DNA of 64,000 nucleotides from Lachnospira pectinoschiza. Its GTDB lineage: Bacteria; Bacillota; Clostridia; Lachnospirales; Lachnospiraceae. Shown in pieces: positions 1 through 64,000 of the stretch. The number at the start of each line of letters is the position of its first letter. Position 1 is the stretch's first letter. The stretch covers positions 248,001 to 312,000 of the forward strand of contig NZ_JAJCRR010000004.1 in assembly GCF_020564355.1 (NCBI RefSeq). The letters are read 5' to 3'. The translations under genes were made by a program, and so were the position numbers. The notes below the pieces were generated by a model that did no database searches, was not told where the DNA came from, and saw only the letters and a program-made list of their open reading frames with translations.

Positions 1-1218
1 GGTACATTTTTAATTGCATTCCTCGCAAATCTTCCTTTAGGATTGGCATCCGGTATGGGACTGAATGCATTTTTTGTGTACACAGTCTGCTTTACATTCG
101 GATTATCTTATGCAAATGCACTGATTCTTGTATTGTTAGATGGTGTAGTATTTATCATCCTGACACTGACCGGTGTCCGTAAGATGTTATTTGATGCTAT
201 CCCACAGTGTGTCAGAATGGCAATTTCAGCCGGTATCGGTCTGTTTATTGCATTTTTGGGATTACAGGATGCGGGAATTATTGTTTCTTCAAGCTCTACC
301 TGTGTCAACCTGACAAGCTTTAACCTGTTTAACGGGAATGCAACCTGGGCAGAAATTATGCCAAAGCTTGTTACAATTGCGGCGCTGATTATTATTGCCG
401 TATTATCTTACAAAAAAGTAAAGGGTTCTGTTTTATGGGGAATTCTCGGCGGAACAGGTCTTTATTATATCCTTGGCTGCACCATTCCGGGATTTTACAA
501 AGGATTTGCGGCAAATATGAACTTCAATCCGTTTACTGCATTCGGTGACTGGGGTTCACAGGCATTTTTAAAGGTATTTACAGACGGCTTCGATTTTTCA
601 GGCTATCTGGCAACCCATTCTACAGCAGATTTAGTGATTCTGATGATTACAACAGCACTTGCTTTCTGCATGGTAGATATGTTTGATACACTTGGTACAC
701 TCTACGGTGCATGTTCAAGAGGAAATATGCTCACAGAAGAAGGCGAAGTACCGAACTTTGAAAAGGCGATGTTATCCGATGCGATTGCAACAGTAACAGG
801 TGCTATCTGCGGTACTTCTACGGTTACAACCTTCGTAGAATCCTCTGCCGGTGTTGCAGAAGGTGCAAGAACAGGTCTTGCGGCATTTACAACAGGGGTG
901 TTATTCTTCGTTGCAATGTTTTTAAGCCCAGTTGCAGTACTGATTCCGACTTGTGCGACATCAGCAGCACTGATTTATGTCGGCGTATTGATGATGGGTG
1001 GCGTTGCAGATATTGAATGGCATAAGCCGGAAGTAGCCGTACCGTCATTTATGACAATCGCGATGATGCCATTTGCCTATAATATCAGCTACGGTATTGC
1101 ATTCGGTCTGATTACGTATGTATTTATCTGTATTTTTACAGGCAGAGTAAAGGAAATTAAGCCGTTCACATGGGTTGTCGGCGCGTTATTTGCGATTATG
1201 TTCTTTATGACACATTAA
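1..1218 (+). CDS. NCS2-family purine permease, 5' truncated by window edge
   Basis: The reading frame is open from base 1, so the N-terminus lies outside the window. The visible 405 residues are very hydrophobic, with about ten membrane segments. They begin with a stretch resembling the conserved first helices of the AzgA/PbuG branch of NCS2 (ANLPLGLASGMGLNAFF). Further matches are the helix-8 region MVDMFDTLGTLYGACSRGNM and the helix-10 region GTSTVTTFVESSAGVAEGARTG. Family members bring in hypoxanthine, guanine or adenine by proton symport across the cytoplasmic membrane. The exact purine cannot be read from the sequence. A PucR-type regulator lies two genes downstream, which fits purine or nitrogen control. 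Confidence 0.88.
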   Translation, partial: GTFLIAFLANLPLGLASGMGLNAFFVYTVCFTFGLSYANALILVLLDGVVFIILTLTGVRKMLFDAIPQCVRMAISAGIGLFIAFLGLQDAGIIVSSSSTCVNLTSFNLFNGNATWAEIMPKLVTIAALIIIAVLSYKKVKGSVLWGILGGTGLYYILGCTIPGFYKGFAANMNFNPFTAFGDWGSQAFLKVFTDGFDFSGYLATHSTADLVILMITTALAFCMVDMFDTLGTLYGACSRGNMLTEEGEVPNFEKAMLSDAIATVTGAICGTSTVTTFVESSAGVAEGARTGLAAFTTGVLFFVAMFLSPVAVLIPTCATSAALIYVGVLMMGGVADIEWHKPEVAVPSFMTIAMMPFAYNISYGIAFGLITYVFICIFTGRVKEIKPFTWVVGALFAIMFFMTH

Positions 1219-1286
1219 TTGATGTGTCGTCCTGCTGGGCAGAAACACAAGCCTGCAGAAGATGATAAAAATATAAAAAAATTGCC

Positions 1287-1331
1287 AAAGGAGGCAGCCG
1301 TGTTGCAGATTGCAGCAGCTGTCTCCTTTTT
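1287..1331 (+). terminator. Rho-independent terminator after the permease
   Basis: AAAGGAGGCAGC (1287-1298) pairs with GCTGTCTCCTTT (1318-1329) and runs into a short T tract. It lies between the permease stop and the TSUP start. It could end the permease transcript or reduce transcription into the next gene. Confidence 0.7.
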
Positions 1332-1352
1332 GCATTGTAAGGAGGAAAAGCG

Positions 1353-2066
1353 ATGGGCGTAAACGAAATTTTAGTGCTTTTGATTTTATTTGGTGCCAAT
1401 CTTTTACAGGCAATTACAGGCTTTGCGGGGACATTGATTTCCATGCCGCCGACTATGAAATTAATCGGTGTGGACGAAGCAAAGGCACTGCTCAATGCAA
1501 TTGCACAGATTTCCAGTCTGATGATTGTAATTACCGGATTCCGGCATATTAACTGGAAGGAATTTTTTAAGATGTTTGTGCTGATGGCAGCCGGTATGGT
1601 TGTGGGAATGAAAATATTTGAAGTATTTCCGATGCAGCAGCTTCTGACATTTTACGGCATTATGATTATTGTGATTGCGCTGGATAAGCTGTTTGTGAAA
1701 AAACAGTTCAGACTTCCGGCTGTACTTATGTTGTTTGTCATCTTTGCCGCGGGTATTATTCACGGAATGTTTGTATCCGGCGGGGCATTGCTTGTCATTT
1801 ATGCGGCGGGGGCATTAAAAGATAAGGAGGAATTCAGGGCAACTATTGCGTTAATCTGGTTGACGATTGGCTGTTACATTACAGGAATCCAGTTCCAGGC
1901 GGGACATTTTAACAGCCATGTGTGGTTTTTGTTAATAGCAGGAATTATTCCTGTTTTTGCAGGTACATGGATTGGCACAAAGCTGGTAAAGAAGCTGCCA
2001 CAGGAAATTTTTATGAAAATGACATACATTTTATTACTGCTGTCAGGAGTCATGGCGATTGTATAA
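1353..2066 (+). CDS. TSUP family (TauE/SafE-like) membrane transporter
   Basis: This 237-residue protein is almost wholly hydrophobic, with about eight membrane segments and the duplicated layout of the sulfite exporter TauE/SafE family. It shows ANLLQAITGFAGTLISMP near the N-terminus and a matching GIIHGMFVSGGALLV in the second half. Known members move small organic or inorganic sulfonates, sulfite or sulfoacetate. The substrate here is not readable. The start at 1353 has a GGAGG 8 bases upstream. The gene is 17 bases from the PucR regulator and sits upstream of an aminotransferase and an alcohol dehydrogenase. Export of a sulfonate product is therefore a possible role (inference). Confidence 0.8.
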   Translation: MGVNEILVLLILFGANLLQAITGFAGTLISMPPTMKLIGVDEAKALLNAIAQISSLMIVITGFRHINWKEFFKMFVLMAAGMVVGMKIFEVFPMQQLLTFYGIMIIVIALDKLFVKKQFRLPAVLMLFVIFAAGIIHGMFVSGGALLVIYAAGALKDKEEFRATIALIWLTIGCYITGIQFQAGHFNSHVWFLLIAGIIPVFAGTWIGTKLVKKLPQEIFMKMTYILLLLSGVMAIV

Positions 2067-2083
2067 ATAAAGGAGGGCAGGAT

Positions 2084-3289
2084 ATGAGTGTAGTTTTAAA
2101 AGAAGCCATCCGGCAGGCGGGCTGTGCAGATATTAAGCTGGTCGCCGGAAAAAACGGTCTGACCAATGCAGTCGAATGGGTGCATATGGTAGATACAACA
2201 GAAATTGCCGATTTTTTGTCCGGTGGGGAAATTGCATTTACAACAGGAATCGGTGTCAGTGAAAAAATGTCTTTGCTTGCGCTGGTGGATCGGGTCTATA
2301 AAAATCATGCCAGTGCAATGGTAGTAAACATTGGACCTTATGTGGCTGAAATTCCGCAGGAGGTTATTGATTTTGGCAATGCACACGATTTTCCGGTTTT
2401 TGAAGTGCCGTGGAGTGTGCATATGGCAGATATGATGCGGATGATCTGTTTTACAATTACGCAGTCCCAGCAGCGCGCAATGCAGTTGTCGGCAGCATTC
2501 CGTTATGCTATATTTGCGCCGAAGCAGGAAGAACTATACGTATCGGCACTCATGCAGAAAGGCTACTTCGCTGAGTGGAATTACGTGGTTGTGATGATGG
2601 ACATCTGCGACCGGCTTGAAAATGAAAAGGAAGAAATATTTTATGCACCAATTTTAAAAGACCGTCTGGAGCGTTTTGCACAGAAAGCGGCGCGCGTGAT
2701 GGAGCAGGAAAAACATGATGTTGTTGTATTTACGGAAAATGACAGAATTTTAATGGTATATAGTGACATGAAGGAAGAAAAAGCAGCTGAATTTGCAGAG
2801 ATTGTCAAAGAACAGATTGTACCGTTATTGAAAAACACGGAATCTATATTTGTTGGTGTTGGAAGTACCGCAGCGGGTTTCCGCCGTCTGTCAAAAAGCT
2901 ATCAGATTGCAAGAAAAATTGTGGATTTGTCAAAAATGGAAAACGAGGAAGATACGACAAGAACGTATGCATCCATGGGTGTGAACCGCCTGCTGTTTAA
3001 TATAGAAAATACAGACTGCTTTGAAGAATATTATCAGGATACCATCCGGCCGCTGGATGAATATGATGCGTTAAATAACAGTAATCTGGTGGAAGTACTG
3101 GACTGTTATATGAAGCACAACGGTAGTGTACAGGATACGGCAGAGGAGCTGTTTGTGCATCGGAACACAGTCAATTACAAAATCAAGAAAATTGAAGCCC
3201 TTTTAAATGTGGATATTACAAAGTTTTCAGTCCGCAATGAACTGGCACTGGGGCTGTTGGTCGCTAAATTAAGGAAGTTTTCAAAATAA
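2084..3289 (+). CDS. PucR-family transcriptional regulator
   Basis: The protein has 401 residues if translation starts at ATG 2084, which follows AAAGGAGGG. An upstream in-frame start would run through the TSUP gene and was not used. The N-terminal 120 residues fit the PucR sensory domain (VEWVHMVDTTEIADFLSGGE). The C-terminus carries the HTH_30 helix-turn-helix (NGSVQDTAEELFVHRNTVNYKIKKI), as in PucR and CdaR regulators. These control purine, sugar-acid or amine catabolism in response to a metabolite. By position it probably controls the flanking permease/TSUP or the aminotransferase-dehydrogenase genes. The inducer is unknown. Confidence 0.85.
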   Translation: MSVVLKEAIRQAGCADIKLVAGKNGLTNAVEWVHMVDTTEIADFLSGGEIAFTTGIGVSEKMSLLALVDRVYKNHASAMVVNIGPYVAEIPQEVIDFGNAHDFPVFEVPWSVHMADMMRMICFTITQSQQRAMQLSAAFRYAIFAPKQEELYVSALMQKGYFAEWNYVVVMMDICDRLENEKEEIFYAPILKDRLERFAQKAARVMEQEKHDVVVFTENDRILMVYSDMKEEKAAEFAEIVKEQIVPLLKNTESIFVGVGSTAAGFRRLSKSYQIARKIVDLSKMENEEDTTRTYASMGVNRLLFNIENTDCFEEYYQDTIRPLDEYDALNNSNLVEVLDCYMKHNGSVQDTAEELFVHRNTVNYKIKKIEALLNVDITKFSVRNELALGLLVAKLRKFSK

Positions 3290-3402
3290 ATAAAGTAAAT
3301 CCGGACTTTGTGCTAAAGCACAAAAAGGTTTAGGCTTTAAACTATTGTATTTGGCGGTAAAAAATGTAAAATAAAATCATCAGTTAGATAACAGAAATGA
3401 CA

Positions 3403-3450
3403 AAGGCGTCAGAAACTCCAAATGGAGAATCTGGCGCCTTGTTGTTTTTT
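3403..3450 (+). terminator. Terminator or attenuator hairpin before the aminotransferase
   Basis: AAGGCGTCAGA (3403-3413) pairs with TCTGGCGCCTT (3430-3440). An inner CTCC/GGAG stem lies between them, and a T tract follows (3442-3451). It lies 40 bases before the aminotransferase start. It either ends the regulator transcript or attenuates the next operon. Confidence 0.75.
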
Positions 3451-3489
3451 TCTGCATAACAGAAATTATTTTTTCAGGAGGACAAACAA

Positions 3490-4830
3490 ATGGGAAATTT
3501 AACAGGAAAAGAAGTAGCACAGATGCACAAGGATTATGTAATGCAGTCATGGTCAAAATCAGGTGTAGATGCATTACCGGTTGAAAAGGCAAAGGGAATT
3601 TATTTCTGGGATTATGATGGAAAGAAATATGCAGATATGGCTTCCCTTTTAGTCTGCTCAAATCTTGGACATGAACTTCCGGAAATTGTTGAAGCAATTA
3701 AGGAACAGGCAGATAAGATGTGCTTTATGGCACCGGCGTATGCTTCAGAGCCAAAGAGCAAGCTTGCAAAGATGTTAGTTGAAGCTGCCGGAGCAGATCA
3801 TTTTAAGAGAGTATTCTTTACAAACGGCGGTGCCGAATCAAATGAAAATGCAATTAAAATGGCACGTATGGTAACAGGAAGAACAAAAGTATTCTCATGC
3901 TATAGAAGCTATCATGGCGCAACACTCGGTGCTTCCAATGCTTCCGGTGACTGGAGAAGATTTGCCGCAGAAATCGGCGGTGCAAACGGATTTGTAAAAT
4001 TCATGAATCCGCAGATGTACAGAGACGGTTATACATACGGTGTTGATGATGAAGCCGTTACAAAGAAAGCGCTTGCAGATCTGGATTTGCAGTTAAGATA
4101 TGAAGGTCCACAGAACGTAGCTGCAATCCTGATGGAATCCATTGTTGGTGCAAATGGTGTAATTTTACCACCAAAGGGTTATATGGAAGGTGTCAGAAAG
4201 CTTTGTGACAAGTATGGCATTTTAATGATTTGCGATGAGGTTATGGCAGGCTTCTTTAGAACCGGTAAGTGGTTTGCATGGCAGAATTTCGATTTCGTAC
4301 CGGATATGATTACATTTGCAAAAGGTGTTACCTGCGGCTATGTACAGCTCGGCGGCGTTATTGTAAATAAAAAGGTTGCAAATTATTTTGAAGAAAATGT
4401 ATTACAGTGTGGTCTTACTTATTCAGGACATACACTTGCCTGTGCCGCCGGTGTTGCAGCACTGACTTATTACAAGGAACACAACATTGAACAGCATGTA
4501 GCCGAAATGCATGAAATCGTTGCACCGTTTATGCAGAAGATGGTAGAAAAGCATAAGTGTGTCGGTGAAGCAAGATGTATCGGATTATTCGGCGCGCTCG
4601 AAATGGTTAAGAATAAGGAAACAAGAGAACCGTTACAGGAGTATGGTGTTCCGGGAACAGCAATGCCTTGGATTTTCGCAGAGTTAAAGAAAAGAGGATT
4701 TGCAACCTTCGGACGTGAGAATTTCATCGAAGTATGCCCGCCGCTGATTATTACAAAGGAAGAATTAGAAGAATACCTTCCAATTCTGGATGAAGTATTA
4801 ACAATGGCAGATGAAAAGTTTTGTGATTAA
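3490..4830 (+). CDS. Class III PLP aminotransferase, possibly taurine-type
   Basis: This 446-residue fold-type I aminotransferase has the class III hallmarks. These are NGGAESNENAIKMAR at 112-126, the cofactor-contacting DE at 249-250, and the PLP lysine K278 in ITFAKG. Its start at 3490 follows AGGAGGA. It is followed 38 bases later by an iron alcohol dehydrogenase. Class III enzymes act on omega-amines such as beta-alanine, GABA, putrescine and taurine. The pairing with a dehydrogenase means the aldehyde formed is probably reduced. The nearby TSUP exporter makes taurine (to sulfoacetaldehyde, to isethionate) one reasonable guess, but the substrate is inferred. Confidence 0.85.
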   Translation: MGNLTGKEVAQMHKDYVMQSWSKSGVDALPVEKAKGIYFWDYDGKKYADMASLLVCSNLGHELPEIVEAIKEQADKMCFMAPAYASEPKSKLAKMLVEAAGADHFKRVFFTNGGAESNENAIKMARMVTGRTKVFSCYRSYHGATLGASNASGDWRRFAAEIGGANGFVKFMNPQMYRDGYTYGVDDEAVTKKALADLDLQLRYEGPQNVAAILMESIVGANGVILPPKGYMEGVRKLCDKYGILMICDEVMAGFFRTGKWFAWQNFDFVPDMITFAKGVTCGYVQLGGVIVNKKVANYFEENVLQCGLTYSGHTLACAAGVAALTYYKEHNIEQHVAEMHEIVAPFMQKMVEKHKCVGEARCIGLFGALEMVKNKETREPLQEYGVPGTAMPWIFAELKKRGFATFGRENFIEVCPPLIITKEELEEYLPILDEVLTMADEKFCD

Positions 4831-4868
4831 TAAAAAGCTGTAAATTATACGGCGGAATCGAGGTTAAT

Positions 4869-5990
4869 ATGAATTGGGATTATTTACAGCCGGTTAAAAT
4901 CCGGTTCGGCAAGGGCAGAGTGTCCGAAGTAAAAGATTTAGCAAAGGAAATGGGAATTAAAAACGGCTTACTGGTTGCAGACCCATTCTTCTTTACAAAC
5001 GGTCTGGCAGAGCGCATTGTAAAGGAAAGCGAAGGAGCGATTATCGCTTCCTTCGGGGATTTATCCCCAAACCCGGATGTTACAGAGGTTGATGCCTGTG
5101 CGGCAATTATCCGTGAAAAGGAAATCGGCTTTGTTGTAGCACTTGGCGGCGGCAGTTCCATGGACTGTGCAAAGGCAGCAGCAAGTATTGCATTAACGGA
5201 CGATTCTATTAGAAAATACCATGGAACAGGTGTTGCCATGCCACAGGAACATCTGCCGTTAATTGCAGTGCCGACAACAGCAGGAACGGGCAGTGAAGTA
5301 ACATGCGTATCTGTACTGACAGATCACGCAAATGGAAAGAAATCCCCGATTGTATCGGACGGATTTTTCCCAAGCTATGCGATTATCGACCCGGAATTAA
5401 CATACACCATGCCGCCGAAGGTTACGGCAGGAACAGGAATTGATGTGTTATCCCATGCATTAGAGGGCTTTTGGAGCAAGGGACACCAGCCAATCTGTGA
5501 TGCGTGTGCCCTTCATGCGGCAGAACTGGTATTCCAGTATCTGTATAAGGCATATTTAGACCCGGCAGACGAGGAAGCAAGAGAGAAAATGTGTGAAGCC
5601 TCATTAATTGCAGGACTTGCATTTACCCTGCCAAAGACAACCTCTTCCCATGCCTGCTCATTTCCGCTGACTAATATCCACCACATTCCGCACGGAGAAG
5701 CCTGCGGCATGACACTGGATTACTTTGCAAGAATCAATGCAAAGGGTGCAGACGGTGCAAGAATTGATGAATTTGCAAGAAAATTGGGATTTAAGGATAC
5801 AGAGGAAATGGCAGATGCCATCCATGAATTAAAGGCAAAGATGGGACTGCGCAATGATTTAAAGGATTTGCATTTAACAGAGGAACAGATTTCAGAGCTG
5901 GTACGAATCAGCAGACATCCAAACCTTTACAACAATCCGGTTGAAATTACTGATGAAATGTTAAGCGAAATGTATCATAAACTGGCATAA
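4869..5990 (+). CDS. Iron-containing alcohol dehydrogenase
   Basis: The protein is 373 residues, typical for group III Fe-ADHs. It carries the nucleotide-binding GGGSSMD at 93-99 and the complete metal set D192, H196, H261 and H275 (DVLSHALE and HIPHGEA). It would reduce an aldehyde with NAD(P)H in the cytoplasm. It sits directly after the class III aminotransferase and probably takes that enzyme's product. Related enzymes include sulfoacetaldehyde reductase, 1,3-propanediol dehydrogenase and lactaldehyde reductase. Sequence alone does not choose among them. The ribosome site (GAGG) is weak, which suggests translational coupling. Confidence 0.87.
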   Translation: MNWDYLQPVKIRFGKGRVSEVKDLAKEMGIKNGLLVADPFFFTNGLAERIVKESEGAIIASFGDLSPNPDVTEVDACAAIIREKEIGFVVALGGGSSMDCAKAAASIALTDDSIRKYHGTGVAMPQEHLPLIAVPTTAGTGSEVTCVSVLTDHANGKKSPIVSDGFFPSYAIIDPELTYTMPPKVTAGTGIDVLSHALEGFWSKGHQPICDACALHAAELVFQYLYKAYLDPADEEAREKMCEASLIAGLAFTLPKTTSSHACSFPLTNIHHIPHGEACGMTLDYFARINAKGADGARIDEFARKLGFKDTEEMADAIHELKAKMGLRNDLKDLHLTEEQISELVRISRHPNLYNNPVEITDEMLSEMYHKLA

Positions 5991-6020
5991 GGACAGTGCA
6001 AGAGAAAAGAGGTGACACCT

Positions 6021-7529
6021 ATGTATAGTGTTGTTGTTGCGTTTGGACTGGCAAGCGTGATGCTGTGTATCGGCATGGCAATCCGCGCAAAAGTGAAATT
6101 CTTTCAGCATATGCTGATGCCGGTCAGTGTTATCGGCGGTATCTTAGGATTTATCCTGATGAATCTGGTACTGTCAAAATATCCGGTCGGCGGTGTAAGT
6201 GTAACGGATTTCAGTAATATTGTAGATGTATTTTTTGTGATGTCCTTTATTTCTATCGGACTGACAGGCAGTAAAAAGAAAAAGAATAAAAAAACAGAAG
6301 ACGGCAAAAAGAAGAAAAGCAGCGGTCCGGTACGAGGTGCAATCGGTATGGCACTCATTTGGTGTATTTTGTATGCACTCCAGCCGCTTGTCGGTATTTT
6401 AATCGTATCCATTACAGGAAAAGCATTTCATATGGATTCGATGTATGGCATTTTAGTTCCGTTTGCATTCTGTCAGGGACCGGGACAGGCATCTACCTAC
6501 GGCAGACTTTTTGAATATACCTATGGATTTGACAAGGCAGAAATGGTAGCATTAACTTATGCAATCTTTGGTTTCCTCTCTGCATTTTTAATCGGAGTAC
6601 CGTTTGCAAGATACGGATTAAAGAAAGGGCTTGCAAGAAATAAAAGTAAGATTAATGAAGCTGTTGAACGGGGATATTTTGTACCGGAGGAACAAAGAGA
6701 GCCACTTGGTAAATCGACTTTCCACAGTGCCAATATTGAAACAGCGGCTGCCCATTTTGCCATTATGGGTGTCTGCTACCTGCTTGCACTCGTTCTTGCA
6801 AAGCTGGTAAACTTCATTCCGGCGCTTGGTTCAACGTTTAGTGCCATGCTGTTTATGTGGGGCATGTTTGCAGCCTATATTGTAAAAGCTGTGATGAGAA
6901 AGTTAAACATTGAATATCTGATTAACAATGCATTCCAGAGCAGAATTACAGGATTTCTTTCTGATTATTTGGTTGTATGTGCTTTTATGGCAATTCAGGT
7001 AGGCATCATCGGAAACTGGATTGTTCCGATTTTACTTGCTAGTGTTGCAAGCGGTATTGTTACGTTTTTCATCTGCCTGTTCTTTGGAGAACGTCTTGGC
7101 AGTGACCACGATTTCGAGCGGGTGCTGGGTGTATTCGGTACAAGCACCGGTACAACACCAAGCGGTGTATCACTGCTCCGTATGGTTGACCCGAAGTTAC
7201 AGACATCAACCGGTGCGGAACTGGGTATGATGAATATGGCAATGATTTTTTCAACACCAACCATGCTGTTTATCACATTTGCGGGGCTTAAAATGATTTC
7301 GCTTCCGATAGCGTGCGGCGGTATGTTCCTGACAATATTTATTTATATCATTTTGTTAAAGGTGTTTGGTGTATTAAGAAAGCCGACCTTTACCGTAGCA
7401 AAAGGCAGAATTTCAGATGGCGCGGAAAGTGGCGAAGAGATTCCGTTCTTACGCGGGTATCTGCATGATACGGTAGATGTAACCGATACGGCGGCAGTTG
7501 AATCAATGATTCATAACAGTTGGAATTAA
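6021..7529 (+). CDS. gltS: GltS-type sodium/glutamate symporter with Lys-rich loop
   Basis: This 502-residue membrane protein has about 11 hydrophobic segments in two halves. Glycine-rich motifs of the GltS family are visible (PFAFCQGPGQASTYG and GTSTGTTPSGVSLLRMVDP). The family imports glutamate with sodium. ATG 6021 was chosen because GAGGTG sits six bases upstream; GTG 6012 overlaps that site. Around residue 85-105 is an unusual basic loop rich in lysine (KKKKNKK and KKKK). It is followed closely by a P-II gene. Glutamate import beside a transaminase and P-II fits nitrogen balance (inference). Confidence 0.82.
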   Translation: MYSVVVAFGLASVMLCIGMAIRAKVKFFQHMLMPVSVIGGILGFILMNLVLSKYPVGGVSVTDFSNIVDVFFVMSFISIGLTGSKKKKNKKTEDGKKKKSSGPVRGAIGMALIWCILYALQPLVGILIVSITGKAFHMDSMYGILVPFAFCQGPGQASTYGRLFEYTYGFDKAEMVALTYAIFGFLSAFLIGVPFARYGLKKGLARNKSKINEAVERGYFVPEEQREPLGKSTFHSANIETAAAHFAIMGVCYLLALVLAKLVNFIPALGSTFSAMLFMWGMFAAYIVKAVMRKLNIEYLINNAFQSRITGFLSDYLVVCAFMAIQVGIIGNWIVPILLASVASGIVTFFICLFFGERLGSDHDFERVLGVFGTSTGTTPSGVSLLRMVDPKLQTSTGAELGMMNMAMIFSTPTMLFITFAGLKMISLPIACGGMFLTIFIYIILLKVFGVLRKPTFTVAKGRISDGAESGEEIPFLRGYLHDTVDVTDTAAVESMIHNSWN

Positions 7530-7557
7530 AGTTTACAGGGAACTGGAGGAAAATGAT

Positions 7558-7884
7558 ATGAAGATGATATATGCGATTGTAAGACCAGAAAAGGTTTATG
7601 AAGTTAATAAAGCGCTTGCCGATGCCGGATACGGCGCATCGACCAAGTGGAGTGTTGCAGGACGCGGTAAACAGCATGGAATTCAGGTAGGCGAACTGGT
7701 TTATGATGAAATGTCTAAAAATATGCTGATGATTGTATGTGATGATGACGATAAAAATGAAATTATTGATATTATCATGGATACGGCACAGACCGGTGAA
7801 TCCGGCAACTCCGGCGATGGACGAATCTTTGTCCTGCCGGTAGAGGAGTCCTATACGATTTCATCACAGAGTAAAGACGATTAG
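7558..7884 (+). CDS. P-II family nitrogen regulatory protein
   Basis: This 108-residue protein has the GlnB/GlnK/NifI fold signature: an N-terminal MKMIYAIVRPEK strand-helix, a T-loop (GRGKQHG to YDEMSK) and a C-terminal GDGRIFVLPVEE B-loop region. The T-loop is about four residues shorter than in GlnB, and the position matching the uridylylated Tyr51 is Leu. It resembles NifI-type rather than classical GlnB. It would bind ATP/ADP and 2-oxoglutarate and control a partner. The partner may be the GltS transporter 28 bases upstream or the amidohydrolase downstream (inference). GGAGG precedes ATG 7558. Confidence 0.85.
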   Translation: MKMIYAIVRPEKVYEVNKALADAGYGASTKWSVAGRGKQHGIQVGELVYDEMSKNMLMIVCDDDDKNEIIDIIMDTAQTGESGNSGDGRIFVLPVEESYTISSQSKDD

Positions 7885-7911
7885 TGTAAAAAATTACACT
7901 GATGTGCTGAT
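7882..7911 (+). repeat. 30-base repeat copy shared with the TSUP leader at 58.6 kb
   Basis: Thirty bases covering the P-II stop codon and the gap before the amidohydrolase match the minus strand at 58633-58662, with one difference by eye. They include TAGTGTAAAAAAT followed by ACACTGATGTGCTGAT. Here the copy runs straight into the amidohydrolase ribosome site. At 58.6 kb it is the start of a long hairpin leader. Confidence 0.75.
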
Positions 7912-7924
7912 AAAGGAGGCAGGC

Positions 7925-9520
7925 ATGAAAACGATTTATTATGACGGTGATATTATTACGATGACGGGGGCAAAGGATTCCTGTGAAGCACTTGTCACGG
8001 AAGATAAAAAAATTCTGTATACCGGTACATTAAAACAGGCGCGGGCGCTTTACGGAAATGAGGCACAGGAGCGGGATTTAAAGGGTCATACGCTTATGCC
8101 TGCCTTTATTGATGCACACAGTCACTTTGTACAGACGGCACAGAGCATAAAGATGTGTGATTTGTCGGATACGGAAAGCTTTGAGGATATTGTCACGGCA
8201 TTGAAAAACTATCTGGAAAAAAATCAGATTGACGAAAACGGTATGATTTTTGCAACCGGTTACGACCATAATTTTCTTGCGGAGCAGAAACACCCGGATA
8301 AGACGGTTTTGGACAAAGTATCCAAAACCGTGCCAATCTACATTTCCCACGCCTCCGGTCATATGGGAACTGCCAATTCGGCGCTGCTAAAGCTTGCGGG
8401 AATTACGACAGAAACCAAAGACCCGGAGGGCGGAAGATTCGGCAGGAATAAAAGCGGAGAACCGGATGGCTATGTAGAGGAAACACCTGCACTGATGCAG
8501 GTGCTTGCCGCAGCCATGCCGCGCATGAAAATGGATATGGCAGAGCAGATGAAAGAAGCCCAGCAGCTTTATTTAAAATATGGTATTACAACCGTTCAGG
8601 AAGGTGCGGCAATGGCACAGACCATGCAGGGGTTGACGGCATTTGCAGCATCGGGCGGTTTGGAACTGGACGTTGTGGCATACATTTTAAAGGAAGATTA
8701 TGAAAAGACGGTCAAAGAATATGCGGATTACAACGGAAAATATAAAAACCGTGTTAAAATCGGCGGTGTTAAAGTGATTTTAGACGGTTCGCCACAGGGC
8801 AAATCTGCATGGCTTAGTAAACCGTATGAAGGGGAGGAAAACTACTGTGGTTATCCGACCCATAACGATGCCTATGTTACAAAAGCGGCAAAGGATGCAG
8901 TACGCGGTGGGTACCAGATTCTTGCACACTGTAACGGCGATGCGGCATCGGAACAGTTTATACAGAGTTATCAGGCGGCACTAAAAGAAACGGGTACGGC
9001 AGACGGCGATTACCGTCCGGTCATGATACACTGCCAGACCGTAAGGGATGACCAGCTTGACCGCATGGCGCAGCTAAAAATGATTCCTTCTATATTTATA
9101 GGACATACGTATTACTGGGGCGATATTCATTTAAAGAACTTAGGCGCGGTGCGCGGTGCAAGAATCAGTCCGGTAAAATCCGCCTTAGAGCGCGGTCTGA
9201 TTTATAACTTTCATCAGGATACACCGGTTACAAAGCCGGATATGCTTCATTCTGTATGGTGCGCCGTCAACCGTGTGACAAGAAAGGGTCAGCCAATCGG
9301 TCAGGAACAGTGCATTAATGTCTATGAAGCCTTACAGGCAGTGACAATCAATGCTGCTTATGCGTATAAGGAGGAAGATCAAAAAGGCACATTAGAAGCA
9401 GGAAAAATGGCAGATATGGTGATTTTAGATGCCAATCCGCTCAAGGCCGATAAAAAATGTATTAAAGACATTGTGGTACTTGAAACGATAAAAGAAGGAA
9501 AAACCGTATATAAAAATTAA
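7925..9520 (+). CDS. YtcJ-like amidohydrolase
   Basis: The 531-residue protein belongs to the amidohydrolase superfamily, YtcJ/N-acyl-deaminase branch. It has the metal-binding HSH in MPAFIDAHSHF, a later H in ILAHCNGDAA, and the closing GTLEAGKMADMVILDANP typical of the composite beta-sandwich domain. ATG 7925 has AAAGGAGG eight bases upstream, so the in-frame start at 7904 is less likely. It hydrolyses C-N bonds of an unknown cytoplasmic substrate. It is last in the block with P-II and GltS, so it may release nitrogen or an amino acid for use (inference). Confidence 0.82.
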   Translation: MKTIYYDGDIITMTGAKDSCEALVTEDKKILYTGTLKQARALYGNEAQERDLKGHTLMPAFIDAHSHFVQTAQSIKMCDLSDTESFEDIVTALKNYLEKNQIDENGMIFATGYDHNFLAEQKHPDKTVLDKVSKTVPIYISHASGHMGTANSALLKLAGITTETKDPEGGRFGRNKSGEPDGYVEETPALMQVLAAAMPRMKMDMAEQMKEAQQLYLKYGITTVQEGAAMAQTMQGLTAFAASGGLELDVVAYILKEDYEKTVKEYADYNGKYKNRVKIGGVKVILDGSPQGKSAWLSKPYEGEENYCGYPTHNDAYVTKAAKDAVRGGYQILAHCNGDAASEQFIQSYQAALKETGTADGDYRPVMIHCQTVRDDQLDRMAQLKMIPSIFIGHTYYWGDIHLKNLGAVRGARISPVKSALERGLIYNFHQDTPVTKPDMLHSVWCAVNRVTRKGQPIGQEQCINVYEALQAVTINAAYAYKEEDQKGTLEAGKMADMVILDANPLKADKKCIKDIVVLETIKEGKTVYKN

Positions 9521-9527
9521 AAAATAG

Positions 9528-9590
9528 AAACCGGAAAGGCACTTCCCTCGTATATATAAATGTGAGGGCAGAAAGCCTTTCCGGTTTTTG
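9528..9590 (+). terminator. Terminator, probably bidirectional
   Basis: AAACCGGAAAGGC (9528-9540) pairs with GCCTTTCCGGTTT (9575-9587), with an inner CCCTC/GAGGG stem and a T run. T-rich sequence on the other strand lets it also serve the convergent minus-strand gene ending at 9659. Confidence 0.85.
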
Positions 9591-9658
9591 CTTTATCCGA
9601 TATGGACAATAGGATATCTGCATTGCAGATGATTTTTCGTCCCGGGGCAGTTAGTTTT

Positions 9659-10843
9659 TTATAAGCTGCTTTGGGACGTTTGTGTTGTACCGGACGTGGA
9701 GCTGGTAACGTGGATCCGGCACAGTCTGTCGTAAAATAAATCCCGGTTTTTGCCGATAAAGCAGTAACAAAAATTAAAAATAAAAAAGATGACGAATGCA
9801 ATCAGAGATGAAGCACCACACACTAAAAGCATTTCTGTTCTTTTGGAAGGTCCGGCGGACAGTGCGGAATACATCAGCAAAATGTAGTACGGGGACGGAA
9901 TCAGCAGAAGATGTAAAATTCCTTCCCGCAGTAACAGCAGTAAAACCGGTACATGTGCCGCAGCGTGCTTTTTCGTGTTTTTCTTTCCGGTGCGTTCAAG
10001 ACGGATACTGACTAAAAATTTACCAAAGGTTGTTCCGTGAAATAAAATGGCACAGACTGTAAAGTAGCAGAACGCAAAAAGCGGAATTAAAAACAGCTGT
10101 ATGGAATGGGAAAAAGACTGTAAAACATCAGTAAATTTCCATACACAAAAATATACGCCTAAAATGATTGCGTAATCGGCAAGCAGACCAAACAGGCGGC
10201 GGAAGGACGAAACCTCACTGCCGCGTCTGTACGCCGTTTCGTCAAGCCTTTTGCGGCTTGGCAGGAAAAACAAAAGTGCGGGTGTTATCCAGAAGCCAAT
10301 CATGCCGCCTAAGGTATTGCAGATTAAGTCGTCTACTTCAAAGAAGCGGTACGGATAGGGATAAATGCCGTAAAGACCGCTTAACTGTGTACATTCAAAA
10401 AACAGGCTGTATAAAAAAGAAAGCAGTAAAACCTGATACCATCTGCGGTTAAAGTAATACCGCAGATATACGCCAAACGGCAGCAGTAACAGGATATTAA
10501 AGACAATCTGTAAAAAGTCGGGGTTCGTAAATGTATCCTTATAGGTTGAGAAGTCAGTAAGGACAAAAGAACACCCGTCCAGCCATCGCCGCACAGCATC
10601 AAACGGTGTCAGAAGCATCGTGGCACTTTCCGGAGTAACCGAGTCAATTGCCGGAAGCGGCAGAATCGTCATAAAATAAGAAGTCATCATATAAAAAATA
10701 AATGTGTATACAATCCCGGTACGCAGTACCAGAATTGAACCGTACTTATGGTACTGCCGGATAATATAAGGCAGGGTAAACAGGGCAGCCAGTACCGGGA
10801 AGACATAGCAGGCTGTCAGAATCGGTTTTAAATAAATACTCAT
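9659..10843 (-). CDS. VanZ-like / RDD-like fusion membrane protein
   Basis: The 394-residue protein has two membrane modules. Residues about 1-215 look like VanZ, with an internal NILLLLPFGVYLRYYF, FFECTQL and DDLICNTLGGMIGF. Residues about 235-370 look like an RDD domain (RRLFGLLADYAIILG and HGTTFGKFLVSIRLER). VanZ-type proteins are linked to glycopeptide or lipoprotein resistance, and RDD proteins to transport or ion tolerance. The cellular role here is not known. Translation from 10843 is preceded by TGGAG. A longer in-frame start at 10969 lacks a good ribosome site and would overlap the promoter. Confidence 0.75.
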   Translation of the reverse strand: MSIYLKPILTACYVFPVLAALFTLPYIIRQYHKYGSILVLRTGIVYTFIFYMMTSYFMTILPLPAIDSVTPESATMLLTPFDAVRRWLDGCSFVLTDFSTYKDTFTNPDFLQIVFNILLLLPFGVYLRYYFNRRWYQVLLLSFLYSLFFECTQLSGLYGIYPYPYRFFEVDDLICNTLGGMIGFWITPALLFFLPSRKRLDETAYRRGSEVSSFRRLFGLLADYAIILGVYFCVWKFTDVLQSFSHSIQLFLIPLFAFCYFTVCAILFHGTTFGKFLVSIRLERTGKKNTKKHAAAHVPVLLLLLREGILHLLLIPSPYYILLMYSALSAGPSKRTEMLLVCGASSLIAFVIFFIFNFCYCFIGKNRDLFYDRLCRIHVTSSTSGTTQTSQSSL

Positions 10844-10883
10844 CGTTTCGCACTCCATTTTTATTGTCATTTGCAATGCCTTT

Positions 10884-10912
10884 ATGATAGCATCCGGCAG
10901 ACATATATGCAA
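10884..10912 (-). promoter_or_regulatory. Sigma-A promoter of the VanZ-RDD gene
   Basis: On the minus strand TTGCAT and TATCAT are separated by 17 bases. The promoter lies about 40 bases ahead of the chosen start at 10843. Confidence 0.6.
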
Positions 10913-10964
10913 GCCGCACACAAAAGCGGCAGAAAATACAGAATCAAGGACTGTAGTTGTGTAG

Positions 10965-10993
10965 TTCACAAATACCGGCAGGTATGGTATGAT
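10965..10993 (+). promoter_or_regulatory. Sigma-A promoter of the methyltransferase/MTHFR gene
   Basis: TTCACA and TATGAT are separated by 17 bases and lie 53 bases before the start at 11046. It is divergent from the VanZ-RDD promoter. Confidence 0.55.
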
Positions 10994-11045
10994 AAATATA
11001 ATTGTGCATAAAAATGCAGTAAAATACAGAGGAACGGAGAAAGAA

Positions 11046-12812
11046 ATGAAACCAATTTCAGAATATTTAAAAGAAAATTATTTAATCTGTGATGGTGCGT
11101 TTGGCACGTACTATGCAGAAAAATATAATACCAAAGAGCTGCCGGAGCTTGCTAATCTGTCTGCGCCGGAACGGGTACGGGAAATCCATGAGGAATACGT
11201 ATCTGCCGGAGCAAAGCTGATCCGTACCAATACCTTTGCGGCACATCCGGACTTATTAAACTGTGGGCAGGGACTTCTTGCAGAAAATGTAAAAAGTGCA
11301 TGCCGTCTTGCAAAAGAAGCCGCAGACGGAAAGGCATATGTGGCGGGTGACATCGGACCGGTACCGGCAGAAGCTGCATTTGATACGGAAGCCGCCGAAA
11401 AACACTATCTTTTCTTAGCAAAATTATTTGTGGAGAGTGGAGTGGATGCCGTTGTATTTGAAACCTTTTCAGAGCTGGAAACGATTCTTCCGGTAATCCG
11501 TTATATAAAGGAAGAAACACCGCTTTTTGTGATTGTACAGTTTGCAGTCAGCCAGTATGGCTACAGCAGTGCAGGGCTGAGTATGCACCGCCTGTTTGAA
11601 GAAGCGCAGAAAAGCCCTGCAGATGCTTATGGCTTAAACTGTGGTATCGGACCGGGGCATATGGCGACCTTATTCCAGAATATAAAATTCCGGACAGATA
11701 AATATATCACGGCACTGCCCAATGCCGGTTATCCCCACAATATCAGCAACCGTATGGTATTCTCTGCTGATAACGGCAGTTATTTTGCAGAACGTGTCTG
11801 CGATATTATGCAGGTACGTGCAGATATTGCTGGCGGCTGCTGTGGTACGACACCGGAGCATATCCGCCGACTGAGTGCCAAAACAGCCGGTATGATGAAA
11901 ACGGCACGCAGGGCAGAACAGAAAATCTGCGAAAATGAAAAGCCGGTACAGAACAACGCTTTTTATAGGAAGAAAGAGAGAACGGGAAAGAAACTCATTG
12001 CCGTCGAGCTTGCACCGCCGCTTGGCAGTGACGATAAAAAGCTGATGGAAGCCGCACACGCGTTAAGAAAGAGCGATGTTGATGTGCTGACTTTCCCGGA
12101 TTCGCCTTCTGGAAGAACGCGTGTGGACTCGATTCTGATGGCGGAAAAGGTATCTAAAGAAACGGGTATGTGTGTCATGCCGCATTTATGCTGCCGCGAT
12201 AAAAATGCCATAGCCATGCGCTCCCAGCTTTTAGGCGCACATATCAATGGTATCAATAATTTTCTCGTGGTAACAGGAGATCCGGTTCCGGCGGTAGCCA
12301 GACAAACCGTAAAAGCTGTATTTAATTTTAATTCAATTGGATTAATGAATATCATTCATGATATGAATACCGAACAGTTTGCGGATTCCCCGGTGGTGTT
12401 CGGTGGTGCGATTAACCAGAACCGCCGCAACTTAAACGTTGAAATTGACCGTATCCGTAAAAAAATGGAAATGGGTGCGGACTTCTTTTTCACCCAGCCG
12501 GTATTTACCGAAAAAGGCGTAAACCTTTTAAGACAGATTAAAGAAGAAACCGGAGCGCGGATTTTATGCGGCGTTATGCCGTTTGTCAGCAGAAGAAATG
12601 CCGTCTTTATGAAAAATGAAATGACCGGTATTGAAGTCGATGAGCAGATTATTGCACGGTATCCGGAAAATGCTACAAAGGAAGAAGGAGAAGCTGTCGG
12701 CATTGAAATCGCAAGGGAAGTTATGACACAGACTGCGGATTTTGTGGACGGATATTACTTCTCATTTCCGTTTAACAGAGTATATCTGCTGGAAAAAATA
12801 TTACAATTATAA
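11046..12812 (+). CDS. Homocysteine S-methyltransferase / methylenetetrahydrofolate reductase fusion
   Basis: This 588-residue protein joins two enzymes. Residues about 1-300 are a homocysteine methyltransferase barrel, with zinc cysteines in GLNCGIGPGHM and GGCCGTTPEH. Residues about 320-588 are a MetF-type reductase (AVELAPPLGSD, VVTGDP, FFTQPVF). The first half methylates homocysteine and the second makes methyl-tetrahydrofolate; together they support methionine formation. This two-domain form is common in Firmicutes. ATG 11046 follows GGAACGGAG, and an earlier in-frame start at 10989 overlaps the promoter. Methyl donor use cannot be judged from sequence. Confidence 0.9.
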   Translation: MKPISEYLKENYLICDGAFGTYYAEKYNTKELPELANLSAPERVREIHEEYVSAGAKLIRTNTFAAHPDLLNCGQGLLAENVKSACRLAKEAADGKAYVAGDIGPVPAEAAFDTEAAEKHYLFLAKLFVESGVDAVVFETFSELETILPVIRYIKEETPLFVIVQFAVSQYGYSSAGLSMHRLFEEAQKSPADAYGLNCGIGPGHMATLFQNIKFRTDKYITALPNAGYPHNISNRMVFSADNGSYFAERVCDIMQVRADIAGGCCGTTPEHIRRLSAKTAGMMKTARRAEQKICENEKPVQNNAFYRKKERTGKKLIAVELAPPLGSDDKKLMEAAHALRKSDVDVLTFPDSPSGRTRVDSILMAEKVSKETGMCVMPHLCCRDKNAIAMRSQLLGAHINGINNFLVVTGDPVPAVARQTVKAVFNFNSIGLMNIIHDMNTEQFADSPVVFGGAINQNRRNLNVEIDRIRKKMEMGADFFFTQPVFTEKGVNLLRQIKEETGARILCGVMPFVSRRNAVFMKNEMTGIEVDEQIIARYPENATKEEGEAVGIEIAREVMTQTADFVDGYYFSFPFNRVYLLEKILQL

Positions 12813-13196
12813 AATTTATTAACAAAATCTAAACTGAGCGTAAAACAACATAACATATAAAAAATGTATTGCACAATACACATATAATATACAGGATGCA
12901 CAAAAACAATCTTTTTGTGAAATTTTCAAAATGTGACGTTTTTGTGCATTTTGCATAAAAAAGGCAATGTATCAAAATCAAAACACAAAAATTTCACTTT
13001 GATGCATAAAATGTATGTTAAAAATTATACAAAAAAGGAAAGAAACGGCAAATGCTTTATGGATTTTTTATCCTATTTTTCCGAACACAAAAAAAACATC
13101 TTTTTAAATTGAAAAATTGACAATAGGGAATATAATGATTTATAGAAAAATAAAGCAAACCTACCTATTATAAAAGGGTGCTGGAAAGGAAGTGAT
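12813..13196 (+). other. AT-rich intergenic region before the ATP synthase operon
   Basis: No gene was found here. The region holds an 11-base perfect inverted repeat, TGCACAAAAAC (12897-12907) with GTTTTTGTGCA (12938-12948). It could terminate the upstream gene or act as an operator. Several A/T-rich tracts and the likely atp promoter at 13109-13136 follow. Confidence 0.6.
13109..13136 (+). promoter_or_regulatory. Likely promoter of the ATP synthase operon
   Basis: TTGAAA (13109-13114) and TATAAT (13131-13136) are spaced by 16 bases, about 60 bases before atpB. A nearby TTGACA at 13117 has only a weak -10 and is a second possibility. Confidence 0.55.
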
Positions 13197-13892
13197 ATTA
13201 CGGACGATTTAGTGAACAGTCTTTTAGAGGAATTGAACTGCGAAACAGTCTTTACCATTCCGGTATTTGGCGGGATTGGTGTTTCCGAAGCAGTGGTAGT
13301 CACATGGATTATCATGGCGGTACTGGTTGTTTTATGCCTGTGCTTAGTCAGAAACTTAAAAGTGGAAAATCCCGGAAAGAAACAGCTGATGTTGGAAACA
13401 GCCGTTTCAGGACTTTACAATTTCTTTGAAGAGATTGTGGGAGAGAAGGGGCGCAGATATATTCCCTATCTTTCCACAGTGGCAATCTATATCGGAATTG
13501 CCAATTTAATCGGGTTGTTTGGTTTCAAACCGCCTACGAAAGCATTAAACGTTACTGCAGCACTGGCAGTTATGAGCATTATTCTTGTTGAGTATTCAGG
13601 AATTCATGCAAAGGGTGTGAAAGGCTGGGTAAAGAGCTTTGTAGAGCCGTCCCCGATTATTGCTCCCATCAATGTGATGGAATTATTCATCAAACCGTTG
13701 TCTTTATGTATGCGACTTTTCGGTAATGTGCTAGGAGCATTTGTTATTATGGAACTGTTAAAAATAGTAGTGCCGCTTTTTGTGCCGGTGGTATTCAGCT
13801 GTTACTTTGATATTTTTGACGGTTTAATACAGGCCTATGTATTTGTTTTCTTAACGGGCATGTATATTGAAGAAGCTGTGGAAGAAGCTTAA
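13197..13892 (+). CDS. atpB: F-type ATP synthase subunit a; start uncertain
   Basis: The sequence has about five membrane helices and the conserved region of subunit a (SFVEPSPIIAPINVMELFIKPLSLCMRLFGN), with the essential arginine in MRLFGN. It forms the proton or sodium half-channels of Fo. It heads a complete eight-gene operon; no atpI was seen. The start is unclear. GTG 13212 has no ribosome site at normal distance. AGGAAGTG sits at 13187-13194, just ahead of an in-frame ATT at 13197, which is used here tentatively. The GTG gives 226 residues and the ATT 231. Confidence 0.9.
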   Translation: MTDDLVNSLLEELNCETVFTIPVFGGIGVSEAVVVTWIIMAVLVVLCLCLVRNLKVENPGKKQLMLETAVSGLYNFFEEIVGEKGRRYIPYLSTVAIYIGIANLIGLFGFKPPTKALNVTAALAVMSIILVEYSGIHAKGVKGWVKSFVEPSPIIAPINVMELFIKPLSLCMRLFGNVLGAFVIMELLKIVVPLFVPVVFSCYFDIFDGLIQAYVFVFLTGMYIEEAVEEA

Positions 13893-13918
13893 AAATTGAA
13901 AAATTTAAAAATGAATGA

Positions 13919-14164
<246 letters not shown>

Positions 14165-14198
14165 TACATAAACTAAAGGAAAGGTGAGGTTATACAAG

Positions 14199-14699
14199 AT
14201 GTTAAGAGTAGATATCAATCTTGTTTTTACAATCATCAATCTGCTGGTTTTATATCTTTTAATGAAGAAATTCCTTTTCGGTCCGGTTGTAGCCGTTATG
14301 GAAAAGAGAAAAGCCATGATAGAAGAACAGTTTGCAAACGCGGCAGCTGCTGAAAAAAATGCAAATGAATTAAAAAGTCAGTATGAGGATACCTTAAAAA
14401 CGGCAAATGCCGATGCTGATAACATTATTCAGGAAGCTAAGACAACAGCAAAAACCGAATATGACCGGATTGTATCCGATGCAAACAGTCAGGCTGGTAA
14501 GATTATAGAAAATGCAGAGAAGACGGTAGTGTCGCAGCGTGAAAAAACATTGCGCGGGCTGGAATCACAGATTGCTGGTCTTGCAATTGATACAGCGGCG
14601 AAAGTCATTGGTGAGCAGGCAGGCAGTCTTGACAATGCGAAACTGTATGACGAATTTTTAAATAAAGCAGGTGATGCCCATGACACAGATATCAATTAA
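14199..14699 (+). CDS. atpF: F-type ATP synthase subunit b
   Basis: One N-terminal membrane helix (residues about 6-24) is followed by a long charged, alanine-rich coiled coil, giving 166 residues in all. It is the peripheral stalk that holds F1 to Fo. ATG 14199 was preferred over GTG 14184 because GGTGAGG sits nine bases upstream. The gene overlaps atpH by 20 bases. Confidence 0.9.
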   Translation: MLRVDINLVFTIINLLVLYLLMKKFLFGPVVAVMEKRKAMIEEQFANAAAAEKNANELKSQYEDTLKTANADADNIIQEAKTTAKTEYDRIVSDANSQAGKIIENAEKTVVSQREKTLRGLESQIAGLAIDTAAKVIGEQAGSLDNAKLYDEFLNKAGDAHDTDIN

Positions 14700-15183
14700 T
14701 TATGCAATTGTTTTATATCAATTGGGCGTTTCAAAGGAAGATATCCGGTACAGTAAGGAATTGTTTGAAGCAGCAGATGCGCTTTATGAAAGCCTTGCAA
14801 GTCCGGTTGTAACACTGCATGAAAAGTATGTGGTAATTGACAGACTCTTTCCAGAAAGCATGCGCGCATTTTTCAAGGTACTGTGCAGAAATCAGAGTGT
14901 TTCACTCATTGATGAAATTTTCCAGGCATACCGCGATTATGCAGACGAACAGGAAAATGTTCTGCGTGCAAAGTTGTTCTATGTGGAAAAACCACAGGAA
15001 AAGCAGGTTGAGGGATTGACAGCTTATCTGTCAAAGCGTTTTCATAAAAATAAAGTGGTTTTTGAATATATCCATGAACCGGAACTGCTCGCAGGTTTTG
15101 TGATTGAAGCAGGCGGCATCCGGATTGATGAAAGCGTAGCAGGAAAATTAACAAGAATGAAACAGAAATTAGTAAAGAGGTGA
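14680..15183 (+). CDS. atpH: F-type ATP synthase subunit delta
   Basis: The 167-residue protein has the OSCP/delta layout, including [15 protein letters not shown] at the N-terminus and a C-terminal [19 protein letters not shown]. It links the top of F1 to subunit b. ATG 14680 sits six bases after AGGTG inside the end of atpF. ATG 14674 is possible. Confidence 0.88.
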
Positions 15184-15187
15184 TATT

Positions 15188-16702
15188 TTGAGTTCCATTA
15201 GTTCAGAGGAAATTATCTCGATTTTAAAGAGTGAAATCGAAAATTTCGATAGTGAAGCGACAGATAAAGAAACAGGAACTGTAATATGGGTCGGTGACGG
15301 TATCGCAACCGTTTACGGCATTGAACATGCTATGTACGGTGAAATCGTGGTATTTGACAACGGCGTAAAGGGTATGGTTCAGGATATCAAGAGAACCGAA
15401 ATCGGATGTATTCTTTTTGGTAAAGACACCGGTATCCGTGAAGGCACACGTGTTGTAAGAACCGGAAAGAAAGCCGGTATTCCGGTAGGTGATGCATTTG
15501 TGGGAAGAATCATTGATGCGTTAGGTGCACCGATTGACGGACAGGGTGAAATTGAAAGCACAGAGTACCGCCCAATCGAACAAGATGCCCCGGGTATCGT
15601 AGACAGAAAGTCTGTCAGCGAGCCAATGGAAACCGGTATTCTTGCCATTGACTCTATGTTCCCAATCGGACGCGGACAAAGAGAGTTAATTATCGGTGAC
15701 AGACAGACCGGTAAGACAGCCATTGCCATTGATACCATTTTAAATCAGAAGGGCAAGGACGTTATCTGTATCTATGTTGCAATCGGTCAGAAGGCTTCTA
15801 CCGTTGCAAAGATTGTAAATACATTAAAGAAATATGATGCGATGGATTATTCTATTGTACTTTCCGCAACAGCCAGTGACCCGGCTCCGTTACAGTATAT
15901 TGCACCGTATTCCGGTACGGCGCTTGCAGAATACTTTATGCACAAGGGCAAGGATGTATTGATTGTTTATGATGATTTATCAAAGCATGCGGTTGCATAC
16001 AGAGCATTATCCTTGTTACTTGAGCGTTCTCCGGGACGTGAAGCTTATCCGGGTGATGTATTCTATTTACATTCAAGACTGCTCGAGCGTTCCAGCCGTT
16101 TAAGCGATGCACTCGGCGGTGGTTCGATTACGGCACTTCCGATTATTGAAACACAGGCAGGCGATGTATCTGCATACATTCCGACGAATGTTATTTCAAT
16201 TACAGACGGACAGATTTTCCTTGAGAGTAATTTGTTCTTCTCAGGTATGCGTCCGGCGGTCAATGTCGGTCTTTCCGTATCCCGTGTAGGTGGTGCGGCA
16301 CAGACAAAGGCAATGAAAAAGGCGTCCGGAAGTATCCGTATTGACTTGGCGCAGTTCAGGGAAATGGAAGTGTTCACACAGTTCAGCTCAGACCTTGATG
16401 CGGCAACAAAGGAGCAGTTACAGTATGGTAATTCCTTGATGGAAATGTTAAAGCAGCCGTTATACAGACCGCTCAGCCAGTCAGAACAGGTTGTATCCTT
16501 ATGCTGTGCGACCCATAAAGTCATGATGGATATTGAAAAGAGTAAGATTAAGCAGTTCCAGATGGATTTGTTAGAGCATTTTAATACCAGACAGACCGCA
16601 ATTATGGAAACAATTGAACGCGATAAGGTTCTGACAGATGAACTGACACAGCAGATTCTTGATGCGGCAAATGCATTTAAGGCAAGCTACAAAGCATCAT
16701 AA
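15188..16702 (+). CDS. atpA: F-type ATP synthase subunit alpha, TTG start
   Basis: At 504 residues this has the normal alpha-subunit length. Its P-loop is GDRQTGKTA, and it has the conserved [19 protein letters not shown]. It forms the non-catalytic nucleotide sites of F1. Translation appears to start at TTG 15188, five bases after the strong GAGGTGAT, because no ATG lies in place. Confidence 0.95.
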
Positions 16703-16716
16703 GGAGAGGTGAGGAC

Positions 16717-19021
<2,305 letters not shown>

Positions 19022-19046
19022 TGTCTTGTAAATGGAGGTTCGTGGA

Positions 19047-19457
19047 ATGAATACATTTTTTTTAAAAGTCATTGCCAGTGATAAGGTTTTCTTCTCCGGC
19101 AAGGCAGAAATGGTCAATATTCCGACATTAGACGGTGAAAAAGTTTTTCTGGCTCACCATGAAAACATCGTTATTGCAATTGAAATGGGCGATTTAAAGT
19201 TCCGTACCGAAGACGGTGAAACACATCATGCCGTTGTCGGCAAGGGATTTGCCCAGGTCATCAATAACCGTGTCACCGTACTGGTCGATTCGGCAGAACG
19301 TCCGGAAGATATTGATAAAATCAGGGCAGAGGAAGCGTTAGAGCGTGCCAAAGAGCAGATGCGCCAGAAGCAGAGTATTCAGGAATATTATCATTCCCAG
19401 GCTTCAATGGCAAGAGCGATGACACGTTTGAAGCTCTCCAGCCGGTATTTAAAGTAA
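19047..19457 (+). CDS. atpC: F-type ATP synthase subunit epsilon
   Basis: The 136-residue protein has the N-terminal beta-sandwich (FFSGKAEMVNIPTLDGE, then AVVGKGFAQVINNRVTVLVDSAE) and a C-terminal helical pair rich in R, K and E. It regulates F1 and couples it to the rotor. ATG 19047 follows GGAGG by eight bases. It is the last gene of the operon. Confidence 0.92.
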   Translation: MNTFFLKVIASDKVFFSGKAEMVNIPTLDGEKVFLAHHENIVIAIEMGDLKFRTEDGETHHAVVGKGFAQVINNRVTVLVDSAERPEDIDKIRAEEALERAKEQMRQKQSIQEYYHSQASMARAMTRLKLSSRYLK

Positions 19458-19465
19458 TAAGAATA

Positions 19466-19526
19466 AAAGAACGTTTATACAGTGTCTGCATAAGAACAGG
19501 ATATTGTATAGACGTTCTTTTTTATT
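19466..19526 (+). terminator. Terminator of the ATP synthase operon
   Basis: AAAGAACGTTTATACA (19466-19481) pairs, with one mismatch or wobble, with TGTATAGACGTTCTTT (19505-19520), followed by a T run. Confidence 0.85.
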
Positions 19527-19566
19527 TTATTTTATAAAAATACTTTATAAAAATTATCAGAATTTG

Positions 19567-19595
19567 TTGAAAATATGCAAAAAAAGATTTAAAAT
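19567..19595 (+). promoter_or_regulatory. Possible promoter of the ene-reductase pair
   Basis: TTGAAA and TAAAAT are 17 bases apart in an A/T-rich stretch 50 bases before the first reductase gene. Confidence 0.4.
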
Positions 19596-19645
19596 ATAAA
19601 ATATAATTAAACAATTTATTCAAATTGGGAACGGAGGAAAAAAGT

Positions 19646-21562
19646 ATGAATCAATTTCCACATTTATTTGAACCAATCCGGATCGGAAAGCAGACAGTTA
19701 AAAATCGAATTTTTATGCCGCCGCTTTCAACAAATCTGGCAGATAAAGGATATGTTACGGATGCTTTGATAGAGCATTACTCGAATCGTGCAAAGGGCGG
19801 AGTCGGTCTGATTGTAACAGAGGTCACGACAGTCGAACCGACATATACATATCTGCCGGGTGATATGTCCATTTATGATGATTCTTATATTCCGGGATGG
19901 AAAAAACTGGTGGATGCCGTGCATCAATACGATACAAAGATTTTGTCACAGCTGTTTCATCCGGCATATATGGCATTTCCGCTGCCGGGTACGCCGCAGC
20001 TGATTGCACCGTCAAATGTCGGACCGTATTATGCAAAAGCGGCACCAAGAGCCGCAACGGTAGAAGAACTTCACGTAATCGTCAGACAGTTCGGTGAAGC
20101 GGCGCATCGTTTCCAACAGGCAGGCGGTGACGGTGTTGAAATACAGTGCGCACATGCACACGGATTACTGGGCGGCTTTTTGACACCTCTTTACAATAAG
20201 CGGACAGATGAGTATGGTGGGGATATTAACGGAAGATTACGGCTTACGCTGGAGGTTATTGAAGAAGTACGGAAAATGTGCGGAGAAGATTTTATTATTG
20301 ATGTACGTATTTCAGGAGATGAGTACAGCGATGGCGGACTGACGTTAAATGATATGATTTATGTGTCAAAACAGTTAGAAAAAGCCGGGGTTGATTTCAT
20401 TCATGTATCAGGCGGCAATACCATTAAACGCGGCAGTTCCATGCCGGCACCGGGTACGGCACCGGCACCGCACGCTCATTCCAGCGAAGAAATCAAAAAG
20501 CATGTTCATATTCCGGTTGCCACGGTTGCGCGGATTAATGAACCGTGGATTGCGGAAGAACTGATTGCGAACGGAAAGACGGACATCTGTATGATCGGAC
20601 GTCCGAATTTGTGTGACAGTGAATTTGCCAATAAGGCTTACGCTGGAAAAGCAGAAGACATTTGTCCGTGTATCGGCTGCGGAAGATGTCTGAACGGCAT
20701 TATGTTTGGTAAACCGATTTCATGTACGGTAAATCCATCTGTAGAAACCAACGCGATTGAAAAAGCAACGGAAAAGAAAAAAGTGCTGGTTATCGGCGGC
20801 GGTCCGGCAGGCATGGAGGCAGCATACGTGGCAAAGAAACGCGGACATGAAGTTGTACTTTGTGAAAAATCTAACGAACTGGGCGGACTGCTCCGGATTG
20901 CTGCAGTGCCGATCAGTAAACAGGAATTGTGCAAGGTTATCAAATTTATGGCACGGCGGCTGCAGAATGAAGGCATTGAGGTACGGATGAATTGTGAAGT
21001 AACACCGGAAATGCTTGAAACGGAATTCAAGGATTATGAGGTTGTCTGTTCAATCGGTGCAAAACCAAAGGAAATTGAAAGCTTTAAACAGTTTAAGCAG
21101 ACAATGACGGCAGACGATATTTTAGCCGGAAGAACGTTCCCGGGAAGAAAAATAGTTATATTGGGCGGCGGCTCTGTCGGCTGTGAAACGGCAGATTATC
21201 TGGCACCGCTGATTAATGATTTATTCCCGGCAAACCGTGATGTAACCATTCTTGAAATGACACCGTCGCTGATGACAGGGGAAGGCGGTGCGGCAAAGAG
21301 CCAGCTTACACAGCGTTTAATGCGCAAAGGCGTAAAGATTGAATTAAACAGCCAGGTTACAAAAGTAGATGAAAATACAATCACTTATGTCAAAGAGGGT
21401 GTGGAACATCATATTGATGATGCGGATACGCTGGTATTTGCAGTAGGTTATATACCACTGAAAATGGAAAATGAACGGGCAAATTATATTGGGGACTGTG
21501 ATAAAGTCGGCAATTTAAAGGATGCCATTGGTGCAGCTTATCAGCTTGCAAAGACATTATAA
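19646..21562 (+). CDS. NADH:flavin oxidoreductase (2-enoate / FadH-like ene-reductase)
   Basis: This 638-residue protein follows the FadH/BaiCD plan. Residues about 1-340 are an FMN-binding old-yellow-enzyme barrel (NRIFMPPLSTNLADKGYV; EIQCAHAHGLLGGFLTPLYN; ICMIGRPNLCD). A 4Fe-4S cysteine cluster follows (CPCIGCGRCLNG and a later C). An FAD/NADH module is C-terminal (VLVIGGGPAGMEAAYVA and KIVILGGGSVGCETADYL). Members reduce activated C=C bonds such as enoates, dienoyl-CoA and bile-acid or bilin intermediates. The substrate is unknown. ATG 19646 is preceded by GGAGG. It forms a likely operon with a paralogue 17 bases downstream. Confidence 0.87.
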   Translation: MNQFPHLFEPIRIGKQTVKNRIFMPPLSTNLADKGYVTDALIEHYSNRAKGGVGLIVTEVTTVEPTYTYLPGDMSIYDDSYIPGWKKLVDAVHQYDTKILSQLFHPAYMAFPLPGTPQLIAPSNVGPYYAKAAPRAATVEELHVIVRQFGEAAHRFQQAGGDGVEIQCAHAHGLLGGFLTPLYNKRTDEYGGDINGRLRLTLEVIEEVRKMCGEDFIIDVRISGDEYSDGGLTLNDMIYVSKQLEKAGVDFIHVSGGNTIKRGSSMPAPGTAPAPHAHSSEEIKKHVHIPVATVARINEPWIAEELIANGKTDICMIGRPNLCDSEFANKAYAGKAEDICPCIGCGRCLNGIMFGKPISCTVNPSVETNAIEKATEKKKVLVIGGGPAGMEAAYVAKKRGHEVVLCEKSNELGGLLRIAAVPISKQELCKVIKFMARRLQNEGIEVRMNCEVTPEMLETEFKDYEVVCSIGAKPKEIESFKQFKQTMTADDILAGRTFPGRKIVILGGGSVGCETADYLAPLINDLFPANRDVTILEMTPSLMTGEGGAAKSQLTQRLMRKGVKIELNSQVTKVDENTITYVKEGVEHHIDDADTLVFAVGYIPLKMENERANYIGDCDKVGNLKDAIGAAYQLAKTL

Positions 21563-21579
21563 AACGGGAGGACACGCTT

Positions 21580-23586
21580 ATGCTCAAGAAATTATTAGAA
21601 CCTGTAAAGGCAGGTCGTCTTACATTAAAAAACAGAATTATGTTTCCGCCATTGACGACAGGATATGAGGAAAGGGACGGTTCAATCGGAGAAAGAAGCC
21701 TGAATTTTTACGAGCGCCTTGCAAAGGGCGGAACCGGTTACATAGTAATCGGTGATGTGGCACCGGTCAGAACGGCATCGCCGACACCGAAACTTTATGA
21801 TGACAGCCAGATTCCTGTATACAAAAAACTGGCAGATACGCTGCATCAGTATGATTGTAAAGTGGCATTGCAGATTTTCCACCCGGAATATGACGTGCCG
21901 GGTGTCGGGAAAATGATTATGCAGGCAGGCATGGCAAGACAGGCTGCGGCAAAAGCCCGGGAAGAGGGCAATGAACAGGAAGCTGCAAAACAGACACAGC
22001 TTGCAGAGCAGATTACTAAAGATGCATATGCCAAACTGCATCATGATATGCAGCATTTTGTCAGTGAAGCAACGGCTGCACAGCTAGAGGAAATCAAAAC
22101 AGGCATTGCAGCATGTGCTAAAAGAGCTGAAAGTGCGGGAATTGATGCAATTGAAGTCCATGGTGACCGTTTGGTCGGCTCGCTGTGTTCAAAAGTTTTA
22201 AACCACAGAACAGATGAATATGGAGGCAGCTTTGAGAACCGCACCCGGTATGCACTGGAAGTTGTAAAAGCGATTAAAGAGGCTGCTCCGGATTTGATGA
22301 TTGAATATAAATTGCCGATTATTACAAAAAATGCAGACGGTTCACTGCGGGGCAAGGGCGGACTTGAAGCCGAAGAAGGAGTGGCTTTTGCAAAACTGCT
22401 TGAAGAAGCCGGTGTTGATATGATTCAGGTGGCACAGGCAAACCATACCGGTAATATGGGGGATACCATTCCGCCAATGGGTGATGTTGATTACAACTGG
22501 ACACTGCCGGCAGCCAGAGCCGTGAAAAAGGCAGTATCGGTTCCGGTTGCAACAGTCGGACGGGTTATCAGTCTGGAAGCAGGCGAAAAGATTCTTGAAG
22601 ATCAGGATGCTGATATTGTTGCATATGGACGCTCCATGCTTGCAGATCCGGATATTGCAAATAAAGCAGCATCAGGAGAATGTATCCGTGAATGCCTGAA
22701 TTGTAATAAAGGCTGTGTGGATGCCATTCAGGGACGTAGATATATTTCGTGTGTGTTAAATGCCGAAAATGGTAACGAAGGCACAGTATTTATAAAACCG
22801 GCAGAAAAGATAAAAAATATTGCAGTCGTCGGAGCAGGTATTGCAGGACTGGAAGCAGCCAGAGTTGCTGCCAAACGTGGACATCATGTTACCGTTTATG
22901 AAAAATCCGATAAAATCGGCGGTCAGATTCATCTTGCAGCAGTACCGCCGCGCAAGAGTGAAATTTTAAGAGCGGTTACATATTATGAAAAAATTCTGCC
23001 ACAGCTGAATGTAAATATAAAACTGAATACAGAAGCAGAGGCGGAAGAACTTAATCAATATGATGCCGTAATTCTTGCAGTCGGCGCACATAATATGGCA
23101 TTGCCGATGCCGGTTGAAAACAGTAATGTCGTTTCTGCGTGGGAAGTATTGGCCGGAAAAGAAGTTCAGGGCAGCTGTGTAGTTCTCGGTGGCGGACTGG
23201 TCGGAACGGAAACCGCGGAATATCTGGCACAGAAGGGAGTAAAGGTCAGCATTGTGGAAATGATGGATAAAATTGCAGCAGGCGAATCCTCAACCGTGAT
23301 GCCGCTGATAGTAAAAGATTTTGAAAAACATGAAGTGGCGCAGTATATCCAGACAAAGGTTGTATCCATAAAAAATAATGTGATTGAAGCCGTTCATACA
23401 CCGGATGAAGCACCGGTAGAGCTTAAAGCGGATACAATTATAAATGCATTGGGGTCTAAAAAGAATATATTTGACGATGCGAAGCTTACCGTACCGTTTA
23501 CATATGTGGGAGACTGCAGTGGTGAAAAAACGGCTGATATTGCATCAGCGATCAGAACAGGATATCATGCAGCCAATGAGCTTTAA
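21580..23586 (+). CDS. NADH:flavin oxidoreductase paralogue with helical insertion
   Basis: This 668-residue protein has the same FMN barrel, Fe-S cluster (CIRECLNCNKGC) and FAD/NAD plan as its upstream neighbour (NRIMFPPLTTGYEERDG; VVGAGIAGLEAARVA; VVLGGGLVGTETAEYL). It differs by a charged, alanine- and glutamine-rich helical insertion at about residues 110-160, which replaces a barrel loop. That loop lies near the active site in relatives, so the insertion may shape substrate choice (inference). GGGAGG precedes ATG 21580. It is probably co-transcribed with the first reductase and may act with it or on a related step. Confidence 0.86.
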   Translation: MLKKLLEPVKAGRLTLKNRIMFPPLTTGYEERDGSIGERSLNFYERLAKGGTGYIVIGDVAPVRTASPTPKLYDDSQIPVYKKLADTLHQYDCKVALQIFHPEYDVPGVGKMIMQAGMARQAAAKAREEGNEQEAAKQTQLAEQITKDAYAKLHHDMQHFVSEATAAQLEEIKTGIAACAKRAESAGIDAIEVHGDRLVGSLCSKVLNHRTDEYGGSFENRTRYALEVVKAIKEAAPDLMIEYKLPIITKNADGSLRGKGGLEAEEGVAFAKLLEEAGVDMIQVAQANHTGNMGDTIPPMGDVDYNWTLPAARAVKKAVSVPVATVGRVISLEAGEKILEDQDADIVAYGRSMLADPDIANKAASGECIRECLNCNKGCVDAIQGRRYISCVLNAENGNEGTVFIKPAEKIKNIAVVGAGIAGLEAARVAAKRGHHVTVYEKSDKIGGQIHLAAVPPRKSEILRAVTYYEKILPQLNVNIKLNTEAEAEELNQYDAVILAVGAHNMALPMPVENSNVVSAWEVLAGKEVQGSCVVLGGGLVGTETAEYLAQKGVKVSIVEMMDKIAAGESSTVMPLIVKDFEKHEVAQYIQTKVVSIKNNVIEAVHTPDEAPVELKADTIINALGSKKNIFDDAKLTVPFTYVGDCSGEKTADIASAIRTGYHAANEL

Positions 23587-24003
23587 ATAATAAAAAGTGC
23601 GGCGGGCTTGGGAGGCCCGCCGCTATTATAGGGGAAAGTTTTTTACAAATGAAGAAGATATAATAGCGGGAAAGCTGTTATATTGATAGACTTCTTCATC
23701 TGTATGAAAATATGAAAAAGTGTATGAAAAAAGCTTATTGCCTTTCAACGATTATTATAATACGGGACAAATGTGTCTAAAAAAAGTCCAAATTATAAAT
23801 TAACCGTGTATTTTTGTAAACGAAGAATAAATTGATTCGAAATATTTTGAGCCTTTTGTCCTATGGAAAGTTTATGGAAGATTTTTTATAATAAAAGTAA
23901 TGAAAACGTGAATAACAGAATAGAATAATGACTGTGTTTATGGCGGCTTGTAGTGCTTTGTAAATGTTTAAGGTAAAAAATACTTAGAAATGGGGATTTT
24001 TGT
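23587..24003 (+). other. Intergenic region with two hairpins
   Basis: No recognisable gene is seen here. GCGGCGGGC (23599-23607) pairs perfectly with GCCCGCCGC (23615-23623), a strong hairpin with a poor T tract that may still end the reductase transcript. A second hairpin spans 23649-23699: ATGAAGAAG pairs with CTTCTTCAT and ATATAATAGC with GCTGTTATAT, with a seven-base bulge. The rest is A/T-rich. Confidence 0.6.
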
Positions 24004-24171
24004 ATGGACGAAGAAAAAGTACGCTATTTTATCGAGGCAGAACGTAAAAAAGGCACATCGACAGAAGAATTGATTTTTATTTTATATGACAATGGGGTGC
24101 CGGTTTATGAAATATCCAATTTTTTAGATGTGTCAATCCGGCATGTAGAAGAAGTCTTAAGTGATGACTAA
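24004..24171 (+). CDS. Small 55-residue protein, possible helix-turn-helix
   Basis: The frame encodes an acidic, leucine- and valine-rich 55-residue protein starting MDEEKVRYFIEAERKKG. The second half (VPVYEISNFLDVSIRHVEEVL) reads like a helix-turn-helix. GGGG lies eight bases before the ATG. No family was recognised. Codon use looks like the neighbours, so it is probably real, but a chance frame cannot be excluded. Confidence 0.5.
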   Translation: MDEEKVRYFIEAERKKGTSTEELIFILYDNGVPVYEISNFLDVSIRHVEEVLSDD

Positions 24172-24316
24172 TCCATCGGCAGATTCATTTTTGTACAATA
24201 ATCTGTGGGAAGTACACGCACTTTTCATAATTATTTAGCATAATATTCATAGATTTACCAATCCGGTTGTGGTATACTGTACTATAATGAAGGTAAACGG
24301 AAAGGCAGGGATATTT

Positions 24317-24733
24317 ATGGAAGTTTATGAGTTACCGATTACCCCGGAAGAATCAAAGAATTATCACAGTTTTTTTTATAAATTAAAGGCGTTGACCCTT
24401 AGGGAATGGATGAGGTCGTATATTACGGCAGTAATTTATGCTGTCGTACTCTGCGGTGTGATATATTTTATCTCGGATACGCTTTTTATCCGTTTTTGGT
24501 TTGATACACCGCTGGCGGGAAAAGGTGTGCTGTTCTTTTTCATTTTTATTCTGGCGGCAGCACAGCGTTCCAGAAATATACAGCTGCGAAAAATGCTTCA
24601 AAAGTATTTCATTAATAATATGCCGCAGGAATTTTTAGCAGGCGGAATCCAGTTAAAAAAGATTCGCGTGCAAAAAGATAGACTTGTGGTATACTATAAA
24701 AGATTTCGGGCAGATGATTATAAAGAACTGTAA
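24317..24733 (+). CDS. Hypothetical membrane protein
   Basis: This 138-residue protein has two hydrophobic segments at about 36-52 and 70-88, with basic flanks. The ending (KKIRVQKDRLVVYYKRFRADDY) recalls the C-terminal domain of YcxB-like proteins, but this is weak. ATG 24317 follows AAAGGCAGGG. Function is unknown. Confidence 0.6.
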   Translation: MEVYELPITPEESKNYHSFFYKLKALTLREWMRSYITAVIYAVVLCGVIYFISDTLFIRFWFDTPLAGKGVLFFFIFILAAAQRSRNIQLRKMLQKYFINNMPQEFLAGGIQLKKIRVQKDRLVVYYKRFRADDYKEL

Positions 24734-24750
24734 TAAAGGATAACAAAACA

Positions 24751-24785
24751 GGCTTGCCGCAGAGATTGTGGCAGGCCTTTTTATT
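24751..24785 (+). terminator. Terminator before the ABC-F gene
   Basis: GGCTTGCCGC (24751-24760) pairs with GTGGCAGGCC (24768-24777), followed by TTTTTATTT. It ends the upstream membrane-protein transcript. Confidence 0.75.
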
Positions 24786-24815
24786 TACACAATAACAACA
24801 GACAATGGAGGTTTT

Positions 24816-26369
24816 ATGAGTATTTTAAATGTGGAGCATTTATCACACGGATTTGGTGACAGAGCGATTTTTACAGATGTATCTTTCCGCCTGTTAAAGG
24901 GAGAGCATATCGGACTTGTCGGTGCAAACGGCGAGGGAAAATCAACATTTATGAATATTATCACAGGGTCGCTGATGCCTGATGAAGGAAAAATAGAGTG
25001 GGCAAAAAATGTGCGTGTCGGCTATTTAGACCAGCATGCCGTACTGGAAAAAGGAATGACAATCGGCTCGGTGCTGGCTTCGGCATTTGACTTTTTATAT
25101 CAGCAGGAAGAACGCATGAATGAAATCTGTGCCAAAATGGGCGATGCGGACGAAGCACAAATGGAACAGTACATGGAAGAACTCGGTGTGATTCAGGATA
25201 TGCTGACAATGCACGATTTTTATATGATTGATGCAAAGGTAGAGGAAGTTGCAAGAGCGTTGGGGCTGCTCGATCTGGGGCTGGACCGCGACGTCTGTGA
25301 ATTAAGCGGCGGACAGCGTACAAAAGTCTTACTCGGAAAGCTTCTGCTTGAAAAGCCGGATATTTTACTGTTGGACGAACCGACCAATTACTTAGATGCA
25401 GAGCATATTGCGTGGCTCAAGCGTTACCTTCAGGAATACGAAAATGCGTTTATTCTGATTTCGCATGACATTCCGTTTTTAAACAGCGTGGTCAACCTCA
25501 TTTATCACATGGATAATCAGCAGTTAAACCGCTATGTCGGCGACTACGATAAATTTATGGAGGTTTACGAGGTGAAAAAAGCCCAGTTAGAGGCAGCTTA
25601 CAACAGACAGCAGAAGGAAATTGCGCAGTTAAAGGATTTTGTTGCAAGAAACAAGGCGCGTGTTGCTACAAGAAATATGGCGATGTCCCGCCAGAAAAAG
25701 CTTGATAAAATGGATATGATTGAGCTGGCTTCCGAAAAACCAAAGCCGGAATTTCATTTTAAAGAAGCAAGAACACCGGGGCGGTACATTTTTACAACCA
25801 AACAGCTTGTTATCGGCTATGATGAACCGCTTTCAAAGCCACTGGATTTAGAAATGGAGCGCGGCAGTAAAATTGTGCTGACCGGTGCAAACGGTATCGG
25901 AAAGACCACGCTCTTAAAGAGCATTTTAGGACTGATTCCGCCGATTTCAGGCGAAGTGGAACAGGGTGACTATCTGGAAATCGGCTATTTTGAGCAGGAA
26001 ATGGCGGGTGTGGATACGACCTGTCTGGAAGAAATCTGGCAGGAGTTTCCGGCATATACCCAGTACGAGGTGCGTTCCGCCCTTGCAAAATGCGGACTGA
26101 CCACGAAGCATATCGAGAGCAAGGTGCGTGTATTAAGTGGTGGTGAGCAGGCAAAGGTGCGCCTGTGCAAGCTGATTAACCGTGAAAGCAACATTTTAGT
26201 GCTGGACGAACCGACCAATCATTTAGATGTCGATGCCAAAGATGAATTAAAGCGCGCATTAAAGGAATACAAGGGCAGTATCCTGATGGTCTGCCATGAG
26301 CCGGAATTTTATGAAGGACTTGCAAGCGAGGTCTGGGACTGTACGAAGTGGACGACAAGACTTGTATAA
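24816..26369 (+). CDS. ABC-F family ATPase (YkpA/Uup type)
   Basis: This 517-residue soluble protein has two ATP-binding halves, with Walker A GANGEGKST and GANGIGKTT. LSGGQ-type signatures (ELSGGQRTKVLL and VLSGGEQAKVRL) and the linker with its charged helices are also present. There are no membrane segments. ABC-F proteins act on ribosomes, in translation control or antibiotic protection. Specific function cannot be read. ATG 24816 has GGAGG at optimal spacing. Confidence 0.88.
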   Translation: MSILNVEHLSHGFGDRAIFTDVSFRLLKGEHIGLVGANGEGKSTFMNIITGSLMPDEGKIEWAKNVRVGYLDQHAVLEKGMTIGSVLASAFDFLYQQEERMNEICAKMGDADEAQMEQYMEELGVIQDMLTMHDFYMIDAKVEEVARALGLLDLGLDRDVCELSGGQRTKVLLGKLLLEKPDILLLDEPTNYLDAEHIAWLKRYLQEYENAFILISHDIPFLNSVVNLIYHMDNQQLNRYVGDYDKFMEVYEVKKAQLEAAYNRQQKEIAQLKDFVARNKARVATRNMAMSRQKKLDKMDMIELASEKPKPEFHFKEARTPGRYIFTTKQLVIGYDEPLSKPLDLEMERGSKIVLTGANGIGKTTLLKSILGLIPPISGEVEQGDYLEIGYFEQEMAGVDTTCLEEIWQEFPAYTQYEVRSALAKCGLTTKHIESKVRVLSGGEQAKVRLCKLINRESNILVLDEPTNHLDVDAKDELKRALKEYKGSILMVCHEPEFYEGLASEVWDCTKWTTRLV

Positions 26370-26397
26370 ATGAAATAAATAAGAAAGGAAAATCGAA

Positions 26398-26877
26398 ATG
26401 GAAGAAAAAACGAATGTCATGCGGATACTGGAACAGAAAAAAATTGCCTATCAGCCGCACAGCTATGTAACGACCGATGCAGTCAGCGGAACGGAAGTTG
26501 CGGCGGTGCTTGGACAAGACCCGAAAAGAGTGTTTAAGACTCTCGTTACAGTTGCAAAATCCGGGAATCACTATGTTTTTGTTATTCCGGTGGAAAAGGA
26601 ACTGGATTTGAAAAAGGCGGCAAAGGCAGTCGGGGAAAAGTCGATTGACATGGTAAAATCCAAAGAACTGCTGGGGCTGACAGGCTACATCCACGGCGGC
26701 TGTTCGCCAATCGGCATGAAGAAATTTTTCAAGACGACTTTTCAAAAAGAGGCAGCAGAGTATGACACAATTATGTTTAGTGCCGGAAAAATCGGCTATC
26801 AGGTCGAACTGCCGTTAAAAGAGGTCAGCAAGGTAATCCGCTATCAGCTCGGCGATATTGTGACAGAAGCGCAGTAA
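26398..26877 (+). CDS. ybaK: YbaK/EbsC-type aminoacyl-tRNA deacylase
   Basis: The 159-residue protein matches the YbaK family (GTEVAAVLGQDPKRVFKTLV; KELLGLTGYIHGGCSPIGMKK). Family members hydrolyse mischarged Cys-tRNA(Pro). It acts in the cytoplasm, independently of its neighbours. AAAGGA precedes the ATG. Confidence 0.9.
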   Translation: MEEKTNVMRILEQKKIAYQPHSYVTTDAVSGTEVAAVLGQDPKRVFKTLVTVAKSGNHYVFVIPVEKELDLKKAAKAVGEKSIDMVKSKELLGLTGYIHGGCSPIGMKKFFKTTFQKEAAEYDTIMFSAGKIGYQVELPLKEVSKVIRYQLGDIVTEAQ

Positions 26878-26909
26878 ATACAGAATTTGAAGTCTGAGGA
26901 TTTTATAAG

Positions 26910-28820
26910 ATGAAAATATTATTAACGGCGGTTAATTCAAAATACATTCATTCCAATCTTGCCGTGTACAGCCTGAAAGCGTATCACGATGCCCATTCCG
27001 ACAGGAAGGACACGGTTGAACTGGCAGAATATACCATTAACCAGCTACAGGAAGAAATCATAAAAGACATTTATAAAAAACAGCCCGATGTGCTTGCATT
27101 TTCATGTTATATCTGGAATATTGAAATGATTCACCGCATGATTTGCGAATTAAAAAAAATTCTGCCGGATACGGACATATGGCTCGGCGGACCGGAAGTG
27201 AGCTACGATGCAAAGGAAGTTCTTAAAAATCATCCGCAGATTAAAGGCGTGATGATAGGTGAGGGAGAGCAGACATTTTGCGAACTTGCCGCCTGTTATG
27301 AAAATTTTGATGAAAACTGCGAGAAAGAATTGCTAAAAGTACGGCAGATTTGTTTTCGCAGTCAGACGGGAGAAATTGTGGCAACGCCGTACCGCGAACT
27401 GATGAATATGGACGAACTGCCTTTTGTATATCAGGATATGCGTGTCTTTGAACACAAAATTATCTATTATGAGAGCAGCCGTGGATGTCCGTTTGGGTGC
27501 AGTTATTGTCTGTCATCCGTGTCGCGCTCGGTGCGTTTCAGAAGCCTGCCGCTTGTTTTTGCGGAATTGCAGATTTTTCTGGATGCCAAAGTGCCGCAGG
27601 TCAAATTCGTAGACAGAACGTTTAACTGCAATCATGAAAGAACACTGGCACTGCTTCATTTTCTGCGCACGCATGACAATGGTGTGACAAATTTTCACTT
27701 TGAAGTTGCGGCGGATCTGCTCAATGAAGCGGAACTGGCGGAAATTGCAGCCATGCGGGAAGGACTGGTGCAGCTTGAAATCGGTGTGCAGTCCACCAAT
27801 CTGCAGACGATTGAGGCAATCGACCGCACGATGAATCTGGAAAAATTAAAAAAGGTTGTGGCATCGGTACACAGCGCGGGAAATGTGCATCAGCATCTGG
27901 ATTTGATTGCGGGACTGCCGTATGAAAATCTGGAGCGGTTTGAGCAGTCGTTTAATGATGTATACAATATGCAGCCGGACCAGTTACAGCTTGGCTTTTT
28001 AAAGGTGTTAAAAGGCTCGAAAATGTATCAAAACGCCAAAGAATATGGCATTGTATACACCGATACGGCGCCGTATGAGGTGCTGTATACAAAGTGGATT
28101 TCATATGCCGATGTCCTGACGTTAAAAGCGGTGGAGGAAATGGTGGAGTTGTACTATAATAGCCGCCAGTATGTGCAAAGTCTGACATATCTGCGGGAGT
28201 TTTTTGATACACCGTATGCGATGTTTGCATATCTTGCGGATTATTATGAAAAGAACGGGCTGTTTGCGGTAAAACATTCGCGCATGACAAGGTATCAGCA
28301 TTTTTACGATGCGGCAAAACTGCGGATTATGCAGGTACAGAAAGCACCGGACAGTGCGGATTTTTCAGGCACACAGGCAGAATCGGGATGTGAAAAAACG
28401 AAAGATATGCAGATGGAAGCTCAGCTGGAACTTTTTACGGAACTGTTGATTTTTGATTTGTATGAACGCGAAAATTTAAAAACAAGACCGCCGTTTGCAC
28501 CTGATTTACAGCCGTACAAAAACGTTATCCGTGAAATGGCGGTGGTATACGCAATGCCAAAGACCGCACATTTTGAGTTGCTATCGGAGAGAGCGCTTCA
28601 AAAAGTGGGAATTTCGGTTGATATACTGGAACGGAATTTGAAAAAACAGACGGCACAGAGCAATCCGAAAGTGCAGATAAGTGAAACACAGAATCAGAAT
28701 AGTTTTCGGAATCGGCGGATATGGACAGCGTTTGACTATGAAAAAAGAAGCCGCTTAGACTACGGGGCGGCGGTGTATCTGCTGGTGTTTGAGGAGACGT
28801 TGGAAGATAAAAAACAGTAA
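26910..28820 (+). CDS. B12-binding domain radical SAM protein (DUF4080 type)
   Basis: The 636-residue protein has an N-terminal cobalamin-binding-like Rossmann domain and a radical SAM core with the CX3CX2C cluster (SSRGCPFGCSYC). This is followed by a long C-terminal part resembling DUF4080. Such proteins are common in Clostridia and their reactions are mostly unknown. The gene is not near an obvious substrate gene. GAGG precedes ATG 26910, and the gene ends just before the cysK promoter. Confidence 0.82.
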   Translation: MKILLTAVNSKYIHSNLAVYSLKAYHDAHSDRKDTVELAEYTINQLQEEIIKDIYKKQPDVLAFSCYIWNIEMIHRMICELKKILPDTDIWLGGPEVSYDAKEVLKNHPQIKGVMIGEGEQTFCELAACYENFDENCEKELLKVRQICFRSQTGEIVATPYRELMNMDELPFVYQDMRVFEHKIIYYESSRGCPFGCSYCLSSVSRSVRFRSLPLVFAELQIFLDAKVPQVKFVDRTFNCNHERTLALLHFLRTHDNGVTNFHFEVAADLLNEAELAEIAAMREGLVQLEIGVQSTNLQTIEAIDRTMNLEKLKKVVASVHSAGNVHQHLDLIAGLPYENLERFEQSFNDVYNMQPDQLQLGFLKVLKGSKMYQNAKEYGIVYTDTAPYEVLYTKWISYADVLTLKAVEEMVELYYNSRQYVQSLTYLREFFDTPYAMFAYLADYYEKNGLFAVKHSRMTRYQHFYDAAKLRIMQVQKAPDSADFSGTQAESGCEKTKDMQMEAQLELFTELLIFDLYERENLKTRPPFAPDLQPYKNVIREMAVVYAMPKTAHFELLSERALQKVGISVDILERNLKKQTAQSNPKVQISETQNQNSFRNRRIWTAFDYEKRSRLDYGAAVYLLVFEETLEDKKQ

Positions 28821-28836
28821 TTCCCTCAATTTCTAG

Positions 28837-28865
28837 TTGACTAGTAGGAATTAAGGCGATATAAT
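28837..28865 (+). promoter_or_regulatory. Sigma-A promoter of cysK with possible sulfur-regulon operator
   Basis: TTGACT (28837-28842) and TATAAT (28860-28865) are exactly 17 bases apart. CTAGTAGG (28841-28848), overlapping the -35, is the reverse complement of CCTACTAG near the sulfate-uptake promoter at 38844-38851. A shared regulator is possible. Confidence 0.75.
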
Positions 28866-28912
28866 AGGGCTAAATGAATTAAGAATGATATGTTGTTGCG
28901 GAATTGGAGACA

Positions 28913-29038
28913 AGTATGAAAAATAATGCTGATGCAATTATTTTTCACACGGCTGATTTATGAGGCAGGCATCATAAATCAGCCCTTATCGCAGAACTGA
29001 ATCAATTCAGTTCGCGATTCCTCCGGCATTGGTATGCC
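28913..29038 (+). promoter_or_regulatory. Tandem-hairpin leader of cysK with short ORF
   Basis: A 42-base 5' part (28913-28954) aligns without gaps to the TSUP leader on the minus strand at 58620-58661, 32 of 42 by eye. Three hairpins follow. H1 is GGCTGATTTATGA (28951-28963) with TCATAAATCAGCC (28972-28984). H2 is GAACTGAAT with ATTCAGTTC (28994-29013). H3 is GGCAT with ATGCC (29025-29038), ending eight bases before the GGAGG of cysK. A 15-codon ORF (28916-28963), with GGAG six bases upstream, ends in H1. This could be a cis-regulatory RNA or a repeat. The function is unknown. Confidence 0.6.
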
Positions 29039-29056
29039 TGCGGAATGGAGGTAATT

Positions 29057-29989
29057 ATGGCAAATATTTATAAGGGAACTTTAGGACTGATTGGCAACAC
29101 ACCGTTGGTAGAAGTTGAAAATATCGAAAAGGAATTAAATCTTCCTGCCACCCTGCTTGTAAAGCTGGAATATTTAAACCCGGCAGGCAGTGTAAAAGAC
29201 AGAATTGCAAAGGCAATGATTGAAGATGCTGAGGAAAAAGGCATTTTAAAGAAAGGTTCTGTAATTATTGAACCGACTTCCGGCAATACCGGAATCGGAT
29301 TGGCGGCGATTGCGGCAGTCAAGGGTTATCGCATTATTCTGACCATGCCGGAAACAATGAGTATTGAGCGCCGCAACATCTTAAAGGCATACGGTGCAGA
29401 AATTGTGCTGACAGAGGGCGCACGCGGCATGAAGGGTGCGATTGAAAAAGCAGATGAGCTGGCAAAAGAAATTCCGGACAGCTTTATTCCGGGACAGTTC
29501 GTCAATCCGGCAAATGCGGCAATGCACAGAAAGACAACCGGTCCTGAAATTTACAAAGATACAGACGGCGCAGTTGACATCTTTGTTGCCGGTGTCGGTA
29601 CAGGCGGTACATTAACAGGTGTCGGCGAATATTTAAAATCCGTAAAACCGGAAGTTCAGGTGGTTGCAGTCGAACCGGCAGGTTCACCGGTGCTTTCAGG
29701 CGGAAGCGCAGGGGCACACAAATTACAGGGAATCGGTGCAGGTTTCGTGCCGGAGGTTTTAAATACGGAGATTTATGACGAAGTCATGCCGATTGACAAT
29801 GATGTTGCATTTGATATGGCAAAGCTTCTTGCCAAAAAAGAAGGCGTATTAGTCGGTATTTCTTCAGGAGCGGCATTATATGCGGCAATTCAGCTTGCAA
29901 AGCGTCCTGAAAATAAGGGTAAGACGATTGTTGCACTGCTGCCGGACAGCGGTGACAGATATTATTCAACACCACTTTTCATGGAATAA
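29057..29989 (+). CDS. cysK: Cysteine synthase (O-acetylserine sulfhydrylase)
   Basis: The 310-residue enzyme has the CysK/CysM fold. It shows the PLP lysine motif [22 protein letters not shown], the phosphate loop GVGTGGT and GISSGAAL. It makes cysteine from O-acetylserine and sulfide in the cytoplasm. ATG 29057 follows GGAGG, and the in-frame ATG 29045 overlaps that site. It is transcribed from its own promoter with a structured leader and is followed by a terminator, so it is monocistronic beside the siroheme operon. Confidence 0.94.
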
Positions 29990-29995
29990 ATTTAA

Positions 29996-30040
29996 AAGTT
30001 GCCGCACTAAGTAAAAGGGCTTAGTCCGGCAGCTTTTTTT
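29996..30040 (+). terminator. Terminator of cysK
   Basis: AAGTTGCCGCACTAAG pairs, with a wobble and one mismatch, with CTTAGTCCGGCAGCTT, followed by a seven-T run. It separates cysK from the siroheme genes. Confidence 0.85.
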
Positions 30041-30075
30041 AATAAAGGATAAAAACGGAAAGGATAAAAGGCACA

Positions 30076-30723
30076 ATGGCATATTTCCCCTTTTTTGTGG
30101 ATTTGCAGGATAAAAAATGTTTCATTATGGGCGGCGGTGAGGTTGCATACCGGAAGGCGGCGGCACTGCTGCCGTTTGGCGCACATATTTACATAAAAGC
30201 ACTGACATACTGTGAGAAATTGACTTCGCTTAAAAATACAACGAAAGGACAGACAAAGCTTACGCTGGCATACGGTACGTTTGAAGAAGCAGATTTAGAG
30301 GGCTGTCAGTTTGTCATTGCCGCAACCGATGACAGGGCGTTAAACCGCAAAATCGCAGAACTGTGTAAAGAAAAAAATATCCTGATTAATACGGTTGACG
30401 ATAAAGAATTGTGCAGTTTTTACTTTCCGTCCTTGATAAAGCAGGACGAGGTTGTCGTGGGCATCAGCAGCGGTGGTAACAGTCCGGTTCTGACACAGAA
30501 AATCCGCAGAACGGTTGAAAAGGAAATACCGCCGTATTACGGTGCGTTAAATGCACAGCTTGGCGCGGTGCGGGAGCGCGTACAGCGCCGGTTTGAAACC
30601 GAAGCGGAGCGCAAAAGCTGTTTTACTGAAATTTTTGAAGCAGGGTGTATAAAGGAACGTCCGCTGACAGCGGAGGAACTGGATACGATAATAAACAGAC
30701 ACAGCGGGAGGGAACATGATTAG
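30076..30723 (+). CDS. Precorrin-2 dehydrogenase / siroheme synthase N-terminal type
   Basis: The 215-residue protein has the CysG N-terminal/Met8 plan: an NAD-binding FIMGGGEVAYRKAAALLPFGA, IAATDDRALNRKIAELCK and KELCSFYFPSLI. It oxidises precorrin-2 to sirohydrochlorin; some relatives also insert iron. It overlaps the downstream HemC-CobA-HemD fusion by eight bases, so the siroheme branch is translated together. Whether it chelates iron is not shown by the sequence. Confidence 0.87.
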   Translation: MAYFPFFVDLQDKKCFIMGGGEVAYRKAAALLPFGAHIYIKALTYCEKLTSLKNTTKGQTKLTLAYGTFEEADLEGCQFVIAATDDRALNRKIAELCKEKNILINTVDDKELCSFYFPSLIKQDEVVVGISSGGNSPVLTQKIRRTVEKEIPPYYGALNAQLGAVRERVQRRFETEAERKSCFTEIFEAGCIKERPLTAEELDTIINRHSGREHD

Positions 30724-33094
30724 AATCGGAACGCGTACAAGTAAGCTCGCAATGATTCAGACGGAGCTGGTAAAACAAAAAATACAGGAACATTTTCCAA
30801 AAGAAAAAATAGAAATCGTTCCTATTATTACAAAGGGCGATGTTATTTTACATCAGCCGCTGGCTTCGTTTGGTGGAAAAGGTGTTTTTACACAGGAAAT
30901 CGAGCAGCAGCTTTTGGACAAAACGATTGATATTGCCGTACACAGCGCCAAAGATGTGCCGATGCAGCTTGCAGACGGTCTGTGTATCGGGGCGGTGCTT
31001 GCGCGGGAAGACTGCCGCGATGTACTGGTGACACGGACAGGGATTTCCGCTAAAGACCTTCCGGCGGGCAGTGTAATCGGAACAAGCAGCCTGCGCAGGG
31101 AATTACAGATAAAAGCAATGAATCCATTTGTGGAAATCCGCATGCTCAGGGGCAATGTGCCGACCAGACTGCAAAAGTTAAAAGACGGACAGTATGACGG
31201 CATTATTCTGGCGGCGGCGGGCTTAAAGCGCCTGCATTTAGAGCAGGAAGACGGCTTGTTTTACGAATATTTTTCAAAGGAAGACTTTTTACCGGCAGCA
31301 GGACAGGGCATTTTAGCCGTGGAAATCTGCAAGGACAGCTTAAAAGAAGTCATGGACTGTTTAAATGACGAAAATGCGAGGGCAGTCCTTATGGCAGAGC
31401 GCGCCTTTTTAACAGCGCTGGACGGAAGCTGTAATGCACCCTGCGGCGTATGCTGTGAAAAGTCAGAGGACGGATTTTGGATTTCGGGCATGTATGCAAA
31501 GGACGGAAAAAATCTTCAAAGAGTGGATAAAAAGACAGACGGCACACAGCCAGCCGATGCCGTTGCACTGGCGGAAAATGTGGCGGCATCATTAAAGGTG
31601 CAGACGGTATCTTTAGTGGGCGCAGGTCCCGGTGCAAAGGATTTGATGAGCCTGCGGGCATTGGAGTGTGTGCGCAGAGCCGATGTGATTATTTATGATA
31701 ATTTAATTTCCCCTTCTATATTAAATGAGGCAAAGACAGAAGCGAAGCTGCTGTATGTCGGCAAACGTGCAAATGCACATTTTATGGAGCAGGAGGAGAT
31801 TAACCGCCTGATTGTGGGTGAAGCAAAAAAGGGAGGCTATGTTGTGCGGTTAAAGGGCGGCGACCCGTTTATCTTTGGCAGGGGCGGTGAAGAAGCGCTG
31901 GCATTAAAAAAGGAAGGAATTCCGTTTGAAATCGTGTCAGGTATTTCTTCGTCCTACAGTGTACCCGCCGCAGCAGGGATTCCGGTAACGCACAGGGGCT
32001 GTGCGGCATCGGTGCATATTATCACGGGACATGAAGGAAAAGAAAAAAAGCAGGCCATCGATTATGCCGTACTGGCAAAGGAAGAAGGAACGCTCGTCTT
32101 TTTAATGGGACTTGGACGGATTGATGAAATTACGCAGAAGCTTATCCAATACGGAAAAGATGTAAAAACTCCGGCGGCAGTCATTTCCAACGGACTTTCG
32201 GCAAGACAGCAAAGCGTGACCGGAACTCTTGAAAATATTGCCGCAAAGGTGCGCAAAGAAAAAATAAAGACACCGGCAATCATTGTTATCGGTGAGGTGG
32301 CGGCATTGTCGGAAGAACTGATATTTGCAAAACAAAAGCCGCTTTCCGGCAAAAGGATTTTACTGACGGGAACGCGCAGTCTGATTGCAAAGCAGGAGGA
32401 CACATTAAAACAGCTCGGTGCGGAAACGGTGGATATCAGCCTGATAGAAACGTATCCTTGCAGAGCGGAACGGACACAGGAAAAATTAAGTACGGTTTCG
32501 GATTATTCATGGATTGCATTTGCGAGTGCCATGGGCGTGCATCAGTTTTTTGCCGCATTATCGGAAGTTCATGTTGACAGAAGAAAGCTTGGCGGCGTAA
32601 AATTTGCCGTAGTCGGAGCGGCAACGGCAGAGGTGCTGGAAAACTACGGTTATATCGCGGATGTTGTGCCACAGCGGGCTAACGCGGAAACGCTCGGCAG
32701 TATCTGGGCGGATACGCTTAACAGAAAAGATAAGGTGCTGCTGGTGCAGGGCAGACAGAGCAGTCCTGTACTTTCAGAACAATTAAAAGAAAAAGAGTGT
32801 GAAACGGATAGTATCTGTCTGTATGAAACACGGCAGGATATGCGCAGAATAGAGGAGTGCAGACGCATTTGCCCGGATATGGATTATGTTGTCATTGCAA
32901 GCGGCACGGCGGCAGAAGCCTTTAAAGAAGTCACGGACGGTTTAAAGCTGCCGAAAATCGTGGCAATCGGACCGCAGACGGCAAAAGCGTGTGAAAAAGC
33001 AGGGCTTTCGGTGACGGCAGTGGCAAAAAAGGCGGACAGCGAGGGTATTGCGCAGGCGGTGTTACAGGATATTATACAGGCAGGCAATGAATGA
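30716..33094 (+). CDS. HemC-CobA-HemD trifunctional fusion
   Basis: This 792-residue protein joins three enzymes. Residues 1-290 are hydroxymethylbilane synthase, with the dipyrromethane-cofactor cysteine C239 in LDGSCNAPCG and GTSSLRR at 122-128. Residues about 297-535 are uroporphyrinogen-III methyltransferase (VGAGPGAKDLMSLRAL, VVRLKGGDPFIFGRGGEE). Residues about 541-792 are uroporphyrinogen-III synthase (RILLTGTR to VAIGPQTAKACEKAG). It carries porphobilinogen through to precorrin-2. It is flanked by SirC-like, hemL, hemA and hemB genes. In most bacteria these are two or three separate proteins. Confidence 0.9.
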   Translation: MIRIGTRTSKLAMIQTELVKQKIQEHFPKEKIEIVPIITKGDVILHQPLASFGGKGVFTQEIEQQLLDKTIDIAVHSAKDVPMQLADGLCIGAVLAREDCRDVLVTRTGISAKDLPAGSVIGTSSLRRELQIKAMNPFVEIRMLRGNVPTRLQKLKDGQYDGIILAAAGLKRLHLEQEDGLFYEYFSKEDFLPAAGQGILAVEICKDSLKEVMDCLNDENARAVLMAERAFLTALDGSCNAPCGVCCEKSEDGFWISGMYAKDGKNLQRVDKKTDGTQPADAVALAENVAASLKVQTVSLVGAGPGAKDLMSLRALECVRRADVIIYDNLISPSILNEAKTEAKLLYVGKRANAHFMEQEEINRLIVGEAKKGGYVVRLKGGDPFIFGRGGEEALALKKEGIPFEIVSGISSSYSVPAAAGIPVTHRGCAASVHIITGHEGKEKKQAIDYAVLAKEEGTLVFLMGLGRIDEITQKLIQYGKDVKTPAAVISNGLSARQQSVTGTLENIAAKVRKEKIKTPAIIVIGEVAALSEELIFAKQKPLSGKRILLTGTRSLIAKQEDTLKQLGAETVDISLIETYPCRAERTQEKLSTVSDYSWIAFASAMGVHQFFAALSEVHVDRRKLGGVKFAVVGAATAEVLENYGYIADVVPQRANAETLGSIWADTLNRKDKVLLVQGRQSSPVLSEQLKEKECETDSICLYETRQDMRRIEECRRICPDMDYVVIASGTAAEAFKEVTDGLKLPKIVAIGPQTAKACEKAGLSVTAVAKKADSEGIAQAVLQDIIQAGNE

Positions 33095-33222
33095 CGGCAC
33101 ACAGGTTGAGAAACCGTTGTAAACGCTGTAAAAATGCAAATGCCGATCAAATTGAAAACGGACACATCTGTGAAAATATAGTGCAGAATAGAAGTCAGGC
33201 GGATTTTCAGAAAGGAAAAAAG

Positions 33223-34500
33223 ATGAATACACAACAGTCAGAACAGTTATTTAAAGCTTCACAGGAGAAAATTCCCGGTGGTGTCAACAGCCCCGTGCGT
33301 GCCTTTGGCGCAGTCGGACGGACACCGCTGTTTATAAAAAATGCAAAGGGAAGCCATATTACGGACGAAGACGGCAACACCTATATTGATTATGTATGTT
33401 CATGGGGACCGGGCATTTTGGGACACGCCCACCCACAGGTGATTGAAGCGGTGCAGAAAGCCTGCGCGGACGGTCTGACATTTGGTGCGCCGACCCGCAA
33501 GGAATATGAACTGGCAGAGCTGATTTGTGAGGCAATGCCTTCTATTAAAAAGGTGCGTCTTGTTAATTCCGGCACGGAAGCAACAATGAGTGCAATCCGC
33601 ACGGCAAGGGGCTATACCGGCAGGGATTATATTATTAAATTTAAAGGCAATTACCACGGACATTCGGACGGACTTTTGGTAAAAGCCGGTTCGGCGGCAC
33701 TGACGACTTCCGTACCGGACAGCAGTGGTGTTCCGGTTTCGTATACAAAAAACACACTGGTTGCGCTCTACAATGATGAAGATTCCGTCAGAGCGTTAAT
33801 GGAAGAATATAAGGGACAGGTTGCGGCAATTATCGTAGAGCCGGTTGCGGCAAACATGGGTGTTGTTCCGCCGAAAAAAGGATTTTTACAGTTTTTAAGA
33901 GATATCACCAAAGAATACGGCAGTGTCCTGATTTTTGATGAAGTTATTACAGGATTCCGTTTAGGCTACGGCGGCGCGCAGGCGCTGTTTGGCATTGAGC
34001 CGGATATGACGACACTCGGCAAGATTATCGGCGGCGGCATGCCGCTTGCCGCATACGGCGGAAAAGCGGAGATTATGGATAAGGTTTCACCGCAGGGACC
34101 GGTTTATCAGGCAGGAACTTTATCGGGCAATCCGATTGCCACGACTGCCGGAATTGAAACGCTGCGCATTTTAAAGGCACACCCGGAATATTACACACAG
34201 ATTGATGAGAGCGCAAAGCAGATTGCACAGGCATTAAGAAATTGGGCGGGGGAAAAGAAAAGACCGTTGCAGGTCAATCAGATTGGTTCGCTGTTGTGTG
34301 CGTTTCATACCGATACGCCGGTTGTGGATTATGATACGGCAACGGCATCAGACACCAGCGCGTATGCGGAGTATTTCGGATATATGCTTGACCACGGCAT
34401 TTACACGGCACCGGCACAGTTTGAGGCGATGTTTGTATCTGCGGCACATACGCAGGAAGATATTGAGCAGACGTGCAGGATTATTTCAGAAAGACCATAA
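33223..34500 (+). CDS. hemL: Glutamate-1-semialdehyde 2,1-aminomutase
   Basis: The 425-residue class III PLP enzyme has the HemL N-terminus (KIPGGVNSPVRAFGAVG) and NSGTEATMSAIRTAR. It carries IFDEVITGFR and the PLP lysine in TLGKIIGGGMP. It makes 5-aminolevulinate from glutamate semialdehyde. ATG 33223 follows AAAGGA and gives the usual length. A longer frame from 33091 would add 44 Cys- and Arg-containing residues and is not supported. It acts with HemA three bases downstream. Confidence 0.93.
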   Translation: MNTQQSEQLFKASQEKIPGGVNSPVRAFGAVGRTPLFIKNAKGSHITDEDGNTYIDYVCSWGPGILGHAHPQVIEAVQKACADGLTFGAPTRKEYELAELICEAMPSIKKVRLVNSGTEATMSAIRTARGYTGRDYIIKFKGNYHGHSDGLLVKAGSAALTTSVPDSSGVPVSYTKNTLVALYNDEDSVRALMEEYKGQVAAIIVEPVAANMGVVPPKKGFLQFLRDITKEYGSVLIFDEVITGFRLGYGGAQALFGIEPDMTTLGKIIGGGMPLAAYGGKAEIMDKVSPQGPVYQAGTLSGNPIATTAGIETLRILKAHPEYYTQIDESAKQIAQALRNWAGEKKRPLQVNQIGSLLCAFHTDTPVVDYDTATASDTSAYAEYFGYMLDHGIYTAPAQFEAMFVSAAHTQEDIEQTCRIISERP

Positions 34501-34502
34501 AG

Positions 34503-35723
34503 ATGAGTATACAGTTATTGAGTATCAGCCACAAAACGGCGCGTGCATCGCTTCGCGGCAGATTCGTATTTGACAGCGAACAGACAAAAGATATTTTAAA
34601 ACAGCTGACAGAGCCTGACGGACAGCAGGAGAATACAGGAATCGAGGAAGCAGTGCTGATTTCAACCTGCAACCGCACGGAGCTTTATTGCAGCGGAACA
34701 CCGGAAAATCAGAATTTTATCAGAATGCAGCATGTTCTTTTAGCGGCGGCGGGCATTGAAAAAAACAGCGAAACGCATATGGCGGCGTTGGACGCACTTC
34801 GCAGATTCTCGGATAAAAATGCCATACATCACCTGTTCTGCGTGGCGGCGGGACTGGACTCGGCGGTGCTTGGAGAAGACCAGATTTTAGGACAGGTAAG
34901 AAATGCTTATTTTCTTGCAATGGAGAGCGGTTATACAAAAACGACTTTCCATTGTCTGTTCCAGTCGGCGATTACGGCGGCAAAACGCATGAAGACCGAT
35001 ACAATCCTGTCAAAGTCTTCCATATCGACCGCGGGGCTGGCACTGAAAACAGCTATGGAATGTCAGCAGGATTTACCGGTGAAAAATGTTATGATTATCG
35101 GTGCTTCCGGCAAAATCGGCAGTATTGTTTTAAAAGATGCGCTGGATTTTCAGGGATTAAATATTTTTATCACGGCAAGACACGAACTGCCGCATCCGTT
35201 ACACGGACAGGATATGCGGTACACAGTCATTCCGTATGAGAAGCGGTATGAATATATGCCCGACATGGACATTGTCATCAGTGCAACGGCAAGCCCGCAT
35301 TACACGGTGATGAAAGAACATTTTTTGGCGCAGAATCCACCGGTGAAAAAGAGGGTGCTTTTTGACCTTGCCGTGCCGGCGGACATTGAGCCGGAAATGT
35401 CACAGGTGCCGGAAACCGTCTGCTATTCCATGGAGGATATGCAGGAGCTTGCAAGACAGAATAATGCGGCAAAGTTAGAGGCACTGCCTAAGGCAAAAGC
35501 GATTCTGTCAAAATATGAAGAACAGTTTGTTAAAAATATGGCATTCGGTGAGGCACTTCCGGCGATTGCGGCATTGTCAGAAAGGGCGCAGGAGGCACTG
35601 GAGCAGGAGAGCGCCTACAGTCTGGTACATAAGTTTGTCTGTCAGGCGAAAAAGAACTGTGATGCCGACGAATTTGTACAATTTACAAAAATTTTAAATA
35701 AAATAGTAGAAGTTGAAGTCTGA
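34503..35723 (+). CDS. hemA: Glutamyl-tRNA reductase
   Basis: The 406-residue protein has the catalytic cysteine motif STCNRTELY at about 54-62, the substrate region GLDSAVLGEDQILGQV and an NADPH-binding IIGASGKIGSIVL. It starts C5 tetrapyrrole synthesis from Glu-tRNA. ATG 34503 lies three bases after the hemL stop. The C-terminal dimerisation helix is present. Confidence 0.9.
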   Translation: MSIQLLSISHKTARASLRGRFVFDSEQTKDILKQLTEPDGQQENTGIEEAVLISTCNRTELYCSGTPENQNFIRMQHVLLAAAGIEKNSETHMAALDALRRFSDKNAIHHLFCVAAGLDSAVLGEDQILGQVRNAYFLAMESGYTKTTFHCLFQSAITAAKRMKTDTILSKSSISTAGLALKTAMECQQDLPVKNVMIIGASGKIGSIVLKDALDFQGLNIFITARHELPHPLHGQDMRYTVIPYEKRYEYMPDMDIVISATASPHYTVMKEHFLAQNPPVKKRVLFDLAVPADIEPEMSQVPETVCYSMEDMQELARQNNAAKLEALPKAKAILSKYEEQFVKNMAFGEALPAIAALSERAQEALEQESAYSLVHKFVCQAKKNCDADEFVQFTKILNKIVEVEV

Positions 35724-35744
35724 TACGGCGGAAAGAAGGAAAAA

Positions 35745-36722
35745 ATGATTACAAGACCAAGAAGATTAAGACAAAATCCCGTTTTAAGAAAAATGGTGCG
35801 TGAAACACGAATGGATGCATCATCACTGATTTATCCGATGTTTGTACGCGAGGGAAGCGGAATAAAAGAAGAAATTCCGGCAATGGAAGGACAGTACCGC
35901 TACACCACCGACACCATGCTTTATGCGTTAGAGGATTTGGAAAAAGCGGGTGTCAGAAGTGTTATGTTTTTTGGGATTCCCGATGTAAAAGATGAAGTTG
36001 GAAGCGGCGCTTATGCGGAAGATGGCATTGTACAGCGTGCACTGCGTGAGGCGAGAGCGCATTTCCCGGAAATGTATCTGATTACAGATGTCTGCATGTG
36101 CGAATATACCTCGCACGGTCACTGCGGACTGTTAAAGGGACATGACGTGGACAACGACAGCACACTGGAACTGCTTGCAAAGACAGCGGTTTCCCATGTA
36201 CAGGCAGGTGCGGATATGGTAGCACCGTCCGATATGATGGACGGCAGAGTGCTTGCAATCCGTAATGCGCTGGACGACCACGGCTATGAAAATACGCCGA
36301 TTATGTCGTATGCCGTAAAATATGCATCTTCATTTTATGCGCCGTTCCGCGATGCGGCAGGTTCGGCACCGTCCTTTGGTGACAGAAAGTCGTACCAGAT
36401 GGATTTCCACAACCGAAAGGAAGCGTTAAAGGAAGCTCAGTTAGACGTTTCCGAGGGCGCAGACATTATCATGGTAAAACCGGCGATGACCTATCTGGAT
36501 ATTGTGCGTGAGGTTGCAGACACCGTCAATGTCCCGGTTGCCGCATACAGTGTCAGCGGCGAATATGCCATGGTAAAGGCAGGTGCAAAGCTTGGCTGTG
36601 TGGACGAAGAAAAAATCGTCTGTGAAATGGCAACGGGCGTTTACCGCGCAGGCGCTTGTGTTTACCTGACATATTTTGCGAAGGAAATTGCAGGGTATAT
36701 CGAGAAGGGGTATATTGGATAA
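35745..36722 (+). CDS. hemB: Porphobilinogen synthase
   Basis: The 325-residue enzyme has the zinc-site cysteines in DVCMCEYTSHGHC, the Schiff-base lysines in YAVKYASSFYAPFR and MVKPAMTY, and normal length. It condenses two 5-aminolevulinates. It is the last gene of the tetrapyrrole operon. No genes for later heme steps are seen, so the pathway probably serves siroheme or B12. Confidence 0.94.
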   Translation: MITRPRRLRQNPVLRKMVRETRMDASSLIYPMFVREGSGIKEEIPAMEGQYRYTTDTMLYALEDLEKAGVRSVMFFGIPDVKDEVGSGAYAEDGIVQRALREARAHFPEMYLITDVCMCEYTSHGHCGLLKGHDVDNDSTLELLAKTAVSHVQAGADMVAPSDMMDGRVLAIRNALDDHGYENTPIMSYAVKYASSFYAPFRDAAGSAPSFGDRKSYQMDFHNRKEALKEAQLDVSEGADIIMVKPAMTYLDIVREVADTVNVPVAAYSVSGEYAMVKAGAKLGCVDEEKIVCEMATGVYRAGACVYLTYFAKEIAGYIEKGYIG

Positions 36723-36739
36723 TATATAAAATTGATATC

Positions 36740-36783
36740 AATAAAGGGCTGTACACGAATTACTTAGTGTGCAGCCCTTTATT
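36740..36783 (+). terminator. Terminator after hemB
   Basis: AATAAAGGGCTGTACAC (36740-36756) pairs with GTGTGCAGCCCTTTATT (36767-36783), with one G-U wobble. It probably acts in both directions, since the minus-strand toxin remnant ends within three bases. Confidence 0.75.
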
Positions 36784-36785
36784 GA

Positions 36786-37161
36786 TTAATCATGCAGATT
36801 CATTTTTTTCAATGCCCTGAGCTGATTACGCTTTGCGTAAATCACATTCAGAATATAGACTTTGGCATATGAATCATCCAATCTATAATAGATATAAAAA
36901 TTTGGGATAATAATTTTACGTACACCTCTGGAATGCCAAGGTTCCCATTCTACTGGAGCGATACTTGGTGCCATATATGTCAGTTTTTGTATTTCACTGC
37001 GAATAGTACGAATGTAATTAAGTGCTACATCTGGAACTAATAATCTGACGATAAAGGGAGTTGATTACAACAGAAACAGGAACACCAAGTTTCTGAAGAA
37101 TGTCCTCGGCTTCAGTTTTTATAATATTTTCAACACGGGCGCTTACTGTTGAATCTTTCAT
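36786..37161 (-). pseudogene. Decayed toxin-antitoxin pair (DinJ/RelB-type with ParE/RelE-type)
   Basis: From 37161 a 47-codon frame, with GGAGG seven bases upstream, matches the start of DinJ/RelB antitoxins (MKDSTVSARVENIIKTEAED ... INSLYRQI) and then stops. In another frame, from about 37040 down to 36786, sequence matches the C-terminal half of ParE/RelE toxins (LNYIRTIRSEIQKL, VEWEPWHSRGVRKI, FYIYYRLDD). The antitoxin C-terminus and toxin N-terminus are missing. This suggests one deletion joined the two genes. The toxin half has no proper start and is unlikely to act. Confidence 0.7.
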
Positions 37162-37188
37162 ATCAAACACCTCCTACCAACTTGAATT

Positions 37189-37704
37189 TCATAAACGCAT
37201 TTGCTTCTTAAACGCAAACATTCCCTCATTGCCATCACCGACAAAATTGTCCGGTGTATCCGGCATAGGATGTTTTTCATTAAAAAATTCTGTAATATGA
37301 AAGCCGCAGACATTCACATAAAAATGAATGTTGCGCTTATCAAAGTACGGCGTACAGGTTTCCCATACTTTCGTGTTCGGATATATCCGTTCCAATTCAA
37401 ACCATATCTTCTTACCGATACCTTTGCTCTGAACTCCGTTCTTTACAAAAAGCAGGTCAAGATGGTTATGCTGTGTACTCTCATTGATAATAACAACTGC
37501 ACCGCCCACCATTTCTCCATCGACAACAGCTTTATAGACAGCAGACCCCTCCGCATTCACCGACTGGTCAATGTCCTTTTCAGGCAGAATAACAGCATCT
37601 GTTTTCCCGAAAGCATCTTCAAAACCTTTCTGAAATGCTTCCTGCATATCAGACTTGTATTGCGTTAATTCTTTTGGTTCTATACAAACTAATTGGAAGG
37701 TCAT
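37189..37704 (-). CDS. GNAT-family N-acetyltransferase
   Basis: The 171-residue protein has the GNAT acetyl-CoA region (HLDLLFVKNGVQSKGIGKKIW). It also has the following strand WETCTPYFDKRNIHFYVNVCGFH. The substrate is unknown. GGAG is about ten bases before the ATG on the minus strand. It lies in an island with decayed mobile genes and may be a later arrival. Confidence 0.8.
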   Translation of the reverse strand: MTFQLVCIEPKELTQYKSDMQEAFQKGFEDAFGKTDAVILPEKDIDQSVNAEGSAVYKAVVDGEMVGGAVVIINESTQHNHLDLLFVKNGVQSKGIGKKIWFELERIYPNTKVWETCTPYFDKRNIHFYVNVCGFHITEFFNEKHPMPDTPDNFVGDGNEGMFAFKKQMRL

Positions 37705-37764
37705 TTTATATCTATCTCCTCAAAAATACCGATTTTCTTAATTCTACAAACCGGAAGTTTCCAT

Positions 37765-38103
37765 TTATTTCTTTTTGCGGTATTGGGGTTCAATACCTAC
37801 TACATACGCTACCATAGCCGCAATACTAATAAGCATTGCACCCAATATAGGTATAATAATCAAACCCGAATTCTGCCCATCTAATAAAGGCAATCCAATT
37901 AACGTAAACAAAACACCATACACGCACCACAATATGCCCAAAGCACGATTATAGCCTTTCACATCTTCTATGGGCGCTACCTCAGCATTTGCCCAAAAAC
38001 CGAAAGGTTTTGCTTTCTTGGAATTAAAATCATAAATGCCCATTACAATAAATAATACGCCGATTATTACCCAAATAACAAATGCTATTAATCTTCCTTC
38101 CAT
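37765..38103 (-). CDS. Small integral membrane protein
   Basis: This 112-residue protein starts at ATG 38103 after AAAGGA. It has three hydrophobic segments (about 5-22, 50-68 and 80-100) and a central GFWANAE motif. It resembles small membrane proteins of the DUF3784 kind, but that is uncertain. Function is unknown. Confidence 0.6.
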   Translation of the reverse strand: MEGRLIAFVIWVIIGVLFIVMGIYDFNSKKAKPFGFWANAEVAPIEDVKGYNRALGILWCVYGVLFTLIGLPLLDGQNSGLIIIPILGAMLISIAAMVAYVVGIEPQYRKKK

Positions 38104-38225
38104 AATATGTATCCTTTCTTTGTAGTTCTGCAAATTCCGATTTGATAATCTCTTGAACAAGGCTACCATATGGGTAATTCTACCACATATCCATCCTTAA
38201 TTCATCTAAAATCTTCACAATTGAT

Positions 38226-38465
38226 TTACCATACATCTAAACTATCTTCCGCATCCACCCATGCCTGCATCTCATTATCTAAAGCCAACCGAGAATACTC
38301 CATAGGGTTGTCAATGGCAAGAGCATTCAATGCACATTGTGAATTTGGTGTGGTCTTTAAACCATCCTCTGCCTTATTACAGTCAATGCGCAAAATCATA
38401 TTATCAAAGGTGGTTATATCAATACTATTGCAGTATTGGTTATATGTAGCATATATAAATTTCAT
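38226..38465 (-). CDS. Small hypothetical protein (DUF6061-like)
   Basis: This 79-residue soluble, acidic protein starts MKFIYATYN and has LRIDCNKAED and NPMEYSRLALDNEMQAWVD. The pattern recalls DUF6061 proteins often found on clostridial mobile elements. AAAGGA lies upstream. Function is unknown. Confidence 0.55.
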   Translation of the reverse strand: MKFIYATYNQYCNSIDITTFDNMILRIDCNKAEDGLKTTPNSQCALNALAIDNPMEYSRLALDNEMQAWVDAEDSLDVW

Positions 38466-38530
38466 GGCTGTTTCGTCCTTTCAAGTTTATTACAGATAAG
38501 CTGGTTGTATTGATAAATTGTTGTGTGTCC

Positions 38531-38719
38531 TAGAATTATCCTTTAGAACGTGAAACTCATGCTTCACTGCTGTTGTTTGCGGGCGTGTCGATTGCCAGTG
38601 TTGCAAGAAGACTGGGACATGCCAGTATGACAACAACGCAAAAGACCTATTTACACATTATTCAGGAACTGGAGAATAAAGATGTAGATTTAGTAATGCG
38701 CACATTATCGGGATTGTAA
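38531..38719 (+). pseudogene. C-terminal fragment of a tyrosine recombinase
   Basis: The frame ending at TAA 38719 encodes HASLLLFAGVSIASVARRLG followed by HASMTTTQKTYLHI. This is the catalytic end of phage-type integrases, including the His of the H-x-x-R-like region and the nucleophile Tyr of TYLH. It lacks a start and everything upstream. It is a relic of an integrated element beside the toxin-antitoxin remnant. Confidence 0.8.
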
Positions 38720-38805
38720 TACAACATCTAGGAAAAAGAAAACGAAAAGAACTTACGCTGATTATAAAAGCTCTTGAAAAATCTCCCATTTCATGAAAAT
38801 ACTTC

Positions 38806-38834
38806 TTGACAAAACCCTCATTCTGTTTTACTAT
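38806..38834 (+). promoter_or_regulatory. Promoter of the sulfate uptake and reduction operon
   Basis: TTGACA (38806-38811) and TACTAT (38829-38834) are spaced by 17 bases. This lies about 60 bases before the substrate-binding protein start. Confidence 0.65.
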
Positions 38835-38843
38835 CATATAAAA

Positions 38844-38869
38844 CCTACTAGACTAATATGAAATGTAGG
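38844..38869 (+). promoter_or_regulatory. Possible operator with CCTAC/GTAGG inverted repeat
   Basis: CCTAC (38844-38848) and GTAGG (38865-38869) form an inverted repeat just after the promoter. CCTACTAG here is the reverse complement of CTAGTAGG at the cysK promoter. A sulfur-responsive repressor such as CymR is one idea, not shown. Confidence 0.4.
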
Positions 38870-38892
38870 AAATGAGAAATGGAGGTAAGCTT

Positions 38893-39900
38893 GTGAAAAA
38901 GAAATTATTAAGCCTTGGGCTGATTGCCGTATTACTGACAGGGTGTCTGACCGGCTGTGGAAGCAATAAAAACAGTGTACGGATGATCAACGTTTCTTAT
39001 GACCCTACAAGAGAATTATTTGAAAGTTATAATGAGATATTTGCACAGCATTGGAAAGAACAGACCGGACAGGACGTTGAGGTGATACAGTCCCACGGCG
39101 GTTCAGGAAAGCAGGCACTGGAAGTTTCTAACGGTCTGGAAGCTGATGTTGTGACACTGGCATTGGAATATGACATTGACGCAATCGAAAAAGCCGGATT
39201 GATAGAAGACGGCTGGGTTGATGAATATGATGATGACAGCGCACCGTACACTTCAACGATTGTCTTCCTTGTAAGAAAGGGCAATCCGAAAAACATTCAC
39301 GACTGGGACGATCTGGTAAAAGACGGTGTGGGTGTGATTACACCGAACCCAAAGACCTCAGGCGGTGCAAGGTGGAATTACCTTGCAGCATGGGGTTATG
39401 CGAAGGAACGTTACAACGGCGATGAAGCGCAGATGAAGGAGTTTATCAAAAAGCTGTATCAGAATGTACTGGTGCTGGATTCCGGTGCGAGAGGCGCAAC
39501 AACTTCATTTGTGGAAAATAATCAGGGCGATGTACTGATTGCTTGGGAAAATGAAGCATATCTTTCCATGTTAGACTGCCCGGACGATTATGAAATCATT
39601 ACACCGGGTATCAGTATTCTGGCACAGCCGTCCGTTGCGGTTGTCGATTCGGTTGTTGATGAGCGAGGGACAAGAGCCGTTGCGGACGAGTATTTATCGT
39701 ATCTGTATTCCGATGATGCACAGCGCATTGCGGCGGACAATTATTTCCGCCCGGTCAATGAAGAAATTTTGCAGGAATACAGCGATGTATTTGATTTGAA
39801 TATGAAGTTAAAGACGGTACATGATTTTGGCGGCTGGGACAGTGTTTCGGCAAAGCATTTTGCCAACGGCGGTATTTTTGATGAGATTTATGAAAAGTAA
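38893..39900 (+). CDS. Sulfate/thiosulfate ABC transporter substrate-binding lipoprotein
   Basis: The 335-residue protein begins with a signal and lipobox (LLTGCLTGCG), then matches the Sbp/CysP family (NVSYDPTRELFESYNEIFAQ; PKTSGGARWNYLAAWGYA). It would bind sulfate or thiosulfate outside the membrane for the CysTWA transporter that follows. GTG 38893 was chosen because GGAGG is seven bases upstream. The in-frame ATG at 38872 has no good site. It is first in a long operon for sulfate assimilation. Confidence 0.88.
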   Translation: MKKKLLSLGLIAVLLTGCLTGCGSNKNSVRMINVSYDPTRELFESYNEIFAQHWKEQTGQDVEVIQSHGGSGKQALEVSNGLEADVVTLALEYDIDAIEKAGLIEDGWVDEYDDDSAPYTSTIVFLVRKGNPKNIHDWDDLVKDGVGVITPNPKTSGGARWNYLAAWGYAKERYNGDEAQMKEFIKKLYQNVLVLDSGARGATTSFVENNQGDVLIAWENEAYLSMLDCPDDYEIITPGISILAQPSVAVVDSVVDERGTRAVADEYLSYLYSDDAQRIAADNYFRPVNEEILQEYSDVFDLNMKLKTVHDFGGWDSVSAKHFANGGIFDEIYEK

Positions 39901-39927
39901 GCAAATGTGTTTGAGAGTGGAGGAGTC

Positions 39928-40761
39928 ATGAAAAAGAAAAATAAAAGAGTGATTCCGGGTTTTGGAATTTCAATGGGTGTTACGCTTACAATGGTGAGTG
40001 TTATCGTGCTGATTCCATTGGCAACACTGGTAATCTATACGGCGCAGATGAGTTTCCCGGAAATCATTGCAACAATAACAAGGGGCAGGGTATTATCAAG
40101 CTTTTATGTCAGCTTCATTACCGCATTTGCGGCATCGGCAATCAATGCCGTTATGGGACTGATACTGGCATGGGTGCTTGTCAGATATGAATTTCCCGGC
40201 AAACGCATTTTAGACGGAATGATTGAACTGCCCTTTGCATTACCGACGGCGGTTGCGGGTATTTCTCTTACATATTTAACAACCGACAGCGGCTGGATTG
40301 GCAGCTTTTTTGCAAAGTTTGGCATACAGATTGCCTATACCAGACTGGGTATCACCTTTGCACTGATTTTCGTGGGAATCCCATTTGTGGTGCGTTCTAT
40401 TCAGCCGGTGCTTGAAAAGTTAGACCCGTCTTACGAGGAAGCGGCAAGCGTGCTTGGTGCAAGCCGCACAAGAATCTTTTGGAAAGTCATTTTCCCGGAA
40501 GTTTTATCGTCCTTATGTACGGGCTTCGGACTGGCATTCGGCAGATGTCTCGGCGAATACGGAAGTATCGTGTTTATCGCAGGTAACAAGCCGTACTACA
40601 CAGAGATTACACCGTTAATCATTATGTCGGAATTACAGGAATTCGATTATCCGAGTGCAACGGCGATTGCACTGGTAATGCTGATAGCGGCATTCCTTAT
40701 TTTATTTATCAACAACCTGATACAGGCAAGAAATACAAAAATATTAAACGGCAACCGTTAG
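39928..40761 (+). CDS. cysT: Sulfate ABC transporter permease CysT
   Basis: This 277-residue protein has six membrane segments and the binding-protein-dependent transport motif (EAASVLGASRTRIFWKVIFPEV). It pairs with CysW. ATG 39928 follows GGAGG. Confidence 0.87.
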   Translation: MKKKNKRVIPGFGISMGVTLTMVSVIVLIPLATLVIYTAQMSFPEIIATITRGRVLSSFYVSFITAFAASAINAVMGLILAWVLVRYEFPGKRILDGMIELPFALPTAVAGISLTYLTTDSGWIGSFFAKFGIQIAYTRLGITFALIFVGIPFVVRSIQPVLEKLDPSYEEAASVLGASRTRIFWKVIFPEVLSSLCTGFGLAFGRCLGEYGSIVFIAGNKPYYTEITPLIIMSELQEFDYPSATAIALVMLIAAFLILFINNLIQARNTKILNGNR

Positions 40762-40784
40762 GAAGCGGAAAGGGAGGATAAAAA

Positions 40785-41612
40785 ATGAATCAGAATAAAC
40801 AGTCCGGCTTTGTAAAGTGGCTGCTGATAACAATCAGTGTTTTGTTTTTGTTTGTAATGCTGGTGCTTCCGCTGTTGGTCGTGATAACACAGGCATTTAA
40901 AAGCGGGGTAGCCGCTTACTTAAAAGCAGTTACGGATAAATATACCGTCCGCGCCTTACTGCTGACACTCGAAGCGACACTCACCGCTGTGGTTGTAAAT
41001 ACCATATTCGGACTTTTTGCGGCATGGACGATTACAAAGTTTAAATTTAAAGGCAAGAAATTACTGACAACGCTCATTGATATTCCGGTTACGGTATCCC
41101 CGGTTATCGCGGGTCTGATTTTCATTCTGCTGTTCGGAAGACAGAGTCTTTTATATCCAATACTCAAAGCGTGCCACATCAAAGTTGTATTTGCAGTACC
41201 GGGTATTATCCTGGCAACCGTCTTTGTAACATTTCCGTTTATTTCAAGAGAACTGATTCCGGTGCTTGAAACGGAGGGGACAGACGAGGAAGAAGCCGCA
41301 GCGCTGATGGGTGCAGGCGCATTTACGATTTTCAGGAAAATTACTCTGCCGCATATCCGCTGGGCACTGCTGTACGGCATTGTCTTATGTACGGCGCGTG
41401 CAATGGGCGAGTTCGGTGCGGTATCCGTTTTATCGGGACATTTAAGGGGACTGACCAACACCCTGCCGCTTCATGTGGAAATTTTATTCAATGAGTTCCA
41501 GTATGTACCAGCATTTGCCGTATCATCCATTCTCGTGATTCTGGCAATTATTCTGCTGGTCATGCGGAGTGTGCTGGAGCATAAGGGAAAGACTACGAAA
41601 AAGCCGTTATAG
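40785..41612 (+). CDS. cysW: Sulfate ABC transporter permease CysW
   Basis: This 275-residue permease has six segments and the EAA-type loop (EEEAAALMGAGAFTIFRKITLP). FGAVSVLSGHLRG is typical of CysW. It forms the channel with CysT. GGGAGG precedes it. Confidence 0.87.
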   Translation: MNQNKQSGFVKWLLITISVLFLFVMLVLPLLVVITQAFKSGVAAYLKAVTDKYTVRALLLTLEATLTAVVVNTIFGLFAAWTITKFKFKGKKLLTTLIDIPVTVSPVIAGLIFILLFGRQSLLYPILKACHIKVVFAVPGIILATVFVTFPFISRELIPVLETEGTDEEEAAALMGAGAFTIFRKITLPHIRWALLYGIVLCTARAMGEFGAVSVLSGHLRGLTNTLPLHVEILFNEFQYVPAFAVSSILVILAIILLVMRSVLEHKGKTTKKPL

Positions 41613-41633
41613 CACGGCAGAAAGCAGGAAATT

Positions 41634-42692
41634 ATGTATGTTGAATTAAAAGATATTAATAAAACGTATGCCGGCTATCAGGCTTCCAATCATGTCAGCT
41701 TCGGCATTGAACAGGGCAGGCTGATTGCGCTGTTAGGACCGAGCGGCAGTGGTAAGACGACCATTTTAAGAATGATTGCGGGGCTGGAAACACCGGACAG
41801 CGGCGAAATCGTCATTGACGGCAAGGTAGTCAACAATATTCCGGCAAGTGAGCGCGGTATCGGCTTCGTATTTCAGAACTACGCGCTGTTCCGCTACATG
41901 ACGGTATATGACAATATTGCATTCGGTTTAAATGTTAAAAAAGAGAATAAAAAATATATAGATGAAAGAGTCCACGAACTTTTAAAACTCATCAGCTTAG
42001 ACGGACTGGAAAAGCGGTATCCGAGCCAGTTATCCGGCGGACAAAGACAGCGTGTGGCATTTGCAAGGGCGCTTGCGCCAAACCCGCATCTGCTGTTGTT
42101 AGACGAACCGTTTGCGGCGATTGATGCCAAGGTCCGTCAGGAACTCAGAAGCTGGTTAAAGGAAATGATTGAAAAACTCGGCATTACCAGTATTTTCGTT
42201 ACGCATGACCAGGACGAAGCGATTGAAGTTGCCGATGAAATTATTATTACCAACAAGGGACACATTGAGCAGAAGGGAACACCGCTTGAAATTTACCAGA
42301 ACCCGCAGACGGCATTTGCGGCGACTTTCTTCGGACAGACGTCACAGATTACCAATTATCAGAGCTTTCACAGCTTTCCGAAAGTGGACAATGTTGATAA
42401 AGCCATTATCCGTCCGGAATTTGTCAAAGTATCCAAGAAAAATGAAGTACAGCGTTTCGGTCCTTCGGCTTCCGAAGGCGTTGTGGAGCGCGTGTCTTTC
42501 AGAGGTGACAGCTTAGAACTGCTTGTCAATGTAAACGACAATCAGATTATTGCCAAAAGAGGATTGGAAGAAAAAAGTATTGCGGTGGGAGAAAAGGTTG
42601 ATGTATTCATATATCGGCTGTTTGTAACGGTCGGAGAAAAGGCAATGCTTTTGGAAAACCAGTCACTGGTAGATGATTCAGTATTTATCTAA
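41634..42692 (+). CDS. cysA: Sulfate ABC transporter ATPase CysA
   Basis: This 352-residue ATPase has Walker A GPSGSGKT, the signature LSGGQRQRVAFARAL, Walker B LLLLDEPF, and a C-terminal TOBE-like domain after residue 240. It powers sulfate uptake. Confidence 0.9.
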   Translation: MYVELKDINKTYAGYQASNHVSFGIEQGRLIALLGPSGSGKTTILRMIAGLETPDSGEIVIDGKVVNNIPASERGIGFVFQNYALFRYMTVYDNIAFGLNVKKENKKYIDERVHELLKLISLDGLEKRYPSQLSGGQRQRVAFARALAPNPHLLLLDEPFAAIDAKVRQELRSWLKEMIEKLGITSIFVTHDQDEAIEVADEIIITNKGHIEQKGTPLEIYQNPQTAFAATFFGQTSQITNYQSFHSFPKVDNVDKAIIRPEFVKVSKKNEVQRFGPSASEGVVERVSFRGDSLELLVNVNDNQIIAKRGLEEKSIAVGEKVDVFIYRLFVTVGEKAMLLENQSLVDDSVFI

Positions 42693-42738
42693 AAATCAAG
42701 ATAGAAAAGCCGTGTTGTGCGGCGGAATGGAAGGTGCC

Positions 42739-44436
42739 ATGAAAAAGAAAGAACTCTCAACAGATGTGTTGATTATCGGCGGCGGGACAGCGGGCTGTTT
42801 TGCGGCGATGACGCTCGGAAAAGAAAAAAATATCAGCGTTCTGATTGCTGAAAAAGCCAATATCAGGCGGAGCGGCTGTCTGGCGGCAGGTGTCAATGCA
42901 ATTAATGCGTATATTACGGAAGGCAGAGTGCCTCAGGATTATGTAGACTATGCCAAAAAAGATGCAGACGGCATTGTGCGTGAAGACTTACTGCTTTCAA
43001 TGTCAGAGCGGTTAAACCATGTAACGGATGTTATGGAAAAAGCCGGACTTGTCATTTTAAAAGATGAAAACGGCAAATACGTTACAAGAGGAAACAGAAA
43101 TATCAAGATTAACGGGGAAAATATTAAGCCGATTCTTGCAGAAGCGGCATCCGCACAGGAAAATGTAACGGTTTTAAATCACGTCAATATTACAGATTAC
43201 ATTGTGAAAGATAACCGCATTTACGGGGCTTACGGCTTTGATGTTAATGAAGAAATCTTCTATGTGATTCATGCCAAAGCGGTCATCTGCGCAACCGGAG
43301 GTGCGGCAGGACTTTACCGTCCAAACAATCCGGGCTTTTCAAGACATAAAATGTGGTACCCGCCGTTTAATACCGGTGCGGGCTACGCGATGGGCATTAC
43401 GGCAGGCGCTGAGATGACAACCTTTGAAATGCGTTTTATCGCACTGCGCTGTAAAGATACGATTGCACCGACAGGAACGATTGCACAGGGTGTATCCGCA
43501 AAGCAGATGAATTCCAACGGCGAAATTTATGAAACAAAATACGGTCTTACAACTTCCCAGCGTGTATACGGAACGGTTATGGAAAACAGAGCCGGACACG
43601 GACCATGTTATTTAAAGACCGATGAGATTACAAAAGAGCAGGAACAGGATTTATACAAGGCATACTTAAATATGGCACCGAGCCAGACTTTAAAGTGGCT
43701 TGAATCCGGCAAGGGTCCGTCAGAGCAGAATGTGGAAATTGAAGGCACAGAGCCGTATATTGTGGGCGGACATACCGCAAGCGGTTACTGGGTAGACAAT
43801 AACAGGGAAACAACAATTCACGGACTGTTTGCCGCAGGCGATGTTGCAGGCGGCTGTCCGCAGAAATATGTAACAGGCGCATTAGCCGAGGGCGAAATTG
43901 CGGCAGAAGCGGTGCTTGGATTTCTAAAAGATGAAAAGCAGACAGCAGCCAAAGATGTGGACAGTGAAGCAAAGCAGAATGAAAAGCAGGCAGAATACGA
44001 GCATTTCTTAAACAATCCGCAGGGACTGCTTACGACCGAACAGCTTGAGGAAACCATGCAGAAAATCATGGACCAGTACGCAGGCGGTATTGCAACGGAT
44101 TACCGTTATAATGAAAGCCGTTTAGCCCTTGCAAAGGAAAAAATCACATCCCTGCAAAAGCTGGTGGACGGACTTGCGGCAGAAGACATGGACGATCTGC
44201 TCCGTATTTACGAAGTCAAAGAACGTCTGGTTGTCTGTCAGGTCGTTATCGCACATCTGCTTGCCAGAAAAGAAACACGCTGGCACAGTTTTGCGGAAAA
44301 TGCGGATTATCCTGAAAAGAATGCCGATTGGGAAAAATATGTCAATTCCCGCATGAAAGACGGCAAAATAGAAATCATTTTCAGAGAACTGGTGACGGGA
44401 GGAAAACACTATGAGCATACGAATTACACAAAATAA
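42739..44436 (+). CDS. aprA: APS reductase alpha subunit (AprA-like flavoprotein)
   Basis: The 565-residue protein has an N-terminal FAD-binding DVLIIGGGTAGCFAA and the fumarate-reductase/AprA layout, including GGAAGLYRPNNPG and AAGDVAGGCPQKYVTGAL. AprA reduces adenylyl-sulfate to sulfite with AprB. ATG 42739 is preceded by GGAAGG; ATG 42727 is possible. It lies between CysA and CysDN in a sulfate-assimilation operon. Assimilatory CysH is absent, and no Qmo or Dsr genes are present. The gene overlaps aprB by 26 bases. Confidence 0.85.
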   Translation: MKKKELSTDVLIIGGGTAGCFAAMTLGKEKNISVLIAEKANIRRSGCLAAGVNAINAYITEGRVPQDYVDYAKKDADGIVREDLLLSMSERLNHVTDVMEKAGLVILKDENGKYVTRGNRNIKINGENIKPILAEAASAQENVTVLNHVNITDYIVKDNRIYGAYGFDVNEEIFYVIHAKAVICATGGAAGLYRPNNPGFSRHKMWYPPFNTGAGYAMGITAGAEMTTFEMRFIALRCKDTIAPTGTIAQGVSAKQMNSNGEIYETKYGLTTSQRVYGTVMENRAGHGPCYLKTDEITKEQEQDLYKAYLNMAPSQTLKWLESGKGPSEQNVEIEGTEPYIVGGHTASGYWVDNNRETTIHGLFAAGDVAGGCPQKYVTGALAEGEIAAEAVLGFLKDEKQTAAKDVDSEAKQNEKQAEYEHFLNNPQGLLTTEQLEETMQKIMDQYAGGIATDYRYNESRLALAKEKITSLQKLVDGLAAEDMDDLLRIYEVKERLVVCQVVIAHLLARKETRWHSFAENADYPEKNADWEKYVNSRMKDGKIEIIFRELVTGGKHYEHTNYTK

Positions 44437-44725
44437 CTGCGTAGGCTGCGGAAGGTGTATCGAAGCCTGTCCCGGCAACCTGATAAAAAAAGATGCACAG
44501 GGAAAGGCAGTCATTAAGCACATTTCCGACTGCTGGGGCTGTACCTCGTGCTTAAAAGAATGTAAGACAGGCGCAATCAGCTTTTATCTGGGAGCAGATA
44601 TGGGCGGTGCAGGAAGTACGCTGTCTGTCAAGTCCAAAGGGGACATTCGTGAGTGGTGCGTTACATCGCCGGACGGCAGTGTACAGGTTATAGAAGTCAA
44701 CAAAAAAGACGCAAATAAATATTAA
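44411..44725 (+). CDS. aprB: APS reductase beta subunit (AprB-like ferredoxin)
   Basis: This 104-residue protein has two 4Fe-4S cysteine sets. The first is [13 protein letters not shown] and the second [11 protein letters not shown]. It would carry electrons to the AprA flavin. The overlap with aprA fits a heterodimer. Confidence 0.86.
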
Positions 44726-44736
44726 GGAGAGAGAGT

Positions 44737-45636
44737 ATGGGAAATTTATCACATCTTGATGAATTGGAAGCGGAAGCAATTTATATTATCAGAGAAGTGG
44801 CAGCGGAATGTGAAAATCCGGTAATGCTGTATTCGATTGGAAAGGACAGTTCGGTTATGCTGCATCTTGCGATGAAGGCATTTTATCCGGAGAAGCCGCC
44901 ATTTCCGTTCTTACATATTGATACAACATGGAAGTTTAAGGAAATGATACAGTTCCGTGACCATATCGCAGAAAAAATGGGTATTGAAATGCTTGTATAT
45001 ACCAATGAAGAAGGTGTAAAGGCAGGCATTAATCCGTTTGACCACGGTTCAGCCTACACAGATATCATGAAGACACAGGCATTAAAGCAGGCATTAAATA
45101 AGTATCAGTTTACGGCAGCATTCGGCGGCGGACGTCGTGATGAAGAAAAGTCCCGTGCAAAGGAACGTATCTTCTCATTCAGAAATGCGGCACAGGCATG
45201 GGATCCGAAAAACCAGCGTCCGGAAATGTGGAAGCTTTACAACACAAAGATCCACAAGGGCGAAAGTATCCGTGTCTTCCCGATTTCCAACTGGACGGAA
45301 AAAGACATCTGGCAGTACATTAAGCGTGAAAACATTGAAATCGTGCCGTTATACTTTGCAAAGGAACGTCCGGTAATTTACCGTGACGGAAACATCATCA
45401 TGGTAGATGATGACCGCTTAAAGTTAAGAGAAGGCGAAAAGATTGAAAATAAGAAAGTACGTTTCCGTACACTCGGCTGCTATCCGCTGACAGGCGGTGT
45501 GGAATCCGATGCGGAAACACTCGACGAAATTATCGAGGAAACATTAAGTGCAGTATCTTCAGAGCGTACCAGCCGTGTGATTGACCACGAGGAAGCAGGC
45601 AGCATGGAGAGAAGAAAGAAGGAGGGTTATTTCTAA
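44737..45636 (+). CDS. cysD: Sulfate adenylyltransferase subunit 2
   Basis: The 299-residue protein has the PP-loop [12 protein letters not shown] and [16 protein letters not shown], plus [10 protein letters not shown], all typical of CysD. With the CysN GTPase it forms APS from ATP and sulfate. GGAGAGAG precedes ATG 44737. CysDN is normally the assimilatory form. Confidence 0.93.
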
Positions 45637-45637
45637 A

Positions 45638-47284
45638 ATGAAGGGATTATTAAAATTTATTACATGTGGCAGTGTTGATGATGGAAAATCCACCTTAATC
45701 GGACACATTTTATATGATTCAAAACTCCTTTATGCAGACCAGGAAAAGGCACTGGAGCTGGATTCCAAGGTCGGAAGCCGTGAGGGTAAAATCGACTACT
45801 CTCTGCTGTTAGACGGTCTGATGGCAGAAAGAGAACAGGGTATTACAATCGATGTTGCATACCGTTATTTTACAACAGACAACAGAAGCTTTATCGTTGC
45901 CGATACACCGGGACATGAAGAATATACAAGAAACATGGCAGTAGGTGCTTCCTTTGCAGACTTAGCCGTTATCTTAGTCGATGCAAAACAGGGCGTGCTG
46001 GTTCAGACAAGACGTCACGCAAGAATCTGTGCATTAATGGGAATCCGTTACTTTGTATTTGCAGTCAACAAAATGGACCTTGTAGGCTATGATGAAAAGG
46101 TATTTGCAAAGATTCAGGAACAGATTGCAGAACTGACAAAGGAACTGGATTTACAGAACGTAACGATTATTCCGGTATCCGCAACAGAAGGTGACAATGT
46201 TACCGTAAAATCACCGAATATGCCATGGTACAACGGTCAGGCACTCCTTTCGTACTTAGAGCAGGTTGATATTACAGCCGCAGCCAAGGAACAGGGCTTT
46301 TATATGCCGGTACAGCGCGTATGCCGTCCAAACCATGAATTCAGAGGCTTCCAGGGTCAGATTGAAGCCGGAAACATTCATGTGGGCGATGCGATTACAA
46401 CACTGCCAAGCAACGAGCAGGCACATGTAAAGAGTATCCATGTAGGTGATAAGAATGTAGATGCCGCACAGGAAGGCCAGCCGGTAACGATTCAGTTAGA
46501 CAGGGAAGTGGACGTATCCAGAGGCTGTGTATTATCCGTAGATTCCGGTATCAAGACAGTCGCAGCCGTTACGGCAACGATTCTGTGGATGGATGATGAT
46601 GCTCTTGAAAACGGAAAGAACTTCTTTATCAAGCTTGGCACAAAGATGATTCCGGGGCTTGTAACAAAGATTGTTTCATTAATTGATGTCAATACAGGCG
46701 AGAAAAAGGAAGTATCTTCCTTACATAAAAATGAAATCGCAGTCTGCGAAATCGCATTTGCAGACAGAATCGTAGCAGATACATTTGCGGCACATAAGAC
46801 ACTCGGTGAACTGATTTTAATTGACCGTGTAACCAATATGACTTCTGCCTGCGGTGTTGTTACTGAACTGCATGCCGATGAAGACGGACTGGAAGAAAAG
46901 AAAGTCAATAAAAAGCTTCGTTCAGCTTTAAACGGTCAGAGTGCAGTAACCGTGGAATTTCTGGTAGGACAGCACGGCATTACACTTGAACTGGCAGAAC
47001 AGGTTGAAAAGCAGTTAAGCGCAGAAGGCAGACATACTTATCTGTATGCGCCGGAAGCCGATGAACCGGTAGAAACCGTACTGCACCACCTGACAGAAGC
47101 CGGTGTCGTTGTACTGCTTGTATTAGATGAAGCATTTGCAGGAAAGACTTTTGCACAGGATGACAAGACTTATTACAGAAACTGGCAGCCGGATGGTACG
47201 CTTACCGTATCCGAAGCAGCAGAATTTGTAAAGAAAGTATCTTCCTATGCGGCGGGCGTATCCGTACACGGAGATTTTATCTAA
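45638..47284 (+). CDS. cysN: Sulfate adenylyltransferase subunit 1 with degenerate APS-kinase-like tail
   Basis: This 548-residue protein has the GTPase motifs GSVDDGKST, DTPGHE and NKMD and the beta-barrel domains of CysN in residues 1-420. Residues about 423-548 resemble APS kinase. LAEQVEKQLSAEGRHTYLYA aligns with the helix and strand after the kinase P-loop, and AGVVVLLVLDE with the later strand. The P-loop itself, expected as GxxGxGKS(T), reads VGQHGITLE, so the kinase is probably inactive. That agrees with use of APS by AprAB. Start 45638 follows GGAGGG. Confidence 0.9.
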   Translation: MKGLLKFITCGSVDDGKSTLIGHILYDSKLLYADQEKALELDSKVGSREGKIDYSLLLDGLMAEREQGITIDVAYRYFTTDNRSFIVADTPGHEEYTRNMAVGASFADLAVILVDAKQGVLVQTRRHARICALMGIRYFVFAVNKMDLVGYDEKVFAKIQEQIAELTKELDLQNVTIIPVSATEGDNVTVKSPNMPWYNGQALLSYLEQVDITAAAKEQGFYMPVQRVCRPNHEFRGFQGQIEAGNIHVGDAITTLPSNEQAHVKSIHVGDKNVDAAQEGQPVTIQLDREVDVSRGCVLSVDSGIKTVAAVTATILWMDDDALENGKNFFIKLGTKMIPGLVTKIVSLIDVNTGEKKEVSSLHKNEIAVCEIAFADRIVADTFAAHKTLGELILIDRVTNMTSACGVVTELHADEDGLEEKKVNKKLRSALNGQSAVTVEFLVGQHGITLELAEQVEKQLSAEGRHTYLYAPEADEPVETVLHHLTEAGVVVLLVLDEAFAGKTFAQDDKTYYRNWQPDGTLTVSEAAEFVKKVSSYAAGVSVHGDFI

Positions 47285-47349
47285 TGCTGCCAGGGGAACA
47301 AAGCCTTTCACCCGCCGGAGCTTGCTGTTATTTTTCCATGAAAAAGTAG

Positions 47350-47378
47350 TTGACACATGGGAGAATATAGATTATACT
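47350..47378 (+). promoter_or_regulatory. Strong sigma-A promoter before the MetY-like gene
   Basis: TTGACA (47350-47355) and TATACT (47373-47378) are separated by exactly 17 bases, 45 bases before the start codon. It drives the second sulfur transcription unit. Confidence 0.85.
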
Positions 47379-47423
47379 AAATTCAACTTGAAATCATAGT
47401 AAGCAGATAGGAATAAGAGGGAT

Positions 47424-48653
47424 ATGAAATTTAACACACAATTGCTGCATGGAAATGCAATTAAGCGGTATCCTGACGGAGCGACACTTCCACCGATTAG
47501 TCAGGTCAGTGCTTTTGCATATGAAACAGCACAGGATTTGGAAAAAGTTTTTAATAACAGGGCACCGGGATATGCTTATACAAGAATCAGTAATCCGGTT
47601 GTCGATTCCTTTGAAAGAAGGGTCTGTGAACTGGAAGGCGGAAAAGGAGCGGTTGCCTGTTCCTCCGGGATGTCAGCCGTGACACTTGCCCTGTTAAACA
47701 TTCTGGAAGCAGGCGATGAGATTATCGCAGGCAGCGGACTGTTTGGCGGAACGATTGATTTATTCGGTGATTTAAAGGCATTTGGCATTACAACCCGTTT
47801 TGCAAAACAGATTACGGTTGAGGAGATTGCACCGCTCATTACAGATAAGACAAAGGTTGTCTTCGGCGAAGTCATCGGCAATCCGGGACTGGATGTTATC
47901 GACTTAAAAGCCGTTTCCGAGTTTGTACATAGTAAGGGCATTCCACTGATTGTGGACAGCACAACGGCGACACCGTATCTGGTACAGCCGATTGCATACG
48001 GCGCAGATGTGGTGGTTCATTCATCATCAAAATATATCAATGGCGGCGGCAATGCAATCAGCGGTGTTATTGTTGACAGTGGTAAGTTTTCATGGGACAA
48101 TAAAAGATATCCGGGATTTGCCGAATATCAGAAGTATGGTGAATTTGCCTACGTTGCAAAGCTGCGTAACGGAATCTGGAGAAATATGGGTGGCTGTTTA
48201 GCACCGATGAACGCATTTTTAAATTTTATCGGAATGGACACCTTAGGACTGCGTATGGATAAGATTTGTTCTAATGCCTTAGAACTTGCAAAGGCAGTTG
48301 ACGGATTAAACGGCGTAACAGCCAATTATCCGGCATTGGAAAACAATCCGTATAAGCCGCTGGTAGAAAGCCAGTTAAACGGTATGGGCGGCGGAATCTT
48401 AACTATGCGTGTCGGCTCAAAAGAAAGAGCGTATCAGTTGATGAACCATTTAAAGTATGCACTCAATGCAACGAATATCGGTGATGTACGAACACTGGTA
48501 ATTCATCCGGCTTCTACAATTTATATCCACAATACAGAAGAACAGATGCGGGATGCCGGTGTCTATGCAGATACAATCCGTGTCAGTGTCGGTATTGAAG
48601 ACGGCAGCGATTTAATAGAAGATTTCACTTCGGCAATTAAGGATTTAGACTAA
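47424..48653 (+). CDS. O-acetylhomoserine sulfhydrylase-like (MetY-type) PLP enzyme
   Basis: The 409-residue protein is in the Cys/Met metabolism PLP family. The lysine motif is HSSSKYINGGGNAISG, with the N-terminal YTRISNPVVDSFE and CSSGMSAV. In family members the product is homocysteine from O-acetylhomoserine and a sulfur donor. Its neighbours, a ThiS-like carrier and JAMM protease, suggest a protein thiocarboxylate as donor rather than free sulfide (inference). Cystathionine-type enzymes are an alternative. It is first gene after the strong promoter. Confidence 0.85.
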   Translation: MKFNTQLLHGNAIKRYPDGATLPPISQVSAFAYETAQDLEKVFNNRAPGYAYTRISNPVVDSFERRVCELEGGKGAVACSSGMSAVTLALLNILEAGDEIIAGSGLFGGTIDLFGDLKAFGITTRFAKQITVEEIAPLITDKTKVVFGEVIGNPGLDVIDLKAVSEFVHSKGIPLIVDSTTATPYLVQPIAYGADVVVHSSSKYINGGGNAISGVIVDSGKFSWDNKRYPGFAEYQKYGEFAYVAKLRNGIWRNMGGCLAPMNAFLNFIGMDTLGLRMDKICSNALELAKAVDGLNGVTANYPALENNPYKPLVESQLNGMGGGILTMRVGSKERAYQLMNHLKYALNATNIGDVRTLVIHPASTIYIHNTEEQMRDAGVYADTIRVSVGIEDGSDLIEDFTSAIKDLD

Positions 48654-48681
48654 GAAAGCTTTATATCAGGAGGAAGTACAA

Positions 48682-49545
48682 ATGGCAACAGATTATGCAG
48701 TGTTAAAAAAGGGCGGATTCATGCGTCAGAAACAAAAAAACAACTTCTCTTTAAGACTTCGTGTAGTCGGAGGAAATCTTACGGCAAAACAGCTGGCAAA
48801 GATTGCTGAAGTTTCGGATAAATTCGGTGACGGATACGTACATCTGACATCCAGACAGAGCGTAGAGATTCCGTTTATCAAATTAGACGATATTGACGAA
48901 GTAAAAGCAGCATTGGCAGAAGGTGACGTTGAACCGGGCGTATGCGGACCGAGAGTCCGTACCATTACAGCCTGTCAGGGTGCGGCAATCTGTCCAAGCG
49001 GCTGTATTGATACATATACTCTTGCAAAAGAACTGGACGACCGTTACTTTGCAAAGGAACTGCCGCATAAGTTTAAATTCGGTATTACAGGCTGTCAGAA
49101 CAACTGTCTGAAATCCGAAGAAAACGATGTTGGTATTAAAGGTGGTATTCAGGTACAGTGGAAAGAATCCGACTGTATCCAGTGCGGTGTCTGTGTAAAG
49201 GCATGCCGCAGCGGTGCAATTACATTAACAGATGGAAAGATTTTCATTGATGAGAGCAAATGTAACTACTGCGGAAGATGTACCAAGGCCTGTCCAACCA
49301 ACGCATACGATGAAACACATGGTTATATCGTATCCTTTGGCGGATTATTCGGTAATCACATCAACAAGGGTAACACGGTGATTCCGTTTATTGAAGACCA
49401 TGATAAGCTGTTAAAAGTCTGTGATGCGGCAATTACATTCTTTGAACAGAATGCACAGGCAGGAGAACGTTTTAAGTTCACAATTGACCGTGTCGGCAAA
49501 GAAAAATTTGAAGAAGTAATAAAGGAGGCATATGCAAATGGCTGA
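48682..49545 (+). CDS. Small siroheme sulfite reductase with ferredoxin domain
   Basis: The 287-residue protein has the half-domain of nitrite/sulfite reductases (residues 15-90) and the siroheme/4Fe-4S cysteines C98-X5-C104 and C138-X3-C142. It also has two ferredoxin sets at C165-175 and C194-204. It probably reduces sulfite to sulfide, resembling the AsrC or small low-molecular-weight types. GGAGG precedes ATG 48682. The siroheme genes at 30-33 kb would supply cofactor. It overlaps tusA by eight bases. Confidence 0.82.
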   Translation: MATDYAVLKKGGFMRQKQKNNFSLRLRVVGGNLTAKQLAKIAEVSDKFGDGYVHLTSRQSVEIPFIKLDDIDEVKAALAEGDVEPGVCGPRVRTITACQGAAICPSGCIDTYTLAKELDDRYFAKELPHKFKFGITGCQNNCLKSEENDVGIKGGIQVQWKESDCIQCGVCVKACRSGAITLTDGKIFIDESKCNYCGRCTKACPTNAYDETHGYIVSFGGLFGNHINKGNTVIPFIEDHDKLLKVCDAAITFFEQNAQAGERFKFTIDRVGKEKFEEVIKEAYANG

Positions 49546-49786
49546 TTTTCAGATAGATGATACAGTAGATATTACAGATGTTGTCTGCCCGGTAACATTT
49601 GTAAAGGCAAAGGTAGCACTCGAAGAATTAGATGACGGACAGATTTTATCCATCCGCATGAATGATGGCGAACCGGTACAGAACGTGCCACGCAGCATCA
49701 AAGAAGAAGGACACCAGATTTTAAAGCTGATTGACAATGAAGACGGAACTTATGACTTGATTGTCAAGAAGGTTGAAGACGAATAA
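49538..49786 (+). CDS. tusA: TusA-family sulfur carrier
   Basis: The 82-residue protein shows the TusA start DITDVVCPVTFVKAKVAL. Its persulfide-forming Cys17 is followed by P but not the usual CPxP. It moves sulfur as a persulfide. ATG 49538 was preferred because GGAGG is nine bases upstream. It sits between sulfite reductase and thioredoxin. Confidence 0.85.
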   Translation: MADFQIDDTVDITDVVCPVTFVKAKVALEELDDGQILSIRMNDGEPVQNVPRSIKEEGHQILKLIDNEDGTYDLIVKKVEDE

Positions 49787-49811
49787 AAAATACGAAAAGG
49801 AAGGTACGGCA

Positions 49812-50129
49812 ATGGCAGAACGAATTCATGCTGGGAATTTTGACAGCAAGGTTTTGGCAGACGCAACATTTGCACTTGTAGATTTTTACTCTGACAGCTG
49901 TGTTCCATGTAAAAGAATGTCACCGGTGCTGGCAGAGTTAGAAGAAAGCTATGCCGGTAAGTTATATGTCGGTAAAGTCAATATCGCATATGAACCGGAA
50001 CTCGTTGAAAAATACGAAGTGTCATCGGCACCGACATTGGTCTTTTTTAAAGACGGAAAAGAAATACAGCGTCTGACAGGTGTACAGAAAAAAGCAGATT
50101 TAGAGAAATTTATTTCAGAAAATGTTTAA
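49812..50129 (+). CDS. Thioredoxin with CVPC active site
   Basis: This 105-residue thioredoxin has DFYSDSCVPCKRMSPVL, with C30 and C33. The usual CGPC is CVPC here. It shares an operon with a thioredoxin reductase and the sulfur carriers, so it may drive sulfur or APS reduction chemistry (inference). ATG 49812 follows AAGGAAGG. Confidence 0.88.
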   Translation: MAERIHAGNFDSKVLADATFALVDFYSDSCVPCKRMSPVLAELEESYAGKLYVGKVNIAYEPELVEKYEVSSAPTLVFFKDGKEIQRLTGVQKKADLEKFISENV

Positions 50130-50143
50130 GGAGGATTTAAAGA

Positions 50144-50350
50144 ATGAAGATTACAGTAGCAGGCGTAGTAAAGGAAGTAAAGGACAATATCACGATTTCC
50201 GAACTGATTGCACAGGAAAATGTAGAAACACCGGAATACGTAACCGTTTCAGTAAATGATGAATTTGCAAAGAGCGCAGATTTTGAAACACAGCAGTTAA
50301 AAGACGGTGACAACGTAGAATTCTTATATTTCATGGGAGGTGGACAGTAG
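50144..50350 (+). CDS. ThiS/MoaD-like sulfur carrier with GGGQ end
   Basis: The 68-residue beta-grasp protein ends EFLYFMGGGQ. ThiS-type carriers must end GG to be adenylated. The extra glutamine would need to be removed, and the JAMM protease two genes downstream could do this. With a ThiF-like enzyme it could carry a C-terminal thiocarboxylate to the MetY-like enzyme, as in thiocarboxylate-dependent methionine systems (inference). AGGAGG precedes ATG 50144. Confidence 0.85.
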   Translation: MKITVAGVVKEVKDNITISELIAQENVETPEYVTVSVNDEFAKSADFETQQLKDGDNVEFLYFMGGGQ

Positions 50351-51156
50351 TGGCTTTTACAAACGACCAGTTAGAGCGCTACTCCCGTCACATCATTTTA
50401 AAGGAAGTTGGCGCTAAGGGACAGAAAAAATTATTAAATGCAAAGGTATTAATTATCGGTGCAGGCGGACTCGGTGCTCCGGCAGCATTATATCTGGCAG
50501 CAGCCGGAGTCGGAACAATCGGTATCGTAGATGCAGACGAAGTGGATTTATCAAATTTGCAGCGTCAGGTTATTCATACAACAGCAGATATCGGCAAGGC
50601 AAAGGTACAGTCTGCAAAGGAAACCATGAACGCAATCAACCCGGATGTAACAGTCAATACATACCGTACATTTGTTACATCTAAAAATGTTATGGACTTA
50701 ATTAAGGATTATGACTTTATCATTGACGGTACAGACAATTTCCCGGCGAAGTTCTTAATTAACGATGCCTGTGTAATGGCAAAGAAACCATTCTCCCATG
50801 CAGGTATTATCCGTTTCAAGGGTCAGTTAATGACCTATGTACCGGGAGAGGGACCGTGCTACCGTTGTGTATTTAAAGATCCACCACCAAAGGATGCTGT
50901 ACCGACCTGTAAGCAGGCCGGTGTCATCGGTGCAATGGGCGGTGTAATCGGCAGTCTTCAGGCAATGGAAGCTGTAAAGTACATCTTAGGTGTCGGTGAT
51001 TTACTCACAGGTTATTTATTAACTTATGATGCATTAAAAATGGAATTCCGTAAGATTAAGCTGCCTTCAGATACATCAGGCTGTGCAGTATGCGGCGACC
51101 ATCCGACTATTACGGAATTAATCGATTACGAACAGGCAGAATGTGACGGCAAGTAG
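50350..51156 (+). CDS. ThiF/MoeB-like adenylyltransferase
   Basis: The 268-residue protein starts at GTG 50350, which overlaps the carrier stop by one base. It has the ATP-binding LIIGAGGLGAPAALYLAAAG, the conserved DADEVDLSNLQRQ, and zinc cysteines in CYRC and CAVC. It activates a carrier C-terminus for sulfur transfer. It belongs to the same operon as the carrier and protease. Confidence 0.9.
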   Translation: MAFTNDQLERYSRHIILKEVGAKGQKKLLNAKVLIIGAGGLGAPAALYLAAAGVGTIGIVDADEVDLSNLQRQVIHTTADIGKAKVQSAKETMNAINPDVTVNTYRTFVTSKNVMDLIKDYDFIIDGTDNFPAKFLINDACVMAKKPFSHAGIIRFKGQLMTYVPGEGPCYRCVFKDPPPKDAVPTCKQAGVIGAMGGVIGSLQAMEAVKYILGVGDLLTGYLLTYDALKMEFRKIKLPSDTSGCAVCGDHPTITELIDYEQAECDGK

Positions 51157-51192
51157 AATAAGCCGAATATAAGACAGGGAAGGAAAACAGAT

Positions 51193-51603
51193 ATGGTAAA
51201 ACTTTCACAAACAGATTATGAAAAAATGGTGGCACACGCAGAGTCAGAACTGCCAGATGAAGCCTGCGGTCTGATTGCAGGAAGAATTGACGGCGATGAC
51301 AAGATTATTGAAAAAGTCTATCTGCTGACCAATATTGACCATTCCAATGAGCATTTTTCACTGGACCCGAAGGAACAGTTAGCAGCCGTAAAGGATATGC
51401 GTGCAAATGGATTGAAACCGCTTGGCAACTGGCACTCTCATCCGGAATCACCGTCCAGACCGTCCGAGGAAGATAAGCGTCTGGCATATGACAGCAGTGC
51501 AAGTTATCTGATTTTATCCCTGATGGACAGAGAAAATCCGGTACTCAACTCATTCCATATTGAAGGCGATGTTTCGGAAAAAGAGGAATTTTATGTGGGA
51601 TAG
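51193..51603 (+). CDS. JAMM/Mov34-type metalloprotease
   Basis: This 136-residue protein has the complete JAMM motif: E23, then HSH at H81 and H83, S91 and D94 in NWHSHPESPSRPSEED. It is small and stand-alone, as in proteases that trim sulfur-carrier proteins. Its neighbour ends GGGQ, so cleavage after the GG is the obvious job (inference). Confidence 0.88.
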   Translation: MVKLSQTDYEKMVAHAESELPDEACGLIAGRIDGDDKIIEKVYLLTNIDHSNEHFSLDPKEQLAAVKDMRANGLKPLGNWHSHPESPSRPSEEDKRLAYDSSASYLILSLMDRENPVLNSFHIEGDVSEKEEFYVG

Positions 51604-52492
51604 TCTGATTATCGGCAGCGGACCGGCAGGACTTGGCGCGGCAATCTACGGAAAGCGCGCCGGTCTTTCGGTACTGGTTGCAGAAAAAGAATACATGGGA
51701 ACCGGTCAGATTGCAGAAAGCGGTCAGGTAGACAACTACCTCGGACTGGTCGGCAAAAGCGGCTATGACTTGGGCGAAATCTTTTTAGAAGATGCCAAAA
51801 AGCTGGGCGCTGAATTTTACGAAGGTGAAGCCGTTGCTTTTGAAAAAAAGGAAAACAGCTGGAGCGTTTCATTTGAGAACGGCGAAGTCGTTGAAGCTAA
51901 AACAGTCATTTACGGAGCAGGTGCAAAACACCGTCCGTTAGGTCTGCCGGAAGAAGCAGATTACGCAGGAAAAGGAATCTCTTACTGTGCAATTTGTGAC
52001 GGCGCTTTTTATAAGGGCAAAACGGCAGTCGTTGTCGGCGGCGGCGATACCGCATTAGACGATGCACTGTATCTGTCCGATATCTGTACACGGGTTTATC
52101 TGGTTCACAGACGGGACGAATTCCGCGGTTCTGCAAGAACCTTACAGAAAATCCGTGAAAAGGAAAATATCACGGTGATTACCAATGCAGTGATTACTGC
52201 GGTTTCCGGAGAGAAGAAAGTGGAAGAAGTGACGTTAAATAACGGCACAAAGTTAAAGACCGATGGTGTTTTTGTGGCAGTTGGCATGATTCCGCACACG
52301 GAGCATTTAAAAGACTTTCTAGAGCTGGATACACAGGGCTATGTAGTCGCAGATGAAACCGGAAAGACCTCACAGGACGGCTTTTTTGTGGCAGGTGATG
52401 TGCGCACGAAGCATTTACGTCAGGTTATAACAGCCGTTGCAGACGGCGCCAATGCCGCAGTATCGGCTTCGGAATATATCCGTCAATTATAA
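51593..52492 (+). CDS. Thioredoxin reductase-like flavoprotein
   Basis: The 299-residue protein has FAD-binding IIGSGPAGLGAAIYG, the redox pair C132-x-x-C135 in YCAICDGAF, and NADPH-binding VVVGGGDTALDDALYL. ATG 51593 follows AGAGGA inside the end of the JAMM gene. It likely reduces the thioredoxin in the same operon. Confidence 0.9.
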   Translation: MWDSLIIGSGPAGLGAAIYGKRAGLSVLVAEKEYMGTGQIAESGQVDNYLGLVGKSGYDLGEIFLEDAKKLGAEFYEGEAVAFEKKENSWSVSFENGEVVEAKTVIYGAGAKHRPLGLPEEADYAGKGISYCAICDGAFYKGKTAVVVGGGDTALDDALYLSDICTRVYLVHRRDEFRGSARTLQKIREKENITVITNAVITAVSGEKKVEEVTLNNGTKLKTDGVFVAVGMIPHTEHLKDFLELDTQGYVVADETGKTSQDGFFVAGDVRTKHLRQVITAVADGANAAVSASEYIRQL

Positions 52493-52534
52493 CTTATAAC
52501 AGTTTTACAGGAAAATCAATATCATTAAATATGT

Positions 52535-52595
52535 ACCCTTCCGGGTTGTCAGGCGGAAATTTTAAACGTCTGGTGGCACGGGAGGGTGATTTTTA
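52535..52595 (+). terminator. Possible terminator of the sulfur operon
   Basis: ACCCTTCC (52535-52542) can pair with GGGAGGGT (52580-52587), with a smaller inner stem and a T run after it. The loop is long, so the call is moderate. Confidence 0.5.
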
Positions 52596-52737
52596 TTAAG
52601 AGGCAGTTCTTGTTTTTTTATTTTTCGTTTATTATAATAGAAATTATGATGTTAATTCTACGATATGCAAATTGAAACATCATTTAGAAAAAATAGAAAG
52701 ATAAAGCAGTGTTTGTCACTGCGGAAAAGAGGAACGA

Positions 52738-53937
52738 TTGATTCAGCGTGTACCACATTATTATAAAGCATTTCACTGTATAGCCTCAGACTGTCGGGAC
52801 AACTGCTGTGTTGGCGGCTGGGAGATTGATATTGACGAAGAAACGGCACAGTATTACCTTTCCATGGAAGGTGAATTTGGCGACCGGTTAAGAAATAGCA
52901 TTACCCGCACCGATGAATACTGTTTCCGTTTAAAGGACGGCAAATGTCCTTTTCTGGACAGCAAAGGTCTGTGTGAGATTTATCAGGTGCTTGGTGAAGA
53001 TAAAATGGGCGTTGTCTGTACCCAGTTTCCGCGCTATACGGAATATTACGGCGCGGTAAAAGAAACCGGCATCGGACTTGCCTGTGAAGAAGCCGCAAGA
53101 ATTATCTGTCAGGATAAGGAAGCATTTACATTTAATGAGGAAACGATTTCGGAAGAAGAAGTTTCCGATGCGGAATTTGATGCACCACTGGCAAAGCAGC
53201 TTTTTTCCGTGCGCAGTCAGATATTTGAAATGCTCACCGATACTAAAATGTCATTGGAAGATAAGCTGATACTTTTATTAGAAGTCTGTCATCAGTTGCA
53301 GGAAGCGGTCAATGTCAATGATACCGCCGCCTGCGCCTGGATTGCGCAAAGCAGTTATACGGAGTGGGGAAAATTTACAGATACAGATACACCAAAGCAG
53401 CAAAAAGACCGTCAGGCGAACGTTCCGCAGACAGCACAGAGCGATAGTGTCGATGTTGACCGTCAGGACGGGCTGGAACGCATTTTGTATGCGTATGATG
53501 CACTGGAAGTTTTAAATGAGGACTGGAACCGGCAGAAAGAAGAGCTGTTTTCGGTTCTGCACGGAGAAGATTTTTCGGCGCAGGCATATCGTGACAGCTT
53601 TGCGCGATTCAAGAGGTCAGTGCAGGAACGTGAGCGGGAATATATTAACCTGACGGCATATTTTGTATTCCGTTATTTTATGAAAGCCGCATACGACCAT
53701 GACGTATACGGCAAAGCGCAGCTGATTACAGCCAATTACTTAGTATTACAGGAAATGGATTTTCTGCGCTGGATTCAGAACGGTGAAAAATACGGATTTA
53801 AAGACCGTATGGAACTCATTCACATTTTCTCAAGAGAAGTTGAGTATTCAGAGGAAAATCTTGAAGACCTTGCGGAAGAATTTTTATTTGACGATATTTT
53901 TGAAAAAGAACAGCTTTGTGCGCTATTAAAGGGTTGA
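52738..53937 (+). CDS. FliB-like lysine-N-methylase (flagellin-methylase family)
   Basis: The 399-residue protein has the FliB-type cysteine cluster (CIASDCRDNCCVGGWEID, then GKCPFLDSKGLCEIYQ). FliB proteins methylate flagellin lysines. It appears to start with TTG 52738, after AGAGGA. A glutamine- and aspartate-rich linker lies at about residues 218-245. No flagellin gene is seen, so the target is unknown. Confidence 0.75.
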   Translation: MIQRVPHYYKAFHCIASDCRDNCCVGGWEIDIDEETAQYYLSMEGEFGDRLRNSITRTDEYCFRLKDGKCPFLDSKGLCEIYQVLGEDKMGVVCTQFPRYTEYYGAVKETGIGLACEEAARIICQDKEAFTFNEETISEEEVSDAEFDAPLAKQLFSVRSQIFEMLTDTKMSLEDKLILLLEVCHQLQEAVNVNDTAACAWIAQSSYTEWGKFTDTDTPKQQKDRQANVPQTAQSDSVDVDRQDGLERILYAYDALEVLNEDWNRQKEELFSVLHGEDFSAQAYRDSFARFKRSVQEREREYINLTAYFVFRYFMKAAYDHDVYGKAQLITANYLVLQEMDFLRWIQNGEKYGFKDRMELIHIFSREVEYSEENLEDLAEEFLFDDIFEKEQLCALLKG

Positions 53938-53961
53938 CAAATGAAGCTGACAGCGTATAAT
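53934..53961 (+). promoter_or_regulatory. Promoter of the T-box trpD transcript
   Basis: TTGACA (53934-53939) and TATAAT (53956-53961), spacing 16, lie at the end of the FliB-like gene just before the T-box. Confidence 0.8.
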
Positions 53962-53967
53962 TAATTC

Positions 53968-54287
53968 TAATAGAACTGAATAGGTGGGAAACCGTTGAAG
54001 TGGAGATAACAGCAGAAGATGCGCTTACAGAGAGCCGGGAGTGCTGAGAACCGGCAGTATGCAGTCTGTTAAATGGACCACGGAGGGTATGGTCAAAGAG
54101 ATAACTTGATTTTGTTTATCTTTAGTATTCCATAACGTAAGGCATACGTTACATGCCGGGAATATGATAGTATTCCATAGAGTTGTGTGACCGGCGGCAG
54201 AGCCGGATACAAAGCAAGGTGGCACCGCGGTAAGAAGAACCGTCCTTGAATGAACAGAGTATTTTTGTTCATTCAGGGACTTTTTTT
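53968..54287 (+). ncRNA. T-box leader, tryptophan specifier
   Basis: The leader has the T-box antiterminator box AAGGTGGCACCGCGG (54216-54230). It has a terminator, GTCCTTGAATGAAC (54242-54255) with GTTCATTCAGGGAC (54267-54280) and seven Ts, and a Stem I with AGAGAGCCGGGA. The specifier loop lies between GTGG/CCAC (54000-54003, 54078-54081) and AACAG/CTGTT (54008-54012, 54066-54070). It reads AAATGGA, giving the codon TGG. Uncharged tRNA-Trp would therefore allow reading into trpD. Confidence 0.93.
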
Positions 54288-54425
54288 ATGTAATAGGAAA
54301 TTCCGATAGAATTCCCTATTACACAAAAGGCACTACGTGCCGATGATGCACACTCGCGCGAAGATGTAGTTTGTCGCAAACGACCGCGCTCGGCGCGAGA
54401 ATGTGCAAAGCATATTCTTATTTAT
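54288..54425 (+). repeat. Hairpin-rich spacer before trpD
   Basis: Three inverted repeats follow the T-box terminator. TAATAGGAAATTC pairs with GAATTCCCTATTA, GGCAC with GTGCC, and a long GCACACTCGCGC with GCGCGAGAATGTGC. It looks like a mobile hairpin repeat or an extra control structure. The ribosome site of trpD follows. Confidence 0.5.
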
Positions 54426-54446
54426 AAAAGAAAAGGAGCAAAAACA

Positions 54447-55451
54447 ATGATTAAAGAAGCGATTGCACAGTTAGTAAAAAGAAACGATTTAACAGCAGAA
54501 ACAATGGGTGAAGTCATGGAAGAAATCATGACCAATCAGGCAACGGATGCCCAGAAAGCATCCTTTCTTACGGCATTAGCCATGAAGGGAGAAACAATTG
54601 ATGAAATCACGGCGGCAGCAAAGGTCATGCGCGCACATTGTGAACGCTTTTTAAATGATATGGATGTACTTGAAATTGTAGGAACAGGCGGGGACGGCTC
54701 AAACACCTTTAACATTTCCACATTGTCATCATTTGTAGCTTCGGCTGCGGGAATCCCGGTTGCAAAGCACGGCAACAGAGCGGCTTCCAGCAAATGTGGT
54801 ACAGCAGACTGCCTTGAAGCGCTCGGCGTCAAAATTGATATTGCGCCGGCGCAGAGTGCGCAGGTTTTAAAAGAAATCAATATGTGTTTCTTATTTGCAC
54901 AGAAATACCACACAGCCATGCGTTTTGTTGGCGGTGTCAGAAAGGAAATGGGAATCCGTACCTTATTCAATGTGTTAGGACCACTTGCAAACCCGGCTGG
55001 TGCAACCATGCAGTTATTGGGTGTATACAGCGCTGAGCTGGTAGAACCGCTGGCACACGTTTTACATAACCTCGGTGTAAAACGTGCCATGGTTGTTTAC
55101 GGAACCGACAGCATTGACGAAATTTCTTTAAGCGCTCCGACAAAGGTCTGTGAGTTTAAGGGTGACACCTTTAAAAGCTATGAAATTACACCGGAGCAGT
55201 TCGGTTTAAAGCGTTGTAATAAAGAAGAACTGGTTGGTGGAACACCACAGGAAAATGCGCAGATTGCAAGAGATATTTTAGCCGGGAAGCAGGGGGCAAA
55301 GATGGATGCCGTTCTTTTAAATGCCGGTGCGGCAATCTATATTGCTTCCGATGACATGACCATGCAGGAGGCAGTTGATAAGGCAAGAGAACTGATTATG
55401 AGCGGTAAAGCGGCAAAACAACTGGAACTGCTTATTGAAAAAACAAACTAA
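54447..55451 (+). CDS. trpD: Anthranilate phosphoribosyltransferase
   Basis: The 334-residue enzyme has [23 protein letters not shown] and [22 protein letters not shown]. It joins anthranilate to PRPP. It is alone here: no other trp gene is seen in this window, and the next gene is a chemotaxis receptor. Its T-box reads Trp. AAAAGGAG precedes ATG 54447. Confidence 0.94.
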
Positions 55452-55463
55452 TTATGCTATAAT
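55435..55463 (+). promoter_or_regulatory. Promoter of the chemotaxis receptor gene
   Basis: TTGAAA (55435-55440) and an extended TGCTATAAT (-10 at 55458-55463) are 17 bases apart. The promoter overlaps the end of trpD. Confidence 0.75.
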
Positions 55464-55530
55464 CCCCTCATAGGGGTGAATTGGGGAATATACAATAACA
55501 AAATTGTATTGTCACAGCAGACAGTTTTAT

Positions 55531-55566
55531 GAACCGTAGAATTTTCACTTTCTACGGTTCTTTTTT
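55531..55566 (+). terminator. Terminator after trpD
   Basis: GAACCGTAGAA pairs perfectly with TTCTACGGTTC and is followed by six Ts. Because the receptor promoter lies upstream, it may also act as an attenuator on that transcript. Confidence 0.85.
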
Positions 55567-55622
55567 ATTGCATACAGCCTCAATGGGAAAACGCCGAATA
55601 AGGATAAAATGAGGTATGGCTT

Positions 55623-57404
55623 ATGAAAAAAACAAGTTTAAAGAAGATGCTGATTATTACGTATGCATTAATTGCGCTGATTGTTGCGGCAGTTGTGTCG
55701 GGTGTGGCAATTTATTACATCCGTTCCTCGACCGATATGGCATACAGCAATTATGAAGAGGCAATGAATCAAGGCTACAATACGGAAATCAAATCTGAGG
55801 TACAGTCTTCTATCGCAGTGATTGAATATTATTACAACCGTTTTAAAGCTGGAGAACTCACAGAAGAACAGGCAAAGACAGAAGCAAAGGAAGCGGTCCG
55901 CAAAATGCGTTACAGAGATGATAACAGCGGATATATGTGGATTGATGCAAGCGATTACAGTCTTGTCATGCACCCGATTCTGCCACAGAATGAAGGGCAG
56001 AACCGTTATACCTTGCAGGATCAGAACGGTGTCATGATTATTCAGGAGATTATGAAGACAGCCAATAACGGCGGCGGATATAATCAGTTTTATTTTACAA
56101 AAGCAGATGGTGTGACAGTTGCCTTAAAAGTGGCTTATTCACAGAAATTTGAGCCGTGGGGCTGGATTGTAACAACCGGCAATTATGTCGATGATATGGA
56201 AGCTGAAATGTCAGAAGTAAAGGGACAGATTCGTGATAATTTTTCATCAATGGTTATGATGATTCTGATTATTGCGGTGATTCTTTTAATCGTTGCCATT
56301 ATTATTTCATATATTGAAAGTGAAAATATTATTGTGAAGCCATTGAAGCAGATTCAACAGATGGCGGCAAGAATCGCCGATGGTGATATTACGCAGGATG
56401 CTTCGGTAAAAACCATGAATGATATTGGTCAGACTGCCGTTTCCTTAAATACGGCACAGGGCAATATTAAAGAACTTATTGCCAATATTTCAGGCGTATC
56501 GGAAGAAATCAGTACGGCACTTGACAGCTTCAGGGAAGCCTTTACACGGATGTCTGTATCTATCAGTGACGTATCAACGGCAGTAGATGATATTACACAG
56601 AATGTAACTTCACAGGCAGAATATACAAGAGCTGCCACAGAGGATGTTGAAGCCATCGGCAATGGTATCGTGCAGACAGAGAAAGAAGTAGAGCATTTAG
56701 ACAGTAATGCACAGGACATGCAGACGTTAAATGATACTTCAACAAAAACATTAGATGAACTTGTCGGTATCAGTGAAGTGACAAGAACACAGATTCTGGA
56801 TATGTATGATCAGGCGGCAAAGACAAATGAATCTGCGCAGAAAATTAAAGATGCTGCAAATCTGATTAACGATATTGCAGACCAGACGGATTTACTTGCA
56901 TTAAATGCTTCAATTGAAGCGGCAAGAGCCGGAGAAGCAGGAAAGGGATTTGCGGTTGTTGCAGAACAGATTGCCAATCTTGCAAAACAGTCCGCTGAAA
57001 ATGTCGTGGAAATTGACCACGTGGTAGAAGAACTTCTGGTGAACTCCAATCAGTTTATTCATGTCATGGAAGGCATGCAGACGGATGTTCATCAGCAGTT
57101 TGAATATATTCATGCGGCACAGAATGATTTCAACGCATTAAGCAGCAGCCTGAAAGCCTGTGTCAGCTCGGTCGGCGCAATTGATAACATGACTGCCAGC
57201 ATTGAAATCCAGCGCCAGAATATCACAGATGCTTTAGCGAAGCTCAATGGATTTGCACAGGGCAATGCAGCATCTACAGAAGAAACTTCTGCGATGGCGG
57301 AAGAACTGGCAGATATGGTTCATAGTTCAACAGAAACAATTCAGAATCTGAATGTACATGTTCAGAATCTGATAGAAAATGTTTCAAAATTTAAAATTCA
57401 ATAA
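55623..57404 (+). CDS. Methyl-accepting chemotaxis protein with single Cache domain
   Basis: The 593-residue protein has an N-terminal membrane helix, a periplasmic-side sCache-type sensor (about 40-190, with [15 protein letters not shown] and [15 protein letters not shown]) and a second membrane helix at about 207-232. A HAMP-like stretch and a cytoplasmic signalling hairpin ([23 protein letters not shown]) follow. It detects a small molecule and controls CheA. The ligand is unknown. Confidence 0.9.
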
Positions 57405-57412
57405 ATGATGTA

Positions 57413-57453
57413 AAACACCCACAGCTAAAAGTAAATGCCTGTGGGTGTTTTTT
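57413..57453 (+). terminator. Terminator after the chemotaxis receptor
   Basis: AAACACCCACAG (57413-57424) pairs with CTGTGGGTGTTT (57439-57450), followed by Ts. Confidence 0.88.
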
Positions 57454-57548
57454 GCGTAGCGGGTAAAATTTCAGCGTGAAATTCCATGCTGAAATATACA
57501 GATATTTTAATTAAAAGAAAGTAAAAAGGGGTCGTATATTATATTCAA

Positions 57549-57588
57549 TATATAACTTCGCTAAAGTCAGGTTTAACGAAGTTATATA
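57549..57588 (+). repeat. 17-base inverted repeat, loxP-like outer arms
   Basis: TATATAACTTCGCTAAA (57549-57565) and TTTAACGAAGTTATATA (57572-57588) form an inverted repeat with one mismatch and a six-base spacer, GTCAGG. The outer ATAACTTCG/CGAAGTTAT matches loxP arms, but loxP has a different centre. An operator or recombinase site is possible. Nearby small frames are not convincing genes. Confidence 0.6.
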
Positions 57589-57736
57589 AAATGAGTGTGG
57601 ATTTTATAGAATCATTTGAACAAGGTGTAAAAAAACATGAAACATCAGAAAGATTTTTATAAATTATTCGATCCGGACAATCCGACACGATTAATTGCTG
57701 TTGTTAGCTTCATGGAATCACCTCCGCTAAACACAT

Positions 57737-58513
57737 CTATTTTAATATCGAAAATCCAAAAATCACAACCCCCAGTACAACAAGTACAATACCGGTTGCG
57801 CGGTTTAACGTCTTTGGTTCGGCTTTATTGGCAAATAAGGCGGCAATGCGCGCCCAGATTAATGTAAATATAACGCACAGTCCAAAAACAGTCCAGTCCG
57901 GTGCACCGCCGATTGTAAAATGGGACAAAGCACCGGTCAGCGCGGTAAAAGTCATAATGAAAACACTCGTTCCGACAGCCGTTTTTAATTCATAGCCCAG
58001 CACGCTGGTTAAAATAAGAAGCATCATCATGCCGCCGCCTGCGCCGATAAATCCGCAGATAAAACCGATAATGACACCACAGACAACAGACTGAACGGCT
58101 CTTTTTTGGGCGGAAACGCCCTGCATGGCTTCTTTGGTCGTCATAACCGGCTTTACAATAAATTTAATGCCGAGAAGAAATGTCATAAAGACTGAAAAAC
58201 CGCCCATGGTTGTTGACGGAACAAGGCTTGCGATATAACTGCCGACAACTGTAAAAGTTAGCACACTTGCCATCATAATCAGACCGTTGCGGATATCCAG
58301 ATTTTTATTTTTTCCGTAGGTAAATGCAGAAACTGCACTTGCGAGGACATCAGAGGACAATGCAATGCCGACTGCCATATAAGGGTCCATGCCTAAAAAT
58401 GTAATCAGCATCGGGCTGATTACGGCGGCTGCGCTCATTCCGGCAAAGCCGGTGCCAAGTCCCGCACCCATGCCCGCAAAAAATGTTACAAAAAGTGTAA
58501 ATAAAAATGTCAT
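57737..58513 (-). CDS. TSUP family (TauE/SafE-like) transporter, second copy
   Basis: The 258-residue protein has about eight membrane segments with the family's glycine-rich repeat (GMGAGLGTGFAGMSAAAVISP and GFICGFIGAGGGMMMLLIL). The substrate, possibly sulfite, thiosulfate or a sulfonate, is unknown. ATG 58513 has GGAG six bases upstream. Longer in-frame starts lie in the leader hairpins. Its leader is related to that of cysK, which supports a sulfur-linked role (inference). Confidence 0.82.
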   Translation of the reverse strand: MTFLFTLFVTFFAGMGAGLGTGFAGMSAAAVISPMLITFLGMDPYMAVGIALSSDVLASAVSAFTYGKNKNLDIRNGLIMMASVLTFTVVGSYIASLVPSTTMGGFSVFMTFLLGIKFIVKPVMTTKEAMQGVSAQKRAVQSVVCGVIIGFICGFIGAGGGMMMLLILTSVLGYELKTAVGTSVFIMTFTALTGALSHFTIGGAPDWTVFGLCVIFTLIWARIAALFANKAEPKTLNRATGIVLVVLGVVIFGFSILK

Positions 58514-58531
58514 GTTAATCTCCATTTCTGA

Positions 58532-58662
58532 GCAACTTGTTGCGAAGAGGCGATGAGAAATTCGCGTAGGCGATTTCTCATCTGCCATCATGGCTATTTG
58601 TTTTTGCCCAGAAACAAATAGCTGTGTGAAAAATCAGCACATCAGTGTGATTTTTTACACTA
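58532..58662 (-). promoter_or_regulatory. Tandem-hairpin leader of the TSUP gene, related to the cysK leader
   Basis: Read on the minus strand, a 5' box (58620-58661) aligns ungapped to 28913-28954 in the cysK leader, and 58633-58662 matches 7882-7911. Three hairpins follow. H1 pairs GCTATTTGTTT with AAACAAATAGC (58593-58622). H2 pairs GATGAGAAAT with ATTTCTCATC (58552-58582). H3 pairs GCAAC with GTTGC (58532-58543). The TSUP ribosome site comes after. Confidence 0.65.
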
Positions 58663-58746
58663 TTTTCCTTTCGTGAATTATATTCTGTCATCAGGAATAC
58701 CGGCAGTTATCGGAAAACAGCCGCTTTGTAAAATCATCTGATACAC

Positions 58747-58775
58747 AGTATAGCACAAAATCAAAAAATCTCCAA
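58747..58775 (-). promoter_or_regulatory. Promoter of the TSUP gene
   Basis: On the minus strand TTGGAG and TATACT (extended TGC) are 17 bases apart, about 235 bases before the start codon. This leaves a long leader RNA. Confidence 0.6.
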
Positions 58776-58916
58776 CAATGTCACAGAAAGCAATCAGGCA
58801 GTAAAACCAGAAAGCTCATAAAGATAAAAAGTCGTTTCTAAACCGTATATCTTATACCGGTTCCTGACAAAAAGCTTCAAAGACTGTAAAAAGAAATAAT
58901 TTTAAAAAATGCAAAA

Positions 58917-58942
58917 AAAGAAACCGCCGAAGCGATTTCTTT
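58917..58942 (-). terminator. Terminator of the precursor 1-peptidase unit
   Basis: On the minus strand AAAGAAATCGC pairs with GCGGTTTCTTT around a TTCG tetraloop, then a T run. It ends transcription coming from the S26 peptidase gene. Confidence 0.85.
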
Positions 58943-59043
58943 AGGGGGAATTGTAATAAGCTTTTAGTTAAATAAATAACTGTGTGCTTGTTATGTTTAG
59001 TATTATAACAGAAATAAAAAACTTGAAAAGGCCTAACTTTTTT

Positions 59044-59511
59044 CTAGTACCTTATCAAAAATATATTTACAATACTTTTCAACTTTGCAGTCATCAGACT
59101 AATGGGACGGCGAACCGGGCGCAGAAACAGCCAGAATCCGGAAAGAATCCGGTAAACCGGGTGATTTACGGAAAAAGAATGTCCGTTGCGGATAATATGT
59201 ATCAGTTTTCCGCTAATCTGCGAAGCGGTCAGAGGTCCTTCCACTGCGGTCTGATTATCTCCCACCGTATAAAAGCCGTCCTTTGTAATACGGCAGATCC
59301 GGTGTAAAACCAGTATACCGTTTTCCCTGCGGTATAAAATGACATCACCTTTTTTTAGCCGGTCACAGTCCGCTTTTTCAATGACGGCAGAATCCCTGCC
59401 GGGCACAAAAAGCGGATACATACTGTAGCCCTGCGGCTGAACCTGAATGGTATGGTTTTCCAACAATTCAGGAATTGTACGAGGTAAAGATTCCGAAGTA
59501 TTTGTCTGCAT
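59044..59511 (-). CDS. S26/S24-like peptidase with Ser-His pair
   Basis: The 155-residue protein has the signal peptidase-like nucleophile box QGYSMYPLF (Ser30) and LVLHRICRI with His70, then the GDN at 84-86. The usual catalytic Lys is replaced by His, as in SipW/archaeal-type peptidases. A C-terminal hydrophobic patch (about 119-132) may touch the membrane. It lies eight bases after the stop of precursor peptide 1, so leader cutting is the likely job (inference). ATG 59511 follows AGGA by six bases. Confidence 0.78.
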   Translation of the reverse strand: MQTNTSESLPRTIPELLENHTIQVQPQGYSMYPLFVPGRDSAVIEKADCDRLKKGDVILYRRENGILVLHRICRITKDGFYTVGDNQTAVEGPLTASQISGKLIHIIRNGHSFSVNHPVYRILSGFWLFLRPVRRPISLMTAKLKSIVNIFLIRY

Positions 59512-59519
59512 CACTTGTC

Positions 59520-59750
59520 CTACTGCTTTTCCGGCATATTGTCAGGACATCCGTTATAATCAGAACGGAATGTGCTTTCGGCAAGCTTAGAAGCCGTACC
59601 GCCGGATTTAGAACAGGCCTGACAGGTATCAGCGCCGGGATTTGCTTCCGTTCTGCCAAAGCGACAGACAGTTTTATCACCGCTTGCCATAAAAATACCT
59701 TCTGCCTGTTCAGGAACAACATGAATCATTGGTTTTTCATATGCAGACAT
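59520..59750 (-). CDS. Putative RiPP precursor peptide 1
   Basis: The 76-residue peptide starts MSAYEKPMIHVVPEQAEGIF and then MASGD. Its leader resembles that of peptide 2 (YEKP, EG, ASGD). The C-terminal half has cysteines at 29, 43, 46 and 68, and DYNGCPDNMPEKQ at the end. GGAGG precedes it and it has its own promoter. The S26 peptidase gene follows at once. No maturase acting on it is known from this window. The precursor role is inferred from size, leader and context. Confidence 0.65.
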   Translation of the reverse strand: MSAYEKPMIHVVPEQAEGIFMASGDKTVCRFGRTEANPGADTCQACSKSGGTASKLAESTFRSDYNGCPDNMPEKQ

Positions 59751-59789
59751 AATAAATTACCTCCATAAATGAATCTTATACTTAATTAA

Positions 59790-59819
59790 ATTATAAGTCG
59801 TAAAGCCTGCTATTGTCAA
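59790..59819 (-). promoter_or_regulatory. Promoter of precursor peptide 1
   Basis: On the minus strand TTGACA and TATAAT are 18 bases apart, about 40 bases before the start codon. It lies in the divergent gap with the PqqD-kinase gene. Confidence 0.8.
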
Positions 59820-59905
59820 GGAAATGCAATAATGATATGATAAAAAAGCGTTTAAGAAAGCATATGAAAAAAGTAATATAGAAATGAAGAAAGGCGGATG
59901 TGCAG

Positions 59906-61174
59906 ATGAAAACAAGGGCGGGTTATGTGATAAGACAGCTTGCGGATACATTTTATATTATACCGACAGGACAGCGGATTGCAGACAGGCGCCGTTGTTT
60001 AAAAATCAATCAGACCGGCTGTGTCATCTGGGACTTGTTACAAAAGGATTTATCATGGGAAGAACTGTTATCTGCCTATACGGAATATGTGAAAAGTATT
60101 GAAATGACAGAGGACACCAAAACCGTGAAACTCGCATCTATAGGCGAAGAAGCTTCCACAGTCACAGCAGCTTCCATAAGCAGTGATTTAAGTACATATG
60201 TGCTGACGCTGTTTCAGTTTGGCATGATACAGGCTTCCGCTAAGGAAATGCAGGCATTTCCGTTTGCTCCGTTTCAGGCAAAGGAAAATGCGTATTACTG
60301 CCGTTACAATATCGCAGGCATTCAGGTGCATTATAAAGGCAGAAAGGAATGGCTTCATGCGTTTTTTGAACCTTTTTTAGAGGACGGAAAAGAAAATCCG
60401 TCAGCTCATACGGTTAAGCAAAGCGGTATTTCCCAGAGCTGGCGTGTCAGAGTGCTGTCAGAAGTCCCGGAAATTACAGGTGAACTGCTGTTGTTTGGCA
60501 GTCAGTTAGATGTTTACCGGTGCAGTGGGGATTATATGCTGCGTTTTCCGTCCAATCATCATCTGGCATTGTGTACACTCTCCTTTGACGGTAAAGAAGC
60601 GGTATTTTATTATGACGGCTCGACGCAGCAGGAAGCAGTTGATGAACTGTTTTATGGTTTCCGCGCGGCATTTTTTTATTTTGCGGCACTGCACGGTAAA
60701 TATGCACTGCACTCAGCTTCCAACTATTATCAAGAAAAGGCGTGGCTGTATTCGGCATCATCAGGTACGGGAAAAACGACCCATGTTAAATTGTGGGAAA
60801 AGCTTTATGCCGTACAGGTATTAAATGGTGATCTGAATCTGCTCGGTATGGAAAAGGACGAAGTCTTTGTCTATGGGATTCCATGGTGCGGGACTTCCGG
60901 TGTCTATACAACGAAAAAATACCCGCTTGGCGGCATTATTCTTTTAAAACGAGGAACGGAGAACCGGGTCTGTAAACTGCCTCAGGACGAAAGACAGCTT
61001 TACACCGCACAGCGTATGATTTCACCGGCATGGACAGAAAAACAGGTTGATGACAGTCTTTTATTTGCAGAAAAACTTTCGGACCGTATTCCAATCTGTC
61101 AGCTTTACTGTACGCAGGAACCGTCTGCGGCGGCTGTGATGAAAGAATATATTGATAAATATTTAACAATATAA
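59906..61174 (+). CDS. PqqD-like and HPr kinase-like fusion protein
   Basis: The 422-residue protein has an N-terminal PqqD-like peptide-binding domain (residues 1-110, with CLKINQTGCVIWDLL). A C-terminal HPr kinase-like domain has H269, the P-loop SASSGTGKTTH (283-293), ND at 308-309 and GIPWCGTSG (324-332). PqqD domains bind leader peptides in RiPP pathways, and HPr kinase-like proteins phosphorylate peptides in some lasso peptide loci. It may bind and phosphorylate one of the two precursors, but this is inferred. ATG 59906 follows GGCGG by eight bases. Confidence 0.75.
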   Translation: MKTRAGYVIRQLADTFYIIPTGQRIADRRRCLKINQTGCVIWDLLQKDLSWEELLSAYTEYVKSIEMTEDTKTVKLASIGEEASTVTAASISSDLSTYVLTLFQFGMIQASAKEMQAFPFAPFQAKENAYYCRYNIAGIQVHYKGRKEWLHAFFEPFLEDGKENPSAHTVKQSGISQSWRVRVLSEVPEITGELLLFGSQLDVYRCSGDYMLRFPSNHHLALCTLSFDGKEAVFYYDGSTQQEAVDELFYGFRAAFFYFAALHGKYALHSASNYYQEKAWLYSASSGTGKTTHVKLWEKLYAVQVLNGDLNLLGMEKDEVFVYGIPWCGTSGVYTTKKYPLGGIILLKRGTENRVCKLPQDERQLYTAQRMISPAWTEKQVDDSLLFAEKLSDRIPICQLYCTQEPSAAAVMKEYIDKYLTI

Positions 61175-61241
61175 TGACGGTGCGTAAAGGCGGTTGGTTG
61201 GCAGAAAAAAAGGACTAGCATATATTATTAAGGAAGGAAAA

Positions 61242-63041
61242 ATGAAGAAAAAAATAAAATGGATTTGTGAGCGGCTAAAAAGCGGGCGGTTTAAGCAGCT
61301 TTGGATTCAGACGGTATGGATTTATTCGTATGTGAGAATGTACTGGAAAGAAATCGTGTTTTACACGGGAACGGGTCTTCTCGGTACGATAATCGGCCTG
61401 GTAAGCAGTCTGCTCTCCAAAGATTTGGTTGATTTGATTACCGGACATCAGGCTTCGCGGCTTGTTATGACTTTTGTGTGGTATATCGCATTTTCAGCCG
61501 GAAATATCTGTGTGACACAGTTGTTAAATTATCTGTCGAACATGATTTCGTTAAAGGTAGATCAGGAAATGAAAGCAGATATTTTTCAGAAAATGCTGAC
61601 AACGCGGTTAGAACCGTTAATGGCATATCATACCGGAGATTTGCTGACACGCTGGAGCAGTGATGTATCCGTGATTTCATCCGGTGTGTTAAACTGGATT
61701 CCGAATCTGATTATTTACACAGCAAAATTTATTACGTCGTTTGCGGTCGTATTTTACTATGATGTCACATTTGCCCTGCTGGCACTGATTGGGATTCCGG
61801 TGAGCATCGTGATGTCAAAGACACTGCTGTCTAAAATGCAGGCCAATAATAAACAGAGTGCAGCAATGAATGCAAAAATGTCGGGATTTCATCAGGAAAC
61901 CTTTTCAAATATTCAGGCAATTAAGGCATTTGATTTAATACCACTCTACGTCTGCAGATTACAGGAACTGCAAAAAGACTATTTTTCGATGAAAAAGAAA
62001 TTTCAGAAGCTCAGTGCAATGACATCAATTATGATGTCATTTGTCGGCATTGTCGTTTCGTACAGCTGTTACGCACTCGGCATTTACCGGGTGTTTACCG
62101 GGGCGATTACGTACGGTACGATGACGCTGTTTCTATCGCTGTCCGGCAGTCTTACCAGTACGCTCAATGCGCTGATTGCCATGGTTCCGACAGCCGTTTC
62201 GATAACGACTTCGGCAGGCAGGCTGATGGATATTTTAGACATGCCGCATGAAGATTTTTCGGAAAGAAAACAGGCTGAAGTCTTTTATAAGAAAAATAAG
62301 CGGGCGGGAATCGGTGTCTGCATGGAAAATGTATCGTATGCATATCATACCGGAAAAAAGGTATTAACAGACGTGGATTTTTGGGCAGAGCCGGGACAGC
62401 TTACGGGACTGGTCGGGGCTTCCGGCGGCGGAAAGACGACAATGCTTCGTCTTTTACTGTCTTTACTTGAACCACAGCAGGGAACGATGAAGCTATATGC
62501 AGGTGATGCCGGTCAGGACGGAAACAGCCAGTTCCAGAAGGATTCACAGACACTGCCGCTCTCTCCTGCCACCAGACAGCTTTATGCATATGTACCGCAG
62601 GGAAATGCGATGTTTTCGGGAACGATTGCCGACAATATGCGAAGTGTCAAACCGGATGCCACAGATAAAGAAATCATAGACTGTTTAAAAAAAGCGTGTG
62701 CATGGGAATTTATCGGACAGCTTCCGGATACCATTTATGAAAAAATCGGGGAACGCGGGAATAATTTTTCAGAAGGGCAGGCACAGCGCCTTTCCATTGC
62801 AAGGGCACTGCTTAAAAATGCACCGGTACTGCTCCTCGATGAAGCCACTTCGGCACTCGACATTGAAACGGAAAAACAGGTTTTAAAAAATATTATGGAA
62901 GATTCACTGCCGAGAACGTGCATTGTTACGACACACCGCCCGACAGCACTGAAATTATGTAAAAATGTATATGCCATACAGGATACACGCTGCAGGCAGC
63001 TTTTGCCGGAAGAAATACAAAAAATCATCAGGGACTTTTAA
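61242..63041 (+). CDS. ABC transporter, exporter type with fused membrane and ATPase domains
   Basis: The 599-residue protein has six membrane segments at about 35-320. The ATPase domain has Walker A GASGGGKTT, the signature FSEGQAQRLSIARAL and LLLDEATSALD. There is no N-terminal C39 peptidase domain, so leader cutting would need another protein such as the S26 peptidase. It follows the PqqD-kinase gene and probably exports the mature peptide (inference). ATG 61242 is preceded by AAGGAAGGA. Confidence 0.87.
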   Translation: MKKKIKWICERLKSGRFKQLWIQTVWIYSYVRMYWKEIVFYTGTGLLGTIIGLVSSLLSKDLVDLITGHQASRLVMTFVWYIAFSAGNICVTQLLNYLSNMISLKVDQEMKADIFQKMLTTRLEPLMAYHTGDLLTRWSSDVSVISSGVLNWIPNLIIYTAKFITSFAVVFYYDVTFALLALIGIPVSIVMSKTLLSKMQANNKQSAAMNAKMSGFHQETFSNIQAIKAFDLIPLYVCRLQELQKDYFSMKKKFQKLSAMTSIMMSFVGIVVSYSCYALGIYRVFTGAITYGTMTLFLSLSGSLTSTLNALIAMVPTAVSITTSAGRLMDILDMPHEDFSERKQAEVFYKKNKRAGIGVCMENVSYAYHTGKKVLTDVDFWAEPGQLTGLVGASGGGKTTMLRLLLSLLEPQQGTMKLYAGDAGQDGNSQFQKDSQTLPLSPATRQLYAYVPQGNAMFSGTIADNMRSVKPDATDKEIIDCLKKACAWEFIGQLPDTIYEKIGERGNNFSEGQAQRLSIARALLKNAPVLLLDEATSALDIETEKQVLKNIMEDSLPRTCIVTTHRPTALKLCKNVYAIQDTRCRQLLPEEIQKIIRDF

Positions 63042-63058
63042 AAATCCCTGATGATTTT
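63021..63058. terminator. Bidirectional terminator
   Basis: AAAATCATCAGGGA and TCCCTGATGATTTT pair perfectly over 14 bases and overlap the ABC stop codon. T tracts on both strands serve the convergent ABC and precursor 2 genes. Confidence 0.9.
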
Positions 63059-63089
63059 TTGTATGCCGCCTGTTACGGATTCTTATGTA

Positions 63090-63434
63090 TTAGCACATAC
63101 CGACATCGCCCCAGTCAATCGCATCATAAGGCTGGTGTCCGATACGCTCCCAGTTCGGATAGCGGTTGCCGTTATCAACATCGTAGCTTCCCCAGTATTT
63201 TTCAAGCTGGAGTCCGCAGCCGTTGTAACGGAAAGCCGGACATCCGTTACAGCCGAAACGCTGGATATAAGAAGTTGTATTATTATAGTCCGGTGCATGC
63301 CATACACCATTCATGTATTTGCTGTCGCATTTCGGTGCGGAAACCCCGCTGTCTGTATTGTCACCGCTGGCAGCATATACCCCTTCATAATGCTCCTCTG
63401 TGTCGATAATGACAGGTTTTTCATAGTTTGCCAT
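63090..63434 (-). CDS. Putative RiPP precursor peptide 2
   Basis: The 114-residue peptide begins MANYEKPVIIDTEEHYEGVY and continues AASGD. The leader resembles peptide 1. The long core is rich in Tyr (11), Trp (4) and Gly, and has Cys at 36, 62, 65, 73 and 114 (GCNGCPAFRYNGCG; terminal GMC). GGAGG precedes it and it has its own promoter. The function is unknown. Its core is unlike that of peptide 1, except for YNGC in both. Confidence 0.65.
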   Translation of the reverse strand: MANYEKPVIIDTEEHYEGVYAASGDNTDSGVSAPKCDSKYMNGVWHAPDYNNTTSYIQRFGCNGCPAFRYNGCGLQLEKYWGSYDVDNGNRYPNWERIGHQPYDAIDWGDVGMC

Positions 63435-63470
63435 AACTGATAAACCTCCAATTCATTACATTTCTGTATT

Positions 63471-63499
63471 AGAATAATCCTTTTTATTTAGTCAGTCAA
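63471..63499 (-). promoter_or_regulatory. Promoter of precursor peptide 2
   Basis: On the minus strand TTGACT and TATTCT are 17 bases apart, between the nucleotidyltransferase-like gene and the peptide. Confidence 0.6.
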
Positions 63500-63509
63500 T
63501 ACTTTTGAC

Positions 63510-64000
63510 CTATTTTTCAAAAAGTTTTAAATCCCGCAAAAGACGGCTGCGCTGGGAAGCCTTTTTAAAAATGGACAAGGTACTTGTCTTGCGGATTCTG
63601 CGGTTGTTTCTCAAAAAACGGATAAGTGTTGTGCACCACAGATATGGCCATAAAAGGATACAGTCGGAATGGCTGTTTCCCAGTTTCATCTGATGGTGGA
63701 ATTCACAAAGAAACCCTGTCAGACTGCTGTTTTTTAAAAATACCATACGGTTAGTGCTGGAATGTCCGAATTCTTCCGCTTCCAGTATTTCATCCATTAA
63801 GGCTGCATAGTGCTTGCGGTTGTGGGAAAGAGCCTCCTTTTCAGAAACATTTCCAAATAAAAATGAAATCTGCGTGTAAGGCAGTCCCAGATACAGTACA
63901 CACAGCGCCGTAACCGCTTTCGCAAAATTTTCAAGCCGTGTTTTTTTTAGAAGCTGTAAAAAGACCTCTTTTGTGTTCTGTGAATGGCCGCGTTTCCAAA
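63510..64000 (-). CDS. Nucleotidyltransferase-family protein, C-terminus only
   Basis: The minus-strand frame is open to the window edge. The visible 162 residues include KKTRLENFAKAVTALCVLYL followed by GLPYTQISFLFGNV. This resembles the helical C-terminal region of the NTP_transf_5 family (PF14907), which is often found in RiPP and lasso peptide loci. The catalytic part lies outside the window, so activity is not shown. The gene is upstream of precursor 2 on the same strand. Confidence 0.6.
   Translation of the reverse strand, partial: WKRGHSQNTKEVFLQLLKKTRLENFAKAVTALCVLYLGLPYTQISFLFGNVSEKEALSHNRKHYAALMDEILEAEEFGHSSTNRMVFLKNSSLTGFLCEFHHQMKLGNSHSDCILLWPYLWCTTLIRFLRNNRRIRKTSTLSIFKKASQRSRLLRDLKLFEK

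Follow-up and report, generated by a model that had tools for sequence, protein, structure and literature searches.

The closest described relatives of the locus reported here are the linear polyphosphorylated peptides (LPP), encoded by lppAKBSDN clusters (Popov et al., May 2026; PMC13381572). As documented there, LPP clusters lie in polysaccharide loci and combine one to three precursors of 35-200 aa, with highly variable C termini, with a SpI/SipW-like leader peptidase, an RRE that is a discrete protein, an HprK-like kinase, an MsbA-like exporter and an NTP transferase. The kinase is the primary modifying enzyme, a core Ser carries multiple phosphates, and unphosphorylated precursor is poorly cut. 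The leader consensus is YxxPxVLxHQxIxFETxxS, with Px9Fx[T/A] as the search motif. The main text of that paper does not mention Lachnospiraceae. Paeninodin-like and Bsf lasso peptides, as presented in the accessible parts of PMC7533575 and PMC10368454, also have a PqqD-type RRE, an HprK-like kinase, an NTP transferase, an ABC exporter and a [Y/W]xxP leader, features that recur in the locus described below.

The window, a 64,000-nucleotide stretch of the genome of Lachnospira pectinoschiza, probably a gut bacterium, ends in a locus in which all six genes named by the original prediction are found in the ORF listing and the sequence (Table 1). That prediction saw no match between the combination and a well-known class, a statement overtaken by the 2026 description of the closely similar LPP. 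Shared with LPP are an SpI-like peptidase encoded alongside the RRE, an HprK-like kinase (HprK_rel_A below cut-off), an NTP transferase (a partial gene in the window), an MsbA-like exporter, a YxxP leader with an aromatic-x-small sequence before the cut, the lack of a macrolactam cyclase on the kinase contigs among the matches listed, and, in related loci, a polysaccharide setting. In contrast to LPP, the RRE is fused to the kinase, the leader has EG[VI][YF]xASG in place of VLxHQxIxFET, the predicted acceptor Ser adjoins the cut, the cargos are conserved and fall into several families, and no lasso leader peptidase scores over cut-off in 24 genomes. The locus is likely to be a Lachnospiraceae variant of LPP-type pathways, with a fused RRE-kinase, a leader of its own and folded cargo.

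Table 1. Features of the locus, in window coordinates
Feature	Position	Strand	Remarks
SpI/S26-like signal peptidase (LppS-like), predicted leader peptidase	59044..59514	-	start GTG 59514 or ATG 59511
Precursor 1, 76 aa, leader + four-Cys 'CRFGR...CQxCS...GCPDNMPE' domain	59520..59750	-	65 homologues
Predicted leader of precursor 1 (M1-A22)	59685..59750	-	leader alignment, column counts; cleavage rule by LPP analogy
Precursor 1 Ser23 codon, predicted phospho-acceptor	59682-59684	-	
PqqD/HprK-like fusion	59906-61174	+	
RRE (PqqD-like) half of fusion	59906..60235	+	boundary approximate
HprK-related kinase half of fusion	60488..61174	+	H269, P-loop SGTGKT, NGDLN; boundary approximate
MsbA-type ABC exporter without C39 peptidase domain (LppD-like)	61242..63041	+	
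Precursor 2, 114 aa, leader + conserved four-Cys 'CDSKY' domain	63090..63434	-	95 homologues
Predicted leader of precursor 2 (M1-A22)	63369..63434	-	leader alignment, column counts
Precursor 2 Ser23 codon, predicted phospho-acceptor	63366-63368	-	
NTP_transf_5-type nucleotidyltransferase (LppN-like)	63510..64000	-	C-terminal 162 aa; cut by window end

Both precursors begin, as had been proposed, with one common leader (MSAYEKP...EGIFMASGD and MANYEKP...EGVYAASGD), and the leader alignment reduces to YxxP-x12-[YF]-x-A|SG, a pattern matched by 59 of the 65 precursor 1 homologues. Comparisons of loci and cargo families that used such a pattern select for the motif by construction; column counts were taken from a pattern-free profile, covering leaders recognised at E values up to 0.05, and here all 56 distinct leaders taken from the loci keep Ser23 and Gly24, irrespective of the cargo. 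Ahead of the predicted cut stands aromatic-x-A, similar to the search motif of LPP but with a spacing of 12 rather than 9 residues. If the cut falls after A22, as predicted, Ser23 becomes residue 1 of the mature part. Such a cut would place Ser at core position 1, as against position 3 in LppA. Ser23, directly after the predicted cut and common to the cargo families, is the predicted phosphate acceptor, although an invariant Ser-Gly could instead be a requirement of the peptidase. The leader strings do not occur in the published text of the open-licence PMC literature (articles without supplements).

The fusion of a PqqD domain to an HPr-kinase-like domain was borne out in that both lie in one reading frame, but the PqqD match of the window protein itself is weak (E 0.22). 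Its homologues in two related loci (L001 and L003) match PqqD in Pfam at 5.6e-10 and 9.6e-11, and the RRE half has weak PDB matches to TbiB1, PbaB1, TfuB1 and LppB. Across 12 aligned sequences, D94 and L102 of the RRE are invariant, and position 98 is Phe in 11 and Tyr in the window protein. The spacing of D94/F98/L102 is that of D70/F74/M78 in LppB, reported to be in contact with the leader Tyr, Pro and Val (PMC13381572). H269, the P-loop SGTGKT and the NGDLN columns of the kinase half are conserved in 12 sequences; a kinase homologue (L121) matches HprK_rel_A (1.7e-5) and ScmC (5.8e-6), both below cut-off, and HprK is absent among the matches listed (34 solved structures) for the fusion profile. 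The fused kinase has NGD where the lasso kinase paper, in its accessible part, lists DD. Split RRE and kinase forms also occur in the family (L131), and its split kinases have NGD in 12 of 14 cases and NDD in two. The window and 14 of the 200 family genomes encode RRE and kinase as a single protein.

The peptidase matches the NCBIfam models sigpep_I_arch (2.1e-13; 50.4 bits, against a cut-off of 51.85) and SipW (2.8e-8), and S30, H70, D85 and E91 are invariant in 11 aligned sequences, including that of the window. S30 and H70 are the presumed counterparts of S29 and H68 of LppS, whose third catalytic residue is D93 (PMC13381572). Which residue takes that third place in the window peptidase is uncertain, with D85 and E91 as candidates. 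None of the six PDB matches to the peptidase profile (E up to 1) names a signal peptidase. The exporter matches PF00664 (5.3e-31) and PF00005 (1.5e-24), with no C39 domain among its Pfam matches, as the original prediction stated, and 12 of 20 related loci have a full-length copy, 52-58% identical. C39 ABC exporters likewise move small proteins out in a leader-dependent way, acting on double-glycine leaders; this locus, in contrast, has no C39 domain, no Gly-Gly before the mature part and a separate S26 peptidase. The NTP_transf_5 assignment also stands: the window fragment, itself without a Pfam match, shares 41.7% identity (163 positions) with a 404-aa protein (L013) assigned to NTP_transf_5 by Pfam, and 32.5-43% with homologues from 7 of the 20 loci, those scanned being NTP_transf_5.

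Of 200 genomes from the family of a relative, 12 carry the leader, 14 the full-length fusion and 11 both (Fisher p ~1e-14), and in 10 of these 11 the two lie no more than 5 kb apart. At most nine first-look candidates per genome were scored for the fusion in this survey, and at most four in another, so that lower-ranked fusions may be missed; in other genome surveys, among the rows shown, all candidates were scored in two and nearly all in one. All 19 genomes behind CDSKY loci match the RRE-kinase, 17 at nearly full length and two (G006, G009) partially, at contig ends. Within the available stretch of 20 CDSKY loci, several of which are cut by contig ends, the kinase is lacking in 9, the exporter in 7, the S26 peptidase in 10 and the NTP gene in 13. 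Exceptions are G163, where three cargos have the leader but the fused kinase is missing, G042 and G067, where the fusion is divergent and a search for the leader gave none, and G114, whose cargo is without YxxP. A leader common without these neighbours had been named beforehand as evidence against a shared pathway; the distribution seen leaves that pathway standing, and the comparisons support the view that the parts form one leader-dependent pathway. In a locus with the same gene order (L121), taken as a proxy for the right flank of the window, the genes continue with NTP_transf_5, Stealth and two DUF4832/DUF4874 proteins, together with a GT2-like protein that scores below cut-off. DUF4832/4874, GT2 and epimerases top the neighbour tally of related loci (125 of 133 neighbour ORFs, eight omitted on a residue limit), and a polysaccharide-locus setting is found in these relatives.

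Several unrelated cargo families carry the same leader, and the mature parts are conserved domains, with two four-Cys families in the window and further families in relatives. The CDSKY family has 18 invariant columns in 39 alignment rows, 13 of them behind the leader, and the CRFGR family has 22 behind the leader (three aligned sequences). The pathway was originally described as one for peptides, and leader dependence holds, but the mature parts are small conserved domains rather than short variable cores, so that exported small proteins with RiPP-type handling is the better description. Neither window precursor has a Pfam or NCBIfam match, and the 39 CDSKY alignment members give two single weak Pfam matches (0.0024 and 0.015). 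For precursor 2 the predicted structure has low confidence (mean pLDDT 66.5); the single chain compared gave no structural match, an absence to which we attach no weight. One cargo family of relatives (C4) is possibly a CBM2-like beta-sandwich and may bind glycan. Truncated and frameshifted variants of the precursors from the window species in the protein database were considered as a possible mark of hypervariability and set aside; a word-based assembly search may favour such fragments. The conserved cysteines probably form disulfides outside the cell. That they bind metal instead, as the GCxGCPA and CQxCS spacing (CxxC-type sites) might suggest, seems rather unlikely; predicted export favours disulfides.

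The absence of a visible maturase was upheld to the extent that the related loci tested have no conserved neighbour of the LanC, YcaO, radical-SAM or asparagine-synthetase type. However, as the kinase is the primary modifying enzyme of LPP, a maturase is probably present here too, and the one presumed missing is most likely the HprK-like kinase. A classical RiPP (lanthipeptide, sactipeptide, azole or lasso) with its maturase elsewhere in the genome would be consistent with the Cys and Ser/Thr of the mature parts and with Asn_synthase and Radical_SAM matches in 24 of 24 genomes, and since these genomes are fragmented, location on a distant contig leaves room for such a gene. We nonetheless regard this as very improbable. 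The lasso leader peptidase B2 (Transglut_core3) is found over cut-off in 0 of 24 genomes, with two weaker matches on non-kinase contigs; among the matches listed, YcaO occurs in one genome and LANC in three, on contigs other than that of the kinase, and no Asn_synthase lies on a kinase contig. The nearest radical SAM gene is ~8.6 kb off, in only one of six genomes fully listed; a further one lies ~30 kb away in G018 among the matches listed for the 24 genomes, and radical SAM is absent from the best 25 of 142 families among the 125 neighbour ORFs. These searches of 24 genomes and of neighbour ORFs led us to set aside a lasso, lanthipeptide, YcaO or radical-SAM reading. Relative to paeninodin-like and Bsf lasso peptides, as far as the accessible parts of those papers describe them, the locus differs further in its S26-type leader peptidase and protein-sized cargo.

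By analogy with LPP biochemistry, the RRE half of the fusion would bind the YxxP motif of the leader, and the fused kinase half would phosphorylate Ser23. The RRE would then present the leader to the SpI-like peptidase for cleavage after [YF]-x-A, which would leave Ser23 as residue 1, and the ABC exporter, with no peptidase domain of its own, would move the mature domain out. More speculatively, NTP_transf_5 may extend the phosphate with a group derived from a nucleotide or a sugar. We favour, with reasonable confidence, leader-guided modification and export of small folded proteins by an LPP-type variant in Lachnospiraceae, probably serving the cell-surface polysaccharide layer, although the surface role as such is speculative.

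The same gene set and locus type, and LPP precursors that span 35-200 aa at one to three per cluster (PMC13381572), could also be read as a plain LPP cluster making a linear phosphopeptide, in which chemistry rather than fold matters and the fusion and leader differences are drift. The conservation of the mature parts (13 of the 18 invariant CDSKY columns, 22 in CRFGR), set against the variable C termini of LPP, makes this unlikely. Somewhat less so, but still doubtful, is a dedicated secretion route for small proteins where the kinase would act as a quality gate for export and the phosphate would be transient rather than a modification of the product. Several unrelated cargo families under one leader, and the poor cutting of unphosphorylated LPP precursor (PMC13381572), point that way, whereas the recurrence of NTP_transf_5 in 7 of 20 CDSKY loci suggests a further, lasting modification. 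Beyond the LPP-type variant that we prefer, gut Lachnospiraceae can be imagined to have a general system for tagging and exporting proteins, in which a single leader brings unrelated folded domains (four-Cys, CBM2-like, even ubiquitin-like) to the RRE-kinase fusion to be phosphorylated on the Ser that will become N-terminal, and NTP_transf_5 and polysaccharide enzymes then join the protein covalently to surface glycan through the phosphate; this we hold to be quite improbable. If true, it would add protein-to-glycan anchoring via an N-terminal phospho-serine to sortase and lipoprotein anchoring.

A phosphate on one Ser common to the cargo families is a sharp prediction, testable by mass spectrometry, and the RRE-kinase fusion could serve as a single-chain tool for leader-directed phosphorylation. 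Since glycan-binding domains may be among the cargos encoded in exopolysaccharide loci, the system could, if this reading holds, also offer a handle on the role of LPPs. The LPP-type variant proposed here would extend the pathway class described in 2026 from peptides of Bacilli to Lachnospiraceae and to protein domains that are small and conserved, and RiPP-type leader recognition would, if this is right, serve there as a protein export tag.

The ORF listing and the sequence bear out the six genes that the original prediction placed at the 3′ end of the window (see table). The peptidase matches sigpep_I_arch at 2.1e-13, slightly under the cut-off, and SipW at 2.8e-8. The PqqD domain proposed for the fusion is matched weakly in the window protein (0.22) but is evident in homologues (5.6e-10 and 9.6e-11). 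Profile searches with the fusion and with the RRE part alone retrieve the solved RREs TbiB1, PbaB1 and TfuB1 (lasso peptides) and LppB (linear polyphosphorylated peptides, LPP; Popov et al. 2026, PMC13381572), with weak RRE-profile scores (TbiB1 0.00021, LppB 0.11) between which unrelated chains rank. For the kinase half, a homologue gives matches below cut-off to HprK_rel_A (1.7e-5) and ScmC (5.8e-6). RRE-only matches are present in 17 of the 19 genomes behind the CDSKY loci, and stand-alone RRE-like proteins of 90-119 aa are encoded close to the fusion in several related stretches.

Genes of the window locus and features of related locus stretches (L) in other genomes (G)
Feature	Location	Strand	Remark
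S26/SipW-like signal peptidase gene	last 5 kb of window		
76-aa precursor gene	last 5 kb of window		CRFGR family
RRE(PqqD)-kinase fusion gene	last 5 kb of window		
ABC exporter gene	last 5 kb of window		without C39 domain
114-aa precursor gene	last 5 kb of window		CDSKY family
Nucleotidyltransferase gene	last 5 kb of window		end part only
Cargo of ubiquitin-like appearance, G163	L128:7763-8176	-	PF00240 E 0.0019, below cut-off
Cargo of ubiquitin-like appearance, G163	L129:8474-8956	+	
Further leader-bearing cargo	L124:6849-7253		
Further leader-bearing cargo	L132:1892-2254		
Further leader-bearing cargo	L133:8118-8552		no match in Pfam scan
Further leader-bearing cargo	L120:4275-4661		
Stand-alone RRE-like protein	L001:17856-18128		
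Stand-alone RRE-like protein	L015:12367-12666		
Stand-alone RRE-like protein	L016:12297-12602		
Stand-alone RRE-like protein	L119:7192-7551		
Split S26-RRE-kinase-ABC genes, G065	L131:7243-10600		no precursor recognised beside the set

The genes of the locus constitute a single pathway. Genome contigs searched with the precursor alignment yielded 20 loci, several of them ending at contig ends, with the fusion in 11, the exporter in 13, the S26 peptidase in 10, the NTP transferase gene in 7 and a second cargo, of the C4 family found in relatives, in 11. RRE-kinase matches occur in all 19 genomes behind these loci, nearly full length in 17 and partial, at contig ends, in G006 and G009. In a survey of 200 genomes from the family to which G001 belongs (Lachnospiraceae), the leader profile is found in 12 and the full-length fusion in 14, a further genome, G065, having it split, with 11 in common (Fisher p 1.1e-14), consistent with the predicted association. 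In 10 of the 11 the leader lies <5 kb from the kinase; in G017 it is ~36 kb away on the same contig. The exceptions are G163, with three leader cargos and no fused kinase found, G042 and G067, whose fusion is divergent and in which no leader was detected, and G114, where the cargo next to the fusion has EGIYAGSG without YxxP. In a draw of 398 genomes from the phylum, with up to four fusion candidates scored per genome, the leader and the full-length fusion were each found only in G001, other members of its family possibly being absent from the draw.

Variation in gene arrangement and cargo accompanies these loci. The distant G017 leader region (C87; L135, L047) is a cargo-S26-ABC set, and modules can therefore separate. 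The split set of G065 adjoins genes that are glycosyltransferase-like by eye. Two G163 cargos share the common leader and have a mature part ubiquitin-like in appearance, the one scanned being that in L128, and this genome additionally carries a CDSKY-type cargo. The mature parts of the further cargos have no obvious place in the three main families. Many database variants of the precursors of the window species (63090-63434, 59520-59750) have internal deletions or frameshifts but retain the leader; these are possibly assembly noise.

Three features of the window locus, the RRE residues, the peptidase residues and the leader end, fit the LPP scheme. As described in PMC13381572, LppB binds a YxxP leader, the HprK-like LppK adds one to four phosphates to Ser3, the SpI-like LppS cleaves after F-E-T of the leader presented by LppB, LppD is the exporter and LppN was without effect in the authors' host. 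In the fusion RREs, D94 and L102 (+8) are invariant and position +4 is Phe in 11 of 12 sequences, with Tyr98 in the window; by the numbering of that paper, this spacing equals D70/F74/M78 of LppB, in which D70 bonds the leader Tyr. PbaB1, which reads WxxP, has Q79 before F83; the leader here is YxxP and the RRE has D94. Peptidase Ser30 and His70 are retained, and D85 and E91 are likewise invariant, so that either could be the counterpart of the LppS acid, D93. The leader ends in [YF]-x-A, resembling the F-x-[T/A] of LPP (PMC13381572) but 12 rather than 9 residues after the Pro, and is followed by Ser-Gly. This pair occurs in each of the 56 distinct leaders from the loci; among the distinct leaders of homologues the count is 74 of 76 for precursor 2 and 45 of 48 for precursor 1, the remainder being gaps. 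As Ser23 is also the sole Ser invariant across all three family alignments, cleavage is predicted after A22 and phosphorylation at Ser23. From these parallels we infer the chemistry and export of the cargo.

The gene combination was originally thought to match no familiar class, a view overturned by the LPP paper, which describes such a gene set (PMC13381572). Among the open-licence PMC papers retrieved for the combination, no other was found to describe the set, and the leader strings occur in none of that literature; Lachnospiraceae clusters may be present in the supplementary data of that paper. Although alike in operation, the window locus does not have the leader consensus or the discrete RRE that define LPP, and its C termini differ from the variable C termini of LPP. 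We consider it a variant of the LPP kind and do not file it as a member.

RiPP maturase families are absent from the best 25 of 142 Pfam families in a tally of 125 of the 133 ORFs that lie up to 6 kb from the fusion at 24 loci. In 24 genomes, Asn_synthase is always present (23 over the cut-off) with none on the kinase contig among the matches listed, the lasso B2 domain is never over the cut-off, and YcaO (one genome) and LANC (three) are on contigs other than the kinase's. Among the radical SAM matches listed for these 24 genomes, one in G018 is ~30 kb from the kinase; of six genomes listed in full, G005 has one ~8.6 kb away, G061 has two >25 kb away on the same contig, and in the remaining four the kinase contig carries none. 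All these genomes are in contigs, which limits what the lack of a gene on a given contig can show.

The setting of the related loci is one of polysaccharide genes. Locus L121 (G112) has the gene order and strands of the window (S26, CRFGR cargo, fusion, ABC, CDSKY cargo, NTP_transf_5), followed by a 511-aa protein without a Pfam match, a Stealth protein, a pair of DUF4832/DUF4874 proteins and a GT2-like protein below the cut-off. In the neighbour tally, DUF4832/DUF4874 and GT2 (7 each) and epimerases (5) are commonest, followed by ABC, GGDEF and response-regulator domains (4 each), with HD (3) and EAL (2) also recurrent. The GGDEF, EAL, HD and response-regulator neighbours, together with the polysaccharide genes, hint at cyclic-di-GMP control. 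A rumen lasso peptide paper cites the pseudomycoidin nucleotidyltransferase in lasso-peptide glycosylation (PMC7533575). Taken with the polysaccharide genes, the kinase and NTP transferase here leave room for a bolder, less likely reading, in which the exported cargo would be joined to a glycan through its phosphorylated N-terminal Ser.
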